A DNA stretch of 64,000 nt from the NCBI GenBank assembly GCA_964034945.1, contig OZ035962.1:36173943-36237942 (forward strand), read 5' to 3'. Positions within the stretch are counted from its first letter, which is position 1, and each line of letters begins with the position of its first letter. Below the pieces are notes generated by a model, which saw only the letters and a list, made by a program, of their open reading frames with translations, was not told where the DNA came from and searched no databases. Positions 1 through 64,000 of the stretch are shown here, one piece after another. The stretch is from Chrysopilus asiliformis (Eukaryota > Arthropoda > Insecta > Diptera > Rhagionidae). Position numbers and translations under genes: made by a program.

Positions 1-285
1 AATCCATAACAGTTCATATTTTTTCTAATACTCATAAATGTCCGAAAATAGTCTAGCAAATACACAAACCTCGGAAATGCAATTGCAAGGTTTTGTGTTT
101 ATAAACACTTTACATGTAGAATAAAGAATTCATTGTGCCTTTGTTGAATTTTATTTTTTTGTTTACATGAAATTTTTCGTGAAATGTCTTGGACGAATTT
201 TTGAATAATCTATTTTCTATTAATAGCTTCTCTTCGATTAAAAGCATTCTGTTGGTTTGGGCATTTGGGAAGCATTTGTATATAT

Positions 286-404
286 GTCAGGATGGCCGAG
301 CGGTCTAAGGCGCCAGACTCAAGAGCAATCTTGCCCGTACGGGTTTTTCACACTGAGCGTTCTGGTCCTCTCTGAGGGCGTGGGTTCGAATCCCACTTCT
401 GACA
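286..404 (+). tRNA. tRNA-Leu(CAA) with a 36-nt intron
   Basis: The acceptor stem GTCAGGA (286-292) pairs with TTCTGAC (397-403), and A404 is the discriminator base. The anticodon CAA is at 320-322, in a stem CCAGA (313-317) / TCTGG (361-365). Bases 324-359 interrupt the anticodon loop after position 37, which is the canonical place for a nuclear tRNA intron and is known for insect tRNA-Leu(CAA). The long variable arm and the T-arm GGTTCGAATCC B-box are intact. Internal A and B boxes and the downstream T-run suggest a functional Pol III gene. An identical copy lies at 4572-4690 on the other strand. Confidence 0.96.
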
Positions 405-406
405 AA

Positions 407-414
407 TTTTTTTT
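407..414 (+). terminator. Pol III terminator of tRNA-Leu copy 1
   Basis: A run of eight T residues begins two bases after the tRNA discriminator base. This is a standard Pol III stop. Confidence 0.85.
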
Positions 415-416
415 CT

Positions 417-1156
417 CATCAACCCATCCCAATTTATCTAAAAAGCATATTTTCTTTGATGAAAACGGAACCAAATTTTTATTACAGAACATTAATACCT
501 TCCTCTTTATTTTTAGAAAGTGTTTTCAAAAAAGTTGATACATGACTATAGTTGACTACGGCGAGCTATGGCAGATTGACGTCATTAGCTATTACCGGCT
601 ACGACTACGACTATCAACGCGTCCACGAACGCGCTCCTGATTGTGTTTAGGAAAACTTTTGGACAGGGATTCAAACCAAAATTTTTTTGAGTGTGGTTAG
701 GTTTTGGTTCAAGGGTGAATTGGATTTCTGGTATTTGGTTTTGTTTCCCTAAATTTTAAAATTTGGTTCTGGTTTCTTAAATTTCAAAAATGTGGTTATG
801 ATTTTGGTACCTAAAATTTCAAAATTTGGTCCTAATTTTTAAAATTTCAAAAATTTGGGTTTGATTCATTGAATTTTTAATGATTGAGTGGTTTTGATTC
901 TTACACAAGACTGGTACAAGACATATGAAATGTTTTTAGTACTAGATTACCTAACATAAAAAAAAGTCTTAAGCTCTAAATCTGGTCGAAAATAGAAAAT
1001 AATAATTTTCCGATCCTAAAACTTCAAATTTAAACCGAACGGAACCACTAAAATATTTCTGGTTTGGTTACAGCATTTGTTACAGCATTTGGTTCGGTTC
1101 AGACATATTAAAAAAAGTGTTGATTTTGGTTCGATACAGAGATCTTGTTTTCAAAA
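417..1156. other. AT-rich spacer with degenerate tandem motif
   Basis: No gene is seen. Between about 690 and 900 a degenerate unit of the type AAATTTCAAAATTTGGTT recurs several times. The tail (about 1050-1135) repeats GGTTCGGTT-like motifs. This is probably old transposon or satellite debris. Confidence 0.4.
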
Positions 1157-1244
1157 TAGCATGCCATGATGGACATTCTGCTCAAGCAATTTGATGACAT
1201 AGTTATCTCGCGCGGCGGCGACGCGACGTGAACTGGCCACCGAG

Positions 1245-2699
1245 CAGAGCTGGGCAAAATACTCAGTACATCAGTACCAGTACCAGTATATGGTACTGGT
1301 ACTGAAATAGCATTTTCAGTACCAGTACATAATTTACTGGTACTTAAAACCAGCACCAGTACTTTTTTGTACTGGTACTGTAAACAAAAATCAGTACCAG
1401 TACATAAAGTACTGAAACTGATTTCAAGTACCAGTACTTTTCAAAAAATACTGAAAAAATTCAAAGATGATCGCATAAAAAGTATGTACAATATATTGTA
1501 CATCTTCTAAAACCCCTGTTTAAAAAAAAAATTGAAAAACTTTATTTTTTATGTTAATTAAGCCTCCCTTAATTAGTTGAAATGCTTCAAATAATTATTT
1601 CAGGTCTAGAAAAAATTCGTGAATGAAAGGGTTAATAAAACTCGGTTATGTTATTTGTTTAGTTAGTTTACTTTCGAAAATTATTGAACAACTACATAAG
1701 TATTAGGGGGAGATGTAAGAAAATGTTTTGTGCAATTTCCGCGACTTCCGAATACATTTATATGAATGGTCGGCACGTGGGGCTCAAAGTGTTAAACATC
1801 TATGGGCGTTCGTTGTATGCGTATCCACGTCTTTTGGCCGTCTCTACGAGACAGACACCGGCTTTTTATTAAAAAAAAAATTAAGAAAACAAGTGTTAGA
1901 ATATAAAAAAAAATTCGGCATATTCATATGCAAACTATTGCATGACGTACTCTTCAAACTAATTGTGGAAGTGACTTTAATCCCAAACGTTTTTCCACGA
2001 AATTTAAAAATGATCACTTTTTCGTATAAAATAATGTTTAATACCACTCCAACCACTCCAAACAACAATTAATTTTCCTGAGCTTAGGGAAATTAATTGT
2101 GGATTTTTGACTTCGATTCAGTCAAAAAACCATTAGACAGTTTACAATTACAACAAACATTACATCAAACATTATTTTATACGATGAGCATAAATTTCCT
2201 CGATTATTGACACTTCAAAATCACCGCGGAAATTTATCAGGCTGCTGCAAATAATTTTCCGTAAAAATTTTGATATTTCATTTGGTAAACTTATGCGGTT
2301 TTCTCAGTTTAAGAGCTATTTCCGCGAGTAAAGTGCAAACTATGTAATGTAAAGTGCAAACTTTAATTTAATTCAGAAAATGAAAAAATCGCCTCTCATG
2401 TATTGAAAAACTTGCAGTATTTTTAAAGTAATGCAGTATTTTTAAAATTCTGAAGTGCGTACTGACGCTTTTCCAGTACCAGTACTCAGTACTGATACTT
2501 GTTTTTTCCAGTACCAGTATTTTAGATAGAGACAAATACAGTACCAGTACCAGTACCAGTACAAGTACTGGTACTGGTACTGGTACTGTTTTTCTCTCTA
2601 TCTAAAATACTGGTACTGATTTTTTCCAGTATCAGTACCAATGTACTGGTACTGCTTTTGTACTGCAGTACAAAAAGTACTTAAGTACGCCCAGCTCTG
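1245..2699. mobile_element. Non-autonomous hAT element, 1455 bp
   Basis: Terminal inverted repeats CAGAGCTGGGC / GCCCAGCTCTG are flanked by a perfect 8-bp target duplication, CCACCGAG (1237-1244 and 2700-2707). An 8-bp duplication with a CAG-GCTGGGC terminus is the hAT signature. Both subterminal regions are packed with CCAGTAC/GTACTGG repeats (about 1264-1440 and 2475-2690), plausibly transposase-binding sites. No transposase coding is seen. The interior (about 1450-2460) is AT-rich and unremarkable. It inserted into a mariner remnant. Confidence 0.95.
2509..2618. repeat. Near-perfect hairpin of CAGTAC repeats
   Basis: Arms 2509-2562 and 2565-2618 pair with about two mismatches around a 2-base loop. 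The hairpin is built from reiterated CCAGTAC facing GTACTGG, plus a TTTAGATAGAG block. It lies inside the right subterminal region of the hAT element. Confidence 0.85.
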
Positions 2700-3044
2700 C
2701 CACCGAGATTGTGCGATTTATCGCCTTTAGACTTCTTCCTTTGGGGCTTTCTTGAATCGCAGATCTATGCGAATAAACCGAAAACAATTAATGTCCACAA
2801 AGCCAACATAATGAACGACATCCAGCAAATTCAGCCAGATTTATGCGACAAAATCATCGAAAATTTGACCTCCCTCATACGTACCACCAAGCAAAGCCGC
2901 GGCGGACATTTGAACGACGTTTTATTCCATACTTAATGCCATAAAATACATATTCTTTCAAACAAAAAAAAAATTGAGTGGATATCTCACATACAACTTG
3001 TTTTATTTACATTAAATCGAGCGTCCTTATTGAAAGACCCTTTA

Positions 3045-4417
3045 CACGAGTATACTTCCACTTGAATTTTGATTTCATTTTCAGAGCAAAAAGATAACAT
3101 AATGACCTTAAAGTGTTAAAAAATAATAAAACAAATTTTCTTTTATTTTGATTATTTTCGAAACGCGTTTCGAAAAATGTCAATGGTAAGTAATCGAATT
3201 TTCATATTTTCGAAAAAAAATTTCCTACTTTTCTTTAACTTTATATTCATATTGAATTCTGGTGTACTTGAACATTTAACAAATTAACTCTCCACTATGC
3301 AACACAGAAAAAAATTCACCGATATCTCGAATAGTGATTCGTATTACGTACACCTAGTATACACAAGAAAACAAAATTTCATTTAAATATCACATCTGAT
3401 AACAGAGATAACTAGTGTTTTGTTTTATTTACTCTTCGCAACACTTATTTGAGCGTAGCCATAAAAATATTATGTGTACAAAGGTTATGAAAACGTTTAG
3501 ATTACTGTGAAATATACAAAATGCCGGGCGTTCGTGTTAATGACCCTTACCTATTTTGTTACGTTTGTGGTATTCACTCCTAAAATGTAAAAAAAAGACA
3601 ATTTCCCCGCTGCTTGAAAAGTCTTTCCCCGCTGCAAATTTTATGGACTCCTATTGAGTCGACGGTGAGGTAGCAGTATTACATACTGTAAACCCATTGA
3701 AAAAAAAGCATTGTGATTATTGGAAAATTTTGTATGTTGGTCCGTTTCAAATAATACACAGTAGAAGAGTTCAGTTCTTCTAAATGTGTTACGATAACTC
3801 ATACAAAAAGAGAAGTGTTTTTATTAATGCTTATAAGAGTATCACGAAACACTCATGGAACTCTACTAGAGTGAAATTACGAGAGTAATATTCTTGTAAT
3901 CATCTCTCATAATACTCTATAAGAGACTTATAAGATTCAAAATGTTGGTTGGGCTACCTTATATGGTAAAACCAATCTAATGTAATATTTGAATTAATTT
4001 CATAAACTAATAATAACTCAAGAAACGAGTTCGACTAGTCACCTAAATATTCTATCTTGAACATGAGATGCAAAATGCAAATCAACTACCAAACATGTTT
4101 TTCAACCAAGAATTCGATCTTTCGATCAACCCATGAGTTCAGTCCAGTTTGACAAAATCTTACCGCTTGTAGCCAACCGCGCATCGGTGAAGCAGTAATA
4201 GAAATCAAAAATCCGAAAAATTAGTGGGAGAATAGAACAAACAATCATAATTCGAATCATTCTGTTTGTAGCCCCCACGCAGTTGCGACGCGTCTGATTA
4301 AATTAATCTCAAGTAAAAGTGACTTTTTTCTCAGTGTCATTAGTTTTGATCGGTCTGCTAAGTATTCCGCTAGTAGGCATATTCTTTTTCTCAGATAACA
4401 AAAACTCTTCAGACGAT
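3045..4417 (+). other. Faa upstream region; no other gene seen
   Basis: AT-rich spacer followed by the Faa 5' leader. No ORF or structural RNA is recognised. The Faa transcription start cannot be fixed by eye; an initiator-like TCAGT occurs near 4331. A leader of roughly 100-250 bases before the ATG at 4418 is likely. Confidence 0.35.
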
Positions 4418-7400
4418 ATGGCCAGCTTCGTTCCAATTCCACGTGGTACTGATTTCCCCATAGAGAACTTACCGTATGGAGTCTTTTCAACTAAAAGTAA
4501 TGTAAGTAAAAATTTTGTTTACGATTGAAGAAAAAAATATATTTTGCTCTTAAAAAACAAGAAAAAAAATTTGTCAGAAGTGGGATTCGAACCCACGCCC
4601 TCAGAGAGGACCAGAACGCTCAGTGTGAAAAACCCGTACGGGCAAGATTGCTCTTGAGTCTGGCGCCTTAGACCGCTCGGCCATCCTGACATATATACAA
4701 ATGCTTCCCAAATGCCCAAACCAACAGAATGCTTTTAATCGAAGAGAAGCTATTAATAGAAACTAGAGAATTTATTAATCGAAACTCTCATTTCACGAAA
4801 ACAATTACATTTAAACAAGAAAACCAAATTACTTCAACCATTTATTGCAAACAAAAATTTAAAATGTGCTTTTTATGTTTAGGCCGAACATCGCATTTGC
4901 GTTGCAATAGGGGAAAATGTGCTTGACTTGTCAGCCGTTTCTCACCTCTACCCTCTACCAGTTCAGGTAAGTCATCATGATTTTATAGCCTGATTGCAAA
5001 AATAGAAAAGCATAAGAAACCTTTAAATGCAGTAAATTTAAAAAAACAGAATAATGTTCATTGGAGTAATAACAAAACTTCTTGCCCAGCAATCATTAAA
5101 CCTTACAAAGTTTAAATAATGTGACATGAAGCGAGAAGTCGAATTCAAGTAGTCGTCATTTTTTAACTACTTTAGATTCATTTTAAAATTAATTTTAAAA
5201 ATATTTATAACAAGTTTATTTTTTTCGTAATAAATGTTTTTCCGTTTTAGGCAGCTTTACGAGCCCCAGTCTTAAATGAATTGATGAAAATGGAACCAGA
5301 TTCTTGGTATTTAGTAAGGGCGCGAACCATTGAGATTTTGAAAAAGGGGTCTGTGCTGGAGCAGGATTCTCCACTTGTGGCTAGGTAAAACATTTTAAAT
5401 ATTCAAATTTAGCTTGTTTTGTTTTGACCGTAAACATTTTGAACTTTTTTTTTATTTCCTTAATGGCCTGAAATGTTGAATGTTTTCACATTCGAAATAA
5501 AATTCGAATTGAACATTTCAAAACGCTAAGGCAACAAAAATTAATTTTAATATTGAAAATTGTTTATACTACATTTACTATACCAGATTTAGTATAATAA
5601 GTATTTCGTTAAACATTTTATTTTATTGACACCTCAAATATTAATAATCACTAGTTTTTTAGGGAAACCTAATTAAATTCGATAACCTCCTCCAAACGTG
5701 AATTGTACATTATTCCGACCAAAAAAATTGAAGTTTGAGCTAATTCCAACCAACCATGTACGTAATTCCGACTGGCATGAACTTTTGACGATAAACTCAA
5801 AATCCGCATTCGCGGTGACTTTGAGACACCGATGCAGTTTTGAGAGTGATTGTTACGAATGTTAAAAAAGTTGTTGCATTCATGCTCCTTGACTTTGTTT
5901 TTTTAAGCCAATACTATTTAAAAATGAAAAAAAAAATTAATTTTTTTTACTACAACAATAATATTTCGCTTTTATGAAATTTACCCTTAACCTTCTTCCG
6001 TCCCTCGGGTCTAATTTGACCCAAACAGAAATTAGTTTGCTTGTACCTTTAAAAATATTTATATTACGAACCTGAAATTTTTTGACTTTGCCTTATTTAT
6101 TGTAAACTAGCAGTATGCAAAAATTTGGCAACTTCCGATTACCCGTTACACTGCTACAAAAATAGTCACACTAAAGACCTTCGGGTCTAAAATGACCCAA
6201 GGCAGTTATTCGTATAAGAAATGTTTAATTTAGTCATATTATATTATATTAGTTAGTGTTTGTAAACTATATCTAGAATACGGATCTAAAATCTTTGACC
6301 GAACGGGGTGATTTCTCGGGTATAAGAAACCGATTTTGTTGGATGTCAATTGGGAAAAACCATTGAATATGTACAAATATAGAAGAATAATGTTTGTAGT
6401 TTCACCTTGGGCGGATAGATGTCGCCTTATACATCGATTTGAGAAAAAATATGACATTTTAAAAGAAAAATTAATTAGACTAAAAGCTCTTGCGAACAAA
6501 TAATTTTTGACAATATTACGTAAAAATGAGAGAGAAAGAACGTTTTTTTACTTTTATAAAATTCTAAAAGTTGTTTTAGTTCTCTAATTAATGGCGACAT
6601 CTATCCGCCCAAGGTGAAACTACAAACATTATTCTTCTATATTTGTACATATTCAATGGAAAAACTCAACTGCCATATTTCTCAATTTTTGTATGAAGTT
6701 TTTTGACCGCTATTTTCGGGGAGAGTTCATTAGAACAATATATAAGTCTTTTGGGTTATACATATGTTGTTGTATGTTGTAAAAATTTCAAAAAACATAA
6801 AAAAAACTCGTTTTTTGATTTTTGTATACACTAAACCTTTATGGGTCAAAATAGACCCGAGGAACTTTAGTGTGATTTTTTTTGAGGGACGGATGAAGGT
6901 TAATCCACGCAGGCAGTGTCTCAAAGACACCGTAACGGTTTTACCAGCAAAGAAAGGTTATTTTGGTATCACTTTGCTTCTATTTCGCAAAATATCGGAC
7001 TGTAGTCGGCGATAATAACTGTAGCACTTCCCAAAAGAGAAAACGTTGCTTCCTGTGTCCCCATTTCTAAGGTCGCGCTTTGAAGCAGATAAGTGCAAAT
7101 CCAAGAAAAATGTTTGTAACGCAAATTCTTAAAAATCAATTTTATGCTACAATTATAAAAAGTACGAATAATGTATATACAAATAAATAAATATTATTAA
7201 CTGAATTAAAAAATGCAAACTCAAAAAAAAAATTTTTTATTAAATTATTCTATTTTTCCGGAATGGTGTCTTTCAGACACCGCCTGCGTGGATTAAGGAC
7301 AAAATTAGCCTGAGCTGATTAGGGTTAAAATGTAAATAAAGTTATCATACATGTTGGAGTCATAACGTTCAATTTCCATCACAGCAGCAATAAAGCCTTC

Positions 7401-10400
7401 GTAAGAGAGAGAGAACAACGTGTGCTAAAAATCGACACGCGACACATTTTAAAAAAAAAATTTCAAATACAGTGAAACATGTATACACCGAACCCTATAT
7501 AAGCCGAAAAATGGCCTAAGCCGACCAGTTTTCAAAGTCCCGTGAAACCTGGATTAGCCGGAACCGGCGTAATGTGAACTCGGAAATATTTTTTTCGTAC
7601 AAGGGGCTATCCATAAATATATCACCATAATTTTCGACCTTTAATTTTCGACCCCAAAGAAACCGTTTTTATACCCGTATGGTGAAACCAAAGGGTATAT
7701 TAACTTTGCCTTACCGTTTGTAACGCCAAGATCCCGTCATCGCACAAAAAAATTAATTACACCAGTGTGTTTAGAATCATAAAAATATTTAATTTCTGCA
7801 TGTCCGTCCGTCTGTCTGTCCGTCTGTCTGTCCGTCTGTCTGTCTGTCCGTCTGTCCGTCTGTGGCGCGGATTGCGGGCGCACGGATTGAGCTAGAGACT
7901 TGAAATTTTACACAGATCCGTTTTTTGTAAAATGCGAGGCTAAGTTCGTTAATGGGCAAAAATGGACCATTAGGGGGGGTACCCCCCATACGAACGAAAA
8001 CGGTTTTTGTGAATATCTCAAAAACGGTGCATCTTATCAAAAAAGTCCAAGAACAAAAGTTATTTAGGATATGATTCTACATAAAACTCCCATACATCAA
8101 AATCCGATTGGAATAAATTTAAAAAAATCTTATTGGAAAGTTTGACTTCAAAGTGGAATTTTGGTATAACTGTTCGAATTTTGATACGAATATCACCATA
8201 CGGGTCTCCAATGATTGCCAGATTGGCAATTATAGCTTTTGTTATGTTTATGATTTCTTTTTAAATTTCTTTTTAATTTCTTTTTAATTTCTTTTTAACC
8301 TTTTCTATTGAAAAGGTTCTAAGGACTTGTGCGAAACGGGCTAGATGCATACTAATTCCTGTTCTAATTCCAATTTTTATTGGAGGTCTCACGGTAAATT
8401 TTCGTTTCGTGTGAAACAAAACAATATTTTAAGGTTCAACCTGTGTACAAATTTCGATGCTTTTAAATCTTGTGCAATAAATCCGAAAATGCGGAGTGAT
8501 TGAAGCGAACGGACGTGATTTTTTAACCTCCTCGGAAAAGTGGCACAATAAGATTATTAATTAACATAAAAGGCGTGAAACTTATACTACGTTATTAGTA
8601 ACTCAAATTTTAAGTGGCGTATGAGTGAAAATTTAAGTGAAATGGATCTATCGTGTGGAAAGTGCGGGCAGGGCACTAGAAGTGACTTAAACAAGGTGCA
8701 GTGCACTGGTTTTTGCATGAAGTCGTTCCATGGAAAAAAGTGTATTGGATTGAATGAATACAATTTAAAGTTACTGGGAGAGAACAAAAACATTAAATTC
8801 ATGTGTGACAGCTGTTTAAATCGATTTGAAGCGTTAAACGATAATTTGAATATGGTCCTTCAAGAAATAAAAAAAAATAAGGATAGCTTATTGGAAACAG
8901 TTGATAAAAAAATAAGTGAAGTGATGAAATATTTCGACAAGTTTAAGAATGAAATAAAAACAAATAATGCAGATAAAACATTTTCTATGAATTCCAAGAG
9001 TTCACTGACCTATTCGGATCAGCTGAAATTACCAGTAATAGTAAAACCGAAAGAGAATAAACAAAAGAGTACTGAAACAATTAAAGCAATAAAAGAAAAG
9101 ATCAACCCGTCAGAGCTGTCGGTAAAAATAAACAATGTGCAGGAATTGAAAAGCAGTGGAGCAATAGCAATTAACTGTGGTGATAGACAAGCTGTTGATA
9201 AAATAGAAAATGAAATCAAAAATAAATTAGGTGAGGAATATGATGTTCAAGTCCCAAATATGCATAACCCAAAAATACTAATCGTTGGTATGACTGAGCA
9301 ATTAAATGAAGATCAAATTATCACTGCCATCAAGGCGCAAAATAAATTTAGCCTGGAACACATAAAATGCCTTAAAATTTATAACTCCTTTAAAAACAAG
9401 GCACTATATAACGCGATTGTGGAGGTAGACGGCAAATCTTTTAAAAAAATTATTAGTGAGGGAAAACTGAATATTGAATGGGATCGCTGTAAAGTCTATG
9501 AGAGTCTAAACGTACTGAGATGCTTCAAGTGCTGGGGATTTAACCACGGTGTGTCAACTTAGAACAAAAAGTAAATTTCATTTTTAGTTCCGATTTCAAA
9601 CACGGTGCGCTGTTGTTGCATGCTTTTTTCGTTTTTCAAACATGATGGCGCGCGTGTCGCATGTTTTCTCCGACTTGACCATGATTTGAGGTTAGTTTTT
9701 TTTTTCTTCATTTTGGGGCACATATTAATTCCGGTAATTTTTCAAGTATCCTTAAAACACCGGTATTTTAGGAAGAATCAGAGAACGATTCGTTTGAGTG
9801 GGTAGAATTGAAGCAGTTGTACCTTGAAACCCGTTGTGAGCCATCAGTTTCGCCCCTGAGACTTCGCTGTCTGTTTTGCCCAAAGTTGTGACATTCTGTG
9901 CGGTTGGGGCGCATCACTGCTTAAGAATTTTCCACAGTGACTTACTGCTGAAAGGTATCTCCATTTATTTGCAATTTTTGAGAAAATTTCATGGTGTATT
10001 TCTAGGTTACACAAACTACATTAACGATGTTTCTTGGGAGCCCGAGGGCGAATATTTAGCTTTAGTCAGTGAGGACCACACCTGCATACTTTTGCAGTCA
10101 GAGACGTGATTATTTGGGATCTGAGGAAGTCGAGGTAATGATCTCGGGATAGTCTTACTTTGCTACAATAAATTCTAATTCCTCTTCCAGTCGTTCGAGA
10201 CACTCGAGCATTCCATGAAGACGGAGGCAAAGTTGCCTCAAAATCAAGCCCCACTTAAGTTTTATGGTGGGCTTTGCTGGCACTATCGCCTTCCCTATAT
10301 CGTAGCTGCGTTTGATTGTAAACTGCTTTTGGGACGGCTCTGGAGCTCTAGCGCTTGGCTCGACACATTTGGCTTGTCCCTCGTCTTCACTGCCACTGCA

Positions 10401-13400
10401 GTAATGTGATATTTATTTAAAAATAACAAACCAAAATGTGATATTTATTGAAATTTAAAATAAAAAAACATTTAAAAGATATTGGTTTTGTTTTTTCAAA
10501 TTTTTATTGGATTTTCTAGCGAGAAAAATGTATCAAGGGCACAAACCAAGTTTAGCACAGGCGAGAACCACCCAATACTCAAACCAAAATAGTTCCGATT
10601 TCAAACACGGTGCGCTGCAGTCAATAAGCCAAAGTTGGGCGTCTATTATAATATATATTGTCTATGGATTTAACCACAAAGCGATAAATTGTACAACAGG
10701 ATCTTGCTGTTATAAATGTGGTAGTAAAGATCATATGGCTGCTAATTGTGAGAGCACAGCAGATCAATGTTTAAATTGTACTAGAGCTAGAGAAGATTTA
10801 GGACGAAAGGATATTGATGTTAATCACGATACTAGAAGTTCACAATGTCCAATCTATGTCAGAAAACTGGCACAACAACGTAGTAAAAGAATGTATTAGC
10901 AATTACAGGAGACGAAATGCATATACCTCAACATACAAGGAACCATAAATAACTTCAGTGAACTAGAATTCTCTATTTTTCCTAAATGCTTCGATTTTAT
11001 TTGCCTAAGCGAAACTCACTTATCAGATTTGGACGACAACAGCTTAGTGACAGTGCCTGGCTATAACATAATGAGGTGTAATTCTGCATCAAGGCATACA
11101 GGAGGAGTTATGTTTTACATCGAGAAGAGTTGGAATTATGCTCAAATACAAAATATTGCGGTTGGCCTTGATCATTGGTGGCTGGTGATAAAAGTTAGTC
11201 GAGGTCATGTCATTTTATACTTAGGAGTTATGTATAGGGCGCCATCATATATAAAGTCCAATGACACTTTCCTTGAAAATTTTAATAAATATATAGAAGG
11301 ACTTAGTGATTTCCGTGAAAAAATCGTAATTGTTGGTGACTTTAACGTCAATTGGTTGGCACCGAGTAATGCTCAAAATATGTTAAGTAACATAATTAGT
11401 GATAACGGATATAAACAAATTATAAATAAACCAACGCGAATTACAAGTGTTTCAAATTCATTAATTGACTATGTAATTGTTAATGACAGCTATAATATAA
11501 AAGCATCCATAGACGAAAACTTAAAAATCAGTGATCATGAAACAATTAAAATTTCAATTAGTAGTGGGCAAACGAATTGTCAGAAGGAAAGATCGATACA
11601 GATCTTTAGTTATAATAAAGAAAAATTTAGAAGTTATGTTAATAAGAGTGACCTTAGTACTGTTTTTTTCACCGACTGTAATTTAAAAGCAAAAACATTT
11701 AGTGATAATTTAAAAGAAATAGTGAATAGGTTCGTGAATGTCAAAAAATCAAGAATTAGTAAAAATAATTGGTTCTCTCATGAGCTGAGTTTATTAAAAG
11801 ACAAAAAAATAAAGCATTATAAGATCGCATATTTGACCGGTAAAACGAGTGACTGGAATAAATATAAAACTATTAGAAATAAATTTAAAAATAAAGTAAA
11901 TGTTGCAAAAAACAAATATATAAGCAAATCAATTGATAACGCGGTGGACCAAAAATCGATGTGGAAGTCAATTAAAACTCTGGTACTCAAGCAGATTAAG
12001 AGTGAAATATGTGAAGTTAACTTTAACAACATCACATACAAAGACAATACCCAAATTGCAGAAAAATTCAATCGGTACTTTATTGAAAGTGTGGAAGAAA
12101 TTAATTCTAGTATTCCATATAGACAATACAGAAATTTAATTGAGGAGCCAAAATGCCGATTTAAATTTCAAGAAATTACACTTACTGAATTAGAGAGAAC
12201 TATGAATGCAATTAATAATAAGAAGGACATGAATTCAGTAAGTATCCAAATATTTAAAGATGCATTTGACTTGTTTGGTGAGAATTTGTTGTCCATAATA
12301 AACCAGTCCCTAAAAAATGGGGTGTTCCCTGAAAATTGGAAAGAGTCAATTGTTATACCTATAGAGAAGATTCCTGGGACACACAACTGTTCTGAATTTA
12401 GACCGATCAATATGATATCTACCGAAGCGAAGATATTGGAAAAAGTGGCATATCAACAACTGGAGAAGTATCTAGAAGAAAATGATCTCATATCGGGACA
12501 ACAATCAGGGTTTAGAAAAAATCATAGCTGTGAATCCCTTATAAATTTTGTTATGGCCAAATGGAAGATTGCGGTAAATGAGAATAAGGCGATAGTTGCA
12601 GTTTTCTTGGATTTTCGAAGAGCATTTGAGACTCTGGATCGAGGTATTTTACTGCAAAAACTTAGCAAATATGGTATCACTGGGGTGGCGCTAAACTGGT
12701 TTATATCATACCTACAAGGAAGACACCAACGAACAAGAGTGAATGGCACTGTCTCGGATTTGATGGACGTTTCTTTGGGCGTACCTCAAGGATCAATTTT
12801 GGGTGTATTGCTGTTTCTGGTGTATGTCAACGATATGGAGAAGACGATTAGTGATGGAGAACTGGTCCTTTTCGCAGATGACGCTTTACTTTCTGTCACC
12901 GGAAATAGTATTGAGGGCTGCATAAATGACATGAATGAGCAATTGGTGAAAATTAGTACATGGTGCGAAGAAAATAAATTGAAATTAAACATTAGTAAAT
13001 GTAAAGGCATGATATTTAATAGTAAAACCAATAATAATCTTAACTTAAAAATTGATAATGAAATTATAGAGTTGGTAAATGAAACAAAGTATCTAGGTGT
13101 TATAATAGATCCAAGCTTAAGTTTTAAGAAGCACATAGATTATGTATGTAAAAAAATTGCAAAAAAATTGTATTTTTTCTCAAAAATTAGAGCCCGTCTG
13201 TCCTTAATGGGGGCAATTAAAATTTATAATTCAATAATAAGGCCGCATTTTGAGTACTGTTCCACTATACTGTTTTTAGAGACAAATGAATTATTAAAAA
13301 GAATGCAAAAGCTACAGAATAAAGGCATGAGAATCATACTAAGACTGAGTAGGTTTACTTCAAAAACATTTATGTTAAATACGCTAAAATGGTTAAGTGT

Positions 13401-14850
13401 TGACCAACGAATTCGAGTCAATGTATTATTGATAGTTTTTAAAATGAAATATAAACTATTGCCGCAATATTTATCTAATCAACTTTTGTATGTAGGTGAT
13501 AGCCATCAATATTCTGTAAGAAATAGATTAGATTTTAGGTTAGGATTTGCGCGTACTGAGAAAACAAAGAATATGTTAATGTACAAGGGATTGAAATTGT
13601 TTAATGAATTACCTAATAACTTAAAAACTGAAACAAATATAAGTAAATTTAAAAAAGGAATAAATAAATTTGTAAAGAATTATATCTAAGAAATGCTACT
13701 TATGCTATATGAAAATGTTGTGATAAAAAAATTGTATAAATTACAAAATAAAAGAATTATTATTATTATTATTATTATTATATTAAGACATTTTTTTTGT
13801 TTTTTAGAGCCCTGGTTCTGCAGACTGATTGTCAAATGCATTTACCAGCAAACATTGGCGATTATACAGATTTCTATTCATCTATCCATCATGCTACAAA
13901 TGTGGGAGTAATGTTTCGTGGAAAAGAAAACGCCCTAATGCCCAACTGGAAATATCTACCTGTGGGATACCATGGACGAGCTAGTTCAGTTGTTGTTTCC
14001 GGCACACCTATTCGACGTCCTTATGGACAAACTTTACCTGTGGAAGGTGCGGCGCCCGCATTTGGTCCATGCAGATTGTTTGATTTTGAATTGGAGATGG
14101 CGTGTTACATTGGTGGACCGGAAAATCAATTGGGCGAACGTATCAATGCTGAGGATGCTTGGAAACGAGTCTTTGGTTTTTCTTTAATGAATGACTGGAG
14201 CGCTAGAGATGTGCAAAAGTGGGAATATGTGCCCTTAGGACCATTCACATCGAAAAACTTGGGAACTACTATTTCACCCTGGATAGTGACTATTGAAGCT
14301 CTGAAACCTTTCATAGTGCCCAATTATCCTCAAGATCCAGCCGTGTTTCCATATTTAAGGCACAGTCAAAATTTCAATTTTGATATAAAATTGGAAGTTT
14401 CTTTAAAACGTAAGTGTAAAAAACGAATGCAAAATAAATATTGGACGGTGAAAAAACTCCTGACACTTAACAATTCAGTCTGTTTAATTTACTATTTTTT
14501 TGGCAGCTGAAAATAAGGAGGAAACCGTTATTTGCCGCTCAAATTACCGACATTTATACTGGACACCATTACAACAAGTCGCTCACCATTCCGTTACCGG
14601 CTGTAATATTCGACCAGGTGATTTAATGGGATCAGGAACCATAAGCGGCGAAACTGAGGACTCATATGGATCGATGCTCGAACTCAGCTGGAGAGGAACA
14701 AAACAAGTTAATTTAAGTACTGGAGAAACAAGGAAATTCCTTCAAGATGGAGATGAGGTAATAATGCGTGGCCACTGCGAAAGGAATGGATTACGAATTG
14801 GATTCGGCGAGTGTGCTGGAAAAGTTCTACCGGCTATACCTTTCCCGTAA
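4418..14850 (+). CDS. Faa: Fumarylacetoacetase (Faa), five exons
   Basis: Coding exons are 4418-4501, 4883-4966, 5251-5384, 13808-14409 and 14507-14850. They total 1248 nt, or 415 residues, close to the roughly 419 of the animal enzyme. All introns are GT-AG and the frame is open throughout. The enzyme hydrolyses fumarylacetoacetate to fumarate and acetoacetate, the last step of tyrosine breakdown. The N-terminus contains [12 protein letters not shown]. Exon 4 carries GDYTDFYSS (metal Asp), HHATNVG (catalytic His), FDFELEM (metal Glu pair) and [19 protein letters not shown] (metal Asp, Arg, Gln, Lys). Exon 5 carries SGTISGE and [11 protein letters not shown]. Intron 1 houses an antisense tRNA-Leu. 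Intron 3 is 8.4 kb, filled with transposons. The gene looks intact. Confidence 0.97.
4562..4569 (-). terminator. Pol III terminator of tRNA-Leu copy 2
   Basis: Eight A residues on the + strand give eight T residues just after the tRNA on the minus strand, as in copy 1. Confidence 0.85.
4572..4690 (-). tRNA. tRNA-Leu(CAA), intron-bearing, inside Faa intron 1
   Basis: Reverse complement of the gene at 286-404, identical over all 119 bases, including the 36-nt tRNA intron. The anticodon CAA and long variable arm are intact. It is transcribed against Faa from within intron 1 (4502-4882), so Pol III and Pol II transcription converge here. Confidence 0.96.
5991..6899. mobile_element. piggyBac-like TTAA element (non-autonomous)
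   Basis: Termini CCTTCTTCCGTCCCTC and GAGGGACGGATGAAGG match as inverted repeats at 15 of 16 positions and are flanked by TTAA (5987-5990, 6900-6903). TTAA duplication and C-rich ends are typical of piggyBac. Next to each end is a GGGTC/GACCC motif. No transposase is seen. A 66-bp-armed foldback lies inside. Confidence 0.8.
6361..6658. repeat. Foldback with 66-bp arms inside the TTAA element
   Basis: The sequence at 6361-6426 returns as its reverse complement at 6593-6658, with a 166-bp spacer. Identity looks complete. The arms contain ATCTATCCGCCCAAGGTG. It is either a nested insertion or a duplication internal to the host element. Confidence 0.85.
6904..7292. mobile_element. Second TTAA element, sharing a TTAA with its neighbour
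   Basis: 28-bp inverted termini start TCCACGCAGGC and end GCCTGCGTGGA, differing at about two positions. Each end contains a small GTGTCT-AGACAC hairpin. TTAA flanks it at 6900-6903 and 7293-7296. The left TTAA is also the right target site of the element at 5991-6899. At 389 bp without coding, it is a piggyBac-type MITE. Confidence 0.85.
7470..7600. mobile_element. pogo-like element end (fragment)
   Basis: CAGTGAAACATGTATACACC followed by repeated AAGCCG and GGATTAGCCGG motifs resembles the terminal regions of pogo-type elements such as those at 45765 and 46016. No matching opposite end is found. Confidence 0.4.
7673..8245 (+). mobile_element. INE-1/DINE-like repeat, copy 1
   Basis: It starts at ACCCGTATGGTGAAACC, which is echoed by CACCATACGGGT at 8194-8205, and ends with the stem-loop ATTGCCAGATTGGCAAT. 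Between them lies a GTCCGTCTGT-type microsatellite (7801-7862) and a GATTGAGCTAGAGACTTGAA segment. A subterminal inverted repeat, a central (GTCY)n tract and a 3' stem-loop are the hallmarks of Helentron-related INE-1/DINE elements. Copies lie at 23968-24510 and, inverted, at 28707-29064. Confidence 0.65.
9548..10665. mobile_element. 1118-bp insertion in LINE ORF1 carrying Nup37 fragments
   Basis: A 12-bp direct repeat, GGATTTAACCAC, flanks it (9536-9547, 10666-10677), and it breaks a zinc-knuckle codon run exactly. Inside, a 27-bp repeat starting AGTTCCGATTTCAAACACGG occurs at 9586-9612 and 10591-10617, possibly a second nested duplication. The stretch between holds intron-bearing pieces of a Nup37-like gene. 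No terminal inverted repeat or transposase is seen, so the transposing agent is unknown. Confidence 0.8.
9876..10360 (+). pseudogene. Nup37: Nup37-like (nucleoporin WD40) gene fragments
   Basis: Fragments match the recalled order of Nup37: [20 protein letters not shown], then [19 protein letters not shown] and SEDHTC, then [12 protein letters not shown], then [17 protein letters not shown] and [11 protein letters not shown] 51-bp GT-AG intron (about 9954-10004) separates the first two pieces and restores frame. A second GT-AG intron follows the RKSR piece (about 10136-10190). A mid-part of the propeller is missing. Kept introns mean a DNA-level copy, not a retrocopy. Nup37 belongs to the Nup107-160 nuclear pore complex. 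This copy lacks both ends and is dead. Confidence 0.7.
10900..13689 (+). CDS. LINE ORF2: AP endonuclease and reverse transcriptase
   Basis: The frame is open from the codon after the ORF1 TAG to 13689 (929 codons). The first ATG is at 11029, which would leave 886 residues and cut off the start of the endonuclease. Endonuclease motifs are [13 protein letters not shown] and SDHETIKI. Reverse-transcriptase motifs are [28 protein letters not shown] and the catalytic LFADDALL, then [12 protein letters not shown]. No RNase H domain follows. ORF1 and ORF2 share one frame separated by a single stop, so readthrough or reinitiation would be needed. It looks enzymatically intact. Confidence 0.92.
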   Translation, partial: QLQETKCIYLNIQGTINNFSELEFSIFPKCFDFICLSETHLSDLDDNSLVTVPGYNIMRCNSASRHTGGVMFYIEKSWNYAQIQNIAVGLDHWWLVIKVSRGHVILYLGVMYRAPSYIKSNDTFLENFNKYIEGLSDFREKIVIVGDFNVNWLAPSNAQNMLSNIISDNGYKQIINKPTRITSVSNSLIDYVIVNDSYNIKASIDENLKISDHETIKISISSGQTNCQKERSIQIFSYNKEKFRSYVNKSDLSTVFFTDCNLKAKTFSDNLKEIVNRFVNVKKSRISKNNWFSHELSLLKDKKIKHYKIAYLTGKTSDWNKYKTIRNKFKNKVNVAKNKYISKSIDNAVDQKSMWKSIKTLVLKQIKSEICEVNFNNITYKDNTQIAEKFNRYFIESVEEINSSIPYRQYRNLIEEPKCRFKFQEITLTELERTMNAINNKKDMNSVSIQIFKDAFDLFGENLLSIINQSLKNGVFPENWKESIVIPIEKIPGTHNCSEFRPINMISTEAKILEKVAYQQLEKYLEENDLISGQQSGFRKNHSCESLINFVMAKWKIAVNENKAIVAVFLDFRRAFETLDRGILLQKLSKYGITGVALNWFISYLQGRHQRTRVNGTVSDLMDVSLGVPQGSILGVLLFLVYVNDMEKTISDGELVLFADDALLSVTGNSIEGCINDMNEQLVKISTWCEENKLKLNISKCKGMIFNSKTNNNLNLKIDNEIIELVNETKYLGVIIDPSLSFKKHIDYVCKKIAKKLYFFSKIRARLSLMGAIKIYNSIIRPHFEYCSTILFLETNELLKRMQKLQNKGMRIILRLSRFTSKTFMLNTLKWLSVDQRIRVNVLLIVFKMKYKLLPQYLSNQLLYVGDSHQYSVRNRLDFRLGFARTEKTKNMLMYKGLKLFNELPNNLKTETNISKFKKGINKFVKNYI
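13756..13785 (+). repeat. (ATT)n tail of the LINE
   Basis: About ten ATT units mark the LINE 3' terminus. They sit directly upstream of the T-rich tract and AG of the Faa exon 4 acceptor (13806-13807). Confidence 0.9.
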
Positions 14851-15790
14851 CATTGTTAAAAGATTTTTTATAAAATTTACGAAATAAAACCGTTATTAAC
14901 TTGAGTGGTTTTGAAATTACTTATTTCAATAGAAAAAATTTCTTTGAAAAATCATATAAACAACTTTCACCATTTTCAGGTTTCCAACTATAAATTATTG
15001 TACTCCAATTAAACCTTGTCGATATAACGAGATCTCATGTAACGAAATTCTCTTTATAATAAAATAATTTTCGTACATTACGCTTCGATTTCATCGACCT
15101 TTGCTCTCAATATAATGATTTTTTTCATATTGACTAAAAACGTCTGAGGAGTAATTTGTCTGTTTAGAGAAATCAATAAAAATTTACGAACAATTTTTGA
15201 CAAAAGGCACACTTCTTTAAAACAATTGATATCAAAATCAGTTTGTCTTAAGGTCGGTTCTGACTATATAAGTATTGTTATTAAGTGCTTTAGTAGCTAT
15301 AGAATGTCCGGACGTAAGTGTGTTAGTGAATTAGTTGTCAGAGTTCAAGGCAAGACAATAAAAATCCAGATATGTGCATTTCAGTCTGCAAATTATTATG
15401 AGCAAATTGCTTTGTTTGCCTTTTTTTTACAGATAAAAGATTTAAAATTCCAAAGACACTTATGAGACCAAAGATAGTCAAAACTTACTGTCAAACTTTA
15501 AAGTTGTTTCTTCGATCTAACAAAACGACATACTTGGAGAGGAACTTGACAAATAATGTACCTACTTGATTAAATATAACACACTCAGATTCGTAAATGG
15601 CTTGTTTAGTATTTAGTGAGACAAAGTGGGGGTTGCTCCTTGACTGAAAAATTAGAATAAAACGCATTTAGTTGATTAACTAAACGACTTGACTAAATTG
15701 ATACTAAATCGGTATGTACACACCTGTTTAGTTACTAAATTACTTTCTACTTGACTAAAATAGTTATAAAGTCGATTTGAACAGTTATAC
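14851..15790. other. Faa 3' UTR and spacer
   Basis: The first AATAAA after the Faa stop is at 14883-14888, a likely polyadenylation signal. Beyond about 14920 nothing recognisable is seen. Confidence 0.5.
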
Positions 15791-16065
15791 CAGAGAACAA
15801 ATAATCTAGAGAATAAACTCTTAGAACAAATTTTTAGAGAAAATTTTTCCACTGTGAGATGAAGCAAGAGGATCCGATGTAACACGGAAAAAATTATCCA
15901 TTCGATTCCTCCATCTCATTGAATAGATACGACGAAAATGATTAGAAAATGTTCTCTCTGCTTCGTGCTCCCTAGTCTAAAAGTAATTAACTTTTAGGCC
16001 GTAGCTAGTGAATGATAGGGACATTTTTCCCCCCTTCGAAGGTGAAATTTGTCAAAAATTTGTTC
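15791..16065. repeat. 275-bp dispersed repeat, copy 1
   Basis: Nearly identical to 37154-37428 in wit intron 5: same length, with only a few substitutions noticed. Both begin CAGAGAACAAATAATCTAG and end at TTTGTTC. No coding is seen. It is a young, unclassified MITE-like repeat. Confidence 0.85.
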
Positions 16066-16182
16066 GGCAGAGTTTTTTTCTATATATTCCTTATTCTATG
16101 GTTATACCCCGATGCCACAGACTTTATACGAATTATAAGGCCAAGGCAAATTAGCTCCATTTAAACCAGGCCGAATCTACTA

Positions 16183-16682
16183 TTTTGTGTTTAACCGTTG
16201 AAACATTTCTGATTCATGGTTTTTACGTGACCTTCTAGCATTGGATTCTAATGGAATTTCTTGGCTTATATGTCTTCAATAGTGTGCTGGAAAAGTAATG
16301 GGCCTGTAGGCCTCCGAGTGTAGCGCTGTGCTCACGCCTGGGCGCGCGCGGTCTTCTCAACCTACCTACCTACCTATATGTCTTCAATAAGTGCTCAAAT
16401 CGATTCTTACTCCGCCAAATCCTGTAAGCCTGCGTGGAAGCTGGTAAAGCACGCTCTGATGACGGTGAGCCAGCTTCCATGTCAGCTCCTAATAGGGTTT
16501 CAAGGCAAACATGCTTGACCTGTTGGGCAGAATTTGGATGTGAAAACATCCACAAAAATAATATATCATTTGTTTTATTATTTTTTTTAAGACATATAAG
16601 CCAAGAAATTCCATTAGAATTCAATGCTAGAAGGTCACGTAAAAACCATGAATCAGAAATGTTTCAATGGTTAAACACAAAA
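16183..16682. repeat. Foldback with 92-bp arms
   Basis: 16183-16274 returns inverted at 16591-16682 with few mismatches. The arms include CTAATGGAATTTCTTGGC. The loop contains a 93-bp retroposon (16282-16374) and a self-complementary GGAAGCTGG/CCAGCTTCC pair. No transposase is seen. Confidence 0.85.
16282..16374 (+). mobile_element. 93-bp GC-rich retroposon with (CTAC)n tail
   Basis: A 15-bp direct repeat, TATATGTCTTCAATA, flanks it (16267-16281, 16375-16389). It ends in CCTACCTACCTACC, so a tailed RNA was probably reverse-transcribed and inserted. The body is much more GC-rich than its surroundings (GCGCGCGCGG). The source is not recognised; it could be a truncated SINE or LINE 3' end. Confidence 0.75.
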
Positions 16683-16689
16683 AAGAAAC

Positions 16690-17980
16690 AAAAATTGTTA
16701 CACTTATTACGTTTCGGGACTATATTACCCGACAAGAAATATGGATTGTATCTCGAGAACCACTCAACCGATTTTATGTGGTTATTTGCTAAATATAGCT
16801 TGAGCGTCAGGAAAGATTATAATGTATTTCCAGTTTCGTTCCCCTCACCCCTTTTAATTCCATGTTGATTTATTTACAGATATTCTCCAACTGATGGAAC
16901 ATTTGACGATGTCACGCATAAACGGATGGTCCGATTCGGATAAAAATTTGTACAGAAATACTTGTCAGGGTTAGCTATTATGATGGAAACTCGGTCAAAG
17001 ATTTTATAAAAACTATCTATATGTCAAAAAAATAGCTAAAATCTTGTCCATTGAAGAAGTGGTCGAATTTTCGAATTTTTGGAAAAAATACACTATACCA
17101 ACGCGAGTCGCTATAGCCTTCACATTTTGCTGGCATATCGCGGAAATAAAATGATTCTCAAAACATATTTAAAATTCAGTCGCTCGGCCCCAGTGGCTCC
17201 CCTAAATTTTTTTCAAAAAAAAATTCAAACCGTTATTTTTGAACCGATTTCAAAACCGTCGAAACGTTAATTAATTTTAAAAATTAATTAACATATCTAT
17301 ATGTTAATTCCCTTTTTTGGTTTAAAAATATGAATTAAGATTTTCATACAAAAATCCTATAGGTTAATTAATTTTTTTGTCTATTATTTATTTCACTAGA
17401 CGTTAACCCGGAACCCCAAAAATATGTCTCTTATTTTTCAACCCTTTATAGCAGACGTGTGCAATAGGAAATTTTAAAGTGCGCAACTTTTAAAGTGCGC
17501 GATAAGCCTCCAAACTCAAATACACTGTTAAAAATCTAATTCGATTTTTTAATGTTTCGTATGTATTCTTTTATATATAATTCCAGAATAATCCTTGCTA
17601 ATTTTGATCAAGCTTTAGTTAGAGAAGCTTCTTTAGAATTCGTAAAACCATTTTCCCTCACTTGGGCCACAAAATCACAATCCTTTTTAAGCTTTGCAAC
17701 ATAATGCTGTTCAATTCAGCTTTTTTCATTTGCGACAGGTTCGTCAAACAAATCATGCATTGAAGAGCTTGACCAGGATCTTCTGCAAAAAAAACCCCCC
17801 ATTCCTTATATTTATTGAAGTTCAAACGTTTCATTATTTTCAGCGTATATTTCTAGACAATATCACTGACCGACAGAATGAAGTCGAATGAACTCGGCAG
17901 AACACAAAACAGATGACACAGCAACATGTTGATTCTGCGCCAAATGATCGCCAGACTTACACGCACCTTACCGCCGTCAT
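16690..17980. other. Spacer without recognisable gene
   Basis: AT-rich. An INE-like trace may lie near 16890-17060, and a palindromic TTAATTAATTTT block near 17265-17310. No supported gene. Confidence 0.35.
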
Positions 17981-18470
17981 ACACTTAAGCTAAGCTATGT
18001 GAGCGAGGCTAGCTATAGTTACATAGCCTAGCTGGGTTAGCTCACCTCGTTGCACACTTAAGCTATACTACGCGGCGATATTTTCGGTAAATATATGCAT
18101 TTTTCCACTTTATCTGCAGCCATTTTTAGATATAAATTATTTAACGCGATTGAAAATATTCCGCAAAATAATTCAATTTTCACGTTTTCCTTACACTTTT
18201 ATGTCAACAAAATACTACACTTTTGCAAACACCGATTCTACACTGTATAACGGCAAAAATATTTATATGTGAGTGTCAGCGATGCCAACGAAGTAGTTCG
18301 CATATAGTTGAAGTCTGAACTACGCGAGCGAGCTTAGTCCGCGTCGCCCATGACTACGCGATGTAGTTTCATAGTTTCGCTAAAGTGTGCGGTCGCCAAT
18401 GCAAATGCTAAGGATTTTACTTTCAGCGAGAAACTTAGCTCACGTAGTTGAGCTCGCTTAGCTGAAGTGT
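17981..18470. mobile_element. MITE-like element with ACACTTNAGCTAAGC ends
   Basis: ACACTTAAGCTAAGC at the left faces GCTTAGCTGAAGTGT at the right. Inside, many short self-complementary motifs (AGCTAAGC, CTACGCGA) recur on both sides. About 490 bp, no coding. The duplication is unclear, so the superfamily is not assigned. Confidence 0.6.
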
Positions 18471-21008
18471 GGGACGGAGGTTATACTGTGCTAAAATCAG
18501 CACCGTTTTTTTTAGTATTCCACACAGTTTTAAGTGTATTCCCACACAGTTTCTTTTGGATTGGCTGTCAAAAGTCTTTCGAAAGTGTGAAAAATCGCCT
18601 CTTTGCCCATTTCTGCTCTATAGCATATCCGAAAATCATTCAAATCGTCGGAGAGCGACCCCTGAGTATCTTTGGTTGAAAGTCAAAAATATATTCAGAG
18701 GTTAAAACCGAACTAATATCCTGGCAGAGGTTAAAGGATGTTTGAAAATATTAAGAAAATTAAGCCAAGAAACCAATTTATAAGAAGCAAAAAAGTCTAA
18801 TTAAATTTTCAAAACTTTAGAAGTAAATTAGCCATTCGTGAAATATTCACAATACCCATTTTTCACGAGTTATTTAATTTGATTATTGTTCATCAAACTA
18901 TACTTGCAATTAGAAGGTTCAGAAAACGTGTAAGTAAAATGTCATCTCACTGTTAAATGGACAAAGCTGTGTTTTCTAATCCTGCAGAGGAAAATTATTT
19001 CAAATTTGAATTTTGTTTTCAAAAACTCTTGTGGTTACCAACTGATAAACTTATTTCACACCCCTGAGCAGCAAACATGCGCTGATACCACCCTTATATT
19101 ATTTGACCCATTCAAACTTTTCCAAAGGATAAATATATGGAAAGCTCACAAAAAGCTCTCGCTAACATTATCCTAGCTGTGCGAAAACTCTCCTTGAATT
19201 AACCATGCACAAAAGCAATTTATTCGTATCGAGGTCCTGACGTTTTTAAGATTTTGTACCATAGAAATTTTCACACAATGTTGTTACAAAGAGATTTTTA
19301 ATTTAAACAATTATAAAACGCGACAACAGTGACACGCGCTAGTCTTGGCTATGGTATTAAACATTCCAGCGACAAAGTGCGAATTGATAGCGAAGCGATA
19401 GCCCGTAGAAAGAACATTGGCCGTGGAATAGTCTCAGGGCGCCGGTCGGATCTGGAGTATCGGGAAAACGTCTCCTCGTATGGTGGCGAGTCTTTAATTT
19501 TCAAGTGTCAGTGAAAAATCATTAAATAAAAATCTTATTCCCAAATGCAATTTGGAAAATACTTCGACTATTACAGTGCCCTTAATATTTTTAAAATAAC
19601 TACGAATTTAGCTTGATCAAGTGCAAGGGTTGGGTCTGACATACGCAGTGCTTAGCCGACAAATTGTTTATTTAAAAAAATTTATAAGATAAGCAAGTGT
19701 AAACTTCATTTTACAAAAAAAAAGTGCTTATACTAACTAATCGTAAATAGACGTACTTGAGCTAACATCACTCAAAGGAATATTTTCAACATAAAGGAGT
19801 ATAGCTGGATTCGTAGAGCCGGCAGAATATCAAACAAAACATCGATTTTGCTGGAACTTTTTAATTGGACTATGCTTTACCATCACTTTCTAGGTTGAAC
19901 TGAACCCATTTGTAATATACAATCTAAATGAGATACACGGCGTGAGCAGAAAACACCACATACCAACCTAATCAGTAAATATTTACTTGTATGTTATCAT
20001 CTTGCAGAATTATTATTATTTTCAAAAACCGAAGAAAATTTGAAAGAAAATCGTCTTACTGTCTGAAACGATGTCTCGATCTAATTAATGATGATAATGT
20101 TCGTCTACGTCTCTATCGCTTCGTCTCTATTCGCCTTAGTTCGACTCGTATAAGACTGTCTTGACTGTCTGAAGTAACTTCATTATTCTTTAGCTCTTCT
20201 GCCTCTTATCCAAGTTCTACTATCACGCCGCAATAAGAATAAGTCGCATAAGCTTCAAATAATAACAACAACAATATTCATAAAATAAAAAAAGTTATAG
20301 TGAAAATAATGGGAGGAAAAGAAATAGAACACAAAACATGCCTATTCATAAGCTTTAGCTAGATATTTAGTTTAAGTATATGAAATGAGTTATTGCTGAT
20401 ATGATGAGTCATATTGCATAAAAATATTATTTTCGTAACATCTATGATCTAATTTATTTTTGATTGCATTTAAATTAACTTATCTTTAAAACACCTAAAT
20501 TTCGTGTTCAGTCAAATCGTTTTTATCCGAAATAATAAGGGAAATCAATTAAAATATTTTCAAGCTATACAGATAAATTTATAATATAAAATAGGTATAA
20601 CTTCTTGGGCTATCCATACCAGCTCAGTTCTCTACTTTACAACCCCTATGCCATTTTCGCTGTCAAGTCGAATTTCTTAACAAATTAAACTAACAATTGC
20701 ATTAGCTAAAGTGTTTGCTTTGCCACCTATTAACGTCGAGTCCATTCCTTTTACTTTCCTCTGCTATAGAAGGAAGTATTATATTCATGACGGAGACCGA
20801 CTGGAGAAAGGGGCAGAAAGAAACTTTCTTATCTGTACGAAATCCGTTTCAGGCAAGATTATGAGGATGCTTCTGTCTGTGGTCTATCCGTTTTACATAT
20901 CTTAAACAACTTGAGAACGCGTTGAGCTAGCGACTTGAAATTTCTTGTAAATGGGTTTTACGACAATCGTACTTTTCTATCAACTTCTGGAAAAGTAAAA
21001 GTTAGCTA
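18471..21008. other. Spacer without supported gene
   Basis: AT-rich. A GC-richer open stretch at 19329-19514 lacks an ATG start and was not accepted as a gene. Near 20920-20960 a GCGTTGAGCTAGCGACTTGA segment is a diverged INE-like fragment. Confidence 0.35.
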
Positions 21009-21757
21009 AAGAGTCTTCAATAAGGCCACTCGATTTTTAAATGTAAATAAAACTTGTGTGTGAGAAATCCCCTCATTTATTTTAAAGAATATTTTTTATG
21101 GCAGTATAGAATAGACCGTCGTTCAAAGGCAGACATTTGAACGACACATTATATTCCATACTTAATGCCATAAAATGCTTGGTAACACGTACTCGGCAGG
21201 TCCAATTTTCGATGACTTTTTCGCATAAATCTCGCTGAATTTGCTGAATGTCGTTCGTTATGTTGGCTTTGAGGGCATCAATTGTTTGCGGTTTATTCAC
21301 ATACACCTGCTATTTAAGATAGCCCCAAAGGAAGAAGTCTAAAGTAGTTAAATCGCACGATCTCGGCGGCCAGTTTACGTCGCCGCCGCACGAGATAACC
21401 ATGCCCTGATATCGCTCGTGCGGAATGTCCATCATGACATGCGCTGTGTGGCATGTAGCGCCGTCCTGTTGTAACCACATGTTGTCGGTATGGGTATCCA
21501 TATCATCCAGTTTAGGCCACAAGAAGTTACTTATCATCGATCTATAGCGCTCGCCATCGACGGTTATGGCAATGCCCGTTTCAATGCAGAAGTACGGACC
21601 GATGATTCCGCCAGACCAAAATCCGCACCAACAGCAACTTTCTCGGGATGCATTTGGTGCTGGTGTATCTCGTGTGGATTGGTATCGCCCCAAATCTGAC
21701 AATTTTGCTTATTCACATATCCATTCATCAAAAAAAGGCATGTCTCTGTTAGATTAA
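21009..21757 (-). pseudogene. mariner (DD41D-like) transposase, 3' half
   Basis: On the minus strand this reads NKQNCQIWG, CGFWSGGIIGPYF, WLQQDGATCHTAHVMMD, then CDLTTLDFFLWGYLK and YVNKPQTIDALKANI. Forty-one residues separate the Asp of QQDGATCH from the Asp of TTLDFF, as in DD41D (rosa-type) mariners. At least two frame breaks occur, including a stop after WGYLK. The 3' terminal repeat reaches TA at 21007. The element is truncated near the FSDE region, so the first catalytic Asp is missing. Confidence 0.88.
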
Positions 21758-22009
21758 CCCATTATAATCGTTTCAAACTAATTAATCGTCTCCGGTATCG
21801 AAAGGTTTAAACGCTAAAAAGCCGATTAATATAGATACCCTACTGCAGTTGCCATAGCTAGAAATTACAATTTTGCCCTTTTTGAACATATTTTTACCTA
21901 TTGCTATCTCACAAACTTTCGCGAAGAATTTCTCTTTATTGATATTTTTACAAATTCAATTGTATTAAATTGCAACGTGAGAAAGCAAAAAAAAGTCAGT
22001 TGCTGCATT

Positions 22010-22350
22010 TACACTTGCATTTTAATTTCCGTCTCCACATCCTATCTGTCCGTGGTGAATACGATACCTTTCCAAGCGATTGAGCTAGAGATCAGAAATT
22101 TTGCACAGATAAATATCTCTTTAATGGGGAAAATCGCACTATTTCTTCCCCCTTCCCATATACAATTGAAATAGTTTTTAGCGATTTTTTTAAAAACGGG
22201 ATTTTACACAACTCTTACATACATCAAAATTCAATCGGACCAGTGTTTCTCCTCTATACTTATGCATACAAATGGGAAAATTTCTTTTAACGTTTGGTCT
22301 GTTCGAATATAGATTGTGCGACGTTTGCCTTTTGGCAATGTAGTTTTTCT
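22010..22350 (+). mobile_element. Diverged INE-like repeat
   Basis: The order CTGTCCG tract, CGATTGAGCTAGAGATC, TTTTGCACAGAT and ACATCAAAATTCAATCGG parallels the repeat at 7673-8245 but is strongly diverged. A relative lies near 46530-46700. Confidence 0.45.
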
Positions 22351-22539
22351 TATATTTCGTTATACAATATACCAACTAACAGATAAACATTTTGTGTAAA
22401 TCGATCAGCTATATTGCAGTCTTTTATCAGCAGCCACAAAATTAGAAATGCCGAAAATCAATGAAAAATGAAAACTGATTGAAATATGGGCACAAAATCA
22501 CACAAAAAAAAATCTGAGCAGCCGATTTTTCAAAGTTAT

Positions 22540-22671
22540 CGAAATTTTCGTACTTGACATTTGCGTTATTTTACGAGGTTATTCGCACACCAAAGCCGTC
22601 GCGTAAATTTACGCAATTTGGTATGCGAACAGCCTCGTAAAATAACGCAAATGTCAAATACGAAATTTTCG
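22540..22671. repeat. Foldback with 52-bp arms
   Basis: 22540-22591 pairs with 22620-22671 with few mismatches. The arms contain TTGCGTTATTTTACGAGG. The loop itself holds TAAATTTACG self-complementarity. It looks like a small MITE or extruded hairpin. Confidence 0.8.
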
Positions 22672-23967
22672 TAAAATGGGTTTTCCATGCAAACTTTGAC
22701 AGTTAATTTACGAGGTGGCAAATTTACGCAGTTTAACCGGTAATTTTTGCGGTTCGCAGAAACGATTTTATTTGGAAGTTAAAACGCATTTTTGTATTTT
22801 GCAATAGGTCGCAGATATTTTGAGGTGCTCTAAATAAAAGCGTAGTTTGAGTATATTTGTTTGTACCATTAAGTCATCGCTTAACAATGACTGCTTTGAG
22901 CGGAAAGTATTGTACATTTGCCAATGTTCGTTGTGTACATTAATTTTCTAAATTCTCGTTAATTTTGTTATCCGAATATCATTCCTCCCATAATTTATTA
23001 ACTGGAAACCCGATATGAATAACCATATAATGCATATCAATTTCAGAAGTATGTATAAAAGTTGTACCAGACAAATAAGTAAATAACAATTGGCGTAACA
23101 ACGCCTTCAGGCTCCAAGATAATAAAAAAATCATCTGGAAAATTCAAAATAGTCTTTTTACCGCGATGTGTGGACAGTAATACGTGACGAAGGCAATCTG
23201 TGGAAAGCCAAAACACTCCATATGGCATGGATATTTTCTATATATAATGAATATTAGTAATAAGTCCATCCGTGTATTATCAAATATGTTTCTTTTCGTA
23301 TAAGTAAGCACTCGTCTTAATATGGTCGAAAATATTTAATTCTTATCATTCTTTTGTAGCATTTTAAGTTTGATTGACAAAATCAAAAATACCAAAAAAT
23401 ATTTTTTATATAAAAATATGATTTTGTTGACGAAAAATCACATATTAACAGTCCCGGCAGTGGCTCCAAAGAAGAGACAGAGCCCCATTAAAAACACCCT
23501 TGAGTCGTAGTGACTTCACAGTCCTTAATATAAGGTTTCGCAACGTTCCAACCACTTGATTTGGATATTACAATGTAATTAAACTGATGTTTTTTTAAGG
23601 TGCCAAAAGCGTTCCGAAAAGCATGTTTTGGGTATCGTATAGCAACAAAATCTACAATTTTGTACTTGGCAAACACCTCCTAGAACTACAACATGTTTTA
23701 CACTACATGGAACATCGCAAAAGAATTATTCTTTCTCGCTAATAAAAAAAAAAATTTTGCGAAACAGGAACATCGCAAAGGAATTATTCTTTCGCGCTAA
23801 TCCTGTTGACAGGAGTTTTCATGCCTTCCATTGTTTATAAACTTATCTCGAAATATCTCGATAACGGTAAAAGATATCGATTTAATTTAGAAGATTTCAA
23901 TACATTTAATTCTGCTTCTAGCTTTTTTTTTTCAAAAAACCGTAGTTTGCAACCAATTCGCAAAAAT
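22672..23967. other. Spacer without recognisable gene
   Basis: AT-rich. The motif GAACATCGCAAA(A/G)GAATTATTC occurs twice near 23707 and 23768, a short tandem-type duplication. Nothing else is supported. Confidence 0.35.
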
Positions 23968-24510
23968 CCCCGTATGGTGAAACCAAAGGGTATATTAACT
24001 TTGCCTTACCGTTTGTAACGCCAAGATCCCGCCATCACACAAAAGAATGAATTACACCAATGTGTTTAGAATGATAGAAATAATTAATTTTTGCATGTCC
24101 GTCCGTCCGTCTCCGTCTGTCTGTGGCGCGGATTGCGGGCGCACGGATTGAGCTAGAGACTTGAAATTTTGCGCAGATCCGTTTTTTGTAAAATGCGAGG
24201 CTAAGTTCGTTCATGGGCAAAAATGGACCATTAGGGGAGGTACACCCCATACGAACGAAAACGGTTTTTGTGAATATCTTATTAAAAAAGTGCCAGAACA
24301 AAAGTTTTTTAGGATATGATTCTACATAAAACTCCCATACATCAAAATTCCATTGGAATAAATTTTAAAAAATCTTATTGAAAAGTTTGACTTCAAAGTG
24401 AAATTTTTATACAACTGTTCGCCGTTCACTTAAACTTTGAACAATGCCATATAACCATACGGGTTTTCAATAATTGCCAGATTGGCAATTATAGCTTTTG
24501 TTATGTTTAA
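23968..24510 (+). mobile_element. INE-1/DINE-like repeat, copy 2
   Basis: Same layout as 7673-8245: CCGTATGGTGAAACCAAAGG, a shorter GTCCGTCCGT tract near 24097-24122, GATTGAGCTAGAGACTTGAA, then ACCATACGGG and the ATTGCCAGATTGGCAAT stem-loop. Most of the body aligns closely to copy 1. Confidence 0.65.
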
Positions 24511-24605
24511 TTGATAGTGACAATATCTCGATAACAATAAAATATAGCGGATAGCGGTAAAAGACAAAATTGTGGCAAACATTATTTCCTCCAATTCATA
24601 TTATA

Positions 24606-25539
24606 AAGGGTGGTTAAATTTTAAGGGCCGATGTTGAGTGTGAACCACACCTAAACGTCAAGTTTTTTTCTGCATTTCATTTGACATTTCTCAATTTCAG
24701 ACTAACTCAATTTGAACCATGGAAAGATACACAATCGAGCAACGCGTTAAAGTTATTCAGGCTTATTATGAAAATGGGCGTTCAAATCAAAATACATATC
24801 GTGCACTTCGTGATTTTTTCGGTCAATTTAATCGTCCAAATGTGCGTACAATCGGAAAAATCGTGCAAAAATTTGAGCAAACCGGGTCTGTAGGAGATGT
24901 GAAAACACCAGTGCATGCTCGTACAGCTCGTACTGCAGAAAATATTGCTGCTGTTCGCGATAGTGTGGCTGAAGAGCCGTCCACCTCAACTCGTCGTCGT
25001 GCCCAACAATTGCACCTCCCACGCTCGTCGTTGATGAACATTATGCATAAAGACTTGCATTTACACGCTTACAAGGTGCAATTGACTCAAGAACTAAAGC
25101 CTCTTGACCATTTCAAGCGTCGTCAATGGTCAGAATGGTGGCAAGAAATGGCAACAGTGGATGATCAATTTTCGAAGAAAATCATCTTCAGTGATGAGTC
25201 ACATTTTCACCTCAGTGGATTCGTCAATAAGCAGAACAGCCGCATTTGGGCGAATGATAATCCAAGAGTGATTGTCGAAAAACCAATGCACCCACAAAGA
25301 GTGACTGTTTGGTGCGGTTTATGGGCTGGCGGCACGAAGTGCACGATATGCATTTTGATTTGAACGCCCATTTTCATAATAAGCCTGAATAACTTTAACG
25401 CGTTGCTCGATTGTGTATCTTTCCATGGTTCAAATTGAGTTAGTCTGAAATTGAGAAATGTCAAATGAAATGCAGAAAAAAACTTGACGTTTAGGTGTGG
25501 TTCACATTCAACATCGGCCCTTAAAATTTAACCACCCTT
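24606..25539 (+). mobile_element. mariner with 207-bp palindromic ends (one-ended duplication)
   Basis: TA flanks both ends (24604-24605, 25540-25541). The outer sequence AAGGGTGGTTAAATTTTAAG at the left is mirrored at the right. Normal mariner terminal repeats are short. Here the mirrored arm (24606-24812 and 25333-25539) also takes in the leader and the first roughly 30 transposase codons. The 3' half of the gene and the true 3' end are absent, replaced by an inverted copy of the 5' end. Confidence 0.93.
24719..25363 (+). pseudogene. mariner transposase, N-terminal part
   Basis: The ATG at 24719 starts MERYTIEQRVKVIQAYYENG, a helix-turn-helix DNA-binding region, followed by TVWCGLWAGG after about 200 codons. 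The first catalytic Asp is visible in FSDESHFHL. The reading frame is clean up to the point where the inverted 5' copy begins (25333); it then runs antisense into the palindrome and stops. The second and third catalytic residues are missing, so the product is inactive. Confidence 0.9.
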
Positions 25540-25559
25540 TACATTGAACCACTAAAAAC

Positions 25560-25960
25560 CGGCTATTTTTCGAAATAATCGCAAAAAACTATTTTTTTTT
25601 TATATAACGGTATATATTGAATACGGCTTGAGATACGCAGTTATAGTGAGAGACAAAAATGTAGAAAATTTTATAGTCTCTAAGTTTTGTCATACATAAG
25701 ACTATTGAAAAACGCGTAGTTTAATAGTAAGTAAAAAAACCAAAATCCGATTTTTAAAAAGCCGCCATATTGGTTACTTGTAGGACCGTCCTATTCCAAG
25801 ATCAAGCATCCTTGTAAAGTTTCATGGCTCTAGCTCTAGTAGTTTTTGAGAAATATTGTACACAGACTAACAGACTAACTCACTAACAGATTAACAGAAA
25901 GACATTTTTGTAATAATGCTCTTATCGACTCAGGAGTGGTCGGGAAATGTTTTTAGGCAA
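25560..25960 (+). repeat. Dispersed repeat with ACTAACAG tract, copy 1
   Basis: It shares an ordered set of blocks with 63757-64000: GCTATTTTTCGA, AACGCGTAGTTT, TTTTTAAAAAGCCGC and GGATCGTCC-type. It ends in repeated CAGACTAACAGACTAACTC. An INE-like layout is possible. Confidence 0.55.
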
Positions 25961-26247
25961 AATTAAAAGATCGAGATAAAATTAAAACCTATTCTAAAAT
26001 CTGTCAAAATTTATAATTAACTAAACAAAAATAAAATATAAATAAAAAAAAATTACAAAATCAAACTAAAATTTTATAATCCACCGATTGCATAATTTTT
26101 CTATTTTTTATGTTGAGGATTTTCTTTGCCGTTTATTAGACATTTATATGCCATTATTATCGAGGGATTCTATTTTGCTATGGATCTTTTTAGACTTTTG
26201 TGAGTCTACTCACATGCATTTTTATACAGATTTATAAGAGTTTTGTA

Positions 26248-26804
26248 AAGGGTCTTTCAACAAGGACATAACAATTTTGTATTTTAATAAAAACGCATCC
26301 TAAAACTTTTTTTATTATCTGGCAATGCTAAAACGTCAAGGTTTACATTTTTATCATGGTGAAGTTCACGAACGAGCAACGTTTGGAAATTATTAAAACT
26401 TACTACCGAAATTCTAAGTCGGTGGTCGCAATCGTGTAATCTCGAGAAATGGTCCGGTCGAATGGCCACCTCGCTTATGCGATTTAACGCCGTTGGATTT
26501 CTTTTTATGGGGTTATGTTAAGTCGTTGGTTTATGCCAACAAGCCAACAACGTTAGAGGAGCTCAGGAACAATATCGAACGCGAATTTGCCAACGTTCCG
26601 ACCGATATGTGTGGAAGAGTGGTGGAAAATTGGCTCCAAAGAATCAATCAGCAAACGTGCTTGCGGTGGCCATATGAACGACATCGAATTTCATACTTAA
26701 ATGTAACATGTCCACTACACCTGGAATAAATTTCAGCCCGATATCTCAATTATTCTGTGTTTTATTTAAATACAAAATTGTTATGTCCTTGTTGAAAGAC
26801 CCGA
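26248..26804 (+). mobile_element. Internally deleted mariner, 557 bp
   Basis: Termini AAGGGTCTTTCAACAAGGAC and the matching right end are flanked by TA. A start codon near 26356 opens MVKFTNEQRLEIIKTYYRNS. After about 30 codons the sequence jumps to the C-terminal part (LCDLTPLDFFLWGYVKSL, YANKPTTLEELRNNI; 26493-26729). The DNA-binding start and the tail remain, and the middle, including two catalytic Asp, is lost. Confidence 0.9.
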
Positions 26805-28706
26805 TATTATTCAACATATCTATGGAAATTTGTCTAATTGTTTTATATTATTTGTTTATTTTTGAAGATTTTTGAATAGATTTAATTATTTTTTTATTTT
26901 CAATCTTTATTTTTTACTTAGTTTATAAAGAGGATAGCTTAATCTATGGGGTTGTTTATTTTCTTTCTTAACTTTCTTAATAAATTAGTTTCTTTCTTAA
27001 TAAATCAATCCTTCAGATTTTCTTCATCGCTTATAGGTTTTCTATGAACATAGGCCGAAAAATTTAACAGAAAACAAATTTCTCATGCACTATATCCACG
27101 GCAAACAAGGAAATATAGAAAATAATGTTAAATATGTATGAAAGTTTTACTCTATATCATTTGAGATGTCGTGGATGGTAGGGCAAACTAGAATTAACAA
27201 TGATGGAAAAAAGTAGATATAGTGCAAAAACGGCCGTAAATATCTCGGAAACGGTTATCGATAGGAAAAAACCGATAGCAAATTTGAAAAGAACATAATT
27301 GAATTACAATAAATCTACTCTTAACGCCAAAAACACGAAAATGGCGTATCGGTTAAACAAGGATTCAGCCGACGAACTGTTTAAACTGTTACGTAAGTCT
27401 ACTAGGTGTATTGGGGGCAAAAATTGAAAAACCAGTTCCCTGGTATCGATCTGGCAGCCTAATAATCTATTACGATTAATTATTATCTGCGATTTTCTGC
27501 TTATGCTAACATAATTTCCGTATAATTAGCATACCCGACCAGCCTAGTCAGCGACTTTATTAGGTACCATGTGTCGTTAGGCTTTTATGCACGAAATTAT
27601 CAATTTTCTCTGTTAGAATTTTGTTCTTGTAATTTTCTATTTTGGGAACACCGCCAATATCTGCTTAAAGTCTATAAACCTGTCGACAAACAAATTTTTA
27701 TAGCACGTTGGCTTTTGTCAAGGATTATGAAAATAACGTTGAGCATGGAAAAAACCCCGGTAAAAATATCAAAAGTACGATCCGTATCAATTTCAATCAT
27801 GACATGCCGATGATGATTATCCTTTTTGAGAACTCCGTGACATTTATGGTACCAACCTTTCACAAGTATTTTTCAAATCTCCCCGTTTTGCCAAAATAGC
27901 ATATCAATCAAATTGAATGGCTTCAAGGCTTACCCTTCAACAGAGGGTACCAAGTTCAACTCTTTCGTTTGCCGCTAATCAAAAAAAAGGTCATTTTTAC
28001 TCATTTAAAAAGGCAACAAACCAAGCATATTGGTTTGACCAACACAAGCAGAGATTCTCATGTTTTATATTCAATACAATCCCATGAATACTCGTAATTT
28101 GAAGTAAAACCGAAGGAGCACAATTGGCAAGACTCCCTATGCCAAAACAAACTGTAGTTAACTCCTGTGACTTCTCGGGATTTAGAAAACGAAACACCAT
28201 TCCACCGACTCAAGTAATCCAATTTTTTTCAGGCACTACAACAAAATTGCCGTAGAAGTTTGCACGAAAAGTTGTTTAGCTTTTCTTATTCCCATTTGCG
28301 TTGTACCTGGTGTTTACTACACAACATTTTATCGATTTTTCTTATAATGCCTCACAAGACGAAAATGGAAAATATTCAGGGCTAGAATAATAGTGTGCAA
28401 GTTATTAGTATTTTCTTTTTTTAAAACAAAAAAAATCTTAACATCCTTTTCAAAAAAATCAGAGCCCAATAAAACATATTTCAGTTTAATATTTTTTTGG
28501 AGTAAAAAACTTTAAAGTAAAAAACTTTACTTGAAGTAAAAAAAGTTGAATCAGATATTGCGGAACAAAACCTAGAATAGTTAGTTATATATGATATATA
28601 TTAGTATTAAATATAAAAAAGTGACAATCGGAACACTGTAATAAATGAGTTGAAAAAATTACTCTAAAAGTGAAGTAAATTCATTGTAAAATTACGTTTC
28701 AGTTAA
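26805..28706. other. Spacer without recognisable gene
   Basis: AT-rich. No ORF with family resemblance, no terminal-repeat pair and no RNA gene recognised. AAAACTTTA-type near-tandem blocks lie at about 28505-28545. Confidence 0.35.
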
Positions 28707-29064
28707 TAAACATAATAATTGCCAATCTGGCAATTGTTCTTGCACTTTTTTGATCAGATGCACCGTTTTTGAGATATTCGCAAAAAACGTTTTCATTCGT
28801 ACCCCCCCTAATTGTCGATTTTAGCCCATTAACGAACTTAGCCTTGCATTTTACGAAAAACTAATCTGCGTAAAATTTCAAGTCTCTAGCTCAATCCGTG
28901 GGCCCACAATCTGCGCCACAGACGGACGGACGGATATACAATATTCAATTTTTTTTATCATTCTAAACACACTGGTGTAATTCCTTTTTGTGTGTGATGA
29001 CGGGATCTTGGCGTTACAAACGGTAAGGCAAAGTTAATATACCCTTTGGTTTCACCATACAGGT
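28707..29064 (-). mobile_element. INE-1/DINE-like repeat, copy 3 (inverted, shorter)
   Basis: Reverse complement of the 7673-8245 family: GCCAATCTGGCAAT stem-loop at the left, a short GACGGACGGACGG tract at 28921-28933, and CCCTTTGGTTTCACCATAC at the right. It lacks about 200 bp of the long copies between the AAAACGG block and the 3' stem-loop. Confidence 0.65.
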
Positions 29065-29089
29065 AAAAAAATACACCAAAAAGTCGTAA

Positions 29090-29890
29090 TGTTTGGTTTT
29101 CCGCATTCTTGTCGTAAGATTATGCCAAATGGTTTAAATATACCCCAAAAACAATCTTTTTAAAAAAGGTTTTATTTAAAACAAATGCACTGAAAAGAAA
29201 AAAATAATTTTTTAGGCGCTATGTATCAGAAATAAAAGCGAGAAAAATATTTATTTTATATTTTATGCTTTATCTCGCTTTATTTCTGTTACATAGTGCC
29301 CAAAAAAATTTTTTTTCTTTTTTAATGCATTCTTTTTAGTCATTTCGTATGGGATTAGTATGACTAAAAATCTAAAATTAATAGGGTAATCACATTATCC
29401 TAACCGACTTCTTAACGTCAGAATTGGGTTCAATTACCCCAAAAATCTTCAGATGAATTTGAGGCAAGAGATAATAACGTCATCCTTACAGGACCTTCCG
29501 TTATCTTTATTGACGTTTTAATGCCAGAATCTAAAAACCCCCATAATTGATTTTTCCGGAAAATTTGAGAAAAAGGATAATCACGTTATCCTTTCAGGAC
29601 CCTCTCTTATCCTTACAAGGACGAAGTAGGGAAAATATTATATTGACATATAACATTTTCTCTACTTCGTCCTTGTAAGGGTAAGGGAAGGCATGTCTGC
29701 AAAATACTTACGTATGCGTAAAAAAATTCAAGTCAATCTGATAAGTGGGTCAAAATTGGATTGCAAGGATTGAATCTGACAGACAAACAGACAGACACGA
29801 ACGCAAGCTAAATAAAAGCTTTTAAAAAGGAGGTTTACGTAAACTACTACGCACTCTAAAAACTTTTACACTTAGTGGGTAAATTTACAT
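29090..29890 (+). repeat. Dispersed repeat related to the one hosting the Tc1 at 58685
   Basis: It shares ordered blocks with 58160-58684 plus 60237-60400: a CAGAAATAAAAGCGAG hairpin near 29225-29290, GGATTAGTATGAC, GTGGGTCAAAATT, a CAGACAAACAGACAGACA tract, then GCAAGCTAAATA and AAGCTTTTAAAAAG. The layout resembles INE-type elements. No coding is seen. Confidence 0.6.
29611..29680. repeat. Hairpin with 26-bp arms
   Basis: CCTTACAAGGACGAAGTAGG at 29611 pairs with its inverse ending at 29680 (25 of 26 bases) around an 18-base AT loop. A GGATAA/TTATCC-rich region surrounds it. Confidence 0.8.
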
Positions 29891-29954
29891 CACATCATGC
29901 GTAACATATATTCAGCGGGGAAGACTATTCACGTTTAGAGTTCCCTCATCGAAC

Positions 29955-30040
29955 TGACCGAGTGGCGCAATTAGATAACTACTAGCATCTACTAGTCTTG
30001 GAAGCGTGAAGTTAGATATTCGAACCCTGACCAAAGCAGA
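29955..30040 (+). other. tRNA-like Pol III promoter remnant
   Basis: TGGCGCAATTAGA resembles a tRNA A box, and GATATTCGAACCC, 50 bases on, resembles a B box. T-stem and acceptor pairing fail, so this is not a functional tRNA. It could be a tRNA-derived SINE head or tRNA pseudogene. Confidence 0.3.
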
Positions 30041-30070
30041 AAATTTACAACACTTATCATAAACTCAATG

Positions 30071-30560
30071 AGGGTATTCACAATCCTCTTTTAATTTTCG
30101 GTATTCGGTATTTTCGGTAATATTAAAAGACTGAAAATATTCTGCTGTGAACATCCCACAGCACAGATTTGAGAACAGCGCTTTTATTTGATACGTGACC
30201 AAATCATGAACTGCGAATTTGATTGTAAAATATGTCACATACCTTTAAATCCATGTTTAATGTATTCTTTTGAATTTCTATTGTGGCAACGGCTATCAAC
30301 ATTGAAAAAAATTGCAGTCCGATGAGATAACCAGCGAGAAAATTTGACAACTAAAAACATTACTAGCGCCACCCGCGGTTGATTCTTGATACCGAATACC
30401 CGGGCCGAAAAACACGACTCAAGGCATGTATACAATTACCGAATCCGGTAATTCATTTTTACATGAACCAAGTTACCGTCTCGGTAAAAATCTGTTAAAT
30501 TTGACTGAATTACCGAGCGGTAAATTTACCCGCAATTTAAAAGACGACTGTGAATACCCT
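30071..30560. mobile_element. MITE with AGGGTATTCACA ends, 490 bp
   Basis: AGGGTATTCACAATCCTCTT at the left faces an inverse match ending TGTGAATACCCT at the right (about 22 of 24). Inner ACCGAATACC/GGTATTCGGT motifs repeat in both orientations. No coding and no clear target duplication. Confidence 0.65.
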
Positions 30561-31130
30561 GAATATAAAATTTTATAAATAAAGATCGATAATAGAGACT
30601 TTGGCTTTTGTATATATATTATATATATATAATAATTACTGGTATTAATAACACAATATCTACAACAAAAATTTAAAAAAAAAATAGACTGTATGATATA
30701 GGGGTTGTGACTTTCGTTTATATGCTTTTAATTATGATAAATAAATATTAAAATTCAAAATTTAAAGAAAAATACTTTTTTTTCAGCATATACAAAATAG
30801 CAGTGTTAAAATTACTGAAAACAAAAAGGAAAATGCAATGTCGGAAGTTTGATAATAGCTACACAAATACTGGTAAGCACTTTTACCAATGGACGACAAT
30901 ACATAAAGGTCAGCATATTGCGATGAAAAAAGTTTCACACAACTTTTGTTGCCTGAACAACGAATTTTGATATGAAAAGTATAAGTGCAAATCGTTAATA
31001 CCACAAAATTTTAGATAATTTATATTGTTTTTTTTTTTTGCAGAATTGGAAACTGTAAACTAAGTCTAAATTTAGAGCTTTTAGCCAGAATATTTCAAGG
31101 TGTATACGCTGAACTAATAAGATATAAAAT

Positions 31131-34100
31131 ATGCATCCAATCGCAAAAATGAAGTATTTACCAACTTTTGGAGTTTTGCTATTACTGTGCGCATTTACAC
31201 AAGGAGGTAAAATTATATTACCGTAATTTTGTCTTTAAACGCAACAACCTAATTTAAAATATTTTTATAGCACCAAAGGGCCGAATTTGTGTTAATTATA
31301 TTGCTCCCGAATTTAACGCTCCTTATGAAATGGATGACGAGAATGATAACAGTGATTATGAAAATGAAAATAACGATTTTCAGGCTCTGCCTAGCCCAAC
31401 AACTCCAACCAATTTCATGCTTCTTGGCGAGGTATAAAGCATTAATTTTACATAAGCAATCTCGGTTGTGCGCTAAACGGATACCTAAAATTGATACAGA
31501 CAAGAAAAATTTATCAAAAGTATAATAAGTGATAAGGGGCTGTCCATTTAGATTTTTTCTAAAAGACTAATTTCTGGCACTGACTACACGGTAAAAAATT
31601 TTGGGCTGAATTTGAATTTTTTTGGTATTGTATACAGTTCCACACCGAAAAAAAAAACAATCTCGCGTACGATTATTATTTTTTTAATCTTCTCTTCATT
31701 GAAACGTGATCCAAATAAGTAATTGATTTTAATAACTTTTTTTTATTAAAACTTAATGCAACCACATTATTTTTTTAATGTATTTTTTGATTACGTTGTA
31801 ATCCAAATGCGCTATTTTTTAGATTTTTTTTTTAAATTTAATTCAACCGCCTTTTTTTTAATACATTTTTGTATTACAATGTAATGCAAATGCACTATTT
31901 GAAAAATTTACAATAATTTTATTCAAATTTAATATTATTATTAAAATTTGATTTATTGGAAAAGGAAAGCAGTAAAAGAAACAGTGTTTTTTTAAGACCT
32001 TCGTTTCTAATACTTCGCTTTTACCTTATATATTTGGAAGTTTCCGACCATATACGAATTATAACGGAAGGAAAAATTTATAAAAATATTGGAAAATAAT
32101 ATAAATTTTATTAAAAAAATATCGAATTCCAGAACTGAGATTAAAAGTTAATACAAAAAGCATTAAAAATAGACCCATTTAATGCTGTTGGCATTTAATG
32201 CTGTTGGCAATCTATAAAACTATAACAAAGTATTGAAAAATAATACAAGTTTGAATAAATATGTAGTTGATCATTTGAGACATTTTTAAATACTTTTTCT
32301 ATTAAATAAGTATTTAAAAATGTCGATTTCCAGAAATGGGATTTAAAGTTAGTCCAATAATTTTAACCGTGTAAGCTAAAGGCTCCCAAAGCGATACCCG
32401 ATACCCCGATAATGGAACAGTTTTCTTAGAGAGATGTCACACTGGGGCATCAGCTCCTGCAGCTGACTGATCCCGATATCAGTTGCACATGTAATCCAAT
32501 GGCGCATGGCACACTGCAAAAAATGTGCAGCTGCATGTCTGGGACACAGAGGTGACTTTTTTGAACTGACCTAAATGTAGCTGATATCAGGAACATGTCG
32601 GGTAGAGTCTAATGCCATTTTTGTTAGATTAAATAAAATAAAATGATAATTTTCAATATTTTTTTCGTCTGATGGTAATAATTGTCATCAGTGGCACAGT
32701 CTATTAAAATAGCATGGCCACTCTCTAGGTTTTATGCCTGGAGCCCAATGAACGCAACGCGAACGCAGAAACTGTCACTTACAAGTTTGTTCCATAGAAA
32801 TCATTTGAAGTGAGCACAGTGAACGCAACTACAATGCAAAAGTTTGCAAACTTCTAACTTTGCCGCAGAATTCTGCGTTGACAGTTCATAAAGTGAGTTT
32901 GGGGAAATGTCGTTCGAGGAAAAATTGATAGCCTTAGTGCAATAACAGACAAATGACAAAGATAAAGACCAACAAAGCAAATTATCGCTTCAAAATTACC
33001 CATTTTTGTAATTTTTCCAACTTTATACCACTTTATATTATGTCACTTGTACTACTTCACGAGATGCCATTGGGCTTTGCCGCTGAAATGTTGCGCTGCG
33101 TGACAGTTCACAGCATTGCAGTTGCGTTCGCGTTGCGTTCATTGGGCTCCAGAGGTTAGGCTCTCTACTTCATATAATGTTGACTTTAAAATAATTACTA
33201 GTTGGGGACATCATACAATTTTGACAAGTCTGTTTAACTAATAAACTTTTGACCAAGCGAAAATAAATACGATGTCCATCCAATAAGAGAAATTAAACAC
33301 AGCAATCGTACCAGCTGTAGAAAAACGTAGATGCTTGTAGGATTGCACAGATTCAGTTTTTTTAACAGAGAAATAAGGAGAAGTTCTTCCTCCGAGTCCG
33401 ACATTTTGACGTTTGAGGTCAGCTGTTCCCAGTTCAGTGTGCCATGCGACTGATCGAATCAGTTCCTGCAGCTGCCCGACCTGATGTCGGGATCAGTCAG
33501 CTGCAGGAGCTGATTGGCCAGTGGAACATCTCCCTTAGACGAACAAACTCTCTGTCCCCTTCCCCATACAAACGGACGTCACACTTGTAGGGGGTAACGT
33601 GACCACGATACTAAACTCCGTATAAAATGTCGCGAAAAGAGGACGAGAGGAAGAGGGAGTCCGAAAAGTTTAAAATTAAGTTAACGGGTTTTATGGACAG
33701 CTCCCAACCTATTAATGGAAACTGTGCGGTAGATACGTTCCACAAAAAGAGCGCGCAAACCGAAACCGCGCACTGTAAACCCTACTTTGTACGAAATTTT
33801 GGGGTTAGGAACATTTTTTTTAAACGAAAATTATAAAAAAAAACCGCGCAGCTACGAAATTTTTACCGCGCAGTTCGAAATTTTTGTATTAAAAACTTAA
33901 CCGCAGTTAGAAACCGCGCAGTTGGAGGGATTACTGTATAGACATTACCACGTCTTGAATTTTTTCTATTTAAATTTTTCCTCACTTCACAAATACAATT
34001 ATTTTCATATTTAAAACAACAAAAATGATTTTAGGCCGAAGAAGTGATATGTCCAAATCCGTTAGATTTTTGCTACACATTATGGAAGATCGGACAAAAT

Positions 34101-37100
34101 GGAACTGTGACCATTGTTCGCCAAGGTAAGTAATGCCCATAATGTTATTAATTAAAACCCTACTTTGAACGGGTTGTACAATCAAATTTTATTAAATAAA
34201 CGAAAATCCTACATATGTAATTTCTTATGTATTTCATAATGGTTCAAAGCTTTAGCGGCCTCATTTTGTGCATTCTCACTTAAAGATTTTGGCAAAACTA
34301 ATTTGCAACTGGCTTCCAAATCCTTTACAAGTAGGGTTTTACGGCCATTCCGCAATCTTATAATATTTGCTTCTGTCGTTATATTTTGAAACATATCAGT
34401 CATAAAATCGTTGAGAATTTTTACGGTTCTTTTTGACAAAGATAGTCTAGAATCCAAAACTTTTAGCATTTGTCGTAAATAAGAATCAAATCTTTCGTAC
34501 GAATCATGTTTTGATATCCTGCCATTGATATTTCTTGATCTTCTTTTAATTTTGTTTTTGGGTATCCCAACAGTTTTATTGTTTCCGCTGATAAATTCGG
34601 TTACAACATTCTCTGTTGAATTATTATAAACAGACGATTCTTCTGTACTAGAAGACGAAAAAAGAGATAATTTTTGGCCTGGGCTGCAAATTTCAGAAAA
34701 GAATTTAAAGATAAAATTTCAAAAAATATATCATCCCTCATACCTCATATTCAGATGTGGTTAATAAACGTTCGATATTCGTTTTAATTGACAGGCCAAA
34801 TTATTGTAATTCTAATAAGAATATATTTTTTATACTAGGTTGCTGGGATATATCAGATAAACAAGTGGCATGTCGACGAGCTGACTGTATTAGCGATGGG
34901 CCGACACCGTCATCTAAACTTCACAGGTTTTGTTGCTGTTCAACGGATTTATGCAATAGAAACGTAACCAGCCTTGATCCCATTGAGGTAAAAAGTTTTT
35001 AATAACAAATAAGTTTAATTATTGTGTCGATTCAAAAACATCAAAGTAGAAAAATTAGAATTTAAATTCGACTCAATAATTAAAGTTGAAAGTCACTTTT
35101 AATCATCAAAGAAAATCTGTTTAAAAAAAAATCCTTATTAACATGATTGTTATGGAATGCTTTTATCAAAGCTTGACAATGTGTTATTTCATTGGTTCGC
35201 GAGATTCTATTTGATGAAATAGTATTGTTTCTAATTTTTCATAGAATTTTAAGCCCTAGTCAATACAAATAATTTTTTTTTTACTTTTTAGACAGCAGAA
35301 AGTGTAATATTGAGTGAAACGGAAATACCTGAACTGGCGCCATTGCAATCAGTTTGGCTGTCTCCTTTGTTTTGGATATGCTTAACAACTACAACGATAC
35401 TATCAGTGGTGGCTATGCTAGTGTTTTTGGGATGTCAAACAGCACCAAAAACTGGTCCTGAAGTCGCACCGCTAGCCCCATCAGGTCCCGGATACAGTTC
35501 CAACTTACAAAATGTTGACAACCTAAAAGTGTGCTCCATGCTCGGTCAGGGAAAATATGGTACCGTATGGAAGGGGTTGGTCAATGAACAACCCGTTGCA
35601 GTGAAAATATTCTCAGCCCAGCAAAAGCAGTATTTTATTAATGAAAGAAATATTTATTCGTTGCCTTTGATGGATAGCCCATCCCTTTTATCATATTTTG
35701 GTAAGTTTAAAAAAAATACGAAATAAGCTTTGAAAATTGGCAAAAACGAAGATAAATCTATATAATAAGGCTTGGAAAGGGGGGAGGGGGGTAAATTATT
35801 TAAATTTTGGATTTCCTTAGAATTTTAGATATACATCGTTGTATTTAATCGTACTGAGGCTAAAAATATAATTTTTAAATTTTTTTTCTTTGTTCCTGCA
35901 TAACGTACACATCCAAACCAATTTCAATATAAATTTGCACACCGGTACAGTTCCTTAGGGATACTGTAGGCTGCGAAACGGTCATCTACATATATTATTA
36001 TATATATACAGGTATACTGGAAATTTTCTGCTAGTGTGTTGGTCGATATATTACTATCTGACGAATTTCCATTTTGTGTGTTTGAATGTTCCCTGTAAAA
36101 TCCATTTTACCTCCAATTTATATATGATTTGCAGTATATTGCGGTTCGAGCTCGAATTCGAAGACGGTCTGTCGTTATTCACTCGAATTCTTTTTAATAA
36201 AAATATACAAAATTGGCACAAATCTATAAGTAAACAGAAACAATCCGAGCTGTTGAAGTAAAATATCTTATGTGAATAGATCACGCCTTTCTTATACAAA
36301 ATCTACGTCCCGGCATAATTTACACTATAACTAGGGAGATCATACGTACCGGATTTGAGCATGTCAGTTTGCAAGCAACACGCAAAAATCTATTTTTTAC
36401 TTTTTAATGAAAATATCTTAATAACAGGCTAACAGACTAAGGGTACGTCCATAGTGGTCAAAAAACCAGGAGTGGTATTCCGAAACTTTTGTCTCAATCG
36501 TTTGTTTCGAGTTAGAAGAAAAAGCGATATTCGCTATCTCTGTTTCGCCCTGTCATTTATTTTGGTCGAAACAGAGACAGCGAATACTACTTTTTCTTCT
36601 AACTCGAAACAAACGCTTGAAACAAATTGCGGAATACCACTCCAGCTTCTCGCTTTATCGCTTTCCAGCCGCCGGTTAAAATTAACACGAGTATGAATTG
36701 CCGCGTCCATAGTGAACCGGCTTCTCGCTTTTATAAGAATCAACCGGCGTTTACCAGCTTTTACCGCAATCAGTTTTTAATTCTTGTTAACGCCGGTAAC
36801 CGGCTACAAGCCTGTTTAGACACTTGTTAGTTGTCATCGTTAGTTGGCCTTGTCAACAATTTTGTGCGATTAATATTTTATTTGTGAGCTTTTTTGGCAA
36901 AATGAATGCGGAAGTTAATAAAGAAATTTTTATTTCTAAAGTGTTTGTTAAATAAATTATTTGGGATAAACGACTAAAAGATCATTCTAATCGGAATGCT
37001 GTAGACAGGGCATGGAATGAATCAGTTGCGATTTCACTTTCGTTGTACCTGCGTTGGAAAGGTAATTTGCTCTAGCTTCATGGACACAAGCTCTTTTTTG

Positions 37101-40100
37101 GTGGGCAACTGCAGGGGGATGGTCATGGAAAAATCATTGCGTCTAAGTATTGTCAGAGAACAAATAATCTAGTGAATAAACTCTTAGAACAAATTTTTAG
37201 AGAAAATTTTTCCACTGTGAGATGAAGCAAGAGGATCCGATGTAACACGGAAAAAATTATCCATTCGATTCCTCCATCTCATTGAATAGATACGACGAAA
37301 ATGATTAGAAAATGTTCTCTCTGCTTCGTGCTCCCTAGTCTAAAAGTAATTAACTTTTAGGCCGTAGCTAGTGAATGATAAGGACATTTTTCCCCCCTTC
37401 GAAGGGGAAATTTGTCAAAAATTTGTTCTAAGAAATTATTCTCTAGATCAGCGGGCTTCGGCCATGTGCACCAAGGGCATTTTCGAGGCTCAAATTGCCC
37501 TGCTATCCATCGATTCTTCATGCTACCCGTTTCATTCTGGCTTGTACGAAAACTGCATACATACGCATATGAAAGAAATAATCTGTTTCACCTTGCATAT
37601 AATCCGTTCTGCTTCCACTTGTGCATTTTACATACCATGGAGCTTTGCTGAGCTCTAAGTAAGGCCATTTATGCGAGAGATTTTTATTAGCTCCAGTTGT
37701 CATTAGGACATTGACTGAAGCAGTGGTGTATTTCATACTGCTGAAAATCATGAAAAATTTAACACTGCTGAAAATCATGAAGCGTTCTGTCTCAAAAGAC
37801 GACACGAATTTTGAACATGATTGTTTTCTTATTCGGTGTGATAACACAATGCAATGTTTACTATGATTTCAGGAAATTAAAACAATAAAAAAATACAATT
37901 TATATAGGCATTTTCAGTCGTTTCATAAAATATCAATTGATCAAATTAATGTTTCTGGTTTTATGAAATTATTTTTATTTTCCGATTGTAATTCGGAAAT
38001 TTCATATAAACATTTTTCATTATCAAAACTTTTTTTAACGTAAAGTAAAACAATTAACAGTGTGTCAAAACCAAAAATAATGAAAAAGAGCTTTCAACAA
38101 AGTTTGAACTAGGCTCGGAGAGCAAGCCATATAAACAAGTAAATCGCTTGTCAGTGGTAGTGGATGCCCGAGAACTTTCAAAGCTTTCCTGGCCCTGCTC
38201 TAGATTATTTATTCTCTGGTATTGTATGCATGTGTCAATAAAAAATATTTTTTTTAAGTTTTCGGAATTTAACCTCCCTTTTTGTACTACACGGCATTTT
38301 ACAGGAACCTATCCACCGTATTATAGGAGGGTTACCTGTATAAAAATACTTAACCTGACTGACTGATTGACTAATTATCAACGCCCATACTCCTGGAGTG
38401 ATAAATCTGAAATTTTCACAGTATATTGTCTCCATGACTTAAGGTGGAAACAGAATTGCGGCTTTGTGGACTTCAGCTTCGGCTTCAGCTTTGACAGTTC
38501 TGTAGACTCAATGCTTTTCAACGTAATGGAACCATAGTTTAGAGATATATAGTTAGGAAACGCGTAATAAATTTTTTCCTGAAGAAGAGTACATTATCGT
38601 CTGTTTCATTTGCTTTGTAAAGACGCTAATTGCTTTTGTGTGAGAAATGCAACACTCTCGGGATATTTCGTATTGTCGGCAGAACATCCGCAACCAGGCA
38701 TTTAAAATGTTCCTTGCCAGTTGCCAGGCATTTTTTCTGTTTAAGCAACGTAACAAGTGAAATAAAAGTGTTTTTTTTTTGCTAAAAAATCCTATCGCCA
38801 TTGACAGTTGAAGAAATTGTGAAAGGCCGCTGGCGGCCCTTGTGTATGTGTTGGTCCAATATTTTGGTTAGTTCTGTGCGAGTATTAAAAATGATTTTTT
38901 TCAACAAGTCCATTTAAGCTAAATGATAAAAAGAGAGAAATGATGCTGTCGACTACGGAATGATGCTGTCGACTACTTCTAATCTATGATGGAACACAAT
39001 AGCAAAGTTGCAAAGCCGATGAAGCCGAAGTCGAAGTCGTAGTAGCTCTACTCTCTACTCTTGGTTGGCTTTGACAACTTTAACCTAACTTTTTTTGTGA
39101 GTAAATGATTGTCATTGAAAATGTTTGAAGAAAAGTTGATAAATATAGTGCAAGAAAATGAAATTCTTTATAATAAAAAAACAAGGAATACAGAAATGCG
39201 AAAAAAAAAGAATTATCATATAAATATGAATAAATATGAAGAATTATGAATTATTTGTCAAAGTTGCAATTGTGTTCGAATGAAAGTTGAAGCCGACGAA
39301 GCCAACAAAGTCCAAAGCTGAAGCCGAAGCCCAAAGCCCAAAAAGTCGCAATTCTGTTTCCGCCTTTAGACACTTATCAAGGCGTGGTTTTGCGAAAGCA
39401 TCCCATACCCTCACTTCACCGAAGCGACAGAGAAAGCGAATGAAAAAACTCTTGGTGTTAACATCATGGACCGTATACATAAAAATAAGCATATGCTTAT
39501 ACCTTTTTTTGGTGCAAATCCTGCAATTTTAATAAATAAAAATGAGCAAATTTTATACATCAGAAGCGGAAGCTGATTCTCAAACTTCGGGTATGATCAT
39601 TTGATTTCTCTTATTAACAAAAATTGCCAGATTTTTGTGCATATGGTTCCATGAATCGCGTAATTAGAAATGTCGAATTTTTGGTTCTCTAAAAATATTT
39701 TTGTTGCCCGAAAAAAATGAAATTAAGCTTTTAGGTTCTAGGGGGCTAAAAACGTAGGGTGGGGGAGGTCAAAATTCGTACTTATGGTTACTATAAAAAT
39801 AACGACTATTTACACAAAAGAAATAATGATTTTTTTATTTTTTTTTTCAGGTTGTGATGAACGTCGAACACTTGATGACAATATTGAATTCTTTCTGGTG
39901 CTATCTCTAGCACCTTACGGATGCCTCCAGGATTGGCTACGAGACAACACCACATCATACTCAGTTTTTTGTAGAATGGCAAAGTCAATAACTAGGGGGT
40001 TATCTCACTTACATACCGAAATTAAAAAAGCTGACCTGATAAAACCCTGTGTGTGTCATCGTGATTTCAATTCTCGTAATATTCTAGTCAAAGCAGATCT

Positions 40101-41871
40101 TTCCTGTTGCATTTCGGATTTTGGTTTTGCATTAAAAGCGTTCGGTTCGCGATACGAATATAAAGGCGAAATATCCGTTGCAGAAACCAAAAGCATCAAT
40201 GAAGTTGGCACATTGCGATATATGGCTCCGGAAGTATTAGAAGGTGCTGTAAATTTAAGAGACTGTGAAACAGCACTAAAACAAATCGATGTGTATTCAT
40301 TGGGCTTAGTCTTATGGGAGTTATGCACGCGTTGCCATGACTTATATCCCCATGGTCAGCTAGCGCCAGAATACAAAGCGCCCTACGAGGCAGAAGTGGG
40401 TAAACATCCGTCATTCGAACAGATGCAAGTTTTGGTATCTAGGCATAAGGCGAGACCACTATTTCCACCTTGTTGGGGTGGAGGCCCGGCGGGACGGATT
40501 GCCCGTGACACCTGTGAAGATTGCTGGGATCACGATGCCGAAGCTCGATTGACTGCACTTTGCGCAGAAGAACGGATACAAGAATTGGGTAATCTGAAGC
40601 CACGCTCTTACGTAAGCCGGGGCCCAAGTCCACCACTAAATGCCAACAATTTCATCACAATTCAATCAGTACAAAATTCCGCCTCAGGCAATGGACTTAA
40701 TTCAACTCCAATGAGTGATTCCAATATCAATGGTATCATAACACCACCAAATCAAATAATTCCGATAGTTAACAATTGCAGTAGCCAAATATCTCCTCAC
40801 AGTTCCGGTGCTACCCCGAATACGTCACCTTTAACAGAAAAAAATCACATTATGTATTCGCAACAAATTCAACCATTTCAGGGACGAAATCCATGTCAAG
40901 AGAGGAATTTGGCGCCACTCAACATTCATAATCAAGTTCTAATCGAGAAAAGTCGAAAGCATAGCTTTGTGGATCGTAATGAGGAAAACAGTTTCTCGTG
41001 CCTAGACGATGATGTTAGCGTAGAAGATCTCGTCTCATCAATGAATTCAAGATCGATAAATGAGAATATAGTCATGGGCCAAGGATTTCCTAAACAAAAT
41101 AATACCGATAAAAAGCTGCGCGGTTGGAATGGGGTGCGTGCTCTAATCCAAAAGAAGCTATTCCGACGTGTTCCATATCCAATTGGGGTTACTAATCATG
41201 GCGTTGATCCGGATGAAAAATCTAATCTAGTTGAAAATAAATTCATAGTGCATATTGATAATTCATCAGTTTCAACGACAACATCACCCACTAGAGACAC
41301 ACGTGTCAATTTAGTCGAATCGAGAAACAAATATCAGAATGGAATGGTTCAAACGAAATTGGAGTCGGCGAGACCAAGCAACTTAGATTTAGTACCAATT
41401 AATGTTAGGATAAATGGTTTATCTGCAATCTCTAACAGTAATACAACAGATATCGTTAGAAATATATCAAAAGGACGAAATGACTTAATGGAAATAAATG
41501 AACCTGTGAGTATATATAAAACTCCTCCAGGATATGAGGACTCCCTAGATCCCCAGCAATTCGTTGTAATTCGAGATCCACATAATCCAACAATATCGCC
41601 GCCAGCTCGTATTGTCATCTCCCGTTCTGCGAATGCTGTGAAAAATTTAAATCAATCGATGGATGATAAACTTATGAAAAGACAACGCAGCTTAGAAGTA
41701 TTCCGTGAGGTGTTTGGCGCCAAATGTAGTACCGAACGATTACGTGATCCTAGTCAACGTGTTAAAACTCCGGGTGATGTCCCGCCATCCGTTCGAAAAG
41801 TCAGAGCTTCAAAAACATTGAGCCTTTACGACGATCGCATGATGGATTCGTCAACATTAAACACACTCTAG
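31131..41871 (+). CDS. wit: Wishful thinking, BMP type II receptor kinase
   Basis: Coding exons are 31131-31206, 31271-31431, 34035-34125, 34839-34987, 35292-35700 and 39851-41871 (2907 nt, 968 residues), all GT-AG and in frame. The first exon starts at an acceptor at 31043, so untranslated exons lie upstream. Residues 1-25 form a signal peptide. The Cys-rich ectodomain ends in the type II/I receptor box FCCCSTDLCN. The membrane span is about 183-206. The kinase runs from about 237: GQGKYGTVWKG, VAVK (K264), HRDFNSRN (D367), SDFGFAL (D385), GTLRYMAPE. A long Ser/Asn-rich tail follows, as in type II BMP receptors. In flies Wit receives Gbb signals at the neuromuscular junction and phosphorylates type I receptors. 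Intron 3 hosts an antisense H2B-like gene, and intron 5 (4.1 kb) several MITEs. Confidence 0.96.
32431..33532. mobile_element. Foldback-type element with 52-bp ends in wit intron 2
   Basis: 32431-32482 pairs with 33481-33532. The arms contain CAGCTCCTGCAGCTGACTGA. The 1.1-kb element holds another MITE (32738-33152) and a CATGGCCACTCTCTAGGTT block akin to the MITE at 51420-51743. Near 33440-33480 part of the arm is present again as TCCTGCAGCTG. No coding. Confidence 0.8.
32738..33152. mobile_element. Nested MITE with 29-bp perfect ends
   Basis: CTGGAGCCCAATGAACGCAA and nine further bases return exactly inverted at 33124-33152. The flanks CTCTCTAGGTT and AGGTTAGGCTCTCT suggest insertion into a CTCTCTAGGTT-bearing repeat with a short AGGTT duplication. 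Superfamily not assigned. Confidence 0.8.
33770..33937. mobile_element. pogo/Tigger-like right end (fragment)
   Basis: Repeated AAACCGCGCAG and ACGAAATTT motifs lead to a terminus GGAGGGATTACTG followed by TA, the shape of a pogo-type end. No left partner is identified with confidence. Confidence 0.4.
34209..34748 (-). CDS. Divergent histone H2B-like protein, antisense in wit intron 3
   Basis: Exons on the minus strand are 34748-34744 (ATGAG) and 34683-34209, joined across a 60-bp GT-AG intron (34684-34743, donor GTATGA, acceptor TTTGCAG). This gives 159 residues. An in-frame TAA lies 15 bases upstream of the ATG. Residues about 66-150 follow the H2B fold: YERFDSYLRQMLKVLDSRLS, SKRTVKILNDFMTDMFQNI, TTEANIIRLRNGRKTL, DLEASCKLVLP, and ENAQNEAAKALNHYE for H2B AVSEGTKAVTKYT. 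A Ser/Thr/Asn-rich N-terminal extension (1-45) and a KNKIKRRSR basic patch precede it. Core H2B genes lack introns and are far more conserved, so this is a variant, perhaps germline-specific (inference). A fast-evolving H2B pseudogene is less likely because the frame and splice sites are clean. Confidence 0.82.
36469..36643. mobile_element. Palindromic MITE, 175 bp, in wit intron 5
   Basis: GGAGTGGTATTCCG faces CGGAATACCACTCC, and a GTTTCGAGTTAGAAGAAAAA block is mirrored inside. Nearly the whole unit folds into one hairpin. A half copy is at 56579-56685. Related ACGTCCATAGTG motifs flank it, hinting at a larger host repeat. Confidence 0.8.
37154..37428. repeat. 275-bp dispersed repeat, copy 2 (wit intron 5)
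   Basis: Nearly identical, equal-length copy of 15791-16065 in the same orientation. Here the 3' side continues AAGAAATTATTCTCTAGATC, which partly mirrors the start AGAACAAATAATCTAG and may be the true inverted end. Confidence 0.85.
38442..39365. mobile_element. Harbinger-type MITE copy A, with nested insertion
   Basis: AGGTGGAAACAGAATTGCGG at the left faces the inverse ending TTCTGTTTCCGCCT at the right. TTA flanks both ends (38439-38441, 39366-39368), the 3-bp TWA duplication of PIF/Harbinger. It is homologous to copy B at 50119-50552 but lengthened by the 456-bp insertion at 38533-38988. Internal CTTCGGCTT/AAGCCGAAG repeats are plentiful. Located in wit intron 5. Confidence 0.85.
38533..38988. 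mobile_element. 456-bp insertion nested in MITE copy A
   Basis: ATGGAAC is duplicated at both sides (38526-38532, 38989-38995), and the ends CATAGTTTAGA / TCTAATCTATG are near-inverted. Copy B is uninterrupted at this point. No coding. The 7-8-bp duplication would fit hAT or P-type, undecided. Confidence 0.75.
39366..39850 (+). other. End of wit intron 5
   Basis: No element or gene recognised. A T-rich tract and CAG at 39841-39850 form the acceptor of the last wit exon. Confidence 0.5.
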
Positions 41872-42502
41872 CATGAAGAGGTTCTGCTGCTTGAACTTTA
41901 ACGACTGACCGAGCAGCAGATCCTTGAAAAATGACAAAATTGAAAAAAAAAGTATATAAAATTTAAGCAATCTTATGATGGCAAATTATTGAATTGAACT
42001 GTTATAACAAAAATGAAATACTCAATACAATCACTCAAAAAATTGGGAATTTCAAAAATAGAAACAGGTAATTTAAGAAATAAATATGAAAAAAATATAA
42101 CCTTTTTACTAAAAATTAGTGTAAGTGGGCATTGCGGATTATCCGTTATAATTCCAGGGTAATTGTGATCAGCGAAAATATTAGGTACTTTACCAATACG
42201 CATTATTTTTTTTATGCGAGTAATTCCATTTAGAGATTAATTATTGTGAGCATAATATAGCAAGCGTTATAAATATATTCAGGAGTCATTTTCCTATTTT
42301 ATAAACATGCATACTTCAATGGTGCAAAAGTTATATGGATTTAAGAAAACTCCAGTTTATAAAAAAAAGTATAATAAAATCAGAAATAAAATCAGAAATG
42401 TTTGAAGTTTTTTATTGAAATAGATAAAAAAAAATCAAGATAATTCTCCTACAGAGTTATTGTTATCACAAAACAGCATAGGTAGTTTGTAGTGCTCCAA
42501 AG
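41872..42502 (+). other. wit 3' UTR and spacer
   Basis: AT-rich. A first AATAAA lies at 42079-42084, a candidate wit polyadenylation signal. No gene seen. Confidence 0.45.
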
Positions 42503-43269
42503 TAGGGATGTCAAATTTTTGAAAAAAAACGGTTTTCGGTTAAACCGGTTTTTAAGACTTCGGTTTAAACCGGGTCCAAAAAACCGGTCATTAAAACACC
42601 GAAGAACCGTTTTGTTCAAATTGGGTAGGTTAGGTCTTAGACGCAACAAATACACTATAATACAAACAAAAGACGTCAAGTGCCATATAATCCATTAAGA
42701 GGCCATAAATGGCACACAGTCTCTCTCGAGTTGCCGTTGGAGGTGGTCGAGATTGGTTCCGGTCGGAGGAATCGCCATCTTGGAGTGTCTTTAGAGTGCA
42801 GAGTTGTGTGTTCCAGGGGGGCTCGGGTGTCGGTCGTGATTCCGACTGTACAAGCCAGTTCAGACATGTCGCCATTTTCATGGCGCACATGTGGTATCGT
42901 AAAAAACCTACTCGCTGCACCATTCATGTGTAGTGAGAGATGATTATCTTTGACACATGGTCATATAGCTTTGCTCGACCAACCTAAATCAAATTCAAAA
43001 AAAAAAAAAAAAAAAAAAAAAAATAAATGGCACAATATAATATTGTATTTGGTTTAGAGTGCCTAAAAAGAAGTGTTTATAACAAATCAGTTGCACGAAA
43101 ATTGGTTTAAAATTATTTTGCCGTACAAAAAAAAATGATCGGTTTTTGAACGGTTTTTGGCTTTAAAAAAACACCGGGTATAACCGTGCAAAAAAACACC
43201 GAAAAAACCGGTTAACCGAAGCAAAAACAACGGGTAACCGGTTTAACCGGTTCTTTTTTGACATCCCTA
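42503..43269. mobile_element. hAT-type MITE with ACCGGTTTAACC-rich ends
   Basis: TAGGGATGTCAAA faces TTTGACATCCCTA, flanked by an 8-bp duplication CTCCAAAG / CTCTAAAG (42495-42502, 43270-43277; one mismatch). Subterminal AACCGGTTTAACCGG motifs recur at both ends. No transposase. It is split by a retroposon at 42717-43022. Confidence 0.88.
42717..43022 (+). mobile_element. Poly(A)-tailed retroposon, about 306 bp
   Basis: A perfect 12-bp duplication ATAAATGGCACA flanks it (42705-42716, 43023-43034), and it ends in a run of about 27 A, so it was inserted by target-primed reverse transcription. The body is GC-richer than its surroundings and open in several frames. Neither clear Pol III boxes nor a known LINE domain are seen. 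It is a SINE, 5'-truncated LINE or processed transcript of unknown origin. The long A run suggests youth. Confidence 0.85.
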
Positions 43270-43848
43270 CTCTAAAGTACTTCAAACTAGCTATCGAAGC
43301 CAAAAAAAAATTCAAATGTGTGAAATATACACTACATGAAATTTTTGTAACCTTTGTTTAAATATATTTTACTGCAAAAAGTAAAAAAAAAACATTCGAA
43401 ATGTACCTTGTATCCGCCTCTATGTTTTCTAGAGTACTGGCTCATAAAAAATAAAAACTCAAAAAAAAATAAAAGAAATTTGCACTGTTTAATAAATATT
43501 CAAAACATTAAGCTAAAGTTATTTTTACACAACCTATTTTAACACAAAAATGTAGGACTACTGTCCACTAAAGTAAGGTGATCAGATTTCTGAAGTCAGA
43601 ATTCGGGACGCGGGCAATTTTTTTTTTGTTTCATTTATTCAAGAGTCGATATTTTTAATCATTCTATACCAAAGGTAGCCAAACTTTCACTATCAATCAC
43701 CTAGAGTATTTCAAAAATTCTCATCGTTGCAGAAGAACATGAAAGTGACTACCTTTAGGGAAAAAACAATAAAATTGAAATGCGCCGCAGGAAACAAATG
43801 TCCTGTAGACGAATGTTTCCCCCAACCCATAGTAAACTCCCCAAAATT

Positions 43849-43890
43849 TCGAAAAGTCAGAGCATTGAGCCTTTACGACGATCGCATGAT
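43849..43890 (+). pseudogene. Displaced shard of the wit 3' coding end
   Basis: TTCGAAAAGTCAGAG followed by CATTGAGCCTTTACGACGAT and CGCATGAT repeats the wit tail encoding RKVRA-SKT-LSLYDDRMM (41791-41843), minus 11 bases in the middle. Outside this block I see no match to wit. The orientation is the same as wit. Confidence 0.8.
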
Positions 43891-44048
43891 CCAAATGATG
43901 AACTCCCCAAAATTTCAAATCGATCCTGGAGTCGGTAGCTACCAGTTTGACAGCCACAATCCTAACCAACAGTTGGCACTTACAAATTTTTGTAAAAATA
44001 CCTTTAAAGGTCATTTAAACTTAGATTGCTGAATGAATTGTACATATA

Positions 44049-44539
44049 CAGTTGAAGTCCTCTAACTCGAAATGTCTGCTGCCATCAAAATTGTTTCGAA
44101 TTAACCCTAATCCTCCTAGGTTGAGTCTTTGGGACTCATTTCAACTTTGCTTTGGATGCCACCAAATGGAAATCAAGTCCGTTTACATCTGGACGAACGT
44201 GCTCACATAACATTATGTGAAAAAAAAATATTCTAATACCTACTGTTAAATTTAGTGTTTTATATATAACTTTCATATGAGAGCACGGGACTCATCCTAG
44301 GTGTTTTTGTTTGTAAATTAACCCAGGATGATTAGGGTTAAAGGAGTTTCGAGTTAGAGAAATTGAAACAATTTTTTTAAGTACATGTACTTATATGTAT
44401 ATTTATTCGTTTTTAGGAGTTTTTAAAACAAACTAAAAATTTAAAGAAAAATTGAAAGGAGCGCAAAAAAGTGATAAAAAAAATTCGAGTTAGAGGAAAA
44501 TTCGAATTACATGGATTCCGAGTCAGAGGACTTTGACTG
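44049..44539. mobile_element. pogo-like MITE, split by a TTAA element
   Basis: CAGTTGAAGTCCTCTAACTC faces an inverse ending CAGAGGACTTTGACTG, flanked by TA on both sides. CAG termini with TA duplication fit pogo/Tc1-mariner MITEs. CGAGTTAGAG motifs recur inside. Confidence 0.85.
44105..44337. mobile_element. piggyBac-type MITE nested in pogo-like MITE
   Basis: CCCTAATCCTCCTAGG faces CCCAGGATGATTAGGG (14 of 16 paired), with TTAA at 44101-44104 and 44338-44341. Removing it leaves the host reading TTTCGAATTAAAGGAG without a gap. 233 bp, no coding. Confidence 0.88.
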
Positions 44540-44879
44540 TATATGCAAAAATAAAAATAGACGCTCAATTTGATATGCTTGTTGTTCACTGCACAATATT
44601 TTATGATAAATGCGGGACAGTATGTGCAACGTGGTAAATTTTGTGTCGAATGCGGGACTTTGCAGGATTGTTGCCAATGCGGGGCAGTCCCCGAGCAATA
44701 CAGGACGTCTGGTCACCGTACCCTAAATTGTCTTGATTCGAAATTGTTTTCATCTTTTTTTCCAGCCTAGGTAAATAAAATTTGGCTATTTCTTATTTAG
44801 GGCAACAATTCTAAGACTTTTGTCACATCCGGTTAACTTCATTAATCCTATCAGTTTATATTTATATTACACTTCTAAA

Positions 44880-45129
44880 TTGAGGCGTTAAAAGCTAGAG
44901 TGGACCAACCCACATAATCGAGTTTTTGAAGCTCTTCCACTTTTGTACTATTATTTACTGTAAATTTTTGGAAAAAAAAATTCTGTGGACTTTATTACTC
45001 AATGTTGAAATGTTCTTTTGTGCATCCAAACATTTTTATCTAAAAACTCACTCGCAATAGTGATTCAAACACAAAAAAATTCACGATTTCGACATGTGGG
45101 TTGGGCCACTCTAGCACTCAACGCCTCAA
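44880..45129. mobile_element. MITE with TTGAGGCGTT ends, copy 1
   Basis: TTGAGGCGTT / AACGCCTCAA termini are followed by CTAGAGTGGACCAACCCACA and its inverse. The interior closely matches 63590-63752 (TAATCGAGTTTTTGAAGCT, GTGGACTTTATTACTCAATG). Confidence 0.8.
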
Positions 45130-45764
45130 TTAATCTAAGAAATTAGCGCATATTTGTAAAGATATTTAAAATTTAAAAATCAGAATCTGCAGCATTTCTT
45201 TGGTTAAATCGGGAAAATTTCGTTTAATTCTAAGTAAATTAGTAAATATCAATAGCTTTTGATAAAACAAGATAAATTATATTTTTACAAAATCTATTCA
45301 TTTTTGTTTGTATAGTGCAAAATTAATTACTTGGTGCTACATAAATGTAATGTTCAACCAAATATTGTTATAATAAATATAACAGGAACCAAAAAAAAAA
45401 TACGAATCTATGTTGAATTACCATTCTAATGACCCAACATTAATTTTCAAAGAAACTAAGCTTCTAATGTCACAAATTAAATATATTTATATGTAAAATT
45501 ACATACTATACAAGAAATCAAATTTGATCTACAAAATCCTTGTATTTTTCTGTTATTCAACACATTTTCTAAGATACTTAGTAATCGAAAGCCTTAAACG
45601 AATTGAAACCAAACGATTAAACGCTCGTCAATATGGTAATTAAGTAAATTGTATTATTTGAATCTTTAAATAATTAGGTACAATAAGATCACAAAATAGG
45701 TATCTACTTCATGTACACATGTTTCATTTGATATCAAAAAAAGCTATATATAATCAAATAATTA
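45130..45764. other. AT-rich spacer
   Basis: No gene, terminal repeat or RNA recognised. Confidence 0.4.
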
Positions 45765-45885
45765 CAGTGGAACCTCGGTTCATGGACTTAATCCTTTGGG
45801 ATGGGATCGGAACGTTCATAAACCAAAGAGTTTACGAACCAAAACAGTTTTTTCCATATACAATAAATTAATGTAAAATTAATTA

Positions 45886-45992
45886 ATTTTTATACATTCT
45901 CACTATTTTCATATATGATTTTAAGCGTCATTCTTGATCATCATTCTTGATGCTTAAAATCATATATGAAAATAGTGAGAATGTATAAAAAT
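45886..45992. repeat. Hairpin with 41-bp arms
   Basis: ATTTTTATACATTCTCACTA at 45886 is mirrored at the end (45992). Arms 45886-45926 and 45952-45992 appear perfectly paired around a 25-base loop with TTCTTGATCA repeats. Confidence 0.88.
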
Positions 45993-46245
45993 GTTCACAA
46001 AGTTGATAACTTATAGCAAAACCTGTATAAGCCGGACTAAGCCTGTATAAGCCAGAAACCTGCCTAAACCGAACACTTTTGAAGACTTTTTTCATACAAG
46101 ATGAATCTGGAGAAACCGGGACCTGCTCAACGCGGACTCGGACAACATTTTTTCTGCATAAGCCGGACTTTCTTTCAATCAGATTTTTTAGAGTGTATAT
46201 GAGAATGATATCATATTTAGTATACTGGGCACCAATCATATATTG

Positions 46246-46441
46246 CGACGCGTCTCTGACTTTCGACTTCGCCGCAGCTTTGAACTCTTGACTTCGCCAT
46301 ATCTGCAGCTCGAATTTTCTCTGAATCGTCACTATGTATTAAAACAGGATTCTGACTATCACTCCAGGAAATTTTAAGTTGCTGATATGGCGAAGTCAAG
46401 AGTTAAAAGCTGCGTCGAAGTCGAAAGACAGAGACGCGTCG
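46246..46441. repeat. Foldback MITE with CGACGCGTCTCTG ends
   Basis: The left arm 46246-46313 and right arm 46384-46441 pair imperfectly, sharing CGACGCGTCTCTG, TTCGACTTCG and AACTCTTGACTTCGCCATAT. The 70-base loop is unrelated. Confidence 0.75.
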
Positions 46442-47233
46442 GAATACATAATTGCTGCCCAGTTTCCAGCGCGTAGAACCAACCGTCCAATCAAAAACGT
46501 ATTACAGCAATGTGTTTACGCTGACAAAGGAAGTAAATTTCCGTTTGCTTGTCCGTCCGACAACACAATAACTCTCGAACGAAATCAGGTGAAAATTTTG
46601 CACAGATCTATTTGTGTAAAAAGCAAAGTTTTGTTCTCGAATGGGTAAAATCGCACTACTCTTTCTCCCTTCCCACATACCAATGAAACGTTTCTTTCTA
46701 TTATCTAAAGAACACTGTGCAAAACCCCGTGATTTTGAAGACTTTGTAAGGGCCAAGATGGATCCATACTGTGGATTAAAATTGGAAATTCATAAATTGA
46801 TATGATTCGGAAATTGGTTATTCAATTTTTAATAGTAAAAATCATATATAAAAGCATTAAAAATGCCTAAAATCTTATTGCTCAAAGTTAATAAAAGAAG
46901 AAAGTATTGAGAAACAGGAAGGGAAAACATTGCTTCGAAGAAAAGACCCCTTCCATAAAAACATCAGACAACAGTTTTATTGGTAACACTACTCGACATC
47001 TCTTTTAATATTATTCGATTCTAATTGAAACTCTTTCGAAATCATCCTACCTTTTATTGTCATAGGCCTATCCAAGAACCAATTTTTTCATGAGCCGAAC
47101 CATTGTTCACGAACTGAGCAATTGTTTAGGCTTAAAAGTAGCTCACAAATTGAAATGTTTACAACCCGAGATTTCAGCGTAGATTTTTATATTTAATTAC
47201 AAAATCGTAAAACTTTGATAATATTTCGACCGT

Positions 47234-47399
47234 ATAATATTATTTGTATTAATTTGGCGAGCTTAGCGGTCCAATTTTAGGAAATAAAAACAAAAAATAT
47301 GTTTAATGTTCCAGGCTGGAAAACCAAAATTAAACATAATTTTTGTTTTTATTTCCTGAAATTGGACCGCTAAGCCCGCCAAACTAATACAAATAATAT
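47234..47399. repeat. Foldback with about 70-bp arms
   Basis: ATAATATTATTTGTATTAAT at the left is mirrored at 47399. The arms include TTAGCGGTCCAATTT and GGAAATAAAAACAAAAA. The loop is about 20 bases. A few mismatches. Confidence 0.82.
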
Positions 47400-47727
47400 C
47401 GTAAAACAAAATAAAATTAAAAAAAAAACCTAAGCCGGAACAAATTTCTTGGTCCCGTGCGAGTCGGGCTTATACAGATTTTTTTGTACATAAGTAAAAT
47501 GTAGACGAAAACTAAGAGATTTTTGCTCCTCAAATTCTCTTTTTCCTTCTAATAACACTCGACTCTGATTGAACTCCACTAAGCCTGTCTTACTTTTTAT
47601 CTAAAAACTGAAATTTTGTTCATCAACCGAAAGATTGTTCACGAACCGAGATATTTTTTGGGCTCGGAACTGGTTTACGAACCAAAACTTTCACAGACCG
47701 AGGTGTATTTACGAACCGAGGTTCTAA

Positions 47728-48943
47728 TATACACATTTAAAGTAGGTAAATGTTAAATAAGTTAAATGAAAAAGATCTTTTATGCCGCTAAGACTGCAAT
47801 AAAACTAATAAGACCAATTATATAATGTAGAGAAATGAGAATATTTAAGTAAAGCAAAAAATAAATAAATAAATAATTGGGTCGAATAGTTATCATTAAT
47901 TTGTGGATTGTATGCAAGAGTTTATATTGTAATATGTTATTGTAATGCAATGGTAAATGTAAATAGTTAAAATTGAGAAAAACTGAAATTACTTAAATAA
48001 AAATGATACACGCCCAAAAAATAATTACTAGACATTGTTTTATTCCAAATTAAAAAGTATTATAGGGATACCAAAATTGTTTCGTTGCGGTGTTGCATTG
48101 CGGAATTTTTAATGACTGCCAATTTTTAATGTTTTTTTTTCTCAGCCATAATTAAACATAAGACAGCTACAATTGCCAGGGGCCAATCGTCAAATACTCT
48201 ATATGATGACAGACAAAATGTTTATTTAAAAAAATCCAATTGTATAGGAGAGGGGCAAATAAGTGGTCCGATTGGATTTTGAAGTATGGAACAGTTATGT
48301 AAAATCATATTCTAAACAGATTTTATCTTCATAAATTTTTTAATACGACTCACCGATTTCGAGTAAATAGAAAAAAAAATATTCTATTTGTTATGGGGGA
48401 GGAGTGAAGGAGTAGTCCAACTGGCGGGAGCTACCAAAGTATCACTACATTGTAACTGCTTTATAGTCGAAATTTGAAAAACTTTCTCACTGACAAGATC
48501 TCAAAAATCGACAGTTGATAATTAGGCGATTCCTATCTTAATACTCTTGAGAGTATGTTAGGTGGGATACTAAGCCAAGGTTTAAAGAGGATCGTTAAAT
48601 TACCGATTCGTTGGCAGCTAAAAGTTTAGCTTCGATTTTTAATTTTTGCCTAATATAAAAAAAGAACTAGTGATTTGCAATTTTAAATATTTCTATTGAT
48701 AATATATTTAAGAAATCCGAAAAACGAATTTAATCGACTTTCACGAAAACCACTTGAAGTAGTTTCAAAGTATTTTAAAAGTACGTATTTATATCACTTG
48801 CTCTTCAAGCCAGTTCTAAACTTTCTTAAAGGTTCTTTTTGATATTTTTGGCATGCAAAATCGATGGATAAAAACTTGAGCTTGGAAGTCACCCTTGGTG
48901 CTCATGGCTTAGTAGGGCTGGTTTACATATATTCCATCTAGGC
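47728..48943. other. Spacer without recognisable gene
   Basis: AT-rich. No terminal repeats found. A weak INE-like trace is possible near 48250-48420. Confidence 0.35.
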
Positions 48944-50054
48944 CATGGCCGAATTACTACTAATCCACACCTGCCATGAATGCCGTCAGTGTCGCTGTCA
49001 CGTCTGATGTTATGTCTAGTGAAGATTGAAATGTCAGCTGTTACGACATAAAAGTCTAACATTTTTTGTTGACATCTTTGCTAACAGAAATCGTAACAGA
49101 AATGGAATTTAAGATGGCGGATTCTAATTTTTCACGTGCAGAGTGGCTCCGTGTTATACACGCCATCCAGACCTGCCGGAAACTCTGACATAAATGTTAG
49201 CAGAAATGTCATTAGAAAAGTCTGTTGTGACGTAGGTGGGCTGCTGATTCTGGCATGACATTTCAGTTCCAGAAATGCGTTGAGCAATAAACAACTCAGA
49301 GTAGTAAATATGACGATCTGTGATTTCACTTTTTTCTTTAAAATCTCCGCACTAAACTGAAATTCGGCCTCCTGCTGCCCCACGATGCATTTTTCAAATC
49401 ATTTCTTTGTAAAAATTACTTTTAAACAGTATTCGTTTATATAAACAGACGTTTATATCACAACAGACGTTTATATAAACGAATACTGTTTAAAAGTAAT
49501 TTTTACAAAGAAATGATTTGAAAAATGCATCACAACAGACGTTTATATAAACGAATACTGTTTAAAAGTAATTTTTACAAAGAAATGATTTGAAAAATGC
49601 ATCGTGGGGGCAGCAGGAGGCCGAATTTCATTTTAGTGCGGAGATTTTAAAGAAAAAAGTGAAATCACAGATCGTCATATTTACTACTCTGAGTTGTTTA
49701 TTGCTCAACGCATTTCTGGAACTGAAATGTCATGCCAGAATCAGCAGCCCACCTACGTCACAACAGACTTTTCTAATGACATTTCTGCTAACATTTATGT
49801 CAGAGTTTCCGGCAGGTCTGGATGGCGTGTTATACAAGGTCTGTTTGACAGCTCAGTTGCTTCTGGCTCTGACGTCATCGGCAAGAAATTCTTATAAGAC
49901 TGAATGGGAATTTTCCCTAATTCTCAAATCTAGCTAACATCTAGCTAAACAACTCCGTACACACAATCAACATTACAAAGAATTTCTTGCCGATGACGTA
50001 GCAAAATGGTGGCTGTCAAAAAATAACCAGCAGACCTTGTATAATTCGGCCATG
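48944..50054. mobile_element. Foldback/MULE-like element with multi-copy palindromic core
   Basis: CATGGCCGAATTA / TAATTCGGCCATG termini are flanked by a 9-bp duplication CATCTAGGC (48935-48943, 50055-50063). A 9-bp duplication plus long inverted repeats fits MULE-related foldback elements. The core 49145-49395 returns inverted at about 49595-49835. The block from CGTTTATATAAACGAATACT to GAAATGATTTG occurs once inverted and twice direct at 49430-49600. A further inverted pair AAGAATTTCTTGCCGATGAC lies near 49880 and 49978. The mirrored ORFs over the arms are not taken as genes. Confidence 0.85.
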
Positions 50055-50118
50055 CATCTAGGCCGCACGCAACTGTCATCCAAAAACGTAATAAATAAAT
50101 GTAGTATCTCGAAACTTA

Positions 50119-50552
50119 AGGTGGAAACAGAATTGCGGCTTTGTGGACTTCAGCTTTGACAGTTCTGTAGACTCAATGCTTTTCAACGTAATGGAACAGA
50201 ATAGCAAAGTTGCAAAGCTGGTGAAGCCGAAGTCGTAGTAGCTCTACTCTCTACTCTTGGTTGGCTTTGACAACTTTAACCTAACTTTTTTTGTGAGTAA
50301 ATGATTGTCATTGAAAATGTTTGAAGAAAAGTTGATAAATATAGTGCAAGAAAATGAAATTCTTCATAATAAAAAAAAACAAGGAATACAGAAATGCGAA
50401 AAAAAAGAATTATCAAATAAATATGAAGAATTATGAATTATTTGTCAAAGTTGCAATTGTGTTCGAATGAAAGTTGAAGCCGACGAAGCCAACAAAGTCC
50501 AAAGCTGAAGCCGAAGCCCAAAGTCCAAAAAGCCGCAATTCTATTTCCGCCT
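50119..50552. mobile_element. Harbinger-type MITE copy B, uninterrupted
   Basis: Same ends as 38442-39365, with TTA flanks (50116-50118, 50553-50555). At 434 bp it shows the pre-insertion state of copy A. No coding. Confidence 0.88.
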
Positions 50553-50802
50553 TTAGGGTTTATTGGCCAATATTTTGACTAATACTTGCTTCTCTGGAAA
50601 TGGATTTTCTATTCATTTGTATCGGATTTCTCCTGGCAAAAGGCTTAAGCCTCTCTGAAAAGAGAAAATAAACAATTCACATAAAAAACAAACAATCAAA
50701 CCAGTCCACAGGTTATTGTTTATGGAAGACGCCATTTTTATATGCCCGCTATAATTTTCGCCCTATGGGAGTAGAACAAATGCTTTCGCCGTCCGTACGG
50801 CA

Positions 50803-51273
50803 GCCGCATGGAAATCGAATGGTCATGCGTCTTCAAGTTTATACAGTCCATTTCCATTCGGATTCGTTAAAGGTAGAACCAGAAACATACGTCCGTGCGT
50901 CCGCCATGCGTCCGTCACGTTGACAGTTCGATGCGGTCAAAGTAAAATCAACGGGCTGCTATGAGTACTCCCCTAATAATGCGTTTGTCCGATGTGGCAA
51001 CCGCATAGAGTAGGTCGACTTTCTACTTTTACATGCGGCAAAGCACGGAAATGTCATTTCGCAAAAAAGTTTGGTTACGATTTCAGCAATTTAAGTATGG
51101 AACAAATTGAAAGTAATTGATTCGACGATAAACTAATAGAAAAAGTGCAAAAAAAGTGAAGAAGAAGTGATTCGTTGCCGTACCCAACTGTCACCGCATA
51201 AAACTGTCTACCGGACGGACGCATCAACATACGATTCAGGTTCTAGCTTAAGTCATTCGAATTTCCATGCGGC
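50803..51273. mobile_element. MITE with GCCGCATGGAAAT ends
   Basis: GCCGCATGGAAATCGAATGG faces the inverse ending ATTTCCATGCGGC. Inner CGTCCG-rich and GGTAGAACC/GGTTCTA motifs are also mirrored. About 470 bp. CpG-rich for this window. No coding, target duplication unclear. Confidence 0.7.
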
Positions 51274-51419
51274 CTAAATCGAATTTGTAAACGGCCACTC
51301 TGTTTTACAGGCACTCTAATTGCAACATTTCACCATGTTCATATTGTTGATATACTCGAACAGAAATTGTCAAAATTATGGCAAGAAAAGGAACGGTGGT
51401 ACCGAGTAGAAAGCCTTTA

Positions 51420-51743
51420 ACCTAGAGAGTGGCCATGCTACCTTAATAGACCGTGCTACTGAGTAGGACAGTCTATTAACTCCAATTATAACAGTCTATT
51501 AGGTCAGTTAGAACAGCTTTTTCTCCAGATTAGAACAGTCTGTAAACATATTTTCAATTTATCAAAACAACTGTGAGTTTCCAAATTTTTTTGATACCTC
51601 AAACATGCTATTTTTACCTATATTAACCACCTTCAGTTATTTTGGCAATTATTTATAACAATGAATCAAATTCTTAAAGTTTTTCGCGCTCGTTTTTCAG
51701 CTCGGCGGCCATTTTTAGATGTCCCCATGGCCACTCTCTAGGT
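51420..51743. mobile_element. MITE with perfect 18-bp ends and TA duplication
   Basis: ACCTAGAGAGTGGCCATG faces CATGGCCACTCTCTAGGT, with TA outside each. 324 bp, no coding. Internal CAGTCTATTA and AGAACAG motifs recur. A diverged relative is at 61389-61705 and a piece at 32690-32732. Confidence 0.88.
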
Positions 51744-52291
51744 TATAGGCTCTCTAATACCGAGGCACCCCCGTCTTTCTCTTACCAAAATTTTCCCAGT
51801 TTCTGGCCCAGTTTGGTAGACTATTTCAACAACTGTGAACACGGCCTTTAATGTTAATTTATCAGCTTATGCCAACCCTGACGAAACGGATTTGACAGCA
51901 GATGACAATCCCAATAGAAAAAGATAAATAGATAAAGTGAAGAGTGAAGCACTAGCTCGATGCTATTTCCTTCATGTCAACCACTAATTTTCGGAAGTAA
52001 TAACGAATTCATTTTGTGTGACCAGAATACTCGTAAACAATTTCAATGGTAGCAGACTCGGAGTTTCAAGTTTCCATATTATAAAGGGAAAACTCCAGAA
52101 ACTGAATTACGAGAACTTCACATTCGAAACAGCAATAGTGTAAAAAAAATCAGTCCTGGTTGTACACAAATGAGGTAAGTACACAAAATCCTTTAATATA
52201 TCATTCCTTGTCAAATTAACGGTATTTGTATTCTGCTTGATAATCACAAAATAGCCAGACTTTCGAGGAGAGTCCTTTATCGGACAGCAAA

Positions 52292-54161
52292 ATGGACATA
52301 TCAGTCTCATCCGTCATAGAAAGCGATTCTGGGACAGTAGATGTCACAACATCAATAATTAGTAATGAAGGAAATAAATTGAATATCAAGAACAGTTTGA
52401 CTGAAGGCGCCGAAATAAATTCTACCGACATAATAACGGGCAGTACGGACAACACTGAGCAATGTTCCGGTAATTCATCGCCCGACCAGATTTGGAAATT
52501 GGACAATCAACGATTGCTGGACAATGAATCATCAAGAATGATTCGTTTAGAGCAGTGCAATAAATCGCAAACAAATCATCGACATGACCATCAGCAGCCG
52601 CAGCATCAAAATGTGAATATGTTGCGAAGCGAACTTACGATTGCTAACAGCCACCCGCTCATGTCGCCGCCAGGGACAGATTCAGATTCCGAGAATGGAC
52701 ATCGACATGTGTTCAGCTATCCTGATGTTATACCAGAAAGTGAGCCGCTACGAATAGCGGCCGTATCGACTGGTAACAGTAGTCCCCAACTGAATCGTCT
52801 AGGAAATAAACTAATGAATCACAATCTAGATGTGACTTTAGTCTGCCCATCGAATCAACGAAGAAAAATCTCAGTTCTCAGAGAGCCAAGTCCCGATCTC
52901 ATAAGTAGCGGTTCCGAACAGGATTTGTCTCAATATCAGGCCACAGTTGAACCGAATTACCAATCTGTAGCACTAATATCGAATAATCTACATCGGAGCT
53001 TTAATAAGACACCTTCACCGAAACCGCTCTCGCGAAGAAAAATTCCCGTGCCCGCAGAGTTGCTCTCCGATGATATGTCATCTCTCGACTCTATATCGAA
53101 TCACAGTTTCGATGATGATTTGGACCATAATCTGGCATCGCTTAGCCCATCGAGTTCCGTTATGGACGGTATCAATGACAAGGACGAGGATTTCGCGGAT
53201 TTGGAGACGCCGACCAATATGCCACCAGACCCGATACCCCAATATACAGCCGAAGACGAACGGCGCGATTCAAGAAATTGGCAAAAAATCACTCTACCAG
53301 ATGGCAAAACCAGAGAAATCGATATGAAAGTTATCGAGCCATATAAAAGGGTTCTGTCGCATGGCGGCTATTTGAAAGCTGGTGGACACAATGCGGTTGT
53401 ATTGTTTTGCGCATGCCATTTACCAGATCGTTCGAGGACAGATTACCATTACGTCATGGATAATTTATTTCTGTACGTTGTAAAAACCCTGGAGCAACTC
53501 GTCACTGAAGATTATGTATTAGTTTATTTGCATGGTGGCTCAAGTCGACGAAACGTACCACCATTTCCTTGGCTTAAAAAGTATGCTCTTTAGCATTGCA
53601 ACATAACTTTTGTAATAAATAATTTTATGGTATTCTTTCAGGTGTTATCAACTTCTGGACCGCAGACTACGAAAAAGCTTAAAAAATCTTTATTTGGTCC
53701 ATCCAACATTTTGGCTAAAATCGGTTGTTTGGATGTCTCGACCGTTTGTCAGGTAATACCATTGTTTCGAACCATAAATACACAGTGGTATAACTGGAAG
53801 ATAGATCAATTTCTATAAAAAGTCTTCAAATTTTCGATCTTCGAAAAAAATGCTTAAAAAAGATATAATTTTACTACAATATTAATCTCTTTGCACAAAA
53901 CCGTGAATACTCCTATTAGGTTTTGATATGAGATTTTTTTTAAAAAAATATAAAAATAATAGGAGTTTTCATTTAAATAATACTAGTTCTCTCTTCTGTA
54001 CATCCTAATATGTCTAATTTTATATTTTCTTTCATTTCAGCTCGAAATTTTGGCGCAAATTAATTTATGTTCGTTCATTAGAAGAGCTTTATAGTTTGGT
54101 TCCTGTTGAAAAAGCATCAATTCCAGATAAAGTAAAAAACTATGATTCCAAATACACGTAG
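52292..54161 (+). CDS. BNIP2/caytaxin-family protein with C-terminal BCH (CRAL-TRIO-like) domain
   Basis: Coding exons are 52292-53580, 53642-53752 and 54041-54161 (1521 nt, 506 residues), all GT-AG and in frame. An untranslated exon ending at the GTAAGT donor at 52175 probably splices to the acceptor at 52253-52254, 37 bases before the ATG. Residues 1-325 are polar and Ser-rich, without a fold I recognise, and contain Asp/Glu clusters. Residues 326-506 form the BCH domain: WQKITLPDGKTREIDMKVIE, SHGGYLKAGGHNAVVLFCAC, YHYVMDNLF, VYLHGGSSRRNVPP, LVHPTFWLKSVVWMSRPF and KFWRKLIYVRSLEELYSLVP. In animals the family (BNIP2, caytaxin, BNIPL) links Rho/Cdc42 signalling and kinesin cargo. The fly orthologue is probably CG11593 (from memory). 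Confidence 0.95.
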
Positions 54162-55487
54162 AGACTGAAAAAGAGTAGATCTCCAATCTTATTATAATAT
54201 TATCAAACGATTTAAACCAGTTTCTAGTTTTCGTTATGTATTATCTCATTTCCATATTTTACTATTTTTTGTGATATTTGTTCTTAAAACGCTTATTTTT
54301 TTTGAAAAAAAAAACTTATTTGGATGCGTTTAACTTTCGATTTGTTGCAATATCAATTTCGTTATAAGTGAGCTTTAAAAACACATTTTTGTGTATAATT
54401 TATTTAAAATTTTGTGGTATTGGATATTTGTATTTTCAATATTCTTTTTTGTATTAGATTTTTTAAGACCAATATATTTTCTAAAAAGGTTGTTCATAAG
54501 CTAGAAAGAAAAATTTCATACAACAACTATTTGTAAAATGAATTCATCGGTTCTCTAAACTCAAAACATTTCCCTTTTATGGCAGTAATAATAATGCTTA
54601 AAATGATAGATGGAATCAATGAAAATGAATGACATTTTATGGATAATTAAAAATTAACAATTAGGTAAAATATAGAAACAAAATCATTTTTCATGAGTTG
54701 AGATTGCAAGTAGAAAGTACACAAATAAGAGAAGAGGAAAGACGTTGAGCGTCTTAAAAAAAAGATGGGAAAATAGTTATTTTAGGGGTTTTCACCATCA
54801 CTAGACATTGACTTTTCATTGGCACATGCTCATTAAAGTATCGAAGTTTTGTTCACAAACTGAAGCACTGTTCATAAACCAAAGTGTTCATAAATAGTGA
54901 TTCCGCTGTATTGTTAATTTCTATAGGTGAAAAATGTAATTTTCCTGCCTCCACATTCTGTGCGCAGTATAATTAATTAAGCTGCAAGATTAAACAAATA
55001 CTATAAGCAATAAAAGCTTTTAGAAATAGTTCATCTTTTGTAAAATAATTCCAACTCCAATTTTTTTTTCTTGCCGATATTTTAAATAAAATATTTTTGT
55101 ATAAATTTTCTTCCCTGTAATATTTTTACTTTTTGCATATAGTACTCGTTTTTATTCCTTTTATTTTAACTGAATTATGTCCTTTACATATTTGTGGGAT
55201 AATCTACGAGTTATTGAATCGAAATTAGAAATGCCCCCAATATTTACTTAAGCCATAACTTATATTTTCAAAATTGTAATTCTTTACGTTTGAATTCCTG
55301 AAAATCGTAGTGACAATATAAAAAATAATCATGAAAAAGACCTTTAAAATATAAATAAGAAAAACGTTATTTTATACGATGTAAGATTATTATAACTTAT
55401 GTGAAAGTGGAACGTATATAAGATTAATTGTATTATGTTATAGCAAAGCCAATTTAAATATTTTCAGAGTAGGGATGAGAGCTAAGA
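54162..55487. other. 3' UTR of the BNIP2-like gene and spacer
   Basis: AT-rich. A pogo-like end fragment lies at about 54840-54912 (CATAAACCAAAGTGTTCATA, then GATTCCGCTGTA). No gene seen. Confidence 0.4.
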
Positions 55488-55491
55488 CATA

Positions 55492-55840
55492 CCAAGAGCA
55501 TTGCGTTTTCACATTGTGCAGTTTTTAAATTCTGCCAAACAAATTTAGACGTTTTTCCTTTTATAGAAGGTTTGTACATATTTGCACAACCAAACAAGTA
55601 AAATTAGAACAAAAAATTATGAAATTAAGGGCTTGTGGCAAACGATTTAATTGCATGCTAATTGCCGTTCTATTTCCAAATTTTATTGGAAAGTCTTCAG
55701 CTTGCAATACAATTTACTATGAAAACACTATAATTAGCACGCAATTTTACCATTTCGCCACACTCTAAGAACTTTTTGTGGAAGAAAAAACGTCTAAATA
55801 TGTTTGGCTGACTTGAAAAGTGGCAACGCAACGCTCTTGG
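55492..55840. mobile_element. MITE with CCAAGAGC ends and TA duplication
   Basis: TACCAAGAGCATTGCGTT faces AACGCAACGCTCTTGGTA, with TA at both boundaries. TTTAGACGTTTTT is mirrored further in. About 349 bp, no coding. Confidence 0.75.
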
Positions 55841-55847
55841 TATGTAA

Positions 55848-55936
55848 GGCGAGAAACACAATTGACGCAGTAATGAATAAGAATACACGCGTTTGATGCA
55901 TGCGTCGTCGTTACTGCGTCAATTGTGTTTCTCGCC
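55848..55936. mobile_element. 89-bp MITE with 26-bp perfect ends
   Basis: GGCGAGAAACACAATTGACG plus six bases is exactly mirrored at 55911-55936. TAA precedes and follows, a Harbinger-type duplication. It sits seven bases from the MITE before it. Its loop contains GATGCATGCGTCGTCG. Confidence 0.8.
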
Positions 55937-56578
55937 TAATAGCTTTAAAGCCGGCCATATACGCTTCCTTACTCCAGTAAATTTTGGGACCGCTTACCGC
56001 TTTTCACTTATGCGTGAAATTAAACTTTTCAGAGAGTTTTTTCACACGGGTATGTGCGAAAAGGGTATCAATTACAAAAGTTACTGTGGTAAGCCATAGC
56101 GTGCGTACAGCTAAAATTTCTCGTCAAATAGAAATCCAGTAACAAAATTGCCATCAATATACTCTCGAAATACGAGAATATCAGAATTTTTTCCTGGATT
56201 TCAATTCGGCGACAAATTTAAGCTGCATGAAATTGCCTCTGTGACGGCATTCCACAAATGCAAATGACAATCCCAATGTTAATAAAATGTGGATTGTCTT
56301 TTGCATTCGCACTGCAAGCTTGTAGAATGTCGTCATTGTATAAAAGATTCTCCCCTACATTGATATTGTAGTAAAGTAAATTGTTACTAACGGTGCATTT
56401 AACTTCAAAACCTTAATTGTATTTCAATTTTCTAACTCACGCAGGGAATACATTGACTTTTATTTCTGATGTACCAGCAAAGCTGTTTGCTAACAAGCCA
56501 GTGTGAGTAAATCTGGTTTACCAGATTTACTGATAAGACAGCTGGTATACAATTTTCGTAGATAGCGCTGGTATATCA

Positions 56579-56685
56579 GGAGTGGTATTCCGTAACTTGT
56601 TTCAAGCGTCTGTTTCGAGTTGGAAGAAAAAGTAGTATTCGCTGTCTCTGTTTCGACCAAAATAAATGACAGGGCAAAACAAAGC
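56579..56685. repeat. Half copy of the palindromic MITE of wit intron 5
   Basis: GGAGTGGTATTCCGTAACTT through GTTTCGAGTTGGAAGAAAAA to AATAAATGACAGGGC matches one arm plus centre of 36469-36643, in the inverse sense. The second arm is missing. Confidence 0.75.
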
Positions 56686-58159
56686 TAGCTGATTAATGAT
56701 TTTCATAACTGATTAAATTTTATTGAAGCAGAAGACATTTATATTTTTAAAGAATATTTCTTGAATCCTAATGTTTATTTCTTACGCATAGTATGACATT
56801 TTCATTTACGAAAATTTTAAAAATTTGTGTTTGTTTGACATTTATTGCTTTTTATCATAATTCTTTATTGGTTGGTTCATTATTTCGGGATTTATTACAA
56901 AAATATATACAAAAAAAATCAAAAAAATTAGTTTTTAAATCCTGATTATGATTAAAACTAATCAATCACAATCATAGTAACGTTTTACTAATGACTGAGC
57001 AGTCCAATCACATTTTTTAATCATTAGTTTCCAATCATTAATCAGATTGAATTTTGCCCAACACTAATGGGGGCTTAGCAATATTTTATGAGAAAAGAAA
57101 TTTTGAATGGAATGCGCATTCTAAATATTACAAGAGAGTAGATTTGAGAGGACAGAGGAGGGTATATTCGTTCTTTTCTAGCCGTTTTAAAGCAAATTTT
57201 GTGGTTTCCTGCTCATTGACATTTCGCCTACTGAACTGTTTTACCAGAATTTGCCCACCAAATAAATTTGACAGATTGCGACTAAAAAGCTTACCAACTG
57301 GTATACCAGAAATAAAAGTCTATATAGTCCCTGTGTTAAGTTTATAGGAAAATAATAAAAATTAGAAAAATTGTAAGCATGTCAAATATAAAAATGTACG
57401 ACTTTATGGTATAAGAAATAGTTTTTTTTGGTGTACTGGTATATCACCTTTTATATTCACAAAAATAAATTTGTATTATTGTGAGTTTTTGTTCGGATCT
57501 CAGTTAAGCGTTTACATTTCATAGCAAGGGACAAAAAAGCCCATTAGTCAAATGAATTCGTCAAAAAATACATCGAAACATTTTTCAGATATTTGGAAAA
57601 AAAATGTTTTATTAAAAAAAAGCCATACGAAATTCAAAAAAGACAAAAAATATATAATTTTATAGATGAATTGTAACTTAAGCAAAACAAACAAATATAT
57701 ACATAATAGTTAAAAATATCTTAATTCATCATTATTACTTACTAATTATAATCGAAATGCACATAAAAAAGAATGAAAGTATAATATTTATGTAAAAATG
57801 AAAAAAAAACAAATATTTTTTGAGAACAAATACCGAACAAAACAAATTGCACTAAAGCGTTACGCACTTATGAGTAATAAATATAATATAATAAATAAAT
57901 TTATTTACACTCAAATATTAAAGATACCCCGCCTATACTGCAACAATCAATTTCATTTTTACAGTTTGAGGACATACACACAATCTCACTTCTCGAACAC
58001 GGCTTTGTTTTAGACATTTAGTTAAAAGTTGCAAATAGAAATTATGTAATATGATAAATAAAACTAAAATGTTTCAGTAAAATAAACACCTAATTGTTTA
58101 TGTAGATCGATCGATGGCCAAAAACACTGCATCTTAAAAAGCACAATAATTGCAATTTC
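56686..58159. other. AT-rich spacer
   Basis: TAATCATT/AATGATTA motifs cluster at 56690-57050. No gene, RNA or complete element recognised. Confidence 0.35.
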
Positions 58160-60400
58160 AATTGTTATCTTTGGGCTTTTTTGCTAGCACAAAAATATTT
58201 TAAAAAGAACTTGATAAAAATCTTCTATTTTAAAAAAAATATGTGAAGGAATATTTTTTGGGGTTTTCAAAAATAAAAGCAAGATAAATATTTTTTTATG
58301 CTTTTATCTTGTTTTTATTTTTGATACAGTGTCAAAAAAAAAATTTTTCCCTTCTTAGTACATACATTCTTTTAAATAACAGCCTTTTTAAATTTTTATT
58401 TGATTTTATCCTTTTTACTGATTTTGTTTTTGATTAGTATGACAAAATCCAAAATTACGGCTGCCTCTCTCTACGCTTATATATATTTTTAGTCTTCGAA
58501 TATATATCCTTGCTTTTGAGATATCCTTTTGACTCCAGAATCAAATCGACCACCCCGAAATACCCCGGATAAGATTTTTTTTTAGAAAATTTGAAAACAG
58601 GATAATCTTATTATACTTACTGGACCTTCCGCTATCCTTACAAAGACGAAGCAGTGAAAATATATTGTCATGAAGGTGCATATACAGTATCTCACAAAAG
58701 TAGGTTAACACGACAGGATTTTTGAAAGAAGGCATGTTTAATAGTCGAAAATAAAATTTTTACTCAAAAGTATTGTGACTAATAAAACAAATAATGTCTT
58801 CTTTTTTATTTTTGGTAAGAAAAAGGCAAAAAAATTTGAAAGATTTTTTTAAATAGAGCTAAACTTAATCATTTGAATTTTTAAGGCAGTCAAAAGTAGG
58901 TTAACACCAGACTTTAACAACCACAATGGCCACCTTTTCGGTGGGACATGATGTTTAAACGGTTGGATATAGAAAGCGTAAGCTTTCTGCATTCTTCGTT
59001 TGTAAATTTTAGCCATTGTTGCTGAATACAGCCTTTCAGTTCAAGGAGATTTCGTGGTTGACATTCAGCAACCTTCATTTTTAACCAAGACCCTACATTT
59101 TCGATCGGCGGAAGATCTGGTCTCTGTGGTGGCCATTTAAAAACCGTTATATGATGTCTCTTAAGGTATTTCTGTACAATTGTGGCGTTGTGTATAGCTG
59201 CATTATCCTGCTGAAGTATGAAATCGTCTCATATTAACCGCTTGCCTTCAGGTATTATAACTTCTTGCAACAGTCTAAGGTACACGTTTGAGTTAACATT
59301 TCCCTCCAGCAGCACAATTTTACCACGGCCGTAACTGAAAATGCATCCCCAAACCATCACACCCTTGTCACATGACATTTTCATCGCCTTTTTACTATTA
59401 AAGTATTAAAAACTCCGGAATATTGGAATCGGGTACTTTGGACGGATGAATCAATGATCCGTCTTAAACGCGGCCATGGACGTGATTGGGTATGGCGAAA
59501 AAAAACGAATCCTTGGCTTCCCGGTACCCGAAACCCACATTAAAGTCATGTGACAAGGGTGTGATGGTTTGGGGATGCATTTTCAGTTACGGCCGTGGTA
59601 AAATTGTGCTGCTGGAGGGAAATGTTACTCAAACGTGTACCTTAGACTGTTGCAAGAAGTTATAATACCTGAAGGCAAGCGGTTAATATGAGACGATTTC
59701 ATACTTCAGCAGGATAATGCACCTATACACAACGCCACAATTGTACAGAAATACCTTAAGAGACATCATATAACGGTTTTTAAATGGCCACCATAGAGTC
59801 CAGATCTTCCGCCGATCGAAAATGTATGGGCTTGGTTAAAAATGAAGGTTGCTGAATGTCAACCACGAAATCTCCTTCAACTGAAAAGCTGTATTCAGCA
59901 ACAATGGCTAAAATTTACAAACGAAGAATGCAGAAAGCTTACGCTTTCTATATCCAACCGTTTAAACATCATGTCCCACCGAAAAGGTGGCCATTGTGGT
60001 TGTTAAAGTCTGGTGTTAACCTACTTTTGACTGCCTTAAAAATTCAAATGATTAAGTTTAGCTCTATTTAAAAAAAATCTTTCAAATTTTTTTGCCTTTT
60101 TCTTACCAAAAATAAAAAAGAAGACATTGTTTGTTTTATTAGTCACAATACTTTTGAGTAAAAATTTTATTTTCAACTATTAAACATGCCTTCTTTCAAA
60201 AATCCTGTCGTGTTAACCTACTTTTGTGAGGTACTGTATGTTCAAAATTTCAAGCCGGATAATGGCAGTGGGTCAAAATTAGATTACAAAATTTGACCCT
60301 GACAGTCAAACAAACACAAATAGACAGACAAAACGGCAAGCTAAATAGAAGCTTTTAAAAAGCAATATGTAAATACTACACAGGACTTTAAAATTAACGA
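58160..60400. repeat. Dispersed repeat split by a Tc1 element
   Basis: 58160-58684 and 60237-60400 together parallel 29090-29890: an AATAAAAGCAAGATAAA hairpin, TTAGTATGAC, GTGGGTCAAAATT, a CAAACACAAATAGACAGACA tract and AAGCTTTTAAAAAGC. The Tc1 insertion at TA explains the gap. Confidence 0.65.
58685..60236 (+). mobile_element. Tc1-like element with 692-bp palindromic arms
   Basis: TA flanks both ends. The ends CAGTATCTCACAAAAGTAGG and its inverse begin arms 58685-59376 and 59545-60236. Positions pair at a constant sum, so arm lengths match exactly. The + arm encodes decayed Tc1 transposase: VMVWGCIFSYGRGKIVLLEG, FILQQDNAPIHNA, PDLPPIENVWAWLK, with stops such as a TAG at the SPDL site. The 168-bp loop encodes the first catalytic block (WTDES). 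The 5' half of the gene is absent and replaced by an inverted 3' half. DD34E type is inferred from PPIENVW. Confidence 0.93.
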
Positions 60401-61388
60401 ATATTTTTATAAGTAATCGTTTCCTAAATTAAAGATAGTGGAAACTGTTCCCAGAAAAAAAAATCAGCAGTCAGATGCAACTCGGATTCCACATTGTGGA
60501 ACCATTCGGACCGCAGAATATTTTCGGACAAATTTAACCTCACTTTTTGATTTTCACAGCCTGTGATCAAGTAAACAAGCATAACCTCACTTTATTCATC
60601 GGATTGTTGTATGTGAACGATGATCCGAAAAATGGCCGTGGAACGCATTTTTTTCATCGGACAACGGATTCGACAAAATAAATATACGTGAAAATGCATT
60701 CCAATGAATACTCGATTTTCTTTCACCTTCCCTTTGACTGTAGATGCAATTACATAAATCGGTTTTCTTTGATTATTCATTTGCACATCCGTGAAGTTCA
60801 TCCAGGATGCAAAGATGTAAATTCATCTGAACTCACGACCTTCGTGCTTCGAATCCACCGTCTTCACATCTACGCCATACACCCACTTGAAAGCATTTGG
60901 ATTAATATTCAGTACTTGGTGTGCAATTCACTTTGACAGGCTTTTGCTTTTCTTGTCGAAATAACCTGTTTTTTTAATGATCCGGTTAAGAGATCCATAT
61001 GGATCATTTAAAAAACGTATGGAAGTTTATTGTGGTTTTAAATTGATTGTACGTTATGTTAATAACCCATTTATTACAAGATCACAAAAACCTATGCTAG
61101 AATAGTAAGCTTCTGTTTTTCGCCGCTAGATTTTTTCAGTTCTCGGATAATAGTTTTAATGTGAATGAAATAGTATTCAATATCCACATACGCATGAAAG
61201 TAAAGACAGAAAGTGAGTCTCGCACCGAAGGAAATTTTTCATTTGCCAATAACTCAGAAACCACATCAGAACACAATCCCGATAAAACTTGGGTTACTTT
61301 GTATGAGAAATTATCTGGATCTCTGATCAGGTCGCTAAAAAACATTTTATTTACAATACAAAATCGCTATTTTCTATTAGAGAGCCTA
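60401..61388. other. Spacer without recognisable gene
   Basis: Short palindromes such as GGATCCGG-type and CCATATGGATC near 60975-61010. No supported gene. Confidence 0.35.
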
Positions 61389-61705
61389 TAATTTAGAGAG
61401 TGGGCAATGGGACGTGTAAATATGGTCCCCAAGCTGTGAAACGCGCGTCAAAAACTTTAAAAATTTGATGTATTGTTACAAACAATTACCAAAATAGTCG
61501 GAGTCGTTTAATATAAGTAAAAAACTCATATCTGAGGTATCCAAAAAAATTAGAAAGTCGTAGTTCTTTTAATAAATTCAAAAATAGTTTATAGACTGTT
61601 CTAATCTAGAGAAAAGGCTGCTCCAACTGTTCTAATTGGAGTTACTATACTGCCCTACTCAGTAGGACAGTCTATTAAGTGCTTATGACCGCCCTCTTGA
61701 TTATA
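61389..61705. mobile_element. Diverged relative of the MITE at 51420-51743
   Basis: It shares TTTAGAGAGTGG, GACTGTTCTAAT, TACTCAGTAGGACAGTCTAT and TACCAAAATA-type blocks, in inverse order to 51420-51743. Ends are degenerate. Confidence 0.6.
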
Positions 61706-61981
61706 GTCTCACTATTTTCTATTAGCACTTACTTTTTACGCTATAATTGTATCAAACTTCAGGCTCTCTAGTCGATCACATCGCTTTGGATTCAAAATTT
61801 AGAATGAATGGGCGCATTCACGGTACTCAACGGTTGAGTAAATCTCGATGAGTTCTCGTGAATGTCTCGATACATTAAACAGCTGTTATCTGTCAAAATT
61901 TTACTTATCGGTTGAGCAGAAAAGTATCGCAGAAAATTTTCGATACAAAAAATGGCGTCCGATTAGTGGTTATGATGAGTA

Positions 61982-62329
61982 ACCCCACGGTTCCACTAGA
62001 CTTTTTTCCAGATTGTATTTAAATCCAATCACGAAAAAATCTAATGGAGACTCAAAAAATCTTGCATCATGATTTAAATCTCCGTACTGTCATGATTTTT
62101 TCGGCTGCTGAAAAGTAGGATTTTTTTTGACATTTGTTCAGTCAAATTGGCTGATTTCTAGTTGGCTGCCCTGATTACCTCCTGGTTGACTTTTCTAAGT
62201 ACGCTATGGAGACACGATAAAAATGAAAAATCATGATTGTAAATGCCCACGCGCTGATTTTTTTATTCGCCAAAATATGGAGTGGGGGAAAAAATCATGA
62301 TTCTAAAAAGTCTGATGGAACCGTGGGGT
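61982..62329. mobile_element. MITE with ACCCCACGGTTCCA ends, 348 bp
   Basis: ACCCCACGGTTCCACTAGAC faces GTCTGATGGAACCGTGGGGT (one mismatch), flanked by TA. AATCATGATT motifs are mirrored inside. Around it, CTCAACGGTTGAG and CAACCGTTGAACGGTACC (61820-62375) suggest it landed in another foldback. Confidence 0.82.
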
Positions 62330-62948
62330 TAATCTCTCAACTGTTGAACAAATTCCCCAACCGTTGAACGGTACCAGTCTATTTCGAAATGATTGACAAC
62401 GATGAAGTCTAGGAATTCGAAATATAGAAACTTGAATATTTGAAATTGGTTCCATTATTTATTTAATACATAAGGTATTTCTATGATTTTAAAAGTAAAT
62501 TTAAGCATTGCAATTTGAAACTCTGTCCAATGTGTAGAAACTGTTGACATTATTGTGGAGAGCGAAAATTAATTCAACTCTACTTACATTAAACGGGGTA
62601 ATTAATTTAACTTTAACGGAATTGATGTTCCCTGATCTGACAACTTTGGTCGATGGTGAATTTTACTCAGTGCTTGAAGGTTTCTTACAAAATATCTGTT
62701 AATTAAGTAATTAGAGGACTTTTTTCTGATAAAAAGCAGTAACATTAAAAACCAGCGACTGTGAATAAAGCAAATCCATAAGACTTGCCCAATGGGCTCT
62801 ATTTTCGCCCATTAAACGTAGAGAAACGTTATCGATTTCTTAGCGCCATAAAAATTATCGGCAAACGCGACGCGTGTGTTTTTATTTCCGCTGCAGATTT
62901 ATTTTGCAAAGCGGAGTTTTTGGCGAAATCATAGATTAACGATTTCAA
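62330..62948 (+). other. Upstream region of the SRRM2-like gene
   Basis: No gene until the ATG at 62949. TATCGAT at 62830-62836 matches seven of eight bases of the fly DRE core, which is common in housekeeping promoters. The GC-richer stretch 62850-62925 probably contains the start site. Confidence 0.4.
62830..62836 (+). promoter_or_regulatory. DRE-like motif upstream of the SRRM2-like gene
   Basis: TATCGAT lies 112 bases before the start codon. The DRE consensus is TATCGATA. Position and gene type fit, but a seven-base match can be chance. Confidence 0.35.
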
Positions 62949-63190
62949 ATGTATAACGGAATTGGTCTGCAAACTGCGAGGGGCTCTGGCACCAATGGGC
63001 ATGTTCAAAGAAATTGGGCTTTTGTCCGGCCCGGAAAAAAGGAAAATGTTGCGTACAAAACCGAGGAGGACCTCACAAAACTAGATGCATCCATGAATAG
63101 GCAACCGAACCAAGGGATTTTAGATCACGAAAGGAAACGCAAAATTGAAGTGAAATGCGCTGAATTTGAGGAAATTCTGGAAAAACAAGG
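62949..63190 (+). CDS. SRRM2/Cwc21-like spliceosome protein, first coding exon (partial)
   Basis: The ATG at 62949 opens MYNGIGLQTARGSGTNGHVQ, which closely matches the conserved N-terminus of SRRM2 (SRm300). It continues NWAFVRP, then YKTEEDLTKLDASMNRQPNQ and ILDHERKRKIEVKCAEFEEI, the Cwc21 domain that contacts Prp8/Snu114 in the spliceosome core. The exon ends in CAAGG before a GTAAAT donor at 63191. The next exon, expected to begin with a YEEQQI-like helix, is not seen before the window ends. Confidence 0.95.
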
Positions 63191-63589
63191 GTAAATATTT
63201 AGCTTATTTGTTTTCCTGCAGCTAGATACGAAATACAATGTAAATTTCTTGTTAGATTTTTGTTTTAACTTCGATTTAAGAAGCCGAGAAGAACTAAACC
63301 AAATTATAAATTTAGTCGATCCTATGTGTGTACGGTGAAACCTCTACATGACGGAACTCGCTAGGGGAACGGAAAAATTTCGTTATATAGAGGTTTCTTG
63401 ATATGGAGGTCTCCTTGTATAAAAAATTCAAAAGTAAAAGACAAAACTGTGGCAAATATTCTCTTCAATTGAGGCTATCAGAGCAAAAGTTGCCTTTTTT
63501 ATAATTCCAGCCAGAGCTTAGTGGAAGACCCTTTAATGCCGAAGCACAGCTCAGGATCGTAACCCACCCACATAATCACCCACCCACTC
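63191..63589 (+). other. Intron of the SRRM2-like gene
   Basis: A pogo-like end lies near 63333-63425 (GGTGAAACCTCTACATGACG, then TATATAGAGGTTTC). It is followed by AT-rich sequence. No exon recognised. Confidence 0.45.
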
Positions 63590-63752
63590 AGGCCTACCCC
63601 ACATAATCGAGTTTTTGAAGCTTTTCAACTTTTGTAATAATAGTAAATTTTTACAAAAAAAATTGTGTGGACTTTATTACTCAATGTTGAAATGTTATTT
63701 TGTGCATCCAAACATTTTTATCTAAAAACTCACTCGCAATAGTGATTCAAAC
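63590..63752. repeat. Partial copy of the TTGAGGCGTT MITE
   Basis: It matches the interior of 44880-45129 from CCCACATAATCGAGTTTTTG to CTCGCAATAGTGATTCAAAC. The terminal parts are missing. Confidence 0.8.
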
Positions 63753-63756
63753 ATTT

Positions 63757-64000
63757 CTATGTAATAAGCAAAAACCCGTTATTTTTCGAGATAATCGCTA
63801 AAAACTGATTTTTTTAAATAACTGAATATTTCGATAACGTAGTTTTAGTAAGACAAAAATCTAGGAAATTTTTGCCGTACCTGAGACTTCTGAAAACGCG
63901 TAGTTTCAGAGTAAATTGCGAAAAACTATTTTTAAAAAGCCGCTATTTGATTACTTCCGGTCAACGGATTTCCACCAAAAATTGGTAGGATCGTCCCATT
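63757..64000. repeat. Dispersed repeat, copy 2, cut by window end
   Basis: It parallels 25560-25960: GTTATTTTTCGAGATAATCG, AAAACGCGTAGTTT, TTTTTAAAAAGCCGC and GGATCGTCC. The window ends inside it. Confidence 0.55.

Follow-up and report, generated by a model that had tools for sequence, protein, structure and literature searches.

We report the analysis of a divergent H2B-like histone gene that lies antisense within an intron of the wit gene of the fly Chrysopilus asiliformis. The window, by which we mean the whole 64,000-nucleotide stretch of DNA analysed, carries wit exons on its plus strand, which were mapped by tblastn with five wit proteins of other flies, and the H2B-like gene on its minus strand, spanning 34209-34748 (Table 1). 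The gene takes up 540 bp of the 713-bp wit intron 34126-34838, which bears out the preliminary description in placing it antisense within wit, and both exons flanking this intron precede the membrane and kinase part of wit. The best match of the wit kinase in the protein database is 86% identical, followed by one at 80%, Condylostylus at 79% and Episyrphus and Phlebotomus, each at 75%. In a quick tree of 21 sequences the wit kinase falls apart from Drosophila, with its 86% match (support 0.92) and with Condylostylus and Episyrphus, and the host is accordingly placed as probably a brachyceran fly; the tree is a rough one, in which the midges Polypedilum and Clunio are placed beside the higher flies. 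Elsewhere in the window (8579-13689, 21310-21708 and 24716-25363), LINE-like reverse-transcriptase-type and mariner-like transposase frames were recognised by eye in the list of open reading frames.

Table 1. Features of the wit intron, its flanks and the H2B-like gene, with the basis of each assignment
Feature	Position in window	Strand	Basis
wit exon for the extracellular part, past the H2B-like gene on its 3' side	34044..34125 (start approximate)	+	tblastn
wit intron holding the H2B-like gene antisense, 713 bp	34126..34838	+	splice sites read from the letters
wit exon for the extracellular part, on the upstream side of the H2B-like gene	34839..34990 (end approximate)	+	tblastn
Further wit exon	about 35256-35702	+	tblastn
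wit kinase and C-terminal exon	39835..41868	+	tblastn
TATAAA, candidate TATA box, overlapping the wit acceptor tract and 81-86 nt before the ATG	34829..34834	-	motif match only
Predicted exon 1 of the H2B-like gene: ATGAG (start codon and two bases)	34744..34748	-	letters read directly
Predicted 60-nt GT-AG intron (GTATGAG...TTTGCAG) of the H2B-like gene	34684..34743	-	splice scoring, score 6.58
Alternative 96-nt intron with stronger in-frame acceptor; exon from 34647, 147-aa product	34648..34743	-	score 8.56
Exon 2, which carries the N-terminal tail, the H2B histone fold and the stop codon	34209..34683	-	ORF, Pfam and PDB matches
91-residue block (residues 65-155 of 159), gap-free against the canonical H2B fold and alpha-C	34224..34496	-	alignment
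AATAAA, candidate poly(A) signal, 15 nt past the stop codon	34188..34193	-	motif match only

The H2B-like gene is visible as a stop-to-stop open reading frame of 169 codons (minus strand, 34209-34718), which, as the preliminary description had stated, lacks its own start, there being no ATG ahead of the histone fold. Among the 23 combinations of start, donor and acceptor that were enumerated and scored with splice-site weights, 20 of which were listed, the donor of exon 1 has the top score and the best two combinations share this donor and the same start, with the 96-nt intron ranking first and the 60-nt intron second. Joining ATGAG to exon 2 across the 60-nt intron gives a predicted protein of 159 amino acids (pI 9.9) with an in-frame stop upstream. 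Some splice solution was offered by 220 of 400 random upstream sequences, three of which scored as high as the 60-nt intron and one as high as the 96-nt intron, so that credence can be given to the start and the donor, while the choice of acceptor lies between two sites. The earlier model of a mini-exon and a 60-nt GT-AG intron encoding 159 residues stands as regards its start, donor and stop and is less certain at its acceptor, since the in-frame site with an exon from 34647 (147 residues) scores better. Use of this second acceptor would drop 12 residues of the tail, and alternative splicing of the H2B tail is possible. The N-terminal tail is itself weakly supported because, of 14,609 non-coding samples, 406 had an open stretch of 62 codons, a tail-like length, by chance. 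With its start placed in a 5-nt exon, a gene of this kind would escape ORF-based annotation.

The predicted protein matches the core histone family of Pfam, PF00125 (29.7 bits, cut-off 26.4; E 8.4e-7), and 182 sequences of the PDB at E<=1, the best 60 of which are all named as H2B or as fusions with H2B; H2B type W-T chains are present among the matches. The recognisable H2B fold that had been claimed for it is supported, at the level of sequence similarity, by both searches. Against the canonical H2B of the same genome, the 91-residue block is identical at 26/91 and positive at 53/91 positions with zero gaps, and the H2B-specific alpha-C helix appears from the sequence to be kept, the alignment running gap-free through it to canonical Lys125. 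Seventeen of the 35 positions that are invariant across five compared H2Bs are also kept. AlphaFold2, run with no alignment, gave poor models (pLDDT 43.6 and 50.2). In a Foldseek search the first three matches were chains of H2A-H2B or nucleosome entries (E 0.07-0.41), and none of the 41 matches reached E<=0.001; the histone fold is therefore argued here from the sequence. NF-Y, TFIID-18kDa and other histone-fold families were rejected, their Pfam scores lying below the cut-off and the best 60 of the 182 PDB matches being H2B. By alignment, the gene encodes a divergent H2B, far more altered than its canonical counterpart in this genome; its description as fast-evolving holds in the comparison with that counterpart.

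Once all 44 first-look candidates were scored, the genome (429 Mb, 42 contigs) was found to contain 37 matches, namely the H2B-like gene itself and 36 matches in one tandem array at C3:70.78-70.97 Mb. The H2B-like gene is single copy and lies outside this histone array, and no copy intermediate between it and the array H2B is present among the genome matches. The 29 array loci that were fetched (L002-L030), of the 36 array matches, encode one identical H2B. A Pfam search of the genome, among the matches listed (part of 151), gave no other H2B outside the array and added other histone-fold loci. Two shorter matches inside the array, on the H2B strand and with 86-codon frames (G000:C3:70791332-70791565 and 70797391-70797624), are perhaps truncated copies of H2B.

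At E<=5, the Rfam Histone3 model found the stem-loops of all three histone genes (H3, H2A and H2B) in the array locus L002 and, in the same search, no stem-loop in L001, the locus with the H2B-like gene; at the Rfam gathering threshold one of the three L002 stem-loops, that of H3, is found. A simple consensus pattern for the histone stem-loop likewise matched nothing in L001 and two of the three genes in L002. Unlike a replication-coupled H2B, the H2B-like gene thus has no detectable 3' stem-loop, lies outside the array and has an intron, though a predicted one; of the features of a replication-independent variant, the single copy is seen and the intron and AATAAA are read as predictions from the letters. 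The upstream TATAAA may well be a chance occurrence in AT-rich DNA. According to PMC8015243, introns and poly(A) tails are usual in histone variants, and variants of H2B beyond the few that are named are mainly limited to spermatogenesis. The preliminary statement that core H2B genes are intronless is correct for replication-coupled H2B; in mammals the intron-bearing germline variants H2B.K and H2B.N have been described (PMC8857922), so that this kind of gene is already known.

We consider it probable that the gene is a functional, single-copy, replication-independent H2B variant, an intronic duplicate that has diverged and that replaces H2A-H2B in the nucleosomes of a restricted cell type. 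The intact frame, the constrained fold, the candidate poly(A) signal and the absence of a stem-loop match are indirect evidence of function. In the mechanism that we infer, a duplicate of canonical H2B would have landed in the wit intron and diverged there, after gaining a 5' mini-exon together with a poly(A) signal and a promoter of its own, and the gene would be transcribed and spliced. Its product would probably pair with an H2A, either the canonical one or the H2A.X-like histone that this genome encodes in an intron-bearing gene, and the H2B-like dimer would take the place of H2A-H2B in the nucleosomes of some restricted cell type. The likeliest such type is the germline, a role suggested by analogy with known H2B variants. 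Such a replacement would alter nucleosome stability and signalling. If expressed in the germline, the gene would represent an innovation in H2B like those of the mammalian germline variants, in an order with strong genetics.

In human H2B numbering, Ser55, Asp68, Phe70, Glu76, Arg86, Thr88 and Glu113 are kept in the H2B-like protein, and Tyr83 is replaced by Arg, Glu105 by Ser and Lys120 by His. We take Arg86 and Thr88 to be residues of L2 and Ser55 of L1, Tyr83 to lie on the H4 side, Glu105 to belong to the acidic patch and Lys120 to be the ubiquitin site of H2B. These kept and replaced residues lead us to expect that the protein pairs with H2A and binds DNA via L2, that its contact with H4 is weaker and its acidic patch reduced, and that it carries no ubiquitin at Lys120; the protein would then enter nucleosomes with H2A and might be expected to affect their stability. 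The N-terminal tail is long and rich in Ser and Asn, and the basic stretch before the fold is kept. Loss of Lys120, Glu105 and Tyr83, with a tail of this composition, would also suit an H2B-derived structural protein of the sperm that lies outside the nucleus and is no longer nucleosomal, like the mammalian subH2B (H2B.L), and PMC3380720 does describe a subacrosomal H2B variant in mammals. We regard this as the foremost of the rival explanations and yet as unlikely, since L2 Arg86 and Thr88, L1 Ser55, Glu76, Glu113 and the basic pre-fold stretch are kept.

Purifying selection was examined by mutating the fly's own canonical H2B without selection to the observed nucleotide identity (133/273) in 2000 simulated sequences. 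The frame stayed open in 18 of these, and in all 2000 the BLOSUM score fell short of the observed 134, the best being 88, from which past purifying selection on the H2B fold is likely. Compared with canonical H2B, second codon positions are conserved at 54/91, first positions at 37/91 and third positions at 42/91, and that the first positions are no better kept than the third counts against the functional reading. The constraint shown is of the past and cannot tell a living gene from one lately dead. A pseudogene of the latter kind, a long-functional H2B duplicate that is now silent with its frame still whole, would suit the low conservation at first codon positions and agrees with the two protein database searches, in which no relatives were detected among 23 candidates (none at E<=0.001) and a further 6 (none at E<=10). 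This absence of relatives is weak evidence because the search method needs shared 5-mers and the nearest wit match, in a database with many Diptera, is just 86% identical. The frame, predicted intron and signals are all intact and none of the 2000 neutral sequences is as H2B-like, and we hold a recent death of the gene, next in order among the rivals, to be improbable. A scan of viral contigs gave no pattern match to the H2B-like protein and, with canonical H2B, 23 pattern matches, none confirmed as a relative; a literature search, outside which most subscription papers lie, turned up no account of a fly H2B that is highly divergent.

A dedicated germline nucleosome, in which the H2B variant would form a dimer with the H2A.X-like histone, with no ubiquitin at Lys120 and a weakened acidic patch, and in which the position inside the intron would make transcription of the variant and of wit, the BMP receptor gene, interfere with each other, is more doubtful again. 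An origin of the histone in a kinetoplastid parasite of flies was also considered and is judged very improbable: the best single-domain PDB match is 8com (56 bits), which we take to be the H2B of Trypanosoma brucei, ahead of 2pyo (46 bits), presumably of Drosophila, and identity is 30/87 with 8com and 26/91 with the H2B of the fly itself; however, of the 45 sites that distinguish 8com from the fly's H2B, the protein agrees with 8com at 10 and with the fly's H2B at 5, which is not significant (sign test about 0.3, two-sided), and the gene has a predicted intron. A chance open frame without a coding role is extremely improbable, given the similarity to H2B (E 4.4e-14 to a single-domain chain) and given that a frame of 169 codons was open in none of 13,853 samples taken from the remaining, non-coding sequence of the window and in none of 3,000 order-1 Markov sequences.

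Considered as a functional H2B variant, the fly gene shares with the replication-coupled H2B of its own array the same 91-residue fold and alpha-C, gap-free, and differs from it in the 26/91 identity, single copy, predicted intron, AATAAA, lack of a detected stem-loop and long Ser/Asn-rich tail. It resembles the mammalian H2B.K and H2B.N in being a diverged H2B with an intron, predicted in this case, whereas most H2B.N are truncated and without the alpha-C that is kept here, and H2B.K has a polyglutamine tail that the fly gene is without (PMC8857922). H2B.K and H2B.N are vertebrate, and the predicted intron of the fly gene sits in the N-tail just after the start. The mammalian H2B.W and subH2B/H2B.L are likewise divergent H2B variants, though PMC3380720 describes them as mammal-specific clades and there is no sign of a common origin with the fly gene. 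Insect H2B genes with an occurrence in testis, germline or sperm are NV13549 and NV10349 of Nasonia (PMC4683638) and CPIJ020276 of Culex (PMC9934393), which are likened to the fly gene by this occurrence; no sign of orthology or of a similar divergence was seen in these sources.

Further histone genes were noted in the same genome. An off-array H2A.X-like gene (L063 1155-1673; G000:C2:72876154-72876672) encodes 130 amino acids ending in SQEY, is interrupted by two introns (75 and 51 nt) and has 75 identical residues in a 112-column alignment with canonical H2A; no histone stem-loop match was found for it, and its product is a possible partner of the H2B variant. An H2A.Z-like gene (L064) has a readable C-terminal frame that ends ...SLIGKKGGPE, with no SQ motif. 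In Drosophila the fused H2Av does the work of H2A.X; in Chrysopilus asiliformis H2A.Z and H2A.X may be separate genes. Three CENP-A-like stretches (L061, L065 and L067), named by eye, are possible duplicates of cid; that of L065 has one stop inside the match, and those of L061 and L067 have none inside and short frames of 79 and 99 codons.
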